Positions 1-46,745 of a stretch of DNA of 46,745 nucleotides are shown piece after piece. The position numbers and the translations under genes are program-made. The DNA is taken from contig JAEINL010000025.1 in NCBI GenBank assembly GCA_016342655.1, positions 1 through 46,745 of the forward strand, read 5' to 3'. Positions within the stretch are counted from its first letter, which is position 1. Every line of letters starts with the position of its first letter. Below the pieces are notes generated by a model. That model made no database searches. It was not told where the DNA came from and saw only the letters and a list, made by a program, of their open reading frames with translations. The stretch comes from Sphaerochaeta sp. (GTDB taxonomy: Bacteria > Spirochaetota > Spirochaetia > Sphaerochaetales > Sphaerochaetaceae).

Positions 1-69
1 CTCAGATCCGCACGTGTGGATTTGAGCCTCTTGTTTGTGTCTCTAACGAATTTTGTAAATGAATGCTAA

Positions 70-810
70 GAATTAAAGAAGCTTGCGCAAGGAACGTATG
101 GCGAGAGTCTTGTTTTCAAAGGTGGATTTCTGCTTTCTAATGTTGTAGGAATAGAATCTCGTAGCACTATGGATATAGATTTTCTTTTACGAAACATGCA
201 GGTATCAGAAGAGAAGGTTTATGAAATGCTTAATGAATCATTGAAAGAAAGAGAAGGAGATGAAATACATTATGAAATTGTGGACATCTCACCAATTAAA
301 GAACAAGATCAATACGGAGGATATCGAGCAAGTATTCTTTGCAAATTTGATAATATAAGACAAGCTATTCCGCTTGATATTGCAACAGGAGATGTTATAA
401 CACCGCACCCGATACAGTATCCATTTGTCAGTGTCTTTGGGAATGACGAAATCCTCATTAAGGCATATCCGATTGAAACAATGCTTGCAGAGAAATTGCA
501 AACAATTTATGCAAGGGGGTTCTTAAATAGCCGAAGTAAGGACTATTATGATCTCCATATCCTTTACAAGTTAAAGAGCAAAGAGATAGATATGACTACA
601 TTAACAAGAGCTTGTGAGAGGACATTTCATTATCGTAAAACAGAATTTGATGTTTTTAAAATACAGGAATTGCTCGAGAAACTAAAGCAGGATGATTCTT
701 TTCTGAAGCGTTGGAAAGCTTATTCAAAGAAGAATAACTATGTTCGAGGCCTTAGTTTTGAAGCTGTCATTCTTGATGCTATAAAACTCATTAATGAAAT
801 GGTAATTTGA
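70..810 (+). pseudogene. AbiEii/AbiGii-type nucleotidyltransferase toxin, 5'-truncated
   Basis: Toxin half of an AbiE-type toxin-antitoxin system, a family of nucleotidyltransferases. The frame reads ESLVFKGGFLLSNVVGIESR then STMDIDFLL, the conserved core of the family, but the first available ATG (169) lies inside this core. The in-frame codons 70-168 clearly belong to the protein, are preceded by a TAA at 67-69, and contain no ATG, GTG or TTG. The N-terminal 30-40 residues usual for the family are missing, and none of the three frames upstream supplies them. The C-terminal part (DYYDLHILY, then a helical tail to the TGA) looks intact. No AbiEi antitoxin is visible in the window, although the window starts here. 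I read it as a remnant; a protein started at 169 would lack the glycine-rich nucleotide-binding part. Confidence 0.7.
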
Positions 811-1072
811 AGTATGGCAGATTCTTATTTTCAAGCTGTAGAGTTGCTCAAAATCATTGAGATTAATCTATCCTTAATCCACCGATGATACTTAGTACAG
901 GAAAAGTATGGAATTCCTTGATCTGATTCATATGGAGGGGACTTTGCTGAATTACCGAAATATTCCATGACACTAGCAAAAAATCCCGAAAGTAAGGGGG
1001 CATGTCTCCTTACCTAAGAAGAAAAATTTTTAATAAAATAATAAGACGTTGTTTTAAAACGACTTATATAAA
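811..1072. other. Intergenic, no recognisable gene
   Basis: AT-rich stretch between the AbiEii remnant and the tRNA fragment. It contains only short open frames with stops, a weak inverted repeat (GTAAGG at 992-997 with CCTTAC at 1008-1013), and a hairpin-like AT-rich run at 1046-1068 that resembles a diverged copy of the terminator beside the intact tRNA. I recognise nothing else in it. Confidence 0.5.
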
Positions 1073-1136
1073 TGGAGGTAAGGGGAATCGAACCCCTGAC
1101 CTTTTGAATGCCATTCAAACGCTCTAGCCAACTGAG
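1073..1136 (-). pseudogene. tRNA-Ala(GGC) 3' fragment, 64-bp perfect duplicate
   Basis: These 64 bases are identical to the 3' part (D-arm to discriminator base) of the intact tRNA-Ala at 3371-3444. Identity ends inside the D arm; the acceptor 5' strand and the promoter are missing. Beyond the break a loose match to the tRNA sequence can be forced (TACAC, then AAG). It could be an att-like scar left by integration at the tRNA 3' end, or a tandem tRNA copy later broken. It cannot fold into a complete tRNA. Confidence 0.8.
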
Positions 1137-1277
1137 GTCGTACACGCTGAAGATTGAATGCCATCCTCAGATTGTTTATACTAGCTATTCTATTTGGGTA
1201 TCCATGGTTCCCTTTGCGAAGGCCTTCTCCCAAAATGTTGCATTAGGGGAGTTCTTGGAATTGTCGCAAAGCTCATT

Positions 1278-1432
1278 CCCCAACGAAGCGAGAGTAGTGG
1301 AAGCATTACCATGTTTCCATTACCGAGCGAGTGCTGGGAAAGCAAGGTGAGATACGTGAGCCCCTTGGCTCTGAAAAGGAGGCAACGCCTCCTCTTTCCA
1401 GGGCTTGCCCTGGGGTATTGATACCTTTCATT
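1278..1432. repeat. Structured dispersed repeat, copy 1 (~155 bp)
   Basis: First of three copies (others 21665-21812 and 37018-37172), all in the same orientation. It starts with CCCCAACGAAGCGAGAG after a TCATT (1273-1277) and ends with GGTATTGATACC plus TTTCATT. It contains consecutive hairpins: GGAAGCAT-TACC-ATGTTTCC, GGAGGC-AAC-GCCTCC, CCAGGGC-TT-GCCCTGG and GGTAT-TG-ATACC. Its end coincides with the stop codon of the minus-strand ATPase gene, whose TAA (1431-1433) uses the trailing bases. Removing the repeat would still leave that TAA, so the gene is not altered. Confidence 0.85.
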
Positions 1433-2786
1433 ATCTCAAGACATCAAGGTCTAACGAATAGATAAGATCTTGGGCCAAATCCGTCTTCTCTAAAAACATC
1501 AACATATACATTGGATAATAGATAACCTTTCCCTTATGGCTTACATTGTCATTGTGAAAAACAAGAGCTTCTTGAATAGCATAGTTTGGGATTGAAAGTA
1601 AATTGTCCAGCGCCGCATGTTTCCTAAATTCCTTCCCTGACTTGATTTCAATTGGAATGACTGTTCCTTCTCTCTCAAGGAGGAAGTCAATCTCTCCTTG
1701 TTTCTTACTGTTAAAATAATAAAGTTTGAAACCATGAGCTTTCAATTCCTGAGCTGCTACATTCTCGTATACTGATCCAAAATTGATGGATTTTTCCTGA
1801 TTCAGGATTTTAAGCTGAATATTGTCCATATACATTGAAGCCAGCAAACCTACGTCACAAAGAAAAAGCTTGAATAGGTTGGAACATTTGGATAGCAACA
1901 ACGGCACGGTAGGTTCCTTTACGCAAAAGGTAGGTAAGGCAACTCCTGCCTCTTTCAGCCAGAGGAAACTATTGGTATATCGAGAGAGTTTGAAATTCTC
2001 ATTCAGATTCTTCAATATGAAACGCTTGTTTTTGCTGTTCAATTCACTAGGTATCAATTCAAAGATATCTTCTAAATACAGTTTATTTTCAGGGTCATAT
2101 TTTGCAATATCCTTTTTATATAGGGAAAGGATACTTCTTTGTTCTTTCACGACTTCTTTCAGATTGTTGGTTGATAAGTAGGTTTGGACTGCTACAGGCA
2201 TTCCTCCAACTATCAGATACAAACGAAATAAGTCCATCATTTTTTCGTGAATGATATGATCGACTTCCGTCTTATCAGCATAGGATTTTCGAAGTGCTTC
2301 TAGTACTGCAGACGACACTTGATTTGCCAAGGCAAATTCCTCAAAATCAAGAGGATACATTTCAATAATATCCATATATCCAACAGGTATGGAGCGAATG
2401 TCCTTCAGGTCCACACCGAGCAACGAACCACTAAGAATATAACGACAGCTTCCCTCTTCAACTAAAAATTTGATAGCGGTCACAATCTCTTTGCATTCCT
2501 GCACTTCATCAAAGAAAACCAGGGTTTTGCCAGGGATCAAAGGTCTATCTGCAATAGCCGACAAACGTAGAAACAGGTCCTTACTGTTCTTAGCGTTTTC
2601 AAATAGAGTGCGCGCTGTGATATTTTCAAGAAAGTTAATCTCAATAAAAGAAGTGAATGATTGTTTGCCAGATGCTCGGATACTATACGTTTTACCAACT
2701 TGCCTTGCGCCGGTTATCAACAGAGCCTTCTTGATAGAGGATTCATAGAAGCGTGATAATTCATTTTCAATTTTTCTTGATAGCAT
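1431..2786 (-). CDS. AAA ATPase with DUF4143 nuclease-like C-terminus
   Basis: 451 aa, in the usual size range for this family. Walker A is GARQVGKTYS (about residue 26) and Walker B is TLVFFDEVQEC (about residue 90). The C-terminal DUF4143 region has the PD-(D/E)XK-like pattern GEIDFLLEREG then PIEIKSG (about residues 365-385). The family is widespread in accessory regions and its biological role is not established; links to mobile elements or defence have been suggested. The start is ATG 2786; the upstream bases give only a weak ribosome site. It lies alone between the two tRNA-Ala repeats with a decayed antitoxin divergent to it, which fits a small inserted island. Confidence 0.9.
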   Translation of the reverse strand: MLSRKIENELSRFYESSIKKALLITGARQVGKTYSIRASGKQSFTSFIEINFLENITARTLFENAKNSKDLFLRLSAIADRPLIPGKTLVFFDEVQECKEIVTAIKFLVEEGSCRYILSGSLLGVDLKDIRSIPVGYMDIIEMYPLDFEEFALANQVSSAVLEALRKSYADKTEVDHIIHEKMMDLFRLYLIVGGMPVAVQTYLSTNNLKEVVKEQRSILSLYKKDIAKYDPENKLYLEDIFELIPSELNSKNKRFILKNLNENFKLSRYTNSFLWLKEAGVALPTFCVKEPTVPLLLSKCSNLFKLFLCDVGLLASMYMDNIQLKILNQEKSINFGSVYENVAAQELKAHGFKLYYFNSKKQGEIDFLLEREGTVIPIEIKSGKEFRKHAALDNLLSIPNYAIQEALVFHNDNVSHKGKVIYYPMYMLMFLEKTDLAQDLIYSLDLDVLR

Positions 2787-2927
2787 GGTAAAATCCTTCT
2801 CTAGATACTAGTATCCTATGGAATGTCCTTTTATACAACATGAAAAAAGATTGATTTGTCCGTTTATATCTACAATTTAATGATAATTTGTCCGGTTTTC
2901 CAAGAAGCATCACCTATATGTGTTGAT

Positions 2928-3076
2928 ATGAAGAATCTTGTGTCCATCACAGAAGCGAATCGGAACTTTTCCAAGATAGCACGGGCGGTGGATGAAAACG
3001 GTTCAGTGGTGATGAACTGCTTTCCCTTTCCAAGCGAACGTTCAAATTGCATGAGGCCACCTATAAAGAGCTTGCC
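2928..3076 (+). pseudogene. Phd/YefM-type antitoxin remnant
   Basis: The ATG at 2928 begins MKNLVSITEANRNFSKIARA then VDENGSVVM, the N-terminal DNA-binding pattern of Phd/YefM antitoxins. After about 29 residues the expected continuation is lost: the same frame gives an unrelated cysteine/proline-rich tail, and another frame gives a short piece reading TFKLHEATYKELAK before a stop. No toxin partner can be read downstream. I treat it as a decayed antitoxin. The bases from 3077 to the tRNA terminator at 3338 hold nothing I recognise. Confidence 0.55.
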
Positions 3077-3337
3077 AAATGATTGGGATTACCGTAGCTC
3101 AAGCATTGCTCTTACATCGATATCTTGTGGGAGTGTCTGGTGGGATGTATGGGGTTCGGGATTATCCTGGATTACAAACCATGAAGGTAAGGATGACAAT
3201 TGAAACAACAAAGTCAAGATTCCACTTGGCTATGTTTGAGAGGGATCTTTAGCTTGCTGCATATGGTACGGTTTTACCGAAAAACAGTAACAAGAAAAGA
3301 GAATATCTTAGTATCTAGAAACAAGATGTCATTAAAT

Positions 3338-3363
3338 AAAAAAAGCCGTTGCTTAGCAACGAC
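3338..3363 (-). terminator. Rho-independent terminator of tRNA-Ala
   Basis: Read on the minus strand: a GC-rich stem (GTCGTTGC, loop TAA, GCAACGGC) followed by a run of T (complement of the A-run at 3338-3344), directly downstream of the tRNA 3' end. Confidence 0.85.
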
Positions 3364-3370
3364 TTCTTAG

Positions 3371-3444
3371 TGGAGGTAAGGGGAATCGAACCCCTGACCT
3401 TTTGAATGCCATTCAAACGCTCTAGCCAACTGAGCTACACCCCC
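3371..3444 (-). tRNA. tRNA-Ala (anticodon GGC)
   Basis: 74-nt cloverleaf. Acceptor GGGGGTG pairs with TACCTCC, giving a G3:U70 pair, the identity element of tRNA-Ala. D stem is GCTC/GAGC, anticodon arm TTTGA-ATGGCAT-TCAAA with anticodon GGC, T arm AGGGG-TTCGATT-CCCCT, discriminator A; CCA is not encoded. A good promoter lies just upstream and a terminator downstream, so this is the functional copy. Confidence 0.96.
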
Positions 3445-3462
3445 AAGACAATAACAGGACGT

Positions 3463-3491
3463 ATCATACGGATTGGAGCTGTTTTAGTCAA
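3463..3491 (-). promoter_or_regulatory. Sigma-70 promoter of tRNA-Ala
   Basis: On the minus strand: TTGACT, a 17-nt spacer, then TATGAT, with the tRNA 5' end 18 nt further on. Near-consensus spacing and hexamers. Confidence 0.85.
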
Positions 3492-3764
3492 GTATCTTTG
3501 CTTTCTTACAGGACAAACGTCTCACTGGGAAGCGATATTGTCTTATGTAAGCGGAAGGGACTTTGTCCTAAAGGCTGTCTCTGAAGAAAGAAATCCAAGA
3601 GTAATTCTGTTCACTATGATGAATTTACGTGTTAATATAATAACAATTTGTTTAAAAAGACACAATTTTGTTTGAAAGTATTGAATTTCTTCAGGAAAAC
3701 CAGTAATGTTCAACTACTTTAGTGGAATTAATGACGGATAGGTATCCGATTGGGAGAAATTCAG
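3492..3764. other. Intergenic region upstream of asd
   Basis: About 270 bases between the tRNA promoter and asd. It becomes AT-rich from about 3600 and should hold the asd promoter, but no unambiguous hexamer pair stands out. No gene is visible. Confidence 0.4.
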
Positions 3765-4784
3765 ATGGACAAGAAAATAAAAGTAGCAGTAATGGGCGCA
3801 ACAGGGGCAGTAGGTCAGGTCTTCATGTCCATGCTTTCAGACCATCCTTGGTTTGAAGTGGCGTATGCCACAGCATCAGCAGCACGTGTAGGACTCAAAT
3901 ATGCTTCGACAGTCCATTGGGTGATGCCGTATGAGATGCCTAAGAATATTCGTGATATAGAAGTGAAGGAATTTAACTTTGCTGCAATGAAGGAAGCCGG
4001 GGTGTCGATTGTTTTTTCCGCCCTCCCTGCAGAAGTCGCCCGTGAGGCAGAACCACAGCTTAGGGAAAATGGGTTCTTTATCTTCTCCAATGCAGCCGCA
4101 ATGCGCTATGACAGTAACGTACCCATCCTCATTCCTGAAGCTAATCTTGAGAGTATCGATTTGATTCAGGCACAAGGATACCCTGAAAAAGGGTTCGTAG
4201 TGACCAACGCAAACTGTGTCACTACAGGCCTAGCCATGGCTCTTGCCCCCTTGAAGAAGTATGGCATCAAGAGCATCACGCTACATAGCTACCAGAGTGT
4301 CAGCGGAGCAGGATACCCAGGGCTTTCTTCCTTTGATATCACTGACAACTGCATTCCCTTCATCAAGGGAGAAGAAGAGAAGATTGAGAAGGAGATCAAG
4401 AAGATCCTCTCCATCGATCCTGAGGTCTACGCTTTCACCGTTCGCGTTCCTGTCATGTTCGGGCACTTGGAAGCGGTCTGGTTGGATTTGGAACAGGATG
4501 TCGAAGTTGAGGATGTCATAAAGGATTGGAATGACTTCAAGGTCGTGTGTGACCTCCCATCAACTCCCGAGCAGCCTGTCGAGTACGGCTCTGACCCCAC
4601 CTTTCCCCAGCCCAAGTATGCTTTCTGGGGTAATCCTAGAGGAATGGTTGTCTATACTGGTCGCATAAAGAAGAAGAATGGCAAGATTGGATTCCTTTTG
4701 ATGGTAAATAACATCGTCAAGGGTGCCGCCGGTGGATCTATCCAGAATGCAGAGGCTTTCGTGAAGCGTTATAACCTTATCTGA
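3765..4784 (+). CDS. asd: Aspartate-semialdehyde dehydrogenase (archaeal/fungal-type)
   Basis: Reduces aspartyl phosphate to aspartate semialdehyde with NADPH in the cytoplasm, a common step to lysine/diaminopimelate, threonine and methionine. 339 aa. Residues 7-17 form the nucleotide loop (VAVMGATGAVG). The catalytic cysteine is in NANCVTTGLA (about residues 148-157), and GHLEAVWLDLE (about 228-238) provides the substrate/acid-base region. The shape is that of the archaeal/fungal branch rather than the E. coli enzyme. I chose ATG 3765, which has GGGAGA 8 bases upstream, over the in-frame TTG at 3750. Monocistronic: tRNA on one side, terminator on the other. Confidence 0.93.
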   Translation: MDKKIKVAVMGATGAVGQVFMSMLSDHPWFEVAYATASAARVGLKYASTVHWVMPYEMPKNIRDIEVKEFNFAAMKEAGVSIVFSALPAEVAREAEPQLRENGFFIFSNAAAMRYDSNVPILIPEANLESIDLIQAQGYPEKGFVVTNANCVTTGLAMALAPLKKYGIKSITLHSYQSVSGAGYPGLSSFDITDNCIPFIKGEEEKIEKEIKKILSIDPEVYAFTVRVPVMFGHLEAVWLDLEQDVEVEDVIKDWNDFKVVCDLPSTPEQPVEYGSDPTFPQPKYAFWGNPRGMVVYTGRIKKKNGKIGFLLMVNNIVKGAAGGSIQNAEAFVKRYNLI

Positions 4785-4811
4785 TCGTCTGTGAACATTT
4801 GAATACTCGTA

Positions 4812-4851
4812 AAAGAAAGCTCTTGTTGGTTTGCCAATAGGAGCTTTCTTT
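4812..4851 (+). terminator. Terminator after asd
   Basis: Stem AAAGAAAGCTC with GAGCTTTCTTT and an inner TTGG/CCAA helix. The 3' arm ends in TTTCTTT. Confidence 0.8.
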
Positions 4852-5020
4852 GGATTTTCCCTACACAAGATAGTGAGGTCCTTCTTTTCTATTCTTCAAC
4901 ACCCTTCCCATACCATACAGAGCCTCCCTGAATATTCGAAAAGGTGGTGATTATCTGGACACGAATATAATTTATCGTCCTCATCTTGAGCAAGAGCAAG
5001 TGATTTGCTAGGGTGTGGGT

Positions 5021-5524
5021 ATGCCAGAACTGTTTGACCTCTACGATAACGATAGAAGACCCTTGGGTCGGGTACATCAGAGGGGGATCCCTCTCCCTAA
5101 GAATCTCTATCATGTGGTGGTATCGGTATGGACGATCAACGAGCGTCAGCAGATACTGCTTACCCTTCGCTCTCCAAATAAGCACCTCATGCCAAACCTC
5201 TGGGAGAGTACCTCAGGTTCTGTACATGCAGGGGAGAGAAACCAGGATGCTGCCCTTCGAGAACTGCGTGAAGAGACCGGCATTGTTGCCAATTCAGAAG
5301 AGATTACCTTTTTAGGAACTACCCGTAAGGAAGCCTCCTTTGTAGATATCTTCGTCGTCCGCAAGAAGGTCGACCTTTCTGAGATTGTCCTGCAGGCTGA
5401 GGAGACAGTGGCTGCAAAGTGGGTGACCTTCTCCCAACTACAAGATATGGAAAGAAAAGGTGAGCTAGCCTTTCCCATTTCCTATCAGTTTCCTCCTTTT
5501 CAAGCACTTTTTACAGGCCAATAA
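5021..5524 (+). CDS. NUDIX hydrolase (IDI/YfcD-like)
   Basis: 167 aa. The Nudix box is complete at about residues 65-87: GSVHAGERNQ then DAALRELREETGI, matching GX5EX7REUXEEXGU, so a Mg-dependent pyrophosphohydrolase is expected. The N-terminus (ELFDLYDNDRRPLGRVHQRG then a segment ending in YHVVVSVWTIN) is the layout of the YfcD/isopentenyl-diphosphate-isomerase-like subgroup; the true substrate cannot be read from sequence. ATG 5021 is preferred to GTG 5015 because AGGG lies 8 bases before it. A bidirectional-looking terminator follows directly. Confidence 0.88.
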   Translation: MPELFDLYDNDRRPLGRVHQRGIPLPKNLYHVVVSVWTINERQQILLTLRSPNKHLMPNLWESTSGSVHAGERNQDAALRELREETGIVANSEEITFLGTTRKEASFVDIFVVRKKVDLSEIVLQAEETVAAKWVTFSQLQDMERKGELAFPISYQFPPFQALFTGQ

Positions 5525-5528
5525 TGAA

Positions 5529-5564
5529 AAACCCTCCTGTTGGATTGATCCAACAAGAGGGTTT
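5529..5564. terminator. Bidirectional terminator between NUDIX and U32 genes
   Basis: Near-perfect hairpin: AAACCCTC, an inner helix TGTTGGAT/ATCCAACA, then GAGGGTTT. A-rich on the left and T-rich on the right, so it can serve both convergent genes. Confidence 0.85.
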
Positions 5565-5586
5565 CCCTTTTGAGAATAGCTGAAAA

Positions 5587-7839
5587 TTATGCTTTCACCA
5601 CCGTTGTGATGCAGTCATTCACCATCACATGGTACCGATGATTCTGCTGTTTCACATACCAGGAGCCCTTGAGCGGGCACCCTTCACAGCTTAGCATCAG
5701 CGAATCATGCCTAAAACAGCTACGGCTGATGAATAGAGGCGGGGTGAACTCGCTTCCTACCTTTGTGGGGGTGAATGGCCATTTGCCTTCTTCGTAATGG
5801 TCACTTTCCATCCAAAGGTACGCGCCGGTAAGTCCTTCCAAAAGATCAAGTGCCATCTTTGCACTCTCACTATTTCCCAAGGGGAGATAGATGTCGAAGA
5901 AACAGGAAACATTTTCCTGCGTCCTCGCCCAGTTGAGCTGGCCCATATTGTTCAATCCAATGCGGGTCCTTCCGAGATATCCCCCTTGCCCTAGGTAGGT
6001 GATGACGCTGTTGAGGTCATTGAAGAACTGCACCTCATCAAACATGACAGGGGAGAGTGGGAGATAGAACCTGTCTTCCTCGAAGAAGAGAATCCCTTCT
6101 GGTTTCTTGTTGTCGGCGAACTGCTTGGCAAGTATGGAGACATCAAGATAAGGAAGTCCCTCCTTGGTACAAAGGTTTTCCCTTGCAGGCAAGATTTCCT
6201 TCTCAACTTTGGGGACTTCAGCCTGGGGTTTTGCCTCCTCGGTCATCCAACGGGCGAGCTCATTGTCCAGACAGGCATACCAGTCCCTGCGGATGGCTTT
6301 CAGCCATGAGAGCGGTAGGAATACCTGCTTGTCTTCTAGCGTTGTCTTGTTTTCATAGGTGATCTTTCCCAGGCCAAAATATGAGGTGTCGCTCTGACTG
6401 AAGACATTCTCCAGATGTTGCTTCAGATCCTGCTCTTTCTTTGCCTCATTCACCTCTATCTCATAGGTATGGCAGATGGTCTTACCCTCAAAGATAGTGG
6501 TTAGGATCAGATCCTTTTCCAGAACCTGCACCATCAAATCGAGGGGATGCTTGGTCGTGGGAAGGTGCTCTGTAAGGAGTGCGGGGTTTTGGTCATGCAG
6601 GCTGATGAGGTAGAGGATTTCCCCTGCATGTGGAAGAGGTCCTTTCAGGGGGAGATCAATCTCGACAGTCGTTCCCTTGTAGGCAGTGGAGAGGCTTCGT
6701 CCATTCTGGTCGAAGATACCGCTCAAGCTGAACTTGACAGCCTCAATGGGGTCTTTAGTACCTTTGGTGAAGAACATAAGCCCGTCACGGATAGCCAAGT
6801 CATGCAGGGCTGTTACGATGGCGTAGTCTTTTTTCACTACCTTAATCTGTGCTGCGGGTATCCCGCGGTGACTGGGATAGCTGGTGCTACCCAGGGTGGG
6901 GGCGGTACGGACTTCAAAGTTGTGCCCGGAACGTCCATAGTCAGCAAGCCAGCCTCTGGTCTGTCTTCGTGCAAATACAATGGAGAGCGCTTCATCGAGG
7001 TAGAGCTTTTCTTCCTCACTGGCTGTGCCATCAAGGACTGTCCGGTAGTATTTGGAAGCTGCGAGTGTGTAGGAAGGACCTTTCATCCTACCTTCAACCT
7101 TGAGAGAATCAATGCCCATTTCCTCAAGGGTCTTTGCCACGTCCCCTGCCTTGAGGTCACTCATGGCGAAATACCAGCCGGTCTCCTTTCCCTTTGGTGT
7201 TGGGGAGAGCTCTGCGCTCTGATTTGGGTCTGCCTCAAGGGAGAACCAGGATCGGCAGATCTGGGCACAGGCGCCGCAGTTGGCACTTCTGCCACAGAGC
7301 TGTTCGCTAGCTGTACAGAGTCCTGAAAACCCATAACAGAGAGCTCCGTGGATAAACACCTTCAGTTCAATATCCGGACAAGCGTCACGAATCTTCTGTA
7401 TTTCTTCCAGGGTAAGTTCTCTAGCTAGGACAACGCGGGTAAAACCCAGTCTCTGGAGCTCGCGTACGCCTTCGATGGTGTGGGTGGCAAGCTGGGTGCT
7501 TGCATGCAGGGGGAGGGAAGGAAACTCTCTCTTGATCAGGTGAGCGACACCAAGGTCCTGGACGATGATGCCATCACAGCCAATGAAGGCAATCTGGCGT
7601 AAGGTTTTTATCACCTCGGGAAGCTGGGAGTCCTCAATGAGGGTGTTAACCGCTACATAGATTTTCTTATTCTGGTCGTTTGCCAGCTGCTTGAGCTTGG
7701 AGAGTTCCTCAAGGCTAAAATTAGTAGCTTCTTTTCTTGCGGAGAAATTGCGCATGCCAAGGTATACAGCATCGGCCCCCTCATTGAAGGCAACCAGTGC
7801 CGCTTGAAGAGAACCTGCCGGCAGTGCTAATTCAGTCAT
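5587..7839 (-). CDS. U32 family protein (RlhA/YdcP-like), with long C-terminal region
   Basis: 750 aa. The N-terminal half is the U32 'peptidase' barrel: ALPAGSLQAALVAFNEGADA near the start and the cysteine-rich signature HGALCYGFSGLC then CGRSANCGACAQICR (about residues 165-200). U32 proteins of this type act in hydroxylation of RNA: E. coli RlhA (YdcP) on 23S rRNA cytidine 2501 and TrhP on tRNA uridine 34. The extra ~300 C-terminal residues fit the long RlhA-like architecture, so rRNA modification is the better guess, not proof. I chose ATG 7839, which has AAAGGA 7 bases upstream; the longer open frame to 7935 has no ribosome site. It is probably cotranscribed with the symporter gene 67 bases upstream. 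Confidence 0.82.
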   Translation of the reverse strand: MTELALPAGSLQAALVAFNEGADAVYLGMRNFSARKEATNFSLEELSKLKQLANDQNKKIYVAVNTLIEDSQLPEVIKTLRQIAFIGCDGIIVQDLGVAHLIKREFPSLPLHASTQLATHTIEGVRELQRLGFTRVVLARELTLEEIQKIRDACPDIELKVFIHGALCYGFSGLCTASEQLCGRSANCGACAQICRSWFSLEADPNQSAELSPTPKGKETGWYFAMSDLKAGDVAKTLEEMGIDSLKVEGRMKGPSYTLAASKYYRTVLDGTASEEEKLYLDEALSIVFARRQTRGWLADYGRSGHNFEVRTAPTLGSTSYPSHRGIPAAQIKVVKKDYAIVTALHDLAIRDGLMFFTKGTKDPIEAVKFSLSGIFDQNGRSLSTAYKGTTVEIDLPLKGPLPHAGEILYLISLHDQNPALLTEHLPTTKHPLDLMVQVLEKDLILTTIFEGKTICHTYEIEVNEAKKEQDLKQHLENVFSQSDTSYFGLGKITYENKTTLEDKQVFLPLSWLKAIRRDWYACLDNELARWMTEEAKPQAEVPKVEKEILPARENLCTKEGLPYLDVSILAKQFADNKKPEGILFFEEDRFYLPLSPVMFDEVQFFNDLNSVITYLGQGGYLGRTRIGLNNMGQLNWARTQENVSCFFDIYLPLGNSESAKMALDLLEGLTGAYLWMESDHYEEGKWPFTPTKVGSEFTPPLFISRSCFRHDSLMLSCEGCPLKGSWYVKQQNHRYHVMVNDCITTVVKA

Positions 7840-7906
7840 AATACATCCTTTGGAGATATACGTATGTAATCTCCAAGGAATAGGGTAGCGGCACTGCCCT
7901 ATCGTG

Positions 7907-9265
7907 TCAATCTGAACTGCCTCGCGCACGTTCATGAAGTTGGTTTACAATCTGGGCATGGCGGCTTTCAGTAAGAGGATAGAGGGCTATGGGGATGATA
8001 CCCAAGATGCTGCTGAAGAACGGGATGAAGGCTGTCAGTGCATGGATGCCTTTCAATACCTGTTCAGGCTGTGCCATATTCGGAAGATATCCCAAAGCTG
8101 CCAAGGATGTAGCTATCATGACCGAAGTGATTGCAGCCGTTAGCTTGGCAAGGAAGGTTTGGCTGGAGAAGATGGTGCCTTCAGTGCGTTTACCGGTCTT
8201 CAGTTCCCCATATTCTATGGTATCTGCAATCATGGCTGTCTGGATCACCTGAGGACTTGCCATACCGAGGCTGCTGATACAGTTGAAGACAAGCAAGAGG
8301 GGGAAGTTTTCCCACCCGACAAAGAAGAAGCCCAATGATCCCAGTGCGTAGATGGTGTAGTATCCGATACAGGTCGCCTTCTTCCCAAAACGTTTGCTGA
8401 AATAGGGTACAGTGGAGATGCCTATCAGAATGAAGGGAATGTTTATACCTGCAAACAGGGTATAGAGCATTTCGTCACCGAGGTTGTATTTTGCATAGTA
8501 GATGAGCATCGATAACTTTGCAGTCTGCCCGATACCAGTGAAGAAGCCGCTGATGATGACCAGCATGAGTGGCTTGTTGCTGCCAAAGATGGTGAAAATG
8601 TCCTTGAAATGGCTTTTCTCGTCCTTGACAGGCTGGACCCGCTCCTTCACAAACAGGAAGGTGCCAATAAAGCAGGCAACAGTGAGCAGGCTGTAGACGA
8701 GGGCTGTCATCTGGTAGCCTGAAGCCGGTTTTCCAGCTCGGGAGAATAGGAAGATCAAAGGCTGGGTTGCCAGAGTTGCGATGGCAACAGCAATGGTAGC
8801 CGAGAAGCGGGGGTAGGTCACCACGCTGTTTCGTTCGTTTGTGTCATCGGTTATGGCGCTGCTCAAAGCCCAGAAGGGAACATCACTAGCTGTGTAAATC
8901 ATACCAAAGGCGATGTAGGTTATGGTTGCCCATGCTATTTTGCCCCCCATGCTCAAATTGGGTGCACTGAAGGATGCTACGGCAAAGGGGACAAAGAGGA
9001 TAGGGGTGAAAAGTAGGTACGGGCGAAACTTTCCCCACCTGGTTCGTGTCATGTCTGCTACCATGCCCATCAGAGGATCATTGATTGCATCCCAGAGTCG
9101 TGCAAGCAACAGGATAGTCCCCGCAACTGCTGGTAGGATACCAAAGATATCGGTGTAAAAGAAGAGTAAAAAGTTGGCCATGAGGCTATACAACATGTTT
9201 TGCCCGAAGTTCCCGAAGCCATAGGCGAATTTCTCTTTTTTGCTGATGGGTGTGCTCTGTTTCAT
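7907..9265 (-). CDS. MFS transporter, GPH family (MelB-like) sugar:cation symporter
   Basis: 452 aa, about 12 hydrophobic segments. Family motifs: FAYGFGNFGQNMLYSLMANF at the N-terminus, LARLWDAINDPLMGMVAD (cation-binding helix region), and TRWGKFRPYLL in the first cytoplasmic loop. Members import sugars, glucuronides or glycosides with Na+ or H+ across the inner membrane. The substrate is not readable. I chose start ATG 9265, which begins MKQSTPISKKEKFAYGFGN. There is no Shine-Dalgarno, but a TGG-TACACT box sits 8 bases before the ATG, suggesting a leaderless message. Divergent to the cyclic-nucleotide-binding gene. Confidence 0.88.
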   Translation of the reverse strand: MKQSTPISKKEKFAYGFGNFGQNMLYSLMANFLLFFYTDIFGILPAVAGTILLLARLWDAINDPLMGMVADMTRTRWGKFRPYLLFTPILFVPFAVASFSAPNLSMGGKIAWATITYIAFGMIYTASDVPFWALSSAITDDTNERNSVVTYPRFSATIAVAIATLATQPLIFLFSRAGKPASGYQMTALVYSLLTVACFIGTFLFVKERVQPVKDEKSHFKDIFTIFGSNKPLMLVIISGFFTGIGQTAKLSMLIYYAKYNLGDEMLYTLFAGINIPFILIGISTVPYFSKRFGKKATCIGYYTIYALGSLGFFFVGWENFPLLLVFNCISSLGMASPQVIQTAMIADTIEYGELKTGKRTEGTIFSSQTFLAKLTAAITSVMIATSLAALGYLPNMAQPEQVLKGIHALTAFIPFFSSILGIIPIALYPLTESRHAQIVNQLHERARGSSD

Positions 9266-9273
9266 AATAATCA

Positions 9274-9279
9274 AGTGTA
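9274..9279 (-). promoter_or_regulatory. Extended -10 box of the GPH symporter gene
   Basis: TACACT preceded by TGG on the minus strand, 8 bases from the ATG. A TTGCTC 16 bases further upstream could be the -35. The position implies little or no 5' leader. Confidence 0.5.
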
Positions 9280-9318
9280 CCACAGAAATGTCACTGAGCA
9301 AGCAAAATACCCACCCTC

Positions 9319-9362
9319 TTGTGTGCACCTCAGTTGGGATAGTATACTTTTGGTATCATACC
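9319..9362 (+). promoter_or_regulatory. Promoter and small palindrome before the CNB gene
   Basis: TTGTGT (9319-9324), 18-nt spacer, TATACT (9343-9348). GGTAT-C-ATACC (9352-9362) lies across the expected start of transcription and could be an operator. The gene has a good ribosome site further on. Confidence 0.45.
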
Positions 9363-9379
9363 GAACAAGGAGGCCGTTG

Positions 9380-9928
9380 ATGCCAAACAAACAGGATGCT
9401 GGAAATCAGGTGCTTGAAGTATCTAAGGATACTGTCCTCTACAAACAGGGGGCGCCTTGTTCTACCATGTTTCTCCTACGCACTGGAACGGTGGGTCTTT
9501 ACCTGAACTACCATACTCCTCAGCAGTTTCAAATCTTTGAGATATCCTTGTCTGGATCGAGTCTTGGCGAGATGGGATTGTTCGAAGGGGAACCACGCAA
9601 TGCGACAGCCGTTGCGTTGACCGACTGTGTGTTGGTTGAGATTTTCCAGGACTCTTTCCCTGCATTTATCAAGGCTCATCCTGATGAGACCCGTCAGATA
9701 ATTCTTGATCTTAGCCAGCGCTACAAGATGGCGTTGCAGGAGGTGAAGAACTCCCACCTCATTATACAGGAGAGCCTGGAAGCCCTTAAGGAAGCGCAGT
9801 TGAACAAGAAAGATTCCCTGAAGGACAAGATTAAGAGAATTTCTGATTTTCTTTTGGACATTCCCGAGGATGTGCCCCCTGAGCTCTATTTGAGTTTCAA
9901 TTCCCGTTTTCATGGGACGATGTTCTAG
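9380..9928 (+). CDS. Cyclic nucleotide-binding domain protein
   Basis: 182 aa. Residues ~10-115 form a cNMP-binding/CRP-like beta-roll: DTVLYKQGAPCSTMFLLRTG, then SGSSLGEMGLFEGEPRNATA with the phosphate-binding-cassette-like GEMGLFEGEPRNATA. A C-terminal helical segment (about 120-160, RYKMALQEVKNS to LKDKIKRI) follows, with no recognisable helix-turn-helix, so it is probably a signalling or anchoring protein rather than a full CRP regulator. Start ATG 9380 has a perfect AAGGAGG at 9367-9373. Divergent from the symporter. Confidence 0.85.
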   Translation: MPNKQDAGNQVLEVSKDTVLYKQGAPCSTMFLLRTGTVGLYLNYHTPQQFQIFEISLSGSSLGEMGLFEGEPRNATAVALTDCVLVEIFQDSFPAFIKAHPDETRQIILDLSQRYKMALQEVKNSHLIIQESLEALKEAQLNKKDSLKDKIKRISDFLLDIPEDVPPELYLSFNSRFHGTMF

Positions 9929-10006
9929 GGAAAACTTGGATCCATATACATTAACAGGAATATTTCTCAACTCTAATACCAACCATATTGATAAAGATTA
10001 AAAAAA

Positions 10007-10021
10007 CCTATACCGTATAGG
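10007..10021. promoter_or_regulatory. 15-bp palindrome upstream of pckG
   Basis: CCTATA-CCG-TATAGG, a perfect inverted repeat about 60 bases before the pckG start. A TTGATA at 9988-9993 could be the -35, placing the palindrome over the -10 region, as an operator would be. A hairpin GCAACTCT/AGAGTTGC follows in the leader (10025-10051). Confidence 0.5.
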
Positions 10022-10080
10022 TGAGCAACTCTCCATTTAATGAAGAGTTGCTGTATTTCTAAGATGATAAGGAGTAGTCC

Positions 10081-11910
10081 ATGAACGTCAATGACATTAA
10101 ACATGCCGGACTAAAACAGTGGGTTCTCGAGTATGCAGAACTCACAACCCCAGATGCCATTGTAATCGCAGACGGCAGTTCTTCCCAGTATGATGAACTG
10201 ATTGATATTACTGTGAACAGTGGTGTAGCGACGAGATTGAATCCCGCCAAAAAACCTGGCAGTGTTTTGTTTCTCTCCGATCCTTCCGACGTAGCACGCG
10301 TAGAAAAACGCACCTACATCTCTTCCGTAAAGGAAGAAGACGCCGGTCCGACCAACAACTGGATGGATCCCACTCAGTTGAAAAAAGAGATGACTGACCT
10401 CTATCGTGGATGCATGAAAGGCCGTACCTTGTACGTGATCCCCTTCTCCATGGGCCCTATCGGTTCTGACATCGCCAAGATCGGTGTAGAGCTTACAGAC
10501 AGTGCCTACGTTGTCACCAACATGATGATTATGACCCGTGTTGGCACAAAGGTCCTTGAGACCCTTGGTACCGATGGCTACTATGTCCCTTGTTACCACT
10601 CTGTCGGCAAACCCCTTGCTGAAGGTGAGACTGATGAAGGCAAATGGCCCTGTGCTGCTATGGAACACAAGTATATCTCCCACTTCCCAGAAACCAGAGA
10701 GATCTGGTCATATGGATCAGGGTACGGCGGGAACGCCCTGCTCGGAAAGAAGTGTCTGGCTTTAAGAATTGCAACTGTACTTGCTCGTGATGAAGGCTGG
10801 CTTGCTGAGCACATGCTCATTCTCAAGATCACCAGTCCTGAGGGCAAGAGTCGCTTCCTGACCGGAGCATTCCCCTCAGCTTGTGGTAAGACCAACCTCG
10901 CCATGCTCATTCCTACCGTCCCAGGTTGGAAGGTAGAGACTGTCGGAGACGACATTGCATGGATGAAGTATGGCTCTGACGGCCAGCTCTATGCCATTAA
11001 CCCAGAAGCCGGGTTCTTTGGTGTTGCCCCTGGAACTTCAGAAGATTCAAACAAAAATGCCCTTGTATCCGCATCTTCCAACACCATCTTCACCAACGTT
11101 GCCCTTACTGAGGACAATGATGTCTGGTGGGAAGGCATTGGCTACGATGCTCCTGGTAAGCTGATCGACTGGAACGGCGACGAATGGGTTCAGGATAAGA
11201 CTGACAAGAAGCAGAAGCCTGCTGCCCATCCCAATGCACGTTTCACTGCTCCTGCCTCCCAGTGTCCAAGCATTGCCGCTGAGTGGGAAGACCCCAAAGG
11301 TGTCCCCATCAGTGCAATTCTCTTTGGTGGTAGAAGGCCTCACACCATTCCTCTGGTCCACCAGAGCAATGACTGGAGCCACGGCGTGTTCCTCGGTTCC
11401 ATTGTTGGTTCCGAAGTTACCGCTGCTGCCCTGGACGTCAAGGCCGGTACCATCAGACGTGACCCATTTGCCATGCTGCCCTTCTGTGGCTACAACATGG
11501 GTGACTACTTCCAGCATTGGTTGGATGTAGGACACGCTGCACCGGACCAGGAAAAGCTTCCTAAGATCTTCTACGTAAACTGGTTCCGCAAGACTGACGA
11601 AGGCAAGTGGCTCTGGCCCGGTTTTGGTGAGAACAGTCGCGTCTTGAAGTGGGTGTTCGAACGCTGTGAAGGGACTGCAAAGTTTGTAGAGACCCCGATT
11701 GGTATCATGCCTACTCTCGATGCAATTGACCGTCCTTCTGATGTTTCTGAAGAGGACATGAAGGAACTGCTCAGAGTTGATATCGATGGCTGGTTGGAAG
11801 AAGTCGCAGACATCCGCACCAATCACTATCCGAAGTTTGGCGATCACCTCCCACAGGAGCTCGCTACCTTCCTGAATCATCTTGAAGCTGACCTCAGGGC
11901 TGCCAAGTAA
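10081..11910 (+). CDS. pckG: Phosphoenolpyruvate carboxykinase (GTP)
   Basis: 609 aa, the normal length of the GTP-dependent class (EC 4.1.1.32), which interconverts oxaloacetate + GTP and PEP + CO2 + GDP in the cytoplasm. The P-loop with its reactive cysteine reads [13 protein letters not shown] (about residues 263-275). Metal and substrate motifs follow: [19 protein letters not shown] and [12 protein letters not shown]. In fermenting anaerobes it often runs in the carboxylating direction toward succinate. ATG 10081 has AAGGAG upstream. Monocistronic, with a palindrome in the promoter region and a terminator after it. Confidence 0.97.
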
Positions 11911-11936
11911 GTATCCTTTCTCGTTTACATCTTTCC

Positions 11937-11964
11937 AAGACGGTCTCCATACGGAGGCCGTCTT
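11937..11964 (+). terminator. Terminator after pckG
   Basis: Stem AAGACGG/CCGTCTT with inner CTCC/GGAG. A short T-rich stretch follows. Confidence 0.75.
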
Positions 11965-12148
11965 GCTTTGACGGTTGTTCTTCACATTTTCGTTTGTACT
12001 TGACCTATGATTTCCTTCTGTCTGTTGTGGGGATAGTGCTACCTTGTGTAGTAGGTAGCACTATTGTTACTTTTCTCCTAATGTGCTAGACATCGGGCCC
12101 CCTTCAGTATTGATTGCATTTTCTTCCCCACCTCCCCAAGTTTCTTGG

Positions 12149-12154
12149 TATACT
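12149..12154 (+). promoter_or_regulatory. Extended -10 box of the WYL gene, 7 nt from the start codon
   Basis: TTGG-TATACT followed by CTTTTCC and then ATG. No ribosome-binding site can fit, so transcription should begin at or next to the A of the ATG. Confidence 0.6.
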
Positions 12155-12161
12155 CTTTTCC

Positions 12162-13115
12162 ATGAGCCAGATAGAGAGAATTTTTTATATCAACCGGAAG
12201 ATCCTTGAGGATGGGAAGGTGAGTACCTCACAGGTGGTTTCCAAGTTTGAGATATCCAAACGACAGGTGATGCGAGACATCGACTATCTTAGGGATACCC
12301 TGCAAGCCCCCTTGGCCTATGAAGCGAGGGAGAAGGGGTATGTCTACACCGGTGACTTCTCCATGATGAGCAACTCAAATGAAAGAATGCTGGTGCTCAA
12401 CGCTATTTTCAAAAGCTTGGCCGAGTCTCAAGGAGCCCTCTCTGTAATTACTGACATGGTCAGTGAAGAACTGGACAGCGGCTTGGAAGAGAGCTATAAG
12501 AGTCTTTCTGATAAGATTGTCTTCATAACCCCCGTGCAAGACTGGCCTGACTACACTGTCTTCAATAAGATATTTTCTGCCATCAAAGGTGGCCTAAGGA
12601 TGACCTTGGGCTACCGAAATGCAAAGGGAGAACACTCTACTAGGCACATTGAGCCCTTGCGGTTGGTCAACTATAGTGGGAGATGGTACCTGCTTTCCTT
12701 TGACTTCCAGCACAAGGAGTTGCGCACCTTTCACCTCTCTAGGATAGAGAAGATCACCCCGATAGAAGGCGACCTTTTCCAGAGCCGGTATACCGAACAG
12801 GAGCTCGATAGCTTTATCCATGGAGGGTTTGGCATCTTCATGGGAAACACGAGCATCGATGTCACCTTTTGTGTCTTTGGCTGGGCAAGCAATGCCTTGG
12901 CTACCCAGACCTGGCATAAGGATCAGAAAATTCGTAAGGTTGCATTCGAGGGGAAGGAAGGTTTAGAGATCACCGTTCCTGTTGCAAACCTACAGGAGAT
13001 TCTCTCCCAGATACTCTTTTTTGGCCCGGCGGCCAGGCCTATTGGGCCTCCTCAGTTTGTGCAGGCGTGGAAGGAAGCTGTGTTCTCAATGGCACAAGAA
13101 GCAGAAAAAATCTAG
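12162..13115 (+). CDS. WYL-domain transcriptional regulator
   Basis: 317 aa. The N-terminal winged helix (about 1-60) includes GKVSTSQVVSKFEISKRQVM and RDIDYLRD, typical of the YafY/DeoR-like HTH_11 class. The WYL domain has RWYLLSFDFQ at about residues 172-181, followed by LRTFHLSRI. WYL domains bind ligands such as nucleic acids, and many regulate defence or DNA-damage genes. Here the neighbours are pckG and a small membrane protein, so the target is unknown. The start MSQIERIFY is at ATG 12162; the 16 extra residues of the longer frame are unconvincing. Likely leaderless. Confidence 0.85.
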   Translation: MSQIERIFYINRKILEDGKVSTSQVVSKFEISKRQVMRDIDYLRDTLQAPLAYEAREKGYVYTGDFSMMSNSNERMLVLNAIFKSLAESQGALSVITDMVSEELDSGLEESYKSLSDKIVFITPVQDWPDYTVFNKIFSAIKGGLRMTLGYRNAKGEHSTRHIEPLRLVNYSGRWYLLSFDFQHKELRTFHLSRIEKITPIEGDLFQSRYTEQELDSFIHGGFGIFMGNTSIDVTFCVFGWASNALATQTWHKDQKIRKVAFEGKEGLEITVPVANLQEILSQILFFGPAARPIGPPQFVQAWKEAVFSMAQEAEKI

Positions 13116-13195
13116 ATATTTGCATATTTTTCTACCTATGACATCCTGTGTCATAGTAGGTGGTGTATTCTTTGGGTATAGCCAAGGAGTTCCCC

Positions 13196-13378
13196 ATGAG
13201 TGACAATTCGAGAAAAGAAACTAGGCAAGAGGCAATACAAGAGGGTACCTGTTTCCCCACGTGGTTTTTTTCCATCACAGATTCGTCTCCGTTTTTGGTC
13301 GTATTTGCCATAATAGTGTTGTTGTGTGCTCCTCTTCTGATGGTTTTTGGTGCCTTGTATCCTTTGTTCAAACATTGA
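13196..13378 (+). CDS. Small single-pass membrane protein, hypothetical
   Basis: 60 aa with a perfect AAGGAG 6 bases before ATG 13196. A charged N-terminal part (DNSRKETRQEAIQEG) is followed by a hydrophobic helix (FLVVFAIIVLLCAPLLMVFG, about residues 34-53) and a short tail ending in KH. I know no family for it. It lies 80 bases after the WYL gene on the same strand and could be its partner. The ribosome site and clean membrane-helix architecture argue that it is real. The 250 bases after it, to the end of recQ, hold nothing I recognise. Confidence 0.6.
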   Translation: MSDNSRKETRQEAIQEGTCFPTWFFSITDSSPFLVVFAIIVLLCAPLLMVFGALYPLFKH

Positions 13379-13629
13379 GAACGTATTTACTAAAAAGAAG
13401 AAAGTTCTCCACCGAAAAGCTCCTTTTGGAAGCCATTGAGATTTAGGCCTGAACACTTCCTGGAAGTCGTCTTTATATTATTCGTTCTATATACGGATAT
13501 CAGGTGTTCGCATGTTTCTGCAATGGGGGGCGGAGACTTTCAAGAATTATTGAAAGACAGATGAGGTACCATAGAGCGAGGTAGGGTGATTTGAAGGGCT
13601 TTCCCTTTGCGTTTTGGAGTGGAATCTCG

Positions 13630-15420
13630 CTAAAAATCTCCTTCTCCTTCATGCGTTCGTATTGCCTGGAGAAAAGCAGCACCAAAGGCCTCAAGCTTTT
13701 TTTCTCCGACTCCTGAGATTTCCAAAAAAGCTTGTGTATTTTTGGGTTTATGGGCTGCCATTTCCTTAAGTGTCTTGTCTGAGAATACAATGTAAGCAGG
13801 TTTATTGATGAGCTGTGCCATGGAAAGGCGCACCTTCTTTAGGCTTTCCAATAAGGCTTCGTTGATATTCTGCGTGCCGGAAAGCTTTGTTTCCTTGTAA
13901 GCTGTAACTTCACTGACAAAGAAGGGAGTTTTTCCCAGCAGCACTTCCCGTCCCGTTGGAGAGAGGCATAGCACATTATAGCGCTCGATATCCTTATAGA
14001 TCATTTGCTGACCTAGAAGCTCTTCGCTGATACTGCTCCACCAAACAAGACTCTTGTCTTTCCCCACTCCATAGGTCTTGAGATGCTGATGCCCATTGGT
14101 GCGAATACGTTCAGTATCCGCGCCCCTTACTATGTCTATGATATAGCGAGAACCGAACCCCTCACGGGTACGCACGATTGCAGAAAGAAACTTTCTGGCA
14201 TCTTCGGTAGCCTCCACTTTCCTTGTGGTGCCGTTGCACACATCACAATTATTGCAGGGACTCTCATACGCCTCTCCGAAATAGGAAAGGATCTGTTTGC
14301 GCCGACACTCATGTACCGTAACAAACCGAATGAGAGTATTGAGATTCTCCTTGGCTTTGTTCTGTTCTTGTAAATCTTGCATCTGGGTAAGGAAATACTG
14401 CTGTCTGGAAATATCACTGGAACCGAAGAAAAGGATGCATCGGGAAGGCAGACCGTCCCGACCGGCTCTGCCTGTTTCCTGGTAGTATTCCTCCATGCTT
14501 TTGGGAAGATCTCCATGGATAACGAAACGAATGTTGCTTTTATCGATTCCCATGCCGAAGGCTGTGGTGGCCACCATGACCTGCACCTCATCACGATCAA
14601 AGGCCTCTTGATTCTTTGCACGCACTTCTTTATGAAGACCGGCATGATAGCTCAAGGCTTTGATGCCCTGTTCCTGCAAAAAGGCTGCAGTCTGTTCCAC
14701 ATCCTTTCTGCTGAGACGGTAGACGATGCCCTCTTCAGTTTTATACTGCTTTACTAGTGAAAGGATTTGTTGAAGAACGTTTTGCTTTTTAAAGACGTCA
14801 TACTGCAGTTCCTTTCTGTTGAACGAAGCTCTGACAATGAAGGGATCCTGCAAATGCAGGATAGCCATAATGTCATCTTGCACCAGGTGAGTCGCCGTTG
14901 CAGTAAATGCAGCGATGGGAATGCCAGGAAAACGCTCTCTGAGGTTGGAAAGCACGAGGTAGTCCGGACGGAAGTCATGGCCCCATTGAGAGAGGCAGTG
15001 GGCTTCATCGATGGCAAAGAAAGAGACATGCAACGTCTTTAGATAGGAAAAATACCCATCTAAGGCCAATCTTTCAGGGGAGATATAGAGCAGCTGTAGT
15101 GCGTTACAACTCAACTTCTTAGTGATGCCTGAGACCTCTTCTGAAGTAAGGGTACTGTTGAGAAAGGCCGAAGGAATTCCTTTCGCCTGGGCTTCGTCCA
15201 CCTGGTCTTTCATAAGAGAGATCAAGGGACTGACAACTACAGTCAGCCCCTTAAAGAGTAAGGCTGGTATCTGATAACAAAGGCTCTTTCCACCACCGGT
15301 CGGCATGGCGGCAAACACATCCATTCCAGAGAGAATTGCATCAATGATACGTTCTTGGTCGTCTTTGAAGGTATCGAACCCAAATACCTGTTTAAGCAAT
15401 TCCCTTGCGTTATTAGCCAT
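13630..15420 (-). CDS. recQ: ATP-dependent DNA helicase RecQ
   Basis: 596 aa 3'-5' helicase for recombination and repair. Walker A AMPTGGGKSLCYQ (about residues 37-50), DEAH box AIDEAHCLSQWGHDFRPDY (about 135-154), helicase C-terminal motifs with STAFGMGIDK-like ATTAFGMGIDKSNIRFV and YQETGRAGRDG, zinc-binding cysteines CRRKQILSYFGE to CNNCDVC (about 380-405), and a C-terminal HRDC domain (about 525-590). Start MANNARELLKQVFGFD at ATG 15420, with GAGGG about 10 bases upstream; the longer frame to 15486 has no family match. The small zinc-ribbon gene lies 110 bases upstream on the same strand. Confidence 0.94.
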   Translation of the reverse strand: MANNARELLKQVFGFDTFKDDQERIIDAILSGMDVFAAMPTGGGKSLCYQIPALLFKGLTVVVSPLISLMKDQVDEAQAKGIPSAFLNSTLTSEEVSGITKKLSCNALQLLYISPERLALDGYFSYLKTLHVSFFAIDEAHCLSQWGHDFRPDYLVLSNLRERFPGIPIAAFTATATHLVQDDIMAILHLQDPFIVRASFNRKELQYDVFKKQNVLQQILSLVKQYKTEEGIVYRLSRKDVEQTAAFLQEQGIKALSYHAGLHKEVRAKNQEAFDRDEVQVMVATTAFGMGIDKSNIRFVIHGDLPKSMEEYYQETGRAGRDGLPSRCILFFGSSDISRQQYFLTQMQDLQEQNKAKENLNTLIRFVTVHECRRKQILSYFGEAYESPCNNCDVCNGTTRKVEATEDARKFLSAIVRTREGFGSRYIIDIVRGADTERIRTNGHQHLKTYGVGKDKSLVWWSSISEELLGQQMIYKDIERYNVLCLSPTGREVLLGKTPFFVSEVTAYKETKLSGTQNINEALLESLKKVRLSMAQLINKPAYIVFSDKTLKEMAAHKPKNTQAFLEISGVGEKKLEAFGAAFLQAIRTHEGEGDF

Positions 15421-15529
15421 CTTTACAAACCCTCTCTGGTATGCATACCACAGCTGAGGGGAAAGTGACAACAGGCAGAGTAGCATATGATTGTACCTTC
15501 ATGGAGTTCTGCCATATCCTAAAAATATC

Positions 15530-15782
15530 CTATGCGGACACTATAAAAGCTGTGGTAGCTACAAGACCTTCTGCAGCTGTTTCCTCTGAAAGAACATGAG
15601 ATTGGGTATGCACTACGGGAAATACTACGTTTGGGTATTGGCCTCCACAGAATGGGCAAAGTTCTACTCCTAGGATGACCACAAAGCAGGTGTAGGGCAA
15701 ACTCAGCATACCTTCAGGAATGCTGAGAATTCTAAAAACCAGCCCACTATCATCGTTTTTTCAAGAAGTATAAGGGTTCCAT
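15530..15782 (-). pseudogene. Small CPFCGG zinc-ribbon-like protein, frameshifted at an A6 run
   Basis: On the minus strand, ATG 15782 opens MEPLYFLKK and runs into a stop after an AAAAAA run. Shifting one base there continues NDDSGLVFRILSIPEGMLSL, then a hydrophobic stretch, then VELCPFCGGQYPNVVFPVVH and a tail to TAG 15530, about 83 residues in all. The CPxCGG knuckle and the absence of stops over ~70 codons argue for a real gene. The single-base shift in a homopolymer may be a recent mutation, a sequencing error, or slippage. I know no family. It sits upstream of recQ on the same strand. Confidence 0.5.
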
Positions 15783-16077
15783 GCTTCCAAAGATCTTAGG
15801 GTGACAGATGCAACAGCTTTGGTAAGGTTTTTTGCTTAGGTCGACAGAACATTTCTCGAGGGTGTTATATATACCTGTTGTAATAAAATGCCCTAATGTT
15901 GCACTTTGGTGGAGGCAAATCAGATGTTTCCCATAAATATTTGATTTTGCACTTCCCCAATTGTCTGGTTTTTCGGTAGGATTGAGAGACTTCCTAGAAA
16001 GTCATCATCTTCTACCCCCTCTACCTGCATTCCTGCTGAGTAAAAGGCTCTGTTGTGCAGGCTCAAGGAGTTTTTTC
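15783..16077 (+). other. Leader region of the uracil permease gene
   Basis: About 295 bases without a gene. Two hairpins are visible: GCAAATCA (15915-15922) with TGATTTTGC (15942-15950), and CCTGCA (16024) with TGCAGG (about 16061) just before the ribosome site. They may be attenuator-like, but I cannot recognise a PyrR site or any known riboswitch. Confidence 0.35.
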
Positions 16078-17373
16078 ATGGGAAACCAGCCCTCCTCAAA
16101 AATGAAGTACGGACCGGCGGACAAGCCACCTCTCAGTCAGTGGATCCCTCTGAGCATCCAGCATGTCTTTGCGATGTTCGGAGCAACCATCCTCGTTCCG
16201 ATCCTTACTGGGCTGAGCCCCAGTACTGCCTTATTCACTGCAGGAACAGGGACGCTGATCTACATCGTCATCACCAAGGCTAAGGTCCCTGCCTTTCTTG
16301 GTTCATCCTTTGCCTTTATCCCCGCGATTATAGCCATATCCTCCTCCTATGGGATGGCCTATGCCATGGGCGGTGCTTTTGTCTCAGGTATTTTCTATAC
16401 ACTAGTAGCATTCATCATCAAGAAGAGCGGACACGCATGGCTGGGAAAAGCCCTGCCACCTGTGGTTATCGGATCGGTCATCGTTGTCATCGGTCTGAAC
16501 CTTGCCCCCACCGCCATGGGTATGGCAATGAATGATGCAAATGGAAACTATAGCCTCATTCTGCTTACCATTGCTTGTGTGACGTTGGCTATGACTATTG
16601 TGATGAACCTCTTTGCAAAAGGGTTCTTCAGCATCATCCCTCTCTTGGTCGGTCTTTTGACAGGGTACTTCTTTACCCTGCTGATGGGCATGGTCTCCCC
16701 TTCCTTTGCCTTGATAAGCTTTGAGGGAGTCAGGGAAGCCTCCTGGTTTGGTCTTCCTACCTTTGCAGTCCCCAAGTTCAACCTTGTGGCAAGTGTGACC
16801 TTCATCATTGTGTCCCTGGCTACCATTTGTGAGCATCTGGGCGATACCCTGACCATCTCCAAGGTGGTTGGTAAGGACTTCTACAAGGAGCCAGGTCTTG
16901 AAAGGACCCTCGCCGGGGATGGTGTTGCAACCTTGTGGGCCTCTTTCTGGGGAGGACCTCCCAACACCACCTACGGTGAGAATATCGGAGTCTTGGCCCT
17001 CACCCGTGTGTATAGCGTCTGGGTAACAGGAGGGGCCGCAGTTTTTGCCATACTGCTCTCCTTCTTCCCCAAGTTCGGGGCTTTGATCCAGACCATTCCC
17101 AACCCTGTGTTGGGAGGCATCTCCATGCTGCTTTTCGGTACCATCGCCTCCAGTGGGCTACGGACTTTGGTTGACAGCGGGGTGGACTATGAGGACAAGA
17201 GAAACCTTACCATTAGCAGTGTGATCCTAGTGATCGGCATTGGTGGGGGTTTGCTGAACTTTGGTATGGGACAGAATATGGAATTCTCCCTTGGTGGGGT
17301 TGCCTTGGCTACCCTTGTAGGCATATTCCTCAACCTTGTCCTGCCTAAGGAATCTGGTAGTACCAGATCTTAG
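16078..17373 (+). CDS. uraA: Uracil/xanthine permease family (NCS2), uracil permease-like
   Basis: 431 aa integral membrane transporter, about 14 helices, importing uracil or a related base with H+. Family motifs: IPLSIQHVFAMFGATILVPI at the N-terminus and the substrate site around ICEHLGDTLTISKVVGKDFY and GDGVATLWASFWGGPPNTTY with GENIGVLALTRVYS. These fit the uracil branch (UraA/PyrP). Start ATG 16078 has AAGGAG 7 bases before it; the 39 extra residues of the longer open frame are not part of the family. The long leader suggests regulation, and a strong hairpin follows the gene. Confidence 0.9.
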   Translation: MGNQPSSKMKYGPADKPPLSQWIPLSIQHVFAMFGATILVPILTGLSPSTALFTAGTGTLIYIVITKAKVPAFLGSSFAFIPAIIAISSSYGMAYAMGGAFVSGIFYTLVAFIIKKSGHAWLGKALPPVVIGSVIVVIGLNLAPTAMGMAMNDANGNYSLILLTIACVTLAMTIVMNLFAKGFFSIIPLLVGLLTGYFFTLLMGMVSPSFALISFEGVREASWFGLPTFAVPKFNLVASVTFIIVSLATICEHLGDTLTISKVVGKDFYKEPGLERTLAGDGVATLWASFWGGPPNTTYGENIGVLALTRVYSVWVTGGAAVFAILLSFFPKFGALIQTIPNPVLGGISMLLFGTIASSGLRTLVDSGVDYEDKRNLTISSVILVIGIGGGLLNFGMGQNMEFSLGGVALATLVGIFLNLVLPKESGSTRS

Positions 17374-17405
17374 TCTTGTAGTATTTTTCCCCCTAGGTTT
17401 TTGCA

Positions 17406-17433
17406 CGAAGGCTTCCTTAGCAGGAAGCCTTCG
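17406..17433 (+). terminator. Hairpin after the uracil permease
   Basis: 12-bp perfect stem CGAAGGCTTCCT/AGGAAGCCTTCG with a 4-base loop. The T-run is weak. Confidence 0.6.
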
Positions 17434-17457
17434 GTGTTCACGCTACAATGAATCTGA

Positions 17458-17463
17458 TATACT
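17458..17463 (+). promoter_or_regulatory. -10 box of the RNase D-like gene, 7 nt from the start codon
   Basis: TGA-TATACT followed by AGCTCAT and ATG. A TGTTCA 17 bases upstream may be the -35. A leaderless transcript is implied. Confidence 0.55.
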
Positions 17464-17470
17464 AGCTCAT

Positions 17471-18358
17471 ATGTACACATACAGCACCATTGATTCAGAT
17501 ACTAAACTTTCAACAGTAGTTCAGAGCTGGAAACAAAGAGAAATCCTCTCTATCGCCATGGATTTTGAAGGGGAGTTCAACCTGCACATTTATGGGGAAC
17601 ACCTCTGTCTGATACAGATTTATGATGGACAGGAGTATTTCCTCATCGATCCCTTCAAGGTAAGCGAAAAAGCCTTGAAAACGTTCCTTGAAGACCCTGA
17701 CCTAGAGAAGGTCATGTTCGATTGTGCAAGTGATTCAGCCCTTGTGCGCAAGGCCTATGGCATCGCCCTTGCCAATGCGTTTGACATCAGGGTACAGGCG
17801 CTTGCCCTAGGCTATACAGGCAACCTCACAGGCTTGATTGAACTTCATCTTGGTGTGCAAGAGGAAAAGAGCAACAAGAGCAAGAAGAAGAACCAGATGA
17901 CCAACTGGCTGAAACGGCCTTTGAAAGAGGAACAGGTGCAGTACGCCCTAGGTGATGTTGCCCATCTTTTTGCTTTGAAGATAATCCTAACCACTCTCGT
18001 GGAAGAAAATAATCTGACCGAGCAGGTCGAAAAAACCATGCTCACAGTAGCCAAGCCCAAGGGGCCTGACAAACCGGGATGGACCAAGTTCGCCTCCTGG
18101 AAGTTTATGAACAAGGAAGAGAAGACCTATCTCAAGCATTTTTTCCTAGCTAGGGATACCATGGCAAGGAAATATAATGTGCCTGCAGTCAGGATCCTTG
18201 AGAAGCATAGGTTGCTTGAAATGACAAAATCCATCCCAAAAACAGCCAACGACTTCCATATCTACTGCACCAAGTGTCCGGAAGACCGGGTGAATGAACT
18301 TGTAGGGCTGCTACTCGAGGCTAAGAAGAGTGCTGCTCACGAAATGCTTTCAGCCTGA
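17471..18358 (+). CDS. Ribonuclease D-like 3'-5' exonuclease
   Basis: 295 aa. DEDDy exonuclease residues are visible: MDFEGEFNLHIYG (D and E, about residue 32), VMFDCASDSALVRKAYG (D, about 82), and the Y/D pair in EEQVQYALGDVAHLFALKII. The C-terminal ~80 residues (YLKHFFLARDTMARKYNV to LLEMTKSIPK) look like an HRDC domain. RNase D trims tRNA and other small-RNA 3' ends. A basic low-complexity patch KSNKSKKKNQ lies near residue 135. The start at ATG 17471 follows a -10 box by 7 bases. It overlaps the convergent panE-like gene by 38 bases. Confidence 0.85.
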   Translation: MYTYSTIDSDTKLSTVVQSWKQREILSIAMDFEGEFNLHIYGEHLCLIQIYDGQEYFLIDPFKVSEKALKTFLEDPDLEKVMFDCASDSALVRKAYGIALANAFDIRVQALALGYTGNLTGLIELHLGVQEEKSNKSKKKNQMTNWLKRPLKEEQVQYALGDVAHLFALKIILTTLVEENNLTEQVEKTMLTVAKPKGPDKPGWTKFASWKFMNKEEKTYLKHFFLARDTMARKYNVPAVRILEKHRLLEMTKSIPKTANDFHIYCTKCPEDRVNELVGLLLEAKKSAAHEMLSA

Positions 18359-19259
18359 TCTGCACCCCTTCTGACGCCTCTATTAACAAAGAAAGTATCT
18401 CACAGGTCGGAGTGGGGATAGAATGTTTATTCCCTAGCCGAACTACAGCAGAACAAAACCAGTTGTTTTCAGTTCTTCTTCCAGCCTCCATGTCCTGGCA
18501 CATGGAGGTTTTTCCATCAAAGCCCAAAGAGGTCACTACCTGGTAGTTCTGCTCGATCATGGCATCGGTAAGGAATACCCCTTCCCTCTGCCCTACAGCC
18601 TGCACCTCTTTGCTTGCCTTCCATGCAAGAGTTTGTACACTCTCTTGCTTAAGGTCTCCGTAGGTAGCCCTGCACAAGGCGCTGATGGTATTGAAGGCTG
18701 TGTTGAGCATGAACTTCTTCCAAAGTTCCAGTCGTATGTCTTCTGGTACCACATAGTCGATGTGGGCACGATGGAATAGGGAACAGATTGCCTCTATACG
18801 TTTGCTCCTGCTGTTGTCCTTCTCTCCAAACACAATCCGTCCTTCTTTGCTGAAATCAATCCTATTCCCAATATGCGTGGAGTTGAGCCCGACGGCAAAG
18901 CCGTAGAGCACATGCTCCTCTCCGTAGACCTGACTCAGCTTCTCTTCGCTATCTATCCCATTGAGGAGGGAGAGGATGGTTGTATGCTCACCAACAGCAG
19001 GCTCAATCTGCCTGACCGCCTCTTCGAGTTGCAGGTTCTTGGTTGCGATGATAACCAGATCACTGATCTTTGCATCCTTTGGATCGACAAAAGTAAAATC
19101 AGAGTTCTCTCCATTGAGTACCAGAGCTTCTTCTGCATACCTTTTCCTACGCTGCTCGTCAGCGAGGAATACGACGTGCTCTTTGCCTAACAATTGGTGT
19201 AGCCGAAGGCCATACATGGCCCCTACAGCACCACTTCCTATGATAGTTATATGGTTCAT
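18321..19259 (-). CDS. panE: 2-dehydropantoate 2-reductase (PanE/ApbA family)
   Basis: 312 aa. The N-terminal Rossmann motif ITIIGSGAVGAMYGLRL binds NADP(H). LVIIATKNLQ and ILSLLNGIDSEE are the family's middle motifs, and LELWKKFMLNTAFNTISALC holds the catalytic lysine region. It would reduce ketopantoate to pantoate for CoA synthesis, though several ketopantoate-reductase homologues act on other 2-keto acids. ATG 19259 overlaps the stop of the M20 gene as ATGA, with AGGAAGGA upstream, so the two are translationally coupled. Confidence 0.85.
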   Translation of the reverse strand: MNHITIIGSGAVGAMYGLRLHQLLGKEHVVFLADEQRRKRYAEEALVLNGENSDFTFVDPKDAKISDLVIIATKNLQLEEAVRQIEPAVGEHTTILSLLNGIDSEEKLSQVYGEEHVLYGFAVGLNSTHIGNRIDFSKEGRIVFGEKDNSRSKRIEAICSLFHRAHIDYVVPEDIRLELWKKFMLNTAFNTISALCRATYGDLKQESVQTLAWKASKEVQAVGQREGVFLTDAMIEQNYQVVTSLGFDGKTSMCQDMEAGRRTENNWFCSAVVRLGNKHSIPTPTCEILSLLIEASEGVQIRLKAFREQHSS

Positions 19260-20338
19260 ACCGGTTCCTTCCTGGTTGCCAACTCTCTGACTAGTGAGGT
19301 CAGGGCCTTAAGTTGGTCCAGATGTATTGATTCGTTTGTCGTGTGGGGCTTTTCATAGCCGGAGGTGCAGACAACGGTGGGAATGCCTTTGGCATTGAGG
19401 ACGTTGGCATCACTGCCCCCTAGGGTTGGTCTTTCTGTATAGGGCAGAGCAAGGTTTTCGCATGCATTTCTTAAATGGGTAAAGGCAGGAGAAGAGGTGT
19501 CAAGCCTGTAAGCCTCATAGAGTAGCTGCTCCTCAATGAGTACCTTACCCCCATGCTTGGCTGCTGCCTCTTGTAGGCATGTTTTCATGTGTTCTATTTG
19601 TGCCAGAAGTTTTACAGGATCCAAGCTTCTAGCCTCAAAGGACAAGGTTGCCTTGTCACAGACAATATTTCTGGATCCGGGGGCGATAAAGGATCCCACA
19701 TTCGCAGTAGTCTCTTCATCGATGCGCAACAGGCGCATCGATGAGATGGCATCACTGGCCATCTGTATTGCACTGATGCCTGTCTCAGGGGAGAAGCCTG
19801 CATGGGCTCCCTTACCCAAGAATGTTACATCGAGCTTATTAGAACCGGGGGCCGCGGTAATGAAGGTCCCTACTGGCCCTTCAGCATCAAATACATACCC
19901 ATGATCAACTGTAGAGAGCAAGTCTGTATCTAGTTCTGCTATGCCTTGCAGGCCCAACTCCTCTCTGACGGAGAGGAGGATTACCAGGTTCGGGTGGGGA
20001 AGATGTTCTCTTTGTATGGTCTCCAAGGTTGTGAGGATGGCAGAAATGGCTGCCTTGTCATCGGCTCCTAGGGCTGTTTTTCCCGCTGTATGAACCAGAG
20101 CTCCTTCTACCAGAGGCTCGACATCAAAGGCGAGTGGGACAGTATCCATATGGGCACTGAAGAGGATGGTCTCTCCCTCTCCCGGTAGGTATGCGTAGAG
20201 GTTTCCCCCTTTGTCCCGCTTGGTGGACAGTCCAAGGGAGAGCAGTCTTGTCTCCAAGAAGAGACTGATACGCTCTTCATCTCCAGAGACCGAGTTGATT
20301 TTCACCAGGTCGAGAAAAGTCTGCAGTGTTTTGTTCAT
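19256..20338 (-). CDS. M20 family metallopeptidase (PepT-like)
   Basis: 360 aa. Dinuclear zinc ligands are in place: SAHMDTVP (H63, D65), GADDKAAISA (D93/D94) and LSVREELGLQG (E126/E127), with later residues in VFDAEGPVGT. The sequence is closest to the PepT/tripeptidase-like M20 branch, cytosolic aminopeptidases; other amidohydrolase activities cannot be excluded. The start codon comes only 6 bases after a TATAGT box, with no ribosome site, so the transcript is probably leaderless. It leads the panE-like gene with a 4-base overlap. Confidence 0.87.
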   Translation of the reverse strand: MNKTLQTFLDLVKINSVSGDEERISLFLETRLLSLGLSTKRDKGGNLYAYLPGEGETILFSAHMDTVPLAFDVEPLVEGALVHTAGKTALGADDKAAISAILTTLETIQREHLPHPNLVILLSVREELGLQGIAELDTDLLSTVDHGYVFDAEGPVGTFITAAPGSNKLDVTFLGKGAHAGFSPETGISAIQMASDAISSMRLLRIDEETTANVGSFIAPGSRNIVCDKATLSFEARSLDPVKLLAQIEHMKTCLQEAAAKHGGKVLIEEQLLYEAYRLDTSSPAFTHLRNACENLALPYTERPTLGGSDANVLNAKGIPTVVCTSGYEKPHTTNESIHLDQLKALTSLVRELATRKEPV

Positions 20339-20344
20339 GCCCAG

Positions 20345-20350
20345 ACTATA
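20345..20350 (-). promoter_or_regulatory. -10 box of the M20 peptidase gene, 6 nt from the start codon
   Basis: On the minus strand TGA-TATAGT, then CTGGGC, then ATG. No Shine-Dalgarno fits in the gap. Confidence 0.6.
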
Positions 20351-20399
20351 TCATACCACCGGGGGTTGGAAAACCTTGAAGAATGGTGTTTTGTCCTCC

Positions 20400-20427
20400 T
20401 TGACCTACCTTCTAGGTAGTGTATAGT
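20400..20427 (+). promoter_or_regulatory. Promoter with internal palindrome, aldo/keto reductase gene
   Basis: TTGACC (20400-20405), 16-nt spacer, TATAGT (20422-20427), then CATAGT and ATG. The spacer contains CTACCT-TCT-AGGTAG, a perfect inverted repeat between the hexamers, the classic place for an operator. The message should be leaderless. Confidence 0.7.
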
Positions 20428-20433
20428 CATAGT

Positions 20434-21426
20434 ATGAGTTACAAACCAAATACAGACCGTTATGAAGAGATGAAGTATCGTTATGCAGGAGCAAGTGGCC
20501 TGAAGCTACCTGAGCTCTCCCTAGGTCTTTGGCATAACTTCGGGACAGTGGCTGACCACGGTGTAGCCACAGATATACTTTGCAGTGCTTTTGACCATGG
20601 GATAACACACTTTGACCTTGCCAACAACTATGGGCCGGAACCCGGAAGTGCTGAGACCAGATTTGGCCAGATCCTCAAGAAGCAGTTCAGCTCTCATCGT
20701 GATGAACTGATTATTTCCTCAAAGGCAGGCTATCTGATGTGGAGCGGACCCTATGGGGACTTTGGTTCGCGTAAGTACCTGCTTGCCAGCTGTGACCAGA
20801 GCCTCAAGCGTATGGGCCTTGAGTACGTGGACATTTTTTACCACCACCGCCCCGATCCCAATACTCCCTTGGAAGAGACAATGGGAGCATTGGCAACCTT
20901 GGTTGCCCAGGGTAAGGCCCTGTATGTTGGGATAAGCAACTACCATGCAAAGGAGGCCTTACAGGCCAAGGCCTTGCTTGACAGTATGGGATGCCCTTGC
21001 ATCCTCAACCAGGTTCGCTACTCCATCCTTGACCGTTGGACAGAGGAGGATAATCTGCTTGATGCCATGGATGGTAAGGTTGGCATGATCTGTTTTTCCC
21101 CCCTTGCCCAAGGGCTTCTGACCTCACGCTATCTCGATGGAAGGGTTCCCTCTGGCTCGAGGGCTAGTGAGAATGTATTTCTCAAGGCAAAAAGCATTAC
21201 CCCTGAGGTAGTGGAAAAGCTCAACAAGCTTGATCAGATAGCCAAGAGGCGTAATCAGAGTTTGTCTGAGATGGCCATCTCCTGGTTACTTAAGGATGAG
21301 AGGGTAACATCGGTACTTATCGGAGCCAGTTCGGTTGCCCAACTGGATGAGAACCTCAAGGCCCTTAAGGGCGATACGGGCTTCTCGAAAGAGGATCTTA
21401 AGGCCATCGATGAGCTGACAACCTAG
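20434..21426 (+). CDS. Aldo/keto reductase (YghZ/GPR-like)
   Basis: 330 aa TIM-barrel NADPH oxidoreductase. Residues typical of the family: FDLANNYGPEPGSAETRFG (catalytic D and Y), IISSKAGYLMWSGPYGDFGS (catalytic K), DIFYHHRPDPNTPLEETM (H), and the cofactor region WLLKDERVTSVLIGASSVAQ. The closest named subgroup is YghZ (L-glyceraldehyde 3-phosphate reductase), which detoxifies aldehydes. I chose ATG 20434; the alternative GTG/TTG starts upstream fall in the promoter. The palindrome inside the promoter suggests specific induction. Confidence 0.88.
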   Translation: MSYKPNTDRYEEMKYRYAGASGLKLPELSLGLWHNFGTVADHGVATDILCSAFDHGITHFDLANNYGPEPGSAETRFGQILKKQFSSHRDELIISSKAGYLMWSGPYGDFGSRKYLLASCDQSLKRMGLEYVDIFYHHRPDPNTPLEETMGALATLVAQGKALYVGISNYHAKEALQAKALLDSMGCPCILNQVRYSILDRWTEEDNLLDAMDGKVGMICFSPLAQGLLTSRYLDGRVPSGSRASENVFLKAKSITPEVVEKLNKLDQIAKRRNQSLSEMAISWLLKDERVTSVLIGASSVAQLDENLKALKGDTGFSKEDLKAIDELTT

Positions 21427-21437
21427 GCCCAAGGCTT

Positions 21438-21961
21438 ATGGGAAATCAAGATCCCCTTGTTGATGCGTATATAGCACAGTTCTCAGAAGAGCAGCAGAGC
21501 CATTTGAAGGCACTGCTGCTCTCTCATCCATGAGACAGTCCCCCAAGTGATGGAGACTATCAAGTATGCGATGCCCACTTTTTTATATGAGGGTAATCTG
21601 ATCTACTTCGTGGCAAATAAAAATCATACTGGTCTGTACTCGATGCCCAGTGGGGTTTCTCATTCCCCAACGAAGCGAGAGTAGCACAAGCATGCTTCTA
21701 TTACCGAGCGAGTGCCGGGAAAGCAAGGTGAGATACGTGAGCCCCTTGGGACGGAAAGGAGGCAACGCCTCCTCTTTCCAGGGCTTGCCCAGGGGTATTG
21801 ATACCTTTCATTTTGCTGAAGAACTGCTTTCTTACCATACAGCCAAGGGTGCGATACAGTTTTCCCTAGACAGACCTCTTCCCCTTGATCTTATCCGCAG
21901 GATCATTCTCTTCAGATTTGAGGAAAATGAACGATTACAGCAGACTAAGAAGAGAAAGTGA
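21438..21961 (+). pseudogene. DUF1801 (YdhG-like) gene, frameshifted and split by repeat copy 2
   Basis: The ATG at 21438 starts a DUF1801 protein (VDAYIAQFSEEQQSHLKALL), which shifts frame near 21525: the reading resumes as TVPQVMETIKYAMPTFLYEG after a small indel. After SMPSGVSH the 148-bp repeat interrupts it, and the 3' part continues FAEELLSYHTAKGAIQF, SLDRPLPLDLI and so on to TGA 21961. Joining across the repeat gives SGVSHFAEELL, the expected family sequence. Both lesions make it non-functional. The family is small (~130 aa) and has been linked to iron handling in some bacteria. Confidence 0.8.
21665..21812. repeat. Structured dispersed repeat, copy 2 (148 bp), inserted in DUF1801
   Basis: Same element as at 1278 and 37018, flanked by TCATT on both sides (21660-21664 and 21808-21812). 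The first hairpin is shortened to AAGCATGCTT, and one arm of the CCAGGGC/GCCCAGG stem carries a mismatch; the GGAGGC/GCCTCC and GGTAT/ATACC hairpins are intact. Removing 148 bases restores the DUF1801 frame exactly, so the boundaries are known within the 5-base TCATT ambiguity. Confidence 0.9.
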
Positions 21962-22015
21962 TAGCACATGCTAGCAAGTGTAGAGAGGACAGGGCAGGGA
22001 AGCCAAGGTAAAGAA

Positions 22016-22777
22016 TCAGGCCTCTTTACCCTCTATTCCGGTGAAGATTTGGATGGCATCCCTCAAAAATTCTGCCCTACCCTGGTAATGCTCGCCAAAC
22101 CTAGGGTCATCTACATATCTTTGGGCAAGGTTTGCATGGGCCTCTTTCGTGTAGTTTGCCCAAGTATACAGCAACCACTGCTTATGCAGTCTTGCCACCT
22201 CTTGGGCTAACCCTGAACCTGGGTCCTTTGTTTTTTCCGCTTTTTCAAGCTTCTTTAGTATCTCCTTGCCAAGCTGGTCAAACTCTGCAAAGCTCTCTTC
22301 ACTCATGCGCATCAGTTTCGCTTGGGAGGCCTCTACTTCTTCGTTTCCATACTTCTTTCTTGCCTCTTTTCCGTAGGCTTGTTCATTCCTTTTTATGAGT
22401 TCTTTCTTGAACCCTTCAAACTTTTCCTCATCACTCATGCTTGTCACTCCCCGAGCCTCTTGTAGGCTCTTTTCCACATTCAGCAGAAGATTTTGGATGT
22501 GTCTCTGCTTTTCCACTAGGCGCTGCATATGCTCTTCCAATGCTTGTATTCGGTCAAATTGAGGATCATCAAGGATGGCCTTGGTCGTATCAAGGTCGAA
22601 ATCAAGCTCACGGAAGAAGAGAATCTGTTGCAGGCGGTTCACTTCCTCTTTCCCATATAGACGATATCCCGAGGGAGATTTCTTCTTTGGCTTGAGCAAG
22701 CCTATCTCATCATAATACCGCAGTGTCCTCTTTGATATACCTGCATACTGTGCAAGTTCCCCGATAGGTAGTCCCAT
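22016..22777 (-). CDS. MerR family regulator with TipAS-type ligand domain
   Basis: 253 aa. The N-terminal MerR helix-turn-helix reads IGELAQYAGISKRTLRYYDE then LLKPKKKSPSGYRLY (about 3-45). A coiled-coil (about 75-110) is followed by a TipAS-like helical domain (about 120-250, MSDEEKFEGFKKELIKRNEQ to TWANYTKEAHANLAQRYVDD). TipAS domains bind thiopeptides and similar hydrophobic compounds. ATG 22777 has GGAGG 7 bases upstream. Its own promoter has the long 19-bp spacer and dyad typical of MerR targets, so it is autoregulated. No target gene is adjacent. Confidence 0.88.
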   Translation of the reverse strand: MGLPIGELAQYAGISKRTLRYYDEIGLLKPKKKSPSGYRLYGKEEVNRLQQILFFRELDFDLDTTKAILDDPQFDRIQALEEHMQRLVEKQRHIQNLLLNVEKSLQEARGVTSMSDEEKFEGFKKELIKRNEQAYGKEARKKYGNEEVEASQAKLMRMSEESFAEFDQLGKEILKKLEKAEKTKDPGSGLAQEVARLHKQWLLYTWANYTKEAHANLAQRYVDDPRFGEHYQGRAEFLRDAIQIFTGIEGKEA

Positions 22778-22797
22778 GCTCTGCCTCCTTAAGCATA

Positions 22798-22828
22798 GCT
22801 ATACACCTTGCCGTTGCGGTAAGGTCAA
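22798..22828 (-). promoter_or_regulatory. MerR-type promoter/operator with 19-bp spacer
   Basis: On the minus strand: TTGACC, a 19-nt spacer, TATAGC. The dyad ACCTTACCG-CAA-CGGCAAGGT (one mismatch) overlaps the spacer. Over-long spacers with a central dyad are the hallmark of MerR-activated promoters. Confidence 0.8.
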
Positions 22829-23148
22829 CAAAAATCGTGATTTTGGCAGAATTTTGTAAGGGGAGAATTCTCCTGCATGTATTTTTAAACGTATTTCATT
22901 GGCAATATCAATGGCCTGTGTCTACAGATGGCAAGGGTATTCACATCCTAAAAGGGAAGGTACACACAGTGTATCTATTCATATGTAGGAAATACAACAG
23001 GATCCATTCAGGGCATGAACCCAAGGGAATTGAGACGTAGGTCAATAGCCTTGCTCTAGCGTTCATTGATATGAATCAGAGGAGCCTGTGGCACAGAATG
23101 GTTTTTCCCTCACATTCCAATGAGTTGCCCATCTTGAGGATAGTGGGG
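22829..23148. other. Intergenic, no recognisable gene
   Basis: About 320 bases between the MerR promoter and the terminator of the TRAP operon. One open frame of 67 codons crosses it but has no ribosome site and no family resemblance. A small inverted repeat GGGGAGAATTCTCC occurs at about 22860. Confidence 0.4.
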
Positions 23149-23174
23149 AAAAAAGAACTGAGGAGCTAGTTCTT
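23149..23174 (-). terminator. Terminator of the TRAP/aldolase operon
   Basis: Minus strand: AAGAACT, loop, AGTTCTT followed by TTTT. The stem includes the gntR stop codon. Confidence 0.75.
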
Positions 23175-23927
23175 CTTCTCATTTTTCTTTGTTATCTTCA
23201 CACCTTGCTTGTCAAACTCCTTCACATTCTCACTGGATACCCTTAGGTGGTCAACCATAGCTTGGTGAGCTGCCTGGGAATCACGATTTTCCAGGGCAGA
23301 GAAGATCTCTTGGTGGCGTTTGATGCCATCAACAACCCCTCCGTCCACAAGAACTCCCTTGCCCATATAGTCGCGCAAAAGGGATGTGAGGACAGTGATA
23401 AACATAACCATCAGGTTGTTCCCGCTTGCCTGTGCAATCGCTATGTGGAAAGCCTCATCCAAGGAAACACGTTTTTTCAGTGGTAAGGTGGTATCTGAGA
23501 AAGTGGTAATTATCACCTTCATCTCCTGCAGTTGTTCATCTGTGATCTTTTGAACTGCAAGATCGATAGAGGAGAGTTCCAAGATTCCGCGCATCTGTGT
23601 AAGCTCTTCAGCGCTGATCTTGTCTGCCTGCATGATGCGGCTTACTGCATTCATGACAGTATCTGTCTCCGGTCTTGTAATGTACGCTCCAGAGCCATTT
23701 TTAAGAGTGAGGAGGCCTCTCTCCTGGAGTAGTTTCATGGCTTCCCTGATGATGGGTCTGCTCACATTATACTGCTTCGCTAGTTTCATCTCTGAGGGAA
23801 GTTTCTCAGAAATTCTTGAGGTAGGGGAGGAGAGTATTACCTGTTCAAGGTGATCTGCAACCTGCTGACTCAAATTTGTTCGTGATAGGGAAAAATCAGC
23901 AATTTTCACCAGTGGCTCCTTTAGCAT
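23166..23927 (-). CDS. GntR family regulator, FadR/FCD subfamily
   Basis: 253 aa. N-terminal winged helix with EKLPSEMKLAKQYNVSRPII then REAMKLLQERGLL (about 40-75). The C-terminal FCD domain has metal/ligand residues such as DEAFHIAIAQASGNN and the RHQEIFSALENRD-type helix. FCD regulators of this kind sense sugar acids or organic acids. It is the last gene of the TRAP/aldolase operon and very likely regulates it. I chose ATG 23927 with GAGG about 10 bases upstream; an 11-residue longer frame is possible. Confidence 0.88.
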   Translation of the reverse strand: MLKEPLVKIADFSLSRTNLSQQVADHLEQVILSSPTSRISEKLPSEMKLAKQYNVSRPIIREAMKLLQERGLLTLKNGSGAYITRPETDTVMNAVSRIMQADKISAEELTQMRGILELSSIDLAVQKITDEQLQEMKVIITTFSDTTLPLKKRVSLDEAFHIAIAQASGNNLMVMFITVLTSLLRDYMGKGVLVDGGVVDGIKRHQEIFSALENRDSQAAHQAMVDHLRVSSENVKEFDKQGVKITKKNEKKN

Positions 23928-23973
23928 ATATTTTTTTCCTCTGCAGAGTAATACAAACAAGAAGGAATTTCCA

Positions 23974-24768
23974 CTATAGAACTCCCCTCACCCCTCTTTG
24001 CATATGTACCATCGAGAGGGTTCTTTGTACTCCTTGCTGTAAGAACGAGATATCATCACCTACGCTAATGAAATCCAGATCCATCTTCATCCAGGTTTCG
24101 ATAGCTTTTTCGTCGGGGCCTATCGATACCCCAACGGGAATTCTTGCCTTCTTGGCATGAGCGATAATAAGCTTTCCAAGCTCAAGCACTTCTGGGTGCA
24201 TGCTATCTCCTAGTCGCCCTATCGAGGCAGAGAGGTCGTTTGGCCCGATGATGATGGCATCGAGGCCTTGTACCGCAAGGATAGCCTCAATATTTTCTAC
24301 CGCCTGGATATGTTCGATTTGCAGAATGCGCAGAAAAGATGAAGGAGCTTCCTCCAAGTATGTTTCCAAAGGCATCTGGCCATACTTGTTTGCTCTCCTA
24401 GGGCCAAAGCCACGAATTCCTTCCGGGGGATACAGGCAGGCTTTGATAGCCTTCTGAGCATCCTCTTCTGTAAGGATCATGGGTATGATAATACCGTCTA
24501 TTCCCATCTCAAGAACTGGCTTTATCACAGCTGGGTTGTTCTCTGACACCCTCACAAAGGCAGCTGCTCCTCCAGCATTGGCTGCCATAACATGCATGAG
24601 CAGAGTATGCTTGTCAAATGGACCATGCTCTGCATCTATCCATATGAAATCATAGCCGTGCATAGCCAAGGCCTCCGTGCTAGAGGGATCAGTAAAAAAT
24701 ACATGTCCCCCCACTATTTTGCATTTCCCTTCTTGCATTGAGGTCAGTAATGCTTTGGCCTTGTTCAT
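23974..24768 (-). CDS. HpcH/HpaI family aldolase (GarL-like)
   Basis: 264 aa class II, metal-dependent aldolase that splits 2-keto acids to pyruvate and an aldehyde. Family residues: IDAEHGPFD (H48), FVRVSENN (R73), GIDGIIIPM, ILQIEH (E152) and GPNDLSASIG (D178). The closest characterised types are 2-keto-3-deoxyglucarate and 4-hydroxy-2-ketoheptanedioate aldolases; the substrate here is unknown. ATG overlaps the dapA-family stop by 4 bases, so the two are coupled. Having two different aldolases in one operon is unusual. Confidence 0.87.
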   Translation of the reverse strand: MNKAKALLTSMQEGKCKIVGGHVFFTDPSSTEALAMHGYDFIWIDAEHGPFDKHTLLMHVMAANAGGAAAFVRVSENNPAVIKPVLEMGIDGIIIPMILTEEDAQKAIKACLYPPEGIRGFGPRRANKYGQMPLETYLEEAPSSFLRILQIEHIQAVENIEAILAVQGLDAIIIGPNDLSASIGRLGDSMHPEVLELGKLIIAHAKKARIPVGVSIGPDEKAIETWMKMDLDFISVGDDISFLQQGVQRTLSMVHMQRGVRGVL

Positions 24769-25688
24769 GCTTTGAGTCCCAAATGTTTACGCATTGCCGA
24801 TTCAAGTCTGATAAGGCTCTCTATCTCATGACGTCCATTCTCGTTGAGCAGGTCTACCTTCTTTGATCGTGTGACCAGGTTCATGTTCACCCCAGTACGG
24901 TCATAATGGTATTTCGCATTGACTGGATATGATCGTGCCTCAGTAATTCCTGTAATGGTCAAGAAGTCACTGACCTCCCTGGCGAGTTCTGGTTGGTCCT
25001 TGAAATGTTCATACATCCATTTGTAGATGTCGATATGAAAATTAGCCATTACCCCGTTGTAGCCATGGTAACCAGCGATGAGAGAGTCAAGCAGTGTAGC
25101 GGTATTTGCGTTGAACAGGGCTAGGTCTGTACCTTTTACCAGTTCAACCCTGCGTTTTTCGATTTCCAGGCTACATGATACATCCTTGAGGAAAACCAGT
25201 TTTCCCCTTTTTGCACAAGATGTCAAAAAATCATCTGTAAGCAGACGGAGGTAAGGATAGGGGCATTCATACAGGCCAAAGGTAACATTTGGTAATTGGG
25301 AGAAAATATCTTCGGCGTTGGCGTTGAAGACGGTTTCGCCCTCCTGTTGTTTTGCCATTCGGTTGGCAACCAAAACCACGGCATCAACACCAGTTTGTGC
25401 CATAGTCCCCAGTTGTTGGATCTGCTGTTGATGGTCATCAGAGGTATGTCCGGAGGCGATGACCTTTACCCGTGAGTCTGAGGCCTCAACCACAGCCTTC
25501 GCGATGTCGTTCTTTTCCTGTTCTGTAAGGAAGAACATTTCACTCGATTGGCAGACAGCAAATATACCGTCACATCCTCGTTCGATATACCAATCAACTA
25601 AGGCTTTGACCGCTTTGAAGTCAACTCTGTTGTCTTCAGTAAAAGGGGTGATCATGGTTGGCCAACAACCGTTATACGTCTTTTTCAT
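24765..25688 (-). CDS. DapA/NanA (DHDPS) family lyase
   Basis: 307 aa class I aldolase/lyase fold. The Schiff-base lysine is in VFLKDVS (K168) and the catalytic tyrosine in LYECPYP (Y140). The usual GTTGE loop is replaced by CQSSEMFF, which marks a separate subfamily and argues against real lysine biosynthesis. It sits behind a TRAP transporter and before a second aldolase and a GntR regulator, so breakdown of a keto-sugar acid is likely. The pyruvate-binding core is conserved. Start ATG 25688, 8 bases after the dctM stop, with AGGAG upstream. Confidence 0.85.
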   Translation of the reverse strand: MKKTYNGCWPTMITPFTEDNRVDFKAVKALVDWYIERGCDGIFAVCQSSEMFFLTEQEKNDIAKAVVEASDSRVKVIASGHTSDDHQQQIQQLGTMAQTGVDAVVLVANRMAKQQEGETVFNANAEDIFSQLPNVTFGLYECPYPYLRLLTDDFLTSCAKRGKLVFLKDVSCSLEIEKRRVELVKGTDLALFNANTATLLDSLIAGYHGYNGVMANFHIDIYKWMYEHFKDQPELAREVSDFLTITGITEARSYPVNAKYHYDRTGVNMNLVTRSKKVDLLNENGRHEIESLIRLESAMRKHLGLKA

Positions 25689-25696
25689 ACAAACTC

Positions 25697-26986
25697 CTAA
25701 ATAAGTCCAGTTGCACGAGGCAAGAAGAGGGTGATTTCGGGGAAATAGGTAATAATTACTAACACGACCAACATGACTACAAGAGGCCAGAAAATTTCAC
25801 GCATGACTCCCTTCAACGGGGTCCCTGAAATTCCAGAAGTTATGAAGAGAAGCATTCCGAAGGGGGGCGTGGAGAGGCCTACCATCATATTAAACGTAAC
25901 CACCAGTCCAAAGTGAACCATGTCTATGCCTAAAGCATTTGCCACAGGGAGCATGATTGGTACAAAGACCAACTGAATGGTGGATGTATCCATGAACATG
26001 CCTAACAAAAGGATGACAATGTTCACCAAGAAGAGAAAGGTGTACTTGCTTGCAGTGAAGCTGAGAATCCAGTTTCCAATATCGGCAGCTAGCTGCTCCC
26101 GTGCAACGATATAGCTGATGACAGCGGCAGCCCCGATCATGATGCTGGTTGCTCCAATATCCTTTATCGAGGTCTTTATCACTTCGATCAGGTCTTCTAA
26201 ACCCATTGCCCTGTAGGCAAACACAGAGACAAGGATGGCGTACAGACCTGCGATGGCTCCTGCTTCTGTCGGGGTCATCACGCCTGTATAAATTCCAACG
26301 AGCAGGATGACTGGAGTCATGAGAGCGGGCAGTGCCTTGAAGGTGAATCGTAGGAAGGTTTTCCACACGATTTTTTCACCTCTTGGGTAGTTTCGTTTTT
26401 TTGCTACTATGGCAACATAGATCATGAGAAACAGGGTCAACAAAACAGCTGGAATCATGCCTCCCATGAAAAGGGCTCCAACAGAGGTGCTGCTTAACAT
26501 AGCATAGATGACCAGAGGAATCGATGGAGGGAATATGGGGCCTATGGTCGCTGAGGCTGCTGTGATGGCACAGGCAAACTCTGCATCATAGCCATCCTCT
26601 TTCATGGCCGCTATCTCAATCTTCCCTAATCCAGCCGCATCGGCTATGGCTGATCCTGTCATTCCTGAGAAGATCAGAGAAGCGAGGATGTTAACATGCC
26701 CGAGCGAGCCTCTCATTCTCCCACACAGCCCACCGGAGAACTTGAAGATCATATCGGTGACCTTTCCGGTATTCATGACATTGGCTGTGAAGATAAAGAG
26801 GGGAACTGCTATTATTACATAGTTGGTGTAGTAGGTATTCATCACCTGGTTAACGACTAGGCTCAGATCTGCACCTTTAACAAGGAAGTAACAAGCTGAT
26901 GCTGCTAGCATGCCAAAGGCAATTGGCATCCTAAGTAGAAATATGAGTACGAATACTATAAGCGTAATGAGTAGGGCGAAGCTCAT
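25697..26986 (-). CDS. dctM: TRAP transporter large permease, DctM
   Basis: 429 aa, 12 or more membrane helices. The DctM signature region SLGHVNILASLIFSGMTGSA then IADAAGLGKIEI is present, as is TASSATIGPIFPPSIPLVIY-like ITAASATIGPIFPPSIPLVI. It forms the transport subunit that moves a carboxylate with Na+. The start overlaps the dctQ stop by 4 bases. Confidence 0.93.
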   Translation of the reverse strand: MSFALLITLIVFVLIFLLRMPIAFGMLAASACYFLVKGADLSLVVNQVMNTYYTNYVIIAVPLFIFTANVMNTGKVTDMIFKFSGGLCGRMRGSLGHVNILASLIFSGMTGSAIADAAGLGKIEIAAMKEDGYDAEFACAITAASATIGPIFPPSIPLVIYAMLSSTSVGALFMGGMIPAVLLTLFLMIYVAIVAKKRNYPRGEKIVWKTFLRFTFKALPALMTPVILLVGIYTGVMTPTEAGAIAGLYAILVSVFAYRAMGLEDLIEVIKTSIKDIGATSIMIGAAAVISYIVAREQLAADIGNWILSFTASKYTFLFLVNIVILLLGMFMDTSTIQLVFVPIMLPVANALGIDMVHFGLVVTFNMMVGLSTPPFGMLLFITSGISGTPLKGVMREIFWPLVVMLVVLVIITYFPEITLFLPRATGLI

Positions 26987-27516
26987 ATCTTGTCTACCTC
27001 CCCAAGGATTGGATCGAAGAGGTGATCGTGGCTGTCAGAGAGAGTGCCCCGTATTACTTTCCAGTCCTCTATGATTGGCTCTATGGTGTACCCGATGATA
27101 GAGGCGAGGAAATAGGTGAAGGGAAGAAATATCCAGGTGTAGGAGACCCTGAGCACAGGGGTCTTTTGAAATCCTAAGAAAAAAGCGTACTTGAAAGAAG
27201 GGATGATCATGAGGATGAAAGTGCTTGCGATCAATAGGTTCCCTGCCAGTCTTGCCCATGCAGCCACTTTGGGGCTGTAGGCTTCATACAGCATGGTGAA
27301 TTGGACATGGCCTTTTTGTCGCGTTGTGTAGCAGGCACCGAGTATTACTGTCCAGCAGAACCCTATGACAATGGCGTCTTGTGTCCATGTGAGGGGGTGG
27401 TTGACCACATAACGAAAAAATACCTGTAGGATGAAGGTCAAGAATAATACGATAAAGGAAAAGATGGGAATATAGATTTCCATTACATCTCTAAGAAACA
27501 GAGCAATTTTTTTCAC
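26983..27516 (-). CDS. dctQ: TRAP transporter small permease, DctQ
   Basis: 177 aa with four membrane helices, the size and layout of DctQ. Typical features are FIVLFLTFILQVFFRYVVNH near the first helix and a conserved W in TWTQDAIVIGFCWTVILGAC. It partners with DctM in the inner membrane. A strong hairpin lies between dctP and this gene. Confidence 0.88.
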   Translation of the reverse strand: MKKIALFLRDVMEIYIPIFSFIVLFLTFILQVFFRYVVNHPLTWTQDAIVIGFCWTVILGACYTTRQKGHVQFTMLYEAYSPKVAAWARLAGNLLIASTFILMIIPSFKYAFFLGFQKTPVLRVSYTWIFLPFTYFLASIIGYTIEPIIEDWKVIRGTLSDSHDHLFDPILGEVDKI

Positions 27517-27546
27517 GTGGTAACCTCCGAAACAAATGATGCAAAG

Positions 27547-27575
27547 CTATCCGGAGCCGATAGGGCTCCGGATAG
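27547..27575 (-). terminator. Intercistronic hairpin between dctP and dctQ
   Basis: 12-13 bp GC-rich stem CTATCCGGAGCC/GGGCTCCGGATAG around a GATA loop, without a T-run. In binding-protein operons such hairpins usually protect the upstream mRNA or partly terminate, so the periplasmic protein is made in excess. Confidence 0.75.
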
Positions 27576-27585
27576 GATACAATCG

Positions 27586-28590
27586 TTATTTTCCAGCTGC
27601 CTGGACTTTCTCGAACATCGCCTTGTCCCAGCTCTTTGCGTAGTCACTAGCAAGATAGAGTTTCAGTACATGGTCACTGAACGCATCCAGGTCGGCATAG
27701 TAGACCTTCAAACCTGCTTTCTTGAAGAAATCTACCAGTTCGGCCTCTGCCTTGAGGTTGGTTGTGTCACAGTATTCGATACCGGCTTTCACGCCTTCCA
27801 TGACCCATCCCTTCTGGTCTGTAGTAAGGGACTGCCACTTCTTTTCATTGATAGCAGGCCAGACACTGTCTACGAGGTGATTGGTGATGGTAATGGATTT
27901 TGTGACTTCATAGAACTTTGCGTTTTTGGTTGTTGGAAGTGGGTTGTCCTGTCCATCAACAGTCTTGGTCTGCAAAGCCATGTACAGCTCGCTGAAGGAG
28001 ATCGGAGTGGGGTTTGCTCCGAGAGCCTTTCCAAGGAAGATCCAAGAAGCAGAGTTGGGCATTCTCAGGTTGACGCCTCTGAGATCATCTGGAGTCTTGA
28101 TGGCCTTATCCTGGACAAGGTTCAGCTGGCGAGTTCCCAGATATTCAGCACCAAGGGGTCTGACACCCTGTTCCTTAGCAATGCGATCGAACACCTCTGC
28201 TCCGATAGGACCATTGAGGACGGAGGTCATGTGGTCATAGGTCTTGAAGATGTACCCTGCAGTAAACATGGAGACCCAGGGTGATCCATCAGTAAGCCAT
28301 GATGCGCTGGTAGCAGTAATATCTGCTTGTCCGCTCTTGATGGCTGATACTTCCTGTTCCTGCTTGAAGAGGGATGCAGAATCATAGGCAAGAACCTTGA
28401 TCTGGCCGCCGGAAACCTTCTCGACAGTCTCCTTGAAGACTCTCATGGCACCCGCATGGGCATCAGTGGGTACTGCAGTCATGGTATAGACCAATTCCAC
28501 AGGCTTAGCAGCGCTCTCTGCTGTACCTTGAGCAAAAGCCATGGGTAGTACCATGACAACCAACAACAGTGCGATAGTAACTTTCTTCAT
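27586..28590 (-). CDS. dctP: TRAP transporter substrate-binding protein, DctP
   Basis: 334 aa periplasmic solute-binding protein. Signal peptide MKKVTIALLLVVMVLPMAFA, with cleavage expected around AFA-QG. Family motifs: VKVLAYDSASLFKQ-like QIKVLAYDSASLFKQEQEV, and GVNLRMPNSASWIFLGKALG, which includes the arginine that usually salt-bridges the ligand carboxylate. Start ATG 28590 with AAGGAGG 6 bases upstream. First gene of the operon dctP-dctQ-dctM-dapA family-hpcH family-gntR. Confidence 0.93.
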   Translation of the reverse strand: MKKVTIALLLVVMVLPMAFAQGTAESAAKPVELVYTMTAVPTDAHAGAMRVFKETVEKVSGGQIKVLAYDSASLFKQEQEVSAIKSGQADITATSASWLTDGSPWVSMFTAGYIFKTYDHMTSVLNGPIGAEVFDRIAKEQGVRPLGAEYLGTRQLNLVQDKAIKTPDDLRGVNLRMPNSASWIFLGKALGANPTPISFSELYMALQTKTVDGQDNPLPTTKNAKFYEVTKSITITNHLVDSVWPAINEKKWQSLTTDQKGWVMEGVKAGIEYCDTTNLKAEAELVDFFKKAGLKVYYADLDAFSDHVLKLYLASDYAKSWDKAMFEKVQAAGK

Positions 28591-28850
28591 TGTTTCCTCC
28601 TTGGAAGCCTGATTCGGCATAACAATGATCAATATTTGACTCGGACAAAGCCGAGATTCCCCTTACACGATACAATCTATTCGGAAAAAAGCTGTAAAGC
28701 TGTAAAGCTGTCTTACAGGTTTATGTTTGCATGGGTTTGTGAATCTGTCAAACTGTTTTTTCAAAGGGAAGGAAAAAAAGTGAGAAATGAATACACAATG
28801 AAGAATGGTATGGGATGCAAAAACGTGGAGGTAGAAGAATTGGGATAAAA
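28591..28850 (-). promoter_or_regulatory. Control region of the TRAP/aldolase operon
   Basis: No gene. At 28690-28711 there is a tandem octamer AGCTGTAA AGCTGTAA AGCTGT, and CTGTAA (28700-28705) forms an inverted repeat with TTACAG (28713-28718), a plausible GntR/FCD site. A hairpin CTCGG/CCGAG lies at 28641-28656 within the expected mRNA leader. No clear -35/-10 pair stands out. Confidence 0.45.
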
Positions 28851-28876
28851 AACAACACGGTAGCACCCGTGTTGTT
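28851..28876 (-). terminator. Terminator of the YhcH gene
   Basis: 10-bp stem AACAACACGG/CCGTGTTGTT. On the minus strand it is followed by TTTTTT (complement of the A-run at 28845-28850). Confidence 0.8.
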
Positions 28877-28905
28877 ATCGTACCAAGATCATTAAGAATA
28901 CCTAT

Positions 28906-29358
28906 TTACAGCAGAACCTTGAATACCATCTTCACAACTTGGCTAGATGATTCGTCAACAAGGTTTGGGGCGTGGGGTTCTCCCGGGAAGAACACCACAA
29001 AGCTACCTTGCTTTGCATGATAGGAGAGCAGTTTTTCCCCTTTGGCCATAAAGAAGTCCTTCTCTTCATCATAGGCTGTTGTGGCGGTAAGCAAATCACG
29101 TGATGCAATATCCATACGCTCATGCCCTTTGAGAAGGATTTGGACATCGGCTTCCTTTCTGTGCACTTCGTACTCAGATGCTTCTGTCTTTTCTGTCTTG
29201 TAGGTAAACAGGTTGTAGCGAAGGTCCTTTTGTTCGGTAGAATAGCTACCCAATTCCAAGGCTTCGAGCTTCCCGCTTTCCAGGATGTCAATGACCTGCT
29301 GGAGAGCGGGTAAGGTGGAGACATATTTTTTCATCTGGGAAATCTGATCTAGTATCAT
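28906..29358 (-). CDS. YhcH/YjgK/YiaL family protein
   Basis: 150 aa small beta-barrel (DUF386). Typical residues: LRYNLFTYKTEK, YEVHRKEADVQILLKGHERM and FVVFFPGEPHAPNL, including histidines and acidic residues that bind a metal in relatives. YhcH and YiaL occur with sialic-acid and keto-sugar genes and may act as sugar mutarotases or isomerases. Here it sits just upstream of the TRAP operon with two aldolases, which supports a sugar-acid role. Start ATG 29358 has GAGG 7 bases upstream; the longer frame to 29433 is not supported. Confidence 0.85.
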   Translation of the reverse strand: MILDQISQMKKYVSTLPALQQVIDILESGKLEALELGSYSTEQKDLRYNLFTYKTEKTEASEYEVHRKEADVQILLKGHERMDIASRDLLTATTAYDEEKDFFMAKGEKLLSYHAKQGSFVVFFPGEPHAPNLVDESSSQVVKMVFKVLL

Positions 29359-29580
29359 AGGTGTACCTCTTTTGGGCACTAGCATAACGAATGAAGAGGA
29401 AAAGGGAAAGGATTGAGTTTGAATCCTATGCAATTTTGGTCTGTTTGTGCAGGAATTGATCGTAAATTGCAGGGTGTTCTATAAGGGATGCTAGGAATAT
29501 CTCAGTCCTATCCGATGGCTCAAGAATTCTGTATCTTTAGGATACCACAGTACAATCGTGGTCTTTAAAAGGAGCTAGAC

Positions 29581-30015
29581 ATGTCAGATACCCATTCCTA
29601 TTCAACCAGTGTGAAGTACAGTGAAAAGAGAAAGGGCGTACTTTCTTCAGAAGGACTCCCTTCCTTTGAAGTCGCTACCCCTCCCCAGTTCCCCGGTGGA
29701 CATGAGGGGATCTGGTCCCCAGAGCACCTCTTTGTCGCTTCGGCAGAGGTCTGCCTGATGACAACCTTCCTGTCCATTGCGGAGAAGTCCCACTTGGAGT
29801 TTGTCGAGTATAGCTCAGAGGCTGTCGGAACTCTTGAGAAGACAGCTGAAGGTATGGTGATGACTAAGATTGTCATCAAACCGAAGGTAGTTATTCAGGA
29901 TGAGACCAAAAAAGAACGTACCTTGTTGCTTTTGGAAAAAGCAGAGAAGTACTGTCTCATCTCAAACTCCATGAAGACCGAGGTTACAATTGAGCCGATG
30001 GTAGTTGTGGACTGA
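29581..30015 (+). CDS. OsmC family peroxiredoxin-like protein
   Basis: 144 aa. Two redox cysteines: EVCLMTTF (C58) and KYCLISNS (C125), spaced as in OsmC/Ohr-type hydroperoxide reductases. It also has the SPEHLFVASAEVC helix common to the family. It is expected to reduce organic peroxides in the cytoplasm. ATG 29581 has AAAGGAG 6 bases before it. Monocistronic. Confidence 0.9.
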   Translation: MSDTHSYSTSVKYSEKRKGVLSSEGLPSFEVATPPQFPGGHEGIWSPEHLFVASAEVCLMTTFLSIAEKSHLEFVEYSSEAVGTLEKTAEGMVMTKIVIKPKVVIQDETKKERTLLLLEKAEKYCLISNSMKTEVTIEPMVVVD

Positions 30016-30212
30016 TGAGAATCCCTGTAGGCCGATAGTTCTTGTATCAAGATAGAATTCGCCCTATGAGTTACTATCCAAGCTGATACTCTCTTGAGAG
30101 GAAGAAATCCCTCACGAACAACAAGAATTGGGATAACCTCTTACATCATAAAAATAGTTCAATTTACTTTCTGTTGTTGTGCTTGAGATAGTATTTTGTA
30201 GGGTGCTGCTAA
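30016..30212. other. Intergenic, nothing recognised
   Basis: About 200 bases between the OsmC gene and the AbiEii stop, AT-rich. No gene, tRNA or clear terminator is seen. Confidence 0.4.
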
Positions 30213-31118
30213 TCATTGGAGGCAATTTTCAAGATCCTTCATTTGTTGGGTAAACTTTGTAGGGTTCGTCTTTTGTAGTTTTCTCAGGTTAATTCTTTTC
30301 CATTGCAAACCAGGTAGCCTATTACAATTAGGAATATCTGTTGGTGGCAATTGCTTGGACAAGGAGAAAAAACTGATAATATATTCTTTGTGTAATATGC
30401 TCATCTCTGTATGAATGTCTGTAACCAAATGGTCAAAGACTGTGTTGCAATCAGACTCATTGAACTGGAATTCACTCATTCCCATAAATTCATTTTTGTA
30501 GGTTTGGGAATATGATTGGCGATTGGGCTTGAGCAGTTCATGGGGAGGCCTGTTGTGCCCACATAAGGCTGCAATGAACCCATTCATTATTTCAGGGGTA
30601 AGCCCTTCATTGTCCATCAGATTTTTTATGTCAAACAAATCTCTCGGGTGTTGCCGATCTAAAGCAGCACAGATTTTGCCACCATAAAGATCTGCCAAGG
30701 ATGCTACTTGGATTGAAGCGTAGCCATATTCCCGACAAGCTGGACAAATATTACACTGCTCGATTGGGTAGGTAAAGCCACGTAACGTATAATTTGGCTC
30801 AATAATTATTTGTGCCTTCTCTGAACGGCAAATTATTTTACGTATGTTTTCTTTTCCTTCCCTGCAAACTGTTTTTAATCCGTCTTGCCTAAGCTTTTGT
30901 TCGATTCGATGCAATGCCGCATTAATGTTTTCGAATGAAATACTACGATCTTCGAATCCAAGATACGTCAGATCAATATCAACCGATAATCTAGGAAGAT
31001 TTCTTATGAAGAAATTTATACCAGTTCCACCCTTCAAAGCAAAGCATTTCTCCCTATCAATATAGGGGAGAACTCTGATCAACAACTTTACCTGTTCGAG
31101 ATAATATTCATTCAGCAT
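30213..31118 (-). CDS. abiEii: AbiEii toxin, nucleotidyltransferase
   Basis: 301 aa. Nucleotidyltransferase core FALKGGTGINFFIRNLPRLS then VDIDLTYLG (G-G-T then D-x-D, about residues 26-53). A second family motif, GGKICAALDRQHPRDLFDIK, lies near residue 155-175. An unusual pair of CxxC-like cysteines occurs in QCNICPACREYG (about 121-132). It belongs to the AbiE toxin-antitoxin family, in which the toxin modifies a tRNA or other NTP substrate. Its start overlaps the antitoxin gene by 11 bases. The AbiEi antitoxin is upstream and transcribed with it. Confidence 0.88.
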   Translation of the reverse strand: MLNEYYLEQVKLLIRVLPYIDREKCFALKGGTGINFFIRNLPRLSVDIDLTYLGFEDRSISFENINAALHRIEQKLRQDGLKTVCREGKENIRKIICRSEKAQIIIEPNYTLRGFTYPIEQCNICPACREYGYASIQVASLADLYGGKICAALDRQHPRDLFDIKNLMDNEGLTPEIMNGFIAALCGHNRPPHELLKPNRQSYSQTYKNEFMGMSEFQFNESDCNTVFDHLVTDIHTEMSILHKEYIISFFSLSKQLPPTDIPNCNRLPGLQWKRINLRKLQKTNPTKFTQQMKDLENCLQ

Positions 31119-31881
31119 CGCTTAAACCCTCAATAATAATCTGATACTTCGTATTGAGTTTCCCCCCAGGGGTGATGACCCGTTTGCCACTTCCAAGATC
31201 AATGGTTGTTGCATCAAGGACATCAAACCAAGCATGGTTTTGTGTTTCAGCAAGATAGAGGAACAACCTTTTTACTTTGATAGAATTGCATTCATTCAGC
31301 AAAATTTGTAGCAAATCTGGGCGCAACGCTACAAGCATCTCCATCATATGATATGCAACTGCAAAACTGCCTTTCTTTGGGCAAAGATACAAATACTCCA
31401 GTATCGCCCTTTCTGGTAAAGAGACAGGAACTGCGTAGTCAAGATGGGGGAATAACTCAATGCCAGTATTGCTGTCTATGAATGCTGAAGAATGGACATC
31501 AAACTTCCTTTTGAGTATCTCTTGCGTAAACCAAGTCGGCTTTGAATCACTTGGACGCTTAAATACCTGCTCTACAATAGATGTGCTGTCCAGTTGAATG
31601 AAATGGCTGTATCCATGCATTCTTAGTGCGGAGAGACCTCCTAAATGCAGGGATAGCCTTGCTTGATTCCACGTGGAATATAACGCACCTTCAAGGGAAG
31701 GTGAGGTATTCGTAAAGACAAAAGCCCCTCTTCCTATACGTTTTAGCCAGCCATTTCTTACATAGGATTTTTGCAAATCGTTGGAAATACCTTTTTTTAT
31801 GAGATGGGAGGATAAGATGAAAGCCTCTTTAGGTGCGCTATGTATAAGTAGGTTTAATTTATTTGGTTTTACGGTAGTCAT
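31108..31881 (-). CDS. abiEi: AbiEi family antitoxin
   Basis: 257 aa, with an N-terminal winged helix (FILSSHLIKKGISNDLQKSY then VRNGWLKRIGRGAFVFT) that binds its own promoter, and the C-terminal antitoxin region (LPERAILEYLYLCPKKGSFA and on). It represses the operon and neutralises AbiEii. ATG 31881 has AAGGTAG just upstream. Two inverted repeats flank or cover the start region, one of them centred on the ATG, as expected for autoregulation. Confidence 0.88.
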   Translation of the reverse strand: MTTVKPNKLNLLIHSAPKEAFILSSHLIKKGISNDLQKSYVRNGWLKRIGRGAFVFTNTSPSLEGALYSTWNQARLSLHLGGLSALRMHGYSHFIQLDSTSIVEQVFKRPSDSKPTWFTQEILKRKFDVHSSAFIDSNTGIELFPHLDYAVPVSLPERAILEYLYLCPKKGSFAVAYHMMEMLVALRPDLLQILLNECNSIKVKRLFLYLAETQNHAWFDVLDATTIDLGSGKRVITPGGKLNTKYQIIIEGLSDAE

Positions 31882-31919
31882 ACTACCTTTACTATATAAT
31901 AATTAAACCAAATTGACAA
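31862..31919 (-). promoter_or_regulatory. AbiE promoter and inverted-repeat operators
   Basis: Minus strand: TTGTCA (31914-31919), 17-nt spacer, TATAGT (31891-31896). TTTGGTTT (31862-31869) and AAACCAAA (31905-31912) form an inverted repeat around the -10 and the start codon; GGTAGT-CAT-ACTACC (31873-31887) is a perfect palindrome centred on the initiation codon. Confidence 0.7.
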
Positions 31920-32029
31920 GAATAATATTAACCCAAATCCATATCATAGCATATCCTTATCAAAAACTCATACCGCAAAGCATCTTGGTATGATATGCTA
32001 AGCATGACTACATTCATTGGAGGGAAATC

Positions 32030-32896
32030 TTGAAAAAATCAAATCTTGCAAAATCCATAGCAATCTCCATGTTGCTTGTGTTACTTACTCTTCCGCTGTT
32101 TGCCCTGAATACCAGTTCAGGCAACATCAAGCTTATCGGAGCATACCCACTTGAGGCCAAAATGGAAGCAGGGTATACCCTGAAAATCCCTATGCTTGAA
32201 GGGGAAAACCCCCTTTTTAGTGGCAATAACCTCAAGGTCAAGGGCTTGCTCGGGCTGTCTCCTGTAGCTGCAACCCTTGGTGTTGATGCTGTGCTGACTC
32301 CTATTGCCGTAATGGAGCTCACCCTTGGAGGATCTCTGGGTACCGGATGGGATTTTGATCCCATGGGCCTTTCTGGGTTGCTCATGAGCACAGATAATAT
32401 TGGCGTATCAGATCTCACCGCTGATTCTCTTGGTGGAGTGTATTACAAAGGTAGGGCTGGTGCTGCATTGCAATTCGATACTGGAGTTATCTTCCCAGGC
32501 GATTGGACCAGCATCCTGCTAAGGACGTATCATGAGATCATGTATCAGGGATATACGGGGGCTAAGAAAGACGAAGCCTGGGAGTATGAGACCTCAGGAG
32601 CCAAGGTAAATGGCTTTAACTATAAGGGAGAATATATTGTTGGGTACAAGTTGCCTATAATGCTCAACATGGTGGCATTACAACTAGAAACCTTCTCCTA
32701 CAACTTGTTAGGTGATGTCTCCCACCCATTCAAGTATGATGTAGGTGTTATTGGTAATGTAGAGTTTTTTGATGGCTTGAATCTCACTGTGATCGTGCAA
32801 GGTACAAACTTGACAAAGGATAAAGCTACCAAAGAGGTTTCTGTTACTGATTTCCGCTATAAGCGAGTTGGAGTCATGCTCAACTACTCTTTCTAA
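32030..32896 (+). CDS. Secreted beta-barrel-like protein, hypothetical
   Basis: 288 aa. Signal peptide KKSNLAKSIAISMLLVLLTL then PLFA-LN; the mature part is rich in alternating aromatic/small residues (for example YTLKIPML, YIVGYKLPI, FRYKRVGVMLNYSF) and ends in F, which is the outer-membrane-barrel C-terminal signature. I know no family with confidence. Start is TTG 32030 with GGAGGG 5 bases before it; there is no better ATG. It is followed by a strong terminator. A TGG-TATGAT box upstream (about 31985) looks like its promoter. Confidence 0.65.
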   Translation: MKKSNLAKSIAISMLLVLLTLPLFALNTSSGNIKLIGAYPLEAKMEAGYTLKIPMLEGENPLFSGNNLKVKGLLGLSPVAATLGVDAVLTPIAVMELTLGGSLGTGWDFDPMGLSGLLMSTDNIGVSDLTADSLGGVYYKGRAGAALQFDTGVIFPGDWTSILLRTYHEIMYQGYTGAKKDEAWEYETSGAKVNGFNYKGEYIVGYKLPIMLNMVALQLETFSYNLLGDVSHPFKYDVGVIGNVEFFDGLNLTVIVQGTNLTKDKATKEVSVTDFRYKRVGVMLNYSF

Positions 32897-32917
32897 TTCA
32901 CTATGTAATAAGGCGTT

Positions 32918-32954
32918 GTACAGGCATCCCTGTTGGGATGCCTGTACCCTTTTT
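32918..32954 (+). terminator. Terminator after the barrel protein
   Basis: 13-bp stem GTACAGGCATCCC/GGGATGCCTGTAC with a TGTT loop, followed by CC and six T. Confidence 0.9.
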
Positions 32955-33140
32955 TGCATAGCTTCTCCTACTTTTCCGGATGAAGCTACCTAACGTTTCT
33001 CAGAAACTCCCCTTATCATATTCTCCTTTGCTCCTAACTTTTTGACTTCCCCCTAGCCCTAGGGTACTTATACCTATGGATTTTACTCCGTATCGCACAG
33101 ATTCGGAGGTTTTTGTATATGCAAAACAGTAGGAGAATCA

Positions 33141-33690
33141 GATGGATAAAAAAAAATGGCCGATGCCATATGCATTTTAAGTATGGATGGGGTGCAAAAG
33201 GCTAACTCTGGACACCCTGGAGCCCCTATGGGGATGGCAGATATTGCAGAAGTGCTTTTTCGACGTACTATGCGCTACAACCCAAAAAATCCCTCTTGGG
33301 AGAACCGTGATAGATTTGTCCTTTCCAACGGACATGCCTCCATGCTCCTGTACTCCCTTTTACATCTGACTGGGTATGATGTGACCCTTGATGACTTGAA
33401 GCAGTTCCGGTAGTTGGCAGAGAAAAAGCTTGCGGCAACCTTCAACAAGAAAGACCTCCCTATAGTTGATCATTACACCTATACCTTCATAGTCGGTGAT
33501 GGATGTCTGATGGAAGGCATCTCTCATGAGGCAGCCTCCCTTGCAGGGACTTGGAAGCTGAACAAGCTTATAGTCATATATGACAGTAACGGAATCTCCA
33601 TACAGCTTTTCGCCAAACCTACCATAGTGAAACGACTGTTGTTTGGAAAAATCCCCCGCATGTCTGCTTAGACGTCAACAGTATAACCGT
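33141..33690 (+). pseudogene. Transketolase remnant
   Basis: ATG 33141 begins MDKKK and loses frame in an A-run; the next frame gives [20 protein letters not shown] then [15 protein letters not shown] and DLKQFR, which is transketolase N-terminus. A TAG (33411) follows, and the reading resumes as [10 protein letters not shown] and [20 protein letters not shown]: about 35 residues between are deleted (the GPLGQG-type part). After GISI the sequence breaks down again. The C-terminal ~450 residues are absent. Dead copy of a ~2-kb gene. Confidence 0.85.
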
Positions 33691-33941
33691 ATCTTCAAAG
33701 GATCCGAAAGGGGTCCGCTTTCAGTATCGACTTCGGACTTCCTTTCTTTGGGTTTACAGCAACAAACCCAAGGCAAAATCAGATCAGAGCATAAGCCCCT
33801 TGTTTCCCAAGCTATTCTTGTGCGTAATTACCAACATTTCCATTTTTATGCAATTTCCGTGGAATATATACAAATAAATATCCAATTATTATACGTGTAT
33901 GGTATAATTATTCAAATTTGGCAACAAAAGGAGATTCATTT
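33691..33941. other. Region before DUF969
   Basis: Partly degenerate transketolase tail, then AT-rich DNA. A TGG-TATAAT box at 33900-33908 is a good extended -10 for DUF969. A small hairpin GGGTTTACAGCAACAAACCC lies at about 33750. Confidence 0.5.
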
Positions 33942-34622
33942 ATGGAACTGCTGAAACTCATTGGAGTACTGATAGTCATTATTGGCTTCGTACTTAAGAA
34001 AGACACCATTGCAACGGTTGTAATAGCCGGTGTGGTCACGGGTCTTGTGGCGGGCATGCCCTTCATTGAGATCTTGAACACTTTGGGAAAATCGTTCATT
34101 TCCCAAAGGACTGCAACCCTGTTCGTACTCACTCTTCCCATAATCGGAATTTGTGAACGCTATGGGTTGAAAGACAAAGCTGTAGACCTGATAAAAAAGG
34201 CAAAGGGTGCTACTGCAGGAAGAATCATCTCCCTATATCTGGGAGTCAGGGCATTGGCTGCAGCCTTCTCTTTGCGTCTTGGTGGCCATCCACAGTTCGT
34301 TCGCCCTCTTGTTAATCCTATGGCTCAGGCCGCTGCAGTCGCCAAATTCGGCGAAGTTGATGAGAAAACTGAGGACAAGATTAAAGGCTATAGTGCTGCA
34401 AATGAAAACTTTGGAAACTTCTTTGCGCAGAACTGTTTTATGGGAGCTTCCGGTACCTTGCTGATCGTTGCTACGCTCAATGGCCAAGGGTATGATATCA
34501 ATGCGCTGCAAATTGCCATGATGTCAATCCCCATCGCTGTTGTTGCTGTACTCGTAGGTATTGTCCATAATGTCTTCTTGGATAAGAAGCTTGCTGTAAG
34601 CGTCAAGAAAGGGGAGAAATAA
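33942..34622 (+). CDS. DUF969 membrane protein, putative permease subunit
   Basis: 226 aa, about six hydrophobic helices. Family sequences seen: FVLTLPIIGICERYGLKDKA and SLRLGGHPQFVRPLVNPMAQ. DUF969 and DUF979 are almost always adjacent and probably form one transporter; genomic association with pyroglutamyl peptidase and 5-oxoproline genes suggests pyroglutamate or peptide uptake. ATG 33942 has AAAGGAG upstream. Its stop (34620-34622) lies 2 bases before the original DUF979 start. Confidence 0.85.
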   Translation: MELLKLIGVLIVIIGFVLKKDTIATVVIAGVVTGLVAGMPFIEILNTLGKSFISQRTATLFVLTLPIIGICERYGLKDKAVDLIKKAKGATAGRIISLYLGVRALAAAFSLRLGGHPQFVRPLVNPMAQAAAVAKFGEVDEKTEDKIKGYSAANENFGNFFAQNCFMGASGTLLIVATLNGQGYDINALQIAMMSIPIAVVAVLVGIVHNVFLDKKLAVSVKKGEK

Positions 34623-34651
34623 AAATGTCCAGAAATGTAATTATAGCTGAA

Positions 34652-34659
34652 TTTTTCTA
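34652..34659. repeat. 8-bp target site duplication, left
   Basis: TTTTTCTA directly before the left inverted repeat of the MITE; the same eight bases follow the right end (34937-34944). Confidence 0.9.
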
Positions 34660-34936
34660 GGGGGGTAGTCGGTTAGTGCCAGTGAGCTTACAAAACGCAT
34701 ATTTATGCATCTAGTAATATCTAGCAGATATTTAGGATATGGGAGGCTGTTAGTTCCACTTCGCCATTCATTCAACTATGGTCCCAATCGTAGCCATAGG
34801 TTACCTTAAACTCCCTGTATGTGTTCGAATAATCAAACCCAGCTACCAATTTACTTTCCATATCTACCTCTATTATGCATAAATATTATCCTGTATGCAT
34901 GTTTATACCATGACTGGCACTAACCGACTACCCCCC
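34660..34936. mobile_element. MITE, 277 bp, with 24-bp perfect terminal inverted repeats
   Basis: Left end 34660-34683 begins GGGGGGTAGTCGGTTAGT; right end 34913-34936 is its exact reverse complement. It is flanked by TTTTTCTA on both sides (8-bp duplication). The interior is AT-rich and carries no transposase frame. An 8-bp duplication fits several insertion-sequence families (for example IS256, IS66, ISL3, IS1595); the parent is not in this window. It interrupts DUF979 after codon 12. Confidence 0.95.
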
Positions 34937-35830
34937 TTTTTCTATTGTATCATTGGACTGGTCTTCTTCCTTGTAGGTATGAAGGCACTCAGAGACAAGA
35001 CCCATGCAAGACCGATTTTCACTGCGATATTTTGGTTCATACTTGCTTTCACTTTCATTGTCGGGCCCTATGTCCCCCATTGGATAACTGGGATATGTGT
35101 GCTGGCTATTGCTGCCCTGACAGCCTCGAATAGGGTGATTCAATCAAAGAGTGATAATCCGACTGTAGAAGCAACGCGTAAGAGTGCTGACAAGCTTGGC
35201 TACAAAGTGTTCATCCCTGCCTTGTGTCTGGCTTTCGTAGCAGTGTTTGCAGCTACGTTCCTCCCCTTTGGGGCAAACAATGCTATTGGTATCTCTGCAG
35301 TTGTTGCTCTCATTGTGGCATACATCATCACTAAGGCGCCTGTTAAGAGTGCCGTTGTTGATGGGACCCGGCTCATGGACAATGTCGGCCCTGTTGGTAT
35401 CCTTCCCCAGTTGCTTGCTGCCTTGGGTGCCTTGTTTACTGCTGCAGGAGTCGGTACAGTCATTGCCAAAGGTGTTTCCACAATCATTCCTGATGGAAGC
35501 AAACTTATCGCAGTCGCAGTGTATTGTATAGGCATGGCTCTTTTCACCATCATCATGGGCAATGGTTTTGCGGCCTTCAGTGTTATCACCGTTGGTATCG
35601 GCATTCCGTTCCTCATCATGCAAGGTGCTGATCCTGTGGTTGTAGGTGCTCTAGGACTTACTGCCGGATACTGTGGTACATTGCTTACACCGATGGCCGC
35701 CAACTTCAATATCATGCCAGCAGCTTTGCTCGAAACAAAAGATAAATATATTATCATCAAGAGTCAGGCGCCCGTTGCGCTAGTGATGTTGTTGGTGCAC
35801 ATCATCCTTATGTATATTCTTGCATTCTAA
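34895..35830 (+). CDS. DUF979 membrane protein, N-terminus replaced by MITE sequence
   Basis: Putative permease partner of DUF969, about eight to nine helices, e.g. CIIGLVFFLVGMKALRDK, LLAALGALFTAAGVGTVIAK and GYCGTLLTPMAANFNIMPAA. The original gene began at ATG 34625, 2 bases after the DUF969 stop, and read MSRNVIIAEFFYCIIGLVFF if the MITE is removed. In the present sequence an in-frame ATG inside the MITE (34895, or 34910) gives MHVYTMTGTNRLPPFFYCII and stays open to the natural stop. Translation could restart there, but coupling to DUF969 is lost and no ribosome site is evident. Function may be lost or weak. Confidence 0.75.
   Translation: MHVYTMTGTNRLPPFFYCIIGLVFFLVGMKALRDKTHARPIFTAIFWFILAFTFIVGPYVPHWITGICVLAIAALTASNRVIQSKSDNPTVEATRKSADKLGYKVFIPALCLAFVAVFAATFLPFGANNAIGISAVVALIVAYIITKAPVKSAVVDGTRLMDNVGPVGILPQLLAALGALFTAAGVGTVIAKGVSTIIPDGSKLIAVAVYCIGMALFTIIMGNGFAAFSVITVGIGIPFLIMQGADPVVVGALGLTAGYCGTLLTPMAANFNIMPAALLETKDKYIIIKSQAPVALVMLLVHIILMYILAF
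34937..34944. repeat. 8-bp target site duplication, right
   Basis: TTTTTCTA after the right inverted repeat, identical to 34652-34659; it codes F-F-Y of the interrupted protein. Confidence 0.9.
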
Positions 35831-35843
35831 GAAAGAGGGTATT

Positions 35844-36485
35844 ATGAAAGTATTACTGACAGCTTTTGATCCGTTCGGTGGGGAGGCAATCAATCCGGCA
35901 CTTGAAGCAGTGCAGAAGGTTCGTTCTTCGTTGGGTTCCATTGAGGTAGTCAAACTCGAGGTTCCTACTGTTTTTGGCAAGTCGATAGAGAGAGTCCGTG
36001 AAGTTATTGAAGAAATCCATCCTGACGTCGTTCTCTGTATCGGCCAGGCAGGAGGAAGATTCGATATCACCGTGGAACGGGTAGCTATCAATCTGGATGA
36101 TGCTAGGATTGCAGATAATGAAGGCAATAAGCCCATCGACAAGCGTATAGCTGAAGATGGCCAACCTGCATATTTTGCAACCTTGCCTATCAAGGCTATG
36201 GTGGATGCTATACGTAAGGCTGGAATCCCTAGCAGTATTTCCAATACTGCAGGGACCTTTGTCTGCAATCATCTGATGTACGGGGTGTTGCATATTCTCT
36301 CCGGCATGCAGTATCCCGTTAGGGGAGGGTTCCTCCATGTTCCCTTCATCCCTTCCCAGGTAGTAGCAAAACCGAATGCTCCGAGTATGTCGCTGTCTGA
36401 TATCGTTACAGCTTTGGAAGCTGGTATTATTGCTATTGGTGAACATGATTCTGACGTGAAGATATCTGGAGGCAAAGAGTTTTGA
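35844..36485 (+). CDS. pcp: Pyroglutamyl peptidase I
   Basis: 213 aa C15 cysteine peptidase that removes N-terminal 5-oxoproline (pyroglutamate) from peptides in the cytoplasm. The catalytic triad is intact: ITVERVAIN (E79), SNTAGTFVCNHLMYG (C141) and FLHVPFIPSQ (H165). ATG 35844 has AGAGGG upstream, 14 bases after the DUF979 stop, so it belongs to the same operon. Its stop overlaps the start of the next gene by 4 bases. Confidence 0.95.
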   Translation: MKVLLTAFDPFGGEAINPALEAVQKVRSSLGSIEVVKLEVPTVFGKSIERVREVIEEIHPDVVLCIGQAGGRFDITVERVAINLDDARIADNEGNKPIDKRIAEDGQPAYFATLPIKAMVDAIRKAGIPSSISNTAGTFVCNHLMYGVLHILSGMQYPVRGGFLHVPFIPSQVVAKPNAPSMSLSDIVTALEAGIIAIGEHDSDVKISGGKEF

Positions 36486-36949
36486 TTGAATGTAGCAAAC
36501 TTTGGGTGTATGGCAGTTTGCTGTCCGGATTCTTTAACTACAAACGGGTTCTGGCGGGCAAGGTTTTGACGTGCACCCCTGCAAAGGTGAGAGGAATCTT
36601 GTTCCATCAGATTGACAAAGGGTATCCCGCTATAGTTGAGGGTGATGATTGGATTTACGGAGAACTGCTGGAATTGGAGGGATTTTTTCATGTGCTTCCC
36701 AAAATTGATATGTTGGAAAACTATTTTGGCTTGGGAAATGATAACGAGTATGATCGAATCCCATCTCAAGTTTTTGTATATGTCCAAGGAGAATGGATGG
36801 CCCAGCAAGCGTATGTGTATTGGTATGCCCAGAATGACTTGGGCAAATCAGAAAACCCAGCTGTTAGGGTGCTTGGAGGGGACTGGCGTTCATATATGCT
36901 GAACCAGCCAAGTAACTACCATGCAACAAAAGTTCCGTTCACCCTGTAA
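36482..36949 (+). CDS. Gamma-glutamylcyclotransferase-like (AIG2/GGCT fold) protein
   Basis: 155 aa. The YGSL substrate loop is seen as LWVYGSLLSGFFNYKRVLAG, with the GGCT-type strand IYGELLEL and the helix LPKIDMLENYFG containing the expected acidic residue, then EYDRIPSQVFVY. Members release 5-oxoproline from gamma-glutamyl compounds. It would feed the same product as Pcp. The start is TTG 36482, overlapping the pcp stop (TTGA); this coupling supports it over any later ATG. Exact substrate unknown. Confidence 0.78.
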   Translation: MIECSKLWVYGSLLSGFFNYKRVLAGKVLTCTPAKVRGILFHQIDKGYPAIVEGDDWIYGELLELEGFFHVLPKIDMLENYFGLGNDNEYDRIPSQVFVYVQGEWMAQQAYVYWYAQNDLGKSENPAVRVLGGDWRSYMLNQPSNYHATKVPFTL

Positions 36950-36966
36950 GTGATTCTATCATATGG

Positions 36967-36998
36967 ATATGCCCGCTTCTACAAAGAGGCGGGCATAT
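36967..36998 (+). terminator. Terminator of the DUF969-DUF979-pcp-GGCT operon
   Basis: 10-bp stem ATATGCCCGC/GCGGGCATAT followed by a T-rich stretch (TTCTGTTTGTTGTTTTC). Repeat copy 3 begins immediately after this tract. Confidence 0.85.
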
Positions 36999-37017
36999 TC
37001 TGTTTGTTGTTTTCATT

Positions 37018-37172
37018 CCCCAACGAAGCGAGAGTAGCAAAAGCATTACCATGCTTCCATTACCGAGCGAGTGCCGGGAAAGCAAGGTGAGATACGTGAG
37101 CCCCTTGGCTCTGAAAAGGAGGCAACGCCTCCTCTTTCCAGGGCTTGCCCTGGGGTATTGATACCTTTCAAT
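37018..37172. repeat. Structured dispersed repeat, copy 3 (~155 bp)
   Basis: Best preserved copy. Left flank TCATT (37013-37017), right end TTTCA then ATT. Hairpins: AAGCAT-TACC-ATGCTT (37041-37056), GGAGGC-AAC-GCCTCC (37118-37132), CCAGGGC-TT-GCCCTGG (37138-37153), GGTAT-TG-ATACC (37154-37165), plus GAGCC-CCTT-GGCTC near 37099-37112. It sits between two convergent operons and damages no gene. Confidence 0.85.
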
Positions 37173-37236
37173 TCCTACCAGCTTACCAGAAAAAAGAGAG
37201 CCTCGTGGGAGGGCGATTTCACTATAAGTAGATTCC

Positions 37237-38139
37237 CTACGACTCAATCGCCCCTTTCTTCTTTGCATAGATTGAGGAGCCTACCATTGCCAGGAGGGTA
37301 AACACGTAAGGGATGGCAAGGATAAATTCAGAGGGTATGTTCAATGCCCCCTGGGCATAGTTGGAGAAGGCCTCTGCAAGGCCAAAGATAAAGGCTGCAA
37401 TGAGTAGGCCTAAAGGCTTCTTGTTCCCCAAGAAGATTACCACAAGGGCTATCCACCCTTTTCCTGCAGTGATGTTAGGGACGAAGGCTCCGAGATTAAG
37501 GGTCAGCAGTGCCCCTCCAAGACCGCAGGTGAACCCTGAGATGAGGAAGGCGGCAAATCGATAATGGTCAGGACTCATGCCCAAGGAGGTCAGGGCTTGT
37601 GGGTGCAACCCGGTGGCACGGACCCTGAAGCCAAAAGGTGTCCTGTAGAGGACAAAGGAAAAGAGGGCAAGCAATAGCCAACTGAGGTAGACAAAGGCCG
37701 AGTGCCCGATAAAGATATCCCCGAGTATTGGAATCTTTGCCAACTCTGGTGTGCCTAAGAGAGGGAGGATGGGGATGGTATCAAAGACCACCACCCCTTT
37801 ATTGGAAAACAGGGCAAATGAGAGCACCACCGTCAGGCCTGACGCAAATAGGTTTATGGCAAGGCCTGTGATGAATACATTAGCCTTCAGGTTCAAGGTA
37901 ACAGAGGCCAGTATGGCTGACAGGAGCATGGTACACCCGATGCCAAGCAAGGTTCCCAGTATCATGCTTCCTGTGTAATGGGTGAATATGACCGAACAGA
38001 AGGCTCCCATGAGCAGCAGCCCTTCCAGGGCAATGTTCAGCATGCCTGAGAGCTCAGTGAAGAGACCACCCATTGAGGCTAGCAACAAGGGTGTCATGAT
38101 GGCCACCGCACTATGGAGTATAGGGAGCGTGAACTGCAT
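37237..38139 (-). CDS. ABC transporter permease (BMP/nucleoside-type), second
   Basis: 300 aa, about eight to ten helices, of the BPD_transp_2 (RbsC/NupQ-like) family: MTPLLLASMGGLFTELSGML then NIALEGLLLMGAF, and GFRVRATGLHPQALTSLGMS near the ATPase-coupling loop. It forms the channel with the permease encoded just upstream. The start overlaps the previous stop by one base (TGATG). Confidence 0.88.
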   Translation of the reverse strand: MQFTLPILHSAVAIMTPLLLASMGGLFTELSGMLNIALEGLLLMGAFCSVIFTHYTGSMILGTLLGIGCTMLLSAILASVTLNLKANVFITGLAINLFASGLTVVLSFALFSNKGVVVFDTIPILPLLGTPELAKIPILGDIFIGHSAFVYLSWLLLALFSFVLYRTPFGFRVRATGLHPQALTSLGMSPDHYRFAAFLISGFTCGLGGALLTLNLGAFVPNITAGKGWIALVVIFLGNKKPLGLLIAAFIFGLAEAFSNYAQGALNIPSEFILAIPYVFTLLAMVGSSIYAKKKGAIES

Positions 38140-39200
38140 CAGCGGTACCTCCTCTTCTTTTCAAACAGGGTAAGCAATACTTCACTGCTGATAAGTAGGA
38201 ATACGATGGACTGCACTATGGCTGCTATCTCGAAGGTTACATCTGAATGCAGCATAGCACTTCGTGCCCCCGCTTCTATGTACGCAAAGAAGATGGCTGC
38301 GGGTATCACCATTGAGGGGTTGCTCTTGGCTATCAGGGCGACAGCAAGACCATTCCACCCCATGCCTGAAGAAAACTCTTTGATGCTGGAAAAATAGGTT
38401 CCATAGATGGCAAAACCGCCACCTAGGCCATAGAGGAACCCACTGAGAAACATGGGCAGTACAATGAACTTCTTGGTGTTGATACCCCCATATTTGGCAA
38501 AACGGCTGTTGAGCCCTGTCATGCGTAGCTCATACCCGCTTTTTGTCTTGTAAAGGTAGATATGCACTGTTATGACAGCAACCAATGCAAAGAAGATGGC
38601 CGTGCTGAGGCTAGACGGGGGAAGCAACACTGAAAGCCTGAAGGATTCGGGGATTTTTCTGGTTGCTATCAGACTGGTGGAAGGGTCCATGAAAGGTCCT
38701 GCAATAAGATAGTTCACTACCAGAACCACAGCATTGGAAATGAGAAACGAGGTTATGAATTCGCTGGTATTCCATTTCATGCGCAGGTAACCCGAGAGAG
38801 CTGCTAGGCCTCCTGCAACAGAGGAACCTATAAAGAGGGCTAGGATGGCTCCTAGTACACCAAGGGGTGCAAGGTAGATTGCAAGAAGGGTGGTAGCCAG
38901 AGCCCCACTATATATCTGGCCTTCTCCTCCTAGGTTGAAGTTTCCCGATCTCATGGCAAGGGAGACCCCCAGGCCACCGAATATCAGAGGGATGGCTCCG
39001 TTGAGCATATTGCCGAAATAGTAGGCATTTTGCAGAGGACCTAGGAAAAAGTATCTAAGGGTCTTTGTAGGGGTCTTGCTGAGTAGGAAGGATAGGATTA
39101 TCACCCCACAGAGGGCTATCAGGACAATCAGTAGGCTGCCTGCACTCTCTCTGGGGGTGGGCAATATTTTTCTATTTGTTAGGTATTTTCTCTCAGACAT
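38139..39200 (-). CDS. ABC transporter permease (BMP/nucleoside-type), first
   Basis: 353 aa. Typical sequence is GAIPLIFGGLGVSLAMRSGN then FNLGGEGQIYSGALATT, and the coupling segment KSGYELRMTGLNSRFAKYGG. The N-terminus overlaps the ATPase stop by 8 bases. Together with the other permease, the ATPase and the BMP protein it makes a complete importer of the nucleoside/BMP class. Confidence 0.88.
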   Translation of the reverse strand: MSERKYLTNRKILPTPRESAGSLLIVLIALCGVIILSFLLSKTPTKTLRYFFLGPLQNAYYFGNMLNGAIPLIFGGLGVSLAMRSGNFNLGGEGQIYSGALATTLLAIYLAPLGVLGAILALFIGSSVAGGLAALSGYLRMKWNTSEFITSFLISNAVVLVVNYLIAGPFMDPSTSLIATRKIPESFRLSVLLPPSSLSTAIFFALVAVITVHIYLYKTKSGYELRMTGLNSRFAKYGGINTKKFIVLPMFLSGFLYGLGGGFAIYGTYFSSIKEFSSGMGWNGLAVALIAKSNPSMVIPAAIFFAYIEAGARSAMLHSDVTFEIAAIVQSIVFLLISSEVLLTLFEKKRRYR

Positions 39201-40740
39201 GGGATTTTTCCTGTTTTCTGATACCTAGCATGTATTCACCGATCTTTTCCTTAGAAAGGTTTCTTGCCTCATCACCGACAAAAGAGGCAACCCGTGTCCC
39301 CCTGTACAGTACAATAATCCTATCAGAGAGGGTAAGGATCTCATCGAGATTGGAAGATATGAGGATGACCGATGCCCCTTTGTCCCTCAGGGATGCCATC
39401 TGCTCGTAGACAAACTGGCTGCTGGCAATATCGAGGCCCCAGGTAGGTTCTGAGAAAACGATGTAATCCAGGTATCGTTCAATCTCTCTGGCCAGAATAA
39501 CTTTCTGGATGTTTCCCCCTGACATGGTGCCGATGGGCATCTGGGCTGTGCCCTTGGCGGAATATTTCTCTAAAAGGTCGTTGGTGTGTTTGGTGACCCT
39601 TTTCTGGTCGAGAAATCCATTCTTCCGGAAAGATTTGCTCTCCCCGACGATGAGATTTTCCTGAACACTCGCCTTGAGGGAGCTCCCTACTTGTAGCCTG
39701 TCAGAAGGAACGTAGGCTAGGCCTTGCTTACGTAATTGGGCTGTCCCAATGTTTGTGATGTCCTGCCCGTTATGCAGTATTTGCCCATTGAAGGTTGGGA
39801 TAAATCCCCCAAGCACAGCCTCAAGGACACCCAAGCCATTGCCACTGACTCCGGCGAAGCCAAGGATTTCCCCTGAGTAGGCGGTAAAAGTGAGGCTGTT
39901 GAGTAAGGGACGTTCCTGGCCCTGTCTGAGTACTGTAATGTTTTTGCATTCGATGACCGGTCGGCTCCCAACTGGGCGCTTTGCATGTTTGATAGAGAGC
40001 GATATGCTCTTACCCATCATCAAAGCTGATATCTGCCGTTCAGTCACCTCTCTTGTCTCATAGGTGCCGAGCATCTTTCCCTGTCGCATGACAGCCACAC
40101 GGTCAGATAGGGCAATAATCTCCTGGAGCTTGTGTGTAATGAGAATTAGTGATTTTCCCCGTTTTGCAAGCTGTCTGAGTGTGGTAAACAGGGATTCAAT
40201 CTCTTGTTCGGTGAGAACGGCTGTCGGCTCGTCAAGGATGAGGATATCAACATCCCTATAGAGCATCTTGAGGATTTCCACTTGCTGTTTTTGCCCGACA
40301 GTAAGGTTTCGTACCAACATGTCTGCCCTGATGGAGAAATGGTGGTGTTCTATCACCTCATTGACCAGAGAGACTGCTTTTTTCAGGTCATAGGTAATGC
40401 CATACGCACGAGGCTCTATGCCCATGACAATATTCTGGGCAACGGTAAAATCCTCTACAAGCATAAAGTGCTGGTGGACCATACCAATTCCCAGACGGTT
40501 GGCAACCAAGGGAGAGCTTATCTTCTCTTGGTTACCCCGTATCCTGATAGTGCCTTCCTCATGGTTTTCAAGGCCGTACAGCACTTTCATCAGGGTTGTT
40601 TTTCCAGCTCCATTCTCACCAGCAAGGCAGAGGATTTCTGCCTTGCGTAAGAGAAAATCCACCCCGTCATTGGCACGGAGGTTGTTTTGTGGATATGTCT
40701 TAGTGATGTTGCGCATCTCAACAGCAAGTTCCAAAAGCAT
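39193..40740 (-). CDS. ABC transporter ATP-binding protein, two ABC domains
   Basis: 515 aa, as usual for sugar/nucleoside importers of this class. First domain: Walker A GENGAGKTT (about residues 41-49), signature LTVGQKQQVEIL, Walker B ILILDEPTAVL. Second domain: the P-loop is degenerate (GVSGNGLGVLEAVLG, lysine missing) while the signature MSGGNIQKVILAREI is kept and Walker B reads YIVFSEPTWGLD. A defective second site is normal in this family. ATG 40740 has AAGGAGGAGGG immediately upstream; other in-frame ATG codons are not needed. Confidence 0.93.
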   Translation of the reverse strand: MLLELAVEMRNITKTYPQNNLRANDGVDFLLRKAEILCLAGENGAGKTTLMKVLYGLENHEEGTIRIRGNQEKISSPLVANRLGIGMVHQHFMLVEDFTVAQNIVMGIEPRAYGITYDLKKAVSLVNEVIEHHHFSIRADMLVRNLTVGQKQQVEILKMLYRDVDILILDEPTAVLTEQEIESLFTTLRQLAKRGKSLILITHKLQEIIALSDRVAVMRQGKMLGTYETREVTERQISALMMGKSISLSIKHAKRPVGSRPVIECKNITVLRQGQERPLLNSLTFTAYSGEILGFAGVSGNGLGVLEAVLGGFIPTFNGQILHNGQDITNIGTAQLRKQGLAYVPSDRLQVGSSLKASVQENLIVGESKSFRKNGFLDQKRVTKHTNDLLEKYSAKGTAQMPIGTMSGGNIQKVILAREIERYLDYIVFSEPTWGLDIASSQFVYEQMASLRDKGASVILISSNLDEILTLSDRIIVLYRGTRVASFVGDEARNLSKEKIGEYMLGIRKQEKSHV

Positions 40741-40766
40741 CCCTCCTCCTTGAAAACTCGTATTTT

Positions 40767-41804
40767 TTATAGAGTGGGCAGGGTGTAGGCAATCTTGCCA
40801 GAATAGATGTCGTCCATAAATGCATCGAACGTATCCCTAATGGCTTCGGGAAGGTTGTTGGTATATGCAGGATCATCAGCAAAGAAGCCCAGATACCCTT
40901 CTTGTGCGCCGACAATGGAGGCAGTCCCATACTCTATGGTACTGCTGAGTGCATTCTTCAGAATCTCCTTGGTCAGCTTTTTCTGTTCCATTGAACCACA
41001 GCCTACTACATAACCCGGAGCATTTTTGTACTCATTGCTATTGTGGAAGACAATATAGGCACCCTGTTCCTTGGCTACTTTGAACAGCCCTTGGGCAGCA
41101 CCGCCAGCAATGGCTGCAAAGACATCAACACCTGCATTTTTCATGCTGGTGGCAAGGTCTGCCGCCTTGTTTGCGTCGAACCAGTTGCCGATGACTCGGA
41201 AGTCCAGTTCAATGGCTGGATTTACCATCCTTGCGCCATCGAGAAAGCCCGGTAGCATATGTTTATTCAGCAAGGGGTACTCCTGGGCCGCAATGAACCC
41301 TATCTTCAAAGCATTGTTTGCATGGCTCATATTGCTGGTAGTCACTAAGCCTGCGAGGTAGCCAAGGAACAGGGACTGCTCATACTGGTTGAAGAGATAT
41401 GTCCGTATCTGTGGATTCCCTTCCATAAAGGCATCAGTGATAACAAACTTCTGGTTGGGAAATTTCTTACCGATGGATGCACAGATTTCCGGCAAAGAGG
41501 GGTTAGACCCCAATACCAGGTCATACTCTCCGGTTGCGACCAAGGAAGTGAGCTGCTCTTCCCACTGCGCTTGGTTAAAACCAGCTTCATATACCTTTAC
41601 CGTAATATTTTGGTTTTCAGAAGCGAACTCTGTAGCTCCTTCGGCTAGGGCTTCGTAAGGTGGGCTTCCTGCTGTCACCCCGGCAATATATACCAAGACT
41701 GAGAGAGAAGGTGTATCTGGTATCTCCTTCTCCATACTTCCTGCAGCTACAGCAAGAGAGAGAACCATGCCAAAAAGTAGTGCAATACAGATGATTTTTT
41801 TCAT
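40767..41804 (-). CDS. BMP family ABC transporter substrate-binding protein
   Basis: 345 aa with signal peptide MKKIICIALLFGMVLSLAVA and a likely cleavage after AVAAGS. It belongs to the BMP/Med/PnrA type: LVLGSNPSLPEICASIGKKF, then FLGYLAGLVTTSNMSHANNA and the IGNWFDANKAADLATSM region. Characterised members bind nucleosides or, in some, other sugars and signals. There is no clear lipobox cysteine, unlike many relatives. Start ATG 41804 has AAGGAG 6 bases before it. Part of the operon from the dehydrogenase to the permeases. Confidence 0.87.
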   Translation of the reverse strand: MKKIICIALLFGMVLSLAVAAGSMEKEIPDTPSLSVLVYIAGVTAGSPPYEALAEGATEFASENQNITVKVYEAGFNQAQWEEQLTSLVATGEYDLVLGSNPSLPEICASIGKKFPNQKFVITDAFMEGNPQIRTYLFNQYEQSLFLGYLAGLVTTSNMSHANNALKIGFIAAQEYPLLNKHMLPGFLDGARMVNPAIELDFRVIGNWFDANKAADLATSMKNAGVDVFAAIAGGAAQGLFKVAKEQGAYIVFHNSNEYKNAPGYVVGCGSMEQKKLTKEILKNALSSTIEYGTASIVGAQEGYLGFFADDPAYTNNLPEAIRDTFDAFMDDIYSGKIAYTLPTL

Positions 41805-41852
41805 TATTTTCTCCTTAGGGGCAGGGTAAAAAGATAGCATTGACCTGCGCCT

Positions 41853-42659
41853 CTAAGCTTCTACCATTGCCAGAGCCTTGTCTACACCCCAATGGCCATG
41901 AACCAGCCCATTAACTGCATTTATCATGGCTTCTACCTTACCAAAAGACCAGATATTTCTTCCCATAGCGATTCCGCTTCCTCCAGCCTGCAACGAGTCA
42001 TAGATAGTCTGGAACACGGAACGAACCGAATCATTCTTGGATCCCCCAAGGATGACAATGGGCACAGGGCATCCCTCAACAACACGGGCGAAGGATTCAA
42101 CGCTTCCTGTGTAGTAGGTCTTGATGAGATCTGCTCCGATCTCGGCTCCCATGCGGGCTACCATCCTGATGGCCTCACTCTCATGGGGGGCGAACTCCTT
42201 TCCCCCTATGGTTCCCTTCGCCATGGCTTCAAGCATGACAGGCAATCCAAGGCGGTGACAGCTGTCTATCGCAAGGGAGGCTTGTCTGATGAAGTCTCCT
42301 TCCCGTTCATGACCGAATTTGACTGTGATGGCAGCACATGATGAGCCGTAGGCAATCGCTGTTTCAGGCTCGACTATCATCTCCTCTTCAAACTTTCCAC
42401 CCAGAGTTGTGAAGCCACCGGTCAGACGCAAGACCAATGAGGTATGCCTATCCCATTCCGCTAACGATGCATCGACAAAGCCTTTGGTGGTAAGGATGCC
42501 ATCGACCTTCGCATCAACACATGCCTTGACTATTGAGCTTGGGTTTGTAATCCCCGGCATGGGTCCTGCGATGGAGCCATGGTCCAGGGCAATGATGACA
42601 GCCCTGCCATCCTGTTTGTCAAAGATTGCCTGTTTGCGTAAGGTGAGTCCTGATTGCAT
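41853..42659 (-). CDS. Class I aldolase, DhnA/LsrF-like (FbaB superfamily)
   Basis: 268 aa TIM barrel. The Schiff-base lysine is in DLIKTYYTGS (K180), with VIIALDHGSIAGPMPGI near the N-terminus and VPIVILGGSKND at the phosphate-binding strand. Relatives include DhnA-type fructose-bisphosphate aldolase and LsrF, which acts on phospho-AI-2. The substrate would be a phosphorylated ketose made by the adjacent kinase. ATG 42659 with AAGGAG 7 bases upstream lies inside the 3' end of the kinase gene (41-base overlap); the longer frame to 42725 has no family match. Confidence 0.88.
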   Translation of the reverse strand: MQSGLTLRKQAIFDKQDGRAVIIALDHGSIAGPMPGITNPSSIVKACVDAKVDGILTTKGFVDASLAEWDRHTSLVLRLTGGFTTLGGKFEEEMIVEPETAIAYGSSCAAITVKFGHEREGDFIRQASLAIDSCHRLGLPVMLEAMAKGTIGGKEFAPHESEAIRMVARMGAEIGADLIKTYYTGSVESFARVVEGCPVPIVILGGSKNDSVRSVFQTIYDSLQAGGSGIAMGRNIWSFGKVEAMINAVNGLVHGHWGVDKALAMVEA

Positions 42660-44088
42660 TTGCTTGCTCCTTCTTTGGTATGTGCCCTTCCTTGAGGCTT
42701 CTGTAGGTTGCGAACAACTCGTCATAGACTTTTTGGAGTTTTGGCTCTGGCATAAAGAGGTGTTTTGTCTTTACCACAGCATGCGAAGCTTCCGTGTAGG
42801 AAGTAACGTACCCAAGAGCCTTCAGGGCAATGATGAGGCAACCCACAAGCTCGGCATCCTGCATGGCAGGGATAAGCACTTCTCGTCCTGTTATGTCCGC
42901 CTTGAGCTGGTTCATGAAATCACTTTCGCTCGGGCCTCCGGTGATTCGCAGTTGTCCGACTTCAGATCCCAGTTCCTCCATGACAGTAATGACATCCCGC
43001 ATGGCAAAGCAGGTCCCTTCAGCAACTGAGCGTAACAGTTCTCTCTTTCCTGTATCCAGGTTCAGGCCGGAGAACACTGCCCGTGCCTCGGGATCCCAGA
43101 TAGGGGCGCGTTCTCCACTGAGGTAGGGTAGGAACACTACTCCCCCACATCCTGGTTCTGCCTCCGCCATGGTTGCATAGAGATCGCTAAAGGATACATC
43201 CCTACTACCTACAAGGTTTTGAGCCCATTCTATCGCCTTGCCAGAGGTGGAAATGATACCTGACACATTATAAAAGGGCGTGACAGGGTGGTGGTAGGTC
43301 ATCAGGCGAGGGTCGGCTAAGGGCTTTCGGGTACAGAGATTGATCCCTTCCGAAGTTCCTGCCCTGTTGCAAACCTGTCCGACCTCCACGGTTCCTGTCC
43401 CTAGGATTGAGACATAGAAGTCTGGGGCACCTGCAAAAACCGGGATACCGACAGGAAGAGTCAACGTGTTACTCGCAAGAGCAGTAACAGTGCCTATCAA
43501 TTCCCCGGGGTTACAGAAGGGGGGGAATTTGTCCTTATCCATACCGAGTTTGGTCACCAGACTTTCCGTCCAGTACCATTGTTGTGAATCATCAGAGTGG
43601 ATAATTGCCTTGGCCACCCCTGTAAGCAAATAGTCAAGATACTCGTGTGAGGAGAGAAGCCACCGGCTTTTCTCATAGGTCTGCCTTTCATTGTGGAAGA
43701 GGTAAAGGGCTTTTGGTAGGAAGAAGCCTGCGTCGACAAAGGTACCCAGTACCTCACTAATTTCTGCTCCCTCTGTAACAGGACGCCGGTCAAGCCAGGT
43801 CCTGGCCATACCTGTCTTTGCGAATACTACCCCTTCCTTGCTTTCAGGCTCTCCCAGCACCGGAACTAGGGTAGGGCCATTGCCACTGATGACAACAGCT
43901 TTGACTAAAGAGAGATTGCCTAGTGCATTGCAAACATTTGTAAGGGCTTTGCTCCATAGGATGGGGTCGATTTCATGCGTTTGAAGTGGTTTGCCTATCG
44001 TAGCGTGTTTGGTCGAGCAAAGGATCCCGTCTGTTCTGAACAAAGCTGCTTTGAGTGTTGTCGTGCCGAGATCTATTGTCAGGATCAT
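42619..44088 (-). CDS. FGGY family carbohydrate kinase
   Basis: 489 aa, the standard size. ILTIDLGTTTLKAALFRTDG is the N-terminal ATPase loop; VVISGNGPTLVPVLG, LSGERAPIWDPEARAVFSGL and the C-terminal phosphate site RITGGPSESDFMNQLKADIT are FGGY features. It phosphorylates a sugar or polyol using ATP; xylulokinase-like overall, but the specificity is not readable. It starts 3 bases after the dehydrogenase stop and overlaps the aldolase start. Between a dehydrogenase and an aldolase, it should trap an oxidised polyol as a ketose phosphate. Confidence 0.9.
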   Translation of the reverse strand: MILTIDLGTTTLKAALFRTDGILCSTKHATIGKPLQTHEIDPILWSKALTNVCNALGNLSLVKAVVISGNGPTLVPVLGEPESKEGVVFAKTGMARTWLDRRPVTEGAEISEVLGTFVDAGFFLPKALYLFHNERQTYEKSRWLLSSHEYLDYLLTGVAKAIIHSDDSQQWYWTESLVTKLGMDKDKFPPFCNPGELIGTVTALASNTLTLPVGIPVFAGAPDFYVSILGTGTVEVGQVCNRAGTSEGINLCTRKPLADPRLMTYHHPVTPFYNVSGIISTSGKAIEWAQNLVGSRDVSFSDLYATMAEAEPGCGGVVFLPYLSGERAPIWDPEARAVFSGLNLDTGKRELLRSVAEGTCFAMRDVITVMEELGSEVGQLRITGGPSESDFMNQLKADITGREVLIPAMQDAELVGCLIIALKALGYVTSYTEASHAVVKTKHLFMPEPKLQKVYDELFATYRSLKEGHIPKKEQANAIRTHLTQTGNL

Positions 44089-44091
44089 TGT

Positions 44092-45114
44092 CTAGTCCAC
44101 CTTTATCAGTACCCGATAGGTTTTTTTGTCCAGAGCTGCGGCCATCGCTTCGCTGATGGAAGCCAAGGGGAAGGTTTGGCTGATGAGGTCTGCAACCTCT
44201 ATGGTCTTGTTTGATAGTACCCTTACTGCTTGGGCGAAATCAATCTCGCTTCGGCCTTCCGAGCCTGTAATCTGGTATTCGTTTCTGTGCACAGTGTTCA
44301 TGTCGATGGGAAATTCAGGCTTGTCATCATAGGAAGTGAACACATTTACCCTACCAGCTGGGGCGAGGATTTGGAAGGCTAACGTTGCAGCATCTTTAGC
44401 TGGTGAGGTTATGATACAGCAATCGACTCCCCTTCCACCAGAGAGGCTTTTCACTTGCTCAATTAGGTGTGTACAATCGGAGGCATCAAGGGCTGCAGTG
44501 CAACCCATCCTTTGGGCATCCTGCAATCTTTTCTTATCAATGTCACATATGAGTACCTTAGCACCCATCGCAATGCCCAACTTCATATGTAGCAGGCCCA
44601 TGGTTCCTGATCCAATGATGAGCAGGGTTTCCCCCATCTGCAGATTGACTTTCTTCAATGATCGTATGGCGCAGGCAAGGGGTTCTGTAAGGGCCGCCGA
44701 GGCAAGGGGGAGCTCCTTGGGAAGGATATGTGCCTGTTCAGAACGGACAGTCATGTATTCGGAGAAGGCCCCCAACACATGCTGACCTTTGCTGAATCTG
44801 TTTTCACAAAGGTTGGAGTTGCCTGAAAGACACTCTGGGCAGATATGACAACGATTGACCAGATCGAGGGCAACATGGTCTCCGATGGCATGCTTTGATA
44901 CCACTTCATTCCCGATTTCTACAACAGTTGCCGAGGCTTCATGCCCTGCAATGATGGGATAGTAAATGCTACGTTCTCCCGTAAAGAGCTTCTGTTCCAG
45001 GGAACATATTCCACAGTAGGCAATCTTAACCAATAGTTCAGTGGGGCGGGGTACAGGCTGTTCTGTCTGCCGTATCTCCACATGGTTAGCTTCTGTGATG
45101 TATGCACATTTCAT
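44092..45114 (-). CDS. Zinc-dependent alcohol dehydrogenase (MDR family)
   Basis: 340 aa. Catalytic zinc ligands C37 (YCGICSLEQ) and H58/E59 (AGHEASA); structural zinc cysteines C89, C92, C95 and C103 in NRCHICPECLSGNSNLC. The Rossmann motif LLIIGSGTMGLLHMKLG binds NAD(P). Similar to sorbitol/L-threonine/polyol dehydrogenases, so it may oxidise a polyol or sugar. ATG 45114 has GGGAGG upstream. First gene of a seven-gene operon (dehydrogenase, kinase, aldolase, BMP protein, ATPase, two permeases). Confidence 0.9.
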   Translation of the reverse strand: MKCAYITEANHVEIRQTEQPVPRPTELLVKIAYCGICSLEQKLFTGERSIYYPIIAGHEASATVVEIGNEVVSKHAIGDHVALDLVNRCHICPECLSGNSNLCENRFSKGQHVLGAFSEYMTVRSEQAHILPKELPLASAALTEPLACAIRSLKKVNLQMGETLLIIGSGTMGLLHMKLGIAMGAKVLICDIDKKRLQDAQRMGCTAALDASDCTHLIEQVKSLSGGRGVDCCIITSPAKDAATLAFQILAPAGRVNVFTSYDDKPEFPIDMNTVHRNEYQITGSEGRSEIDFAQAVRVLSNKTIEVADLISQTFPLASISEAMAAALDKKTYRVLIKVD

Positions 45115-45442
45115 GATTTGCCTCCCAGTAAAACTTAACGTGAAACGTAAGCTTTATCCTGTATATAGTTTGGCTTCAGCTAGTGGAACTGTCAAGAAAA
45201 ATCCTCTTCCACCAAATACTGAAAAATAGATCAGCAGACTCGAAAATAGGAAGATGATGCAGAATATTGTGTATGACTGGTACCGGTATTAAGGGTGGAA
45301 AATGCTACCTTTCAGAACCCTGCTAGGGAGGTCTTTTTCTTGTTTGTATGCGATTAGAGAGGGTATTGCCCTTGTATTGGCCCTTCAATCATGGTAGTTG
45401 TTATAGCAGTATTTGATCTTGAAAAAGCAATAGAGGCAAACA
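45115..45442. promoter_or_regulatory. Divergent control region, dehydrogenase operon and MerR gene
   Basis: About 330 bases without a gene. An inverted repeat ACGT-GAA-ACGT at 45138-45148 lies 24 bases before the dehydrogenase start and could be an operator. A perfect TTGACA (minus strand, 45190-45195) is followed by TATATA after a long 22-base gap, so the promoter assignment is uncertain. The rest, to 45442, shows nothing clear. Confidence 0.4.
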
Positions 45443-45901
45443 GTGGCAGAGATAAGGTATAGGATAGGGGAGCTTGCCCGCAAGGCAGGGGTCACCGCAA
45501 GGACAGTACGATATTATGAGTCTCTTGGTCTGCTGAAAACCCAGGATCGTCAGGAGGGGGGGCAGCGGTACTATACTGATGAGGATTTGGTCTACTTGAA
45601 CCGAATTCTCCAGCTGAAGCGGTATGGCCTATGCCTTGACGAGATTGCTGAGATTATCCGACTGGGTAATGAAGACACTACAGGTCAGAAGCGTCGTCTG
45701 GAACTGCTCAAGCAGTACAGAAAGCTATTGAGCCGGGAACTGCAGCATCTGAAAGATGTCAAAGCTCTGATAGAGGACCTAAGCTGGCATGTTGAGCAGC
45801 TGGAGTCTGTCGACCATGATTTTCAGCAGTGTCCGGGTACCGCTTGTGAGAGATGTGAATTCAAGGGTCGTTGTGAGTTCTATCAGGGGCCAGAAGCATA
45901 G
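45443..45901 (+). CDS. MerR family regulator with C-terminal cysteine cluster
   Basis: 152 aa. HTH YRIGELARKAGVTARTVRYY then ESLGLLKTQD, the FxxxRxLxxL-type helices, and a coiled coil (about 80-125). The C-terminus holds four cysteines, CPGTACERCEFKGRC, which may bind a metal or sense redox. It starts with GTG 45443, preceded by GAGG at 6-8 bases. The targets are unknown; neighbours are the sugar operon (divergent) and a ferritin-like gene. A hairpin follows. Confidence 0.83.
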   Translation: MAEIRYRIGELARKAGVTARTVRYYESLGLLKTQDRQEGGQRYYTDEDLVYLNRILQLKRYGLCLDEIAEIIRLGNEDTTGQKRRLELLKQYRKLLSRELQHLKDVKALIEDLSWHVEQLESVDHDFQQCPGTACERCEFKGRCEFYQGPEA

Positions 45902-45992
45902 AAGTGTTATCCTCCTGATGGCAATCGACAACAGGATATTTCCTGCTGCCTCTTCTTCTGGTCCGAAGTTTGTGAGTAAGACACCATCAAAT

Positions 45993-46026
45993 AAGAGTAC
46001 TATCATCCAAAGACGATAGTACTCTT
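45993..46026. terminator. Bidirectional hairpin between MerR and ferritin-like genes
   Basis: 12-bp perfect stem AAGAGTACTATC/GATAGTACTCTT with a 10-base loop; both genes converge on it. T-runs are weak on both sides. Confidence 0.7.
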
Positions 46027-46047
46027 AGTATACAGCTGACATGAACG

Positions 46048-46527
46048 CTAATAATCCTTGCGCACTCCGAACTCAGCATCCTCAACCCATCTCTGGGGAC
46101 GGCTTACCAATGTTACCAGCTCTTCCAAGGTCTCATAGTGCTTTTTTTCCTCTGCTAGTATTCTCTTGACTGCCTTTTGCACCTCAGCATCTTCCCAGTC
46201 GGCAAGATGGGTGGTATAGAGCTCTATGCTCTTCTGCTCAATCTCCAATGCCTTTTTATACATGCTGAGTTGAGGAGCCTCTTTGAGGTAGGAATCCTGT
46301 TTGAATTGCTTGAAAATTGCCTGTGCTTCTTCAGCTACACTGCTGGGAACCATTGCGGGGACAGCTTTGTTTCTGAGCGAGGTGAAGACCTTTTCATGAT
46401 TCCTTTCATCTTTGGCCAACATGGTAAAGATAGATTTGAAGCCCACAGTTGTAGCCTGAGAAGCAAGGTCCTCATAAAAAGCAACTCCTTCCTGCTCCAA
46501 CTGTATCGCAATAGTAAAAATATCCAT
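46048..46527 (-). CDS. Ferritin-like/rubrerythrin-type protein
   Basis: 159 aa four-helix protein with a di-iron pattern: E11/E13 and Y18 with ERNHE (E41, H44) in the first half, and EIEQKSIELY (E95, E102) with EEKKHYETLE (E127, H130) in the second half. No rubredoxin (CxxC) domain is present, so it is an erythrin-type or ferritin-like protein rather than full rubrerythrin. Likely linked to oxidative stress or iron. ATG 46527 has AAGGAG 9 bases before it. Confidence 0.85.
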   Translation of the reverse strand: MDIFTIAIQLEQEGVAFYEDLASQATTVGFKSIFTMLAKDERNHEKVFTSLRNKAVPAMVPSSVAEEAQAIFKQFKQDSYLKEAPQLSMYKKALEIEQKSIELYTTHLADWEDAEVQKAVKRILAEEKKHYETLEELVTLVSRPQRWVEDAEFGVRKDY

Positions 46528-46742
46528 AGTGGTATCTCCTTCTCGCTTCTTATTTGCATTGTACCAAGCTCACCCTTGTCTTGGCAAGGAAATACATATA
46601 GGGAAAAAGAATAAAAATAGAATTGTTTTACGGTGTTGGAATTCCGCCGTTGGTTATCATTACCCTAATTGTAAGCTTCATACCAACACGTAGGTTTCGC
46701 TAAAACAGCCAATACCTTATCGTCTACCCAAGGAGATAAGAG
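46528..46742. other. Upstream region of the next gene
   Basis: About 215 bases. The last 17 read AAGGAG, seven bases, then ATG at 46743, so a plus-strand gene begins at the very edge. No other feature is clear. Confidence 0.5.
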
Positions 46743-46745
46743 ATG
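46743..46745 (+). CDS. Start codon of a gene cut off by the window edge
   Basis: Only the ATG is inside the window. A perfect AAGGAG at the right distance supports it; the product is unknown. Confidence 0.45.

Follow-up and report, generated by a model that had tools for sequence, protein, structure and literature searches.

The 46,745-nt stretch of Sphaerochaeta DNA analysed here (the window) carries three copies of a structured element of about 155 bp, which we read, with a probability of roughly two in three, as a PATE-like element without a transposase of its own, mobilised in trans by an enzyme of the HUH/Y1 type. The element is non-coding and belongs to a large and real family, whose copies are dispersed in unique flanks and have defined ends, a defined target, a clean empty site, a conserved secondary structure and a bias toward one replication strand. 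A fixed target, the lack of duplication, paired ends and a strand bias are together the signature of the IS200/IS605 (HUH Y1) elements, and the family is non-autonomous mobile DNA working like an IS200/IS605 derivative, with a candidate for its mobiliser. No published description of the family was found in the literature searched, which leaves most of the subscription journals outside, while its mode of working is already known from IS200/IS605.

All three window copies are on the plus strand, at the places and in the single orientation given in the original prediction, as confirmed by the sequence itself and by the matches of a covariance model (1271-1433, E 1e-42; 21658-21813, E 1.4e-37; 37011-37173, E 3.8e-41), copies 2 and 3 being part of the training set of this model and copy 1 being outside it (Table 1). 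Copy 2 splits a DUF1801-type reading frame, and the right junction of copy 3 reads TTTCAATT in place of TTTCATT.

Table 1. Copies of the element in the window, and the parts of copy 3 (window positions, forward strand)
Feature	Position	Strand	Description
Copy 1	1277..1431	+	Complete, 155 bp; preceded by CTCAT
Copy 2	21664..21811	+	Complete, 148 bp; preceded by CTCAT; within DUF1801-type reading frame
Copy 3	37017..37171	+	Complete, 155 bp, reading TCCCC...CTTTCAA, with an A where the right junction normally has T
Left target motif of copy 3	37012..37016	+	TTCAT (family consensus TTBAT); host flank; from the sequence, the 109-copy flank profile and another copy's empty site
Left-end domain of copy 3	37017..37081	+	Closing stem TTCCC (37016-37020)/GGGAA (37076-37080); inner stems; AAGCAT/ATGCTT hairpin
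Right-end domain of copy 3	37084..37167	+	AAGGT (37084-37088)/ACCTT (37163-37167) enclose hairpins 37098-37112, 37117-37133 and 37138-37153
Right-terminal signature	37152..37171	+	GGGGTATTGATACCTTTCA(T); best-kept part in distant spirochaete relatives

The family is well represented in the genome from which the window comes (3.9 Mb, 161 contigs), where, with up to one mismatch allowed, there are 154 matches to the right-end signature and 124 to the left-end signature, and none to the reversed control patterns of either; at least 40 copies, among the BLAST matches listed, are 93-100% identical to the query. When 100 related genomes are considered, the own genome counted, 17 are positive by BLAST and 18 by the covariance model, and in an even draw of the phylum, under stricter filters, 4 of 296 genomes are positive, one of them weakly (E 4.6e-4). 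At least 69 stretches come from a named genome collection, and those listed are all records of Sphaerochaeta or of other spirochaetes; the right-end pattern has no exact matches in viral contigs, and the element has no matches in the phage and plasmid collections. It is the 3' end that is kept best, with partial BLAST matches at about query positions 127-166, at 93-100% identity, in three of the genomes (G061, G080 and G087).

As to the ends and the target, the 109 copies possessing both ends reveal a left flank of T (73%), T (94%), B, A and T, the base B before ATT being C in 48%, T in 31%, G in 20% and A in 1% of cases, and a fixed right end, CTTTCAT, followed by T in 93%, with scant signal further out. 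The claim that every copy follows the same TCATT is correct for the three window copies but does not extend to the family, in which the motif is TTBAT, with the junction before the T that comes next. The accompanying claim, of no variable target duplication, is supported by the flanks of the 109 copies along with an empty site in the same genome. One copy there (L049) is inserted between CTATTCAT and TTGTTAAG, within a tnpB-remnant leader that is also present, uninterrupted and with a gapless junction, at L040/L036 (84% identical) and at L043/L035 (83%). When the flanks of another copy (L053) are joined, they restore an ORF for an OppD-like ATPase, whose alignment with a solved homologue spans the junction and differs in length by one residue, and the joined flanks of copy 2 restore a DUF1801 fragment, which can likewise be aligned past the junction with a solved homologue (E 5.8e-4), its Pfam score rising from 22 to 44 bits. 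From the empty site and the restored ORFs together it follows that insertion brings in the element alone, without any duplication. Four short variants (L109, L112, L151 and L303) begin at the second module (ATTCCCGAGCG) and have TTCAT, TTGAT, TTGAT and TTTAT, respectively, as their left flanks; this start is a second kind of left end, placed at a regular target.

The row of hairpins with compensating changes, originally seen in the three window copies, holds for 34 diverse copies of the family. In the structure of 47 pairs and nine helices, 93.7% of the cells are paired, a figure biased towards the structure by the selection of the copies and the drawing of the structure by hand, the compensatory counts being the stronger evidence. 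Changes on both sides of a pair are found in 78 cells, versus a mean of 21 in shuffled alignments and 18 at most in slid versions, and compensatory changes are present in all nine helices; pairs with a change on both sides number 16, versus 10.8 when shuffled, and 16 was reached by one of 500 shuffles. TTCCC/GGGAA forms the closing stem of the 5' half (TTCTC/GAGAA in G080) and AAGGT...ACCTT that of the 3' half, with three hairpins inside, and distant members of the family gain or lose hairpins. RNAalifold alone produces a 32-pair version, from which the third right-hand hairpin is absent.

Orientation of the copies tends to follow the replication strand. It is the G-rich strand that serves as template for the lagging strand, and in a sample of 41 stretches from four genomes, containing 71 copies (hits of at least 70 bp), the strand bearing TTBAT is the G-rich one for 52 copies, and for 27 of the 32 copies at which the absolute skew exceeds 0.04. 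Skew at third codon positions agrees with the TTBAT strand in 50 of the 71 copies, and the main gene strand in 39. Motif supply fails to explain the bias, because the bare motif is found on the G-rich strand in only 52% of cases (p 2e-4). By genome (a hand tally), the agreement is 21/27 in G000, 19/23 in G003, 5/6 in G001 and 7/15 in G029. The mutual orientation of neighbouring copies provides another measure: 40 of 48 neighbouring right ends in G000 (first 100 of 154 sites) are co-oriented, a count not reached in 200,000 shuffles, whose maximum was 39, and earlier lists gave 22/25 for G000 (p 5e-5), 11/14 for G003 (p 0.025) and 3/4 for G056. No strand bias is seen in G029 (7/15 by skew, 2/5 neighbours) or in G080 (1/4 neighbours). 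Among the known elements, IS608 and ISDra2 reportedly favour the lagging-strand template (PMC5371812).

In the mechanism we propose, the element would represent a structured left end joined straight to a structured right end, with no coding content. An HUH/Y1 transposase, acting in trans, would fold the strand that carries TTBAT while it is exposed, single-stranded, as the template of the lagging strand. The left cut would fall 3' of TTBAT and the right cut 3' of the terminal TTCAT, and the cut strand would be pasted 3' of another TTBAT, nothing being duplicated. The closest known elements are PATEs (palindrome-associated transposable elements) and other non-autonomous IS200/IS605 derivatives, with an end hairpin of 20-25 nt. 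Like PATEs, the element described here has its left end joined to its right end without a cargo, it is inserted 3' of a fixed short motif without target duplication, it possesses hairpins near its ends, with the secondary structure conserved at both, and it displays a fork-strand polarity, in that its orientation follows the lagging-strand template in the skew sample as a whole and, by neighbours, in G000, G029 and G080 being without it. Unlike in PATEs, its ends are multi-branched domains of about 65-85 nt, and no autonomous partner with these ends was found at the loci examined: they are absent from 17 TnpA/TnpB loci of the own genome, save for the separate insertion in L049, and from 11 TnpA loci of relatives. 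Thus, of the suggestion of a PATE-type IS200/IS605 derivative, the part concerning the way of working stands (target motif, empty site, structured ends, strand bias), and derivation from a particular autonomous IS is no more than a possibility; the search that accompanied this suggestion, for tnpA, tnpB or iscB genes with matching ends, produced none at the TnpA/TnpB loci examined, with the IscB-type family under its cut-off in ten genomes.

We infer that the mobilising enzyme is of the Y1 type. More tentatively, the candidate in Sphaerochaeta is a RAYT-like Y1 protein whose gene adjoins, as read by eye, a dprA-like gene. This protein (L033) is 269 aa long, it matches PF01797 and contains motifs NHYH and YIVRNP, and it scores 61 bits with the NCBIfam RAYT model, under the model's cut-off of 80. 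A RAYT-like gene is present in 14 of the 18 element-positive versus 12 of the 82 element-negative genomes (E <= 0.001; Fisher 4e-7) and, within the genus, in 9/10 versus 4/16 (p 0.004), statistics that ignore kinship, and the co-occurrence may reflect shared ancestry. The gene is absent from G080, with at least 29 copies of the element and a completeness of 97%, and from G041, with one copy (99% complete), and it is also missing in two element-bearing genomes that are less complete (G021 and G087), while four genomes of the same genus (G005, G016, G020 and G024) possess the gene and do not possess the element. By its NHYH and Y---NP motifs, assessed by eye, L033 belongs with class 2 of TnpAY1 proteins, perhaps with subclass 2.1, in the scheme of PMC6006769. 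Subclass 2.1 is described there by NH[YF]H, Y---NP and a C-terminal helix-turn-helix extension, and no REP-like sequences are reported in that text near the genes of this subclass (PMC6006769); in L033, Y1_Tnp is the only domain that Pfam recognises at E up to 0.01, the C-terminal part giving no match.

Another comparison is with the REP/REPIN sequences and their RAYT (TnpA-REP) proteins, and with the TIRYT or TnpAY1 subclass 2.1 group. The likeness is in the many structured non-coding copies, in the presence of a RAYT-type Y1 gene in most of the carriers, and in a GTAG preceding an inner hairpin in the window family. However, a REP/REPIN is defined as a palindrome of 20-40 nt with an unpaired GTAG or CGTC tag (PMC3733652), whereas the element, at 155 nt and nine helices, is no short palindrome with an unpaired tag; its GTA pairs with TAC and covaries with GGA/TCC. 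The RAYT genes, unlike those of REP systems, are not flanked by the element, with no model hits at 21 loci and a single 21-base match, in L177. If the Y1 reading is true, spirochaetes hold a large family of mobile elements that move as single strands and have elaborate ends, and there may now be a candidate substrate for those RAYT-type enzymes for which no repeats are known; if it fails, some other mobiliser, perhaps an RNA-based one, has spread more than 100 copies in one genome.

Several other explanations must be weighed against the same data. The original prediction considered a guide RNA along with a PATE, and this half of it is not supported. On the minus strand, the copies were expected to be followed by ATGA/GTGA or by NTGA; ATGA follows 49 of the 109 copies (counted from the trinucleotide list), and the others mostly have flanks of the ATAA or ATCA type. 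The element thus resembles HEARO and the IscB/IsrB omega RNAs in being repeated and structured and in standing beside a short motif, but this motif is variable, and the HEARO covariance search proposed at the outset gave no match in the window at the gathering score, none round copy 3 at E up to 10 and none in seven loci of relatives at E up to 5, the Rfam searches at gathering and relaxed thresholds detecting only tRNAs and matches under the gathering score. The IscB-type RRXRR family (PF14239) has no match in the own genome and exceeds its cut-off in none of ten element-bearing genomes, with one match under the cut-off, in a 1403-aa open frame of G003 (L270, G003:C38:158041-158262), perhaps, at a guess, a Cas9-like protein. 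Membership in the HEARO/IscB-IsrB group was rejected on these grounds (no model match, a motif that is not fixed, the enzyme under cut-off in ten genomes), and we regard an omega RNA read on the minus strand as extremely improbable. It had been stated correctly that no TnpA, TnpB or IscB is encoded in the window: the 7 PF01797 and 12 PF07282 matches of the own genome are all on contigs other than the window's contig (C133). It seems very unlikely as well that the family derives passively from a TnpB (IS605-type) element, with its structured right part as the TnpB guide RNA and its right flank as the guide. TTBAT does resemble the left motif, or TAM, of TnpB elements such as ISDra2, the structured right end abuts the flank directly, and copies are present near three TnpB remnants (L049, L276 and L277), those at L276 and L277 being complete short copies, as read by eye. 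Against this, 11 of 15 genomes that bear the element have no TnpB, none of ten own TnpB loci examined has the element's end, five of them (L039, L040, L041, L042 and L048) sharing another end, CCCATCGG...GGGTAAGTCAC, and the copy in L049 is, from the empty-site comparison, a separate insertion. Membership in the TnpB reRNA group was rejected for the absence of the enzyme from these 11 carriers and of a matching right end; some function of an element transcript is possible. A conserved cellular RNA or a terminator, copied by other recombination and retained for its function without being mobile, would agree with the strongly conserved structure, but it is highly improbable in view of the unique flanks, the insertions inside reading frames, the clean empty sites, the patchy distribution and the absence of a tie to the gene strand.

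Copies lacking the left end are not directly predicted by a two-ended cut-and-paste. Such copies make up 35 of 184 right-end sites, with varied break points, a proportion that is no rate, as 22 of the regions were fetched for want of an exact left end, and 10 of the 35 are palindromes, short left-end variants, an internal deletion, an IS110 case, or doubtful. Among the G000 sites read, which were hand-picked and represent part of the unmatched sites, 16 right ends are without the left part (18 counting both arms of a palindrome, L278), 5 left ends are without the right part, and 3 more enter other sequence at contig ends. In the 41 stretches unselected for truncation, 66 full copies and 14 pieces are present (6 right-end, 5 left-end and 3 internal). 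The truncations could have arisen by deletion after insertion, by one-ended events or by RNA-templated insertion, any one of which would be sufficient. The last of these might extend to the family as a whole, if a reverse transcriptase recognising the conserved 3' domain were to copy plus-strand RNA into fork-exposed TTBAT sites, in the manner of SINEs, a reading that we consider unlikely. It is in agreement with the better conservation of the 3' end, with the right ends devoid of a normal left end, with the prevalence of left-part over right-part loss among the hand-picked G000 sites, and with the fork-strand bias, which some group II introns show too. However, the target motif is not clearly kept at the truncated left junctions (6 of 25 versus 2.9 expected, p 0.06, 10 of the 35 being left out), right-end and left-end pieces are nearly even in the unselected stretches, and there is no target duplication. 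A test of the strand by its G-U and A-C pairs points neither way, with 62 G-U versus 30 A-C cells, yet 20 versus 19 pair types, and the folded molecule may be DNA or RNA. That the element is a true bacterial SINE, a structured 155-nt RNA that a host reverse transcriptase copies, by way of its conserved 3' domain, into the TTBAT sites of the fork, leaving both full and 5'-truncated copies, appears slightly less likely still.

The palindrome mentioned above (L278, G000:C22:12393-12442) is made of two facing right ends, nearly perfect over about 50 bp and with no left end. A 1.7-kb form (L078) was considered as an autonomous copy and rejected, as it is an insertion of the IS110 family within a copy of the element, with the transposase gene (NF033542; G087:C10, 728-1870) located at a hairpin loop. 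A similar end inside another copy is seen, by eye, at a contig end of G000 (L292, C79), and IS110 elements may target the hairpins of the element. At two further contig ends of this genome (L288 in C10 and L290 in C65), two copies enter an identical unrelated sequence, which suggests another multi-copy insertion sequence inside copies of the element. In the window, a partial copy of a tRNA-Ala gene (1058-1136) is 93.7% identical to the intact tRNA-Ala(GGC) gene at 3370-3444, the matching part being 3358-3434, and between the two are copy 1 and a 451-aa ORF, ATPase-like by eye; the tRNA-Ala repeat, copy 1 and the ORF look like a small tRNA-targeted island.
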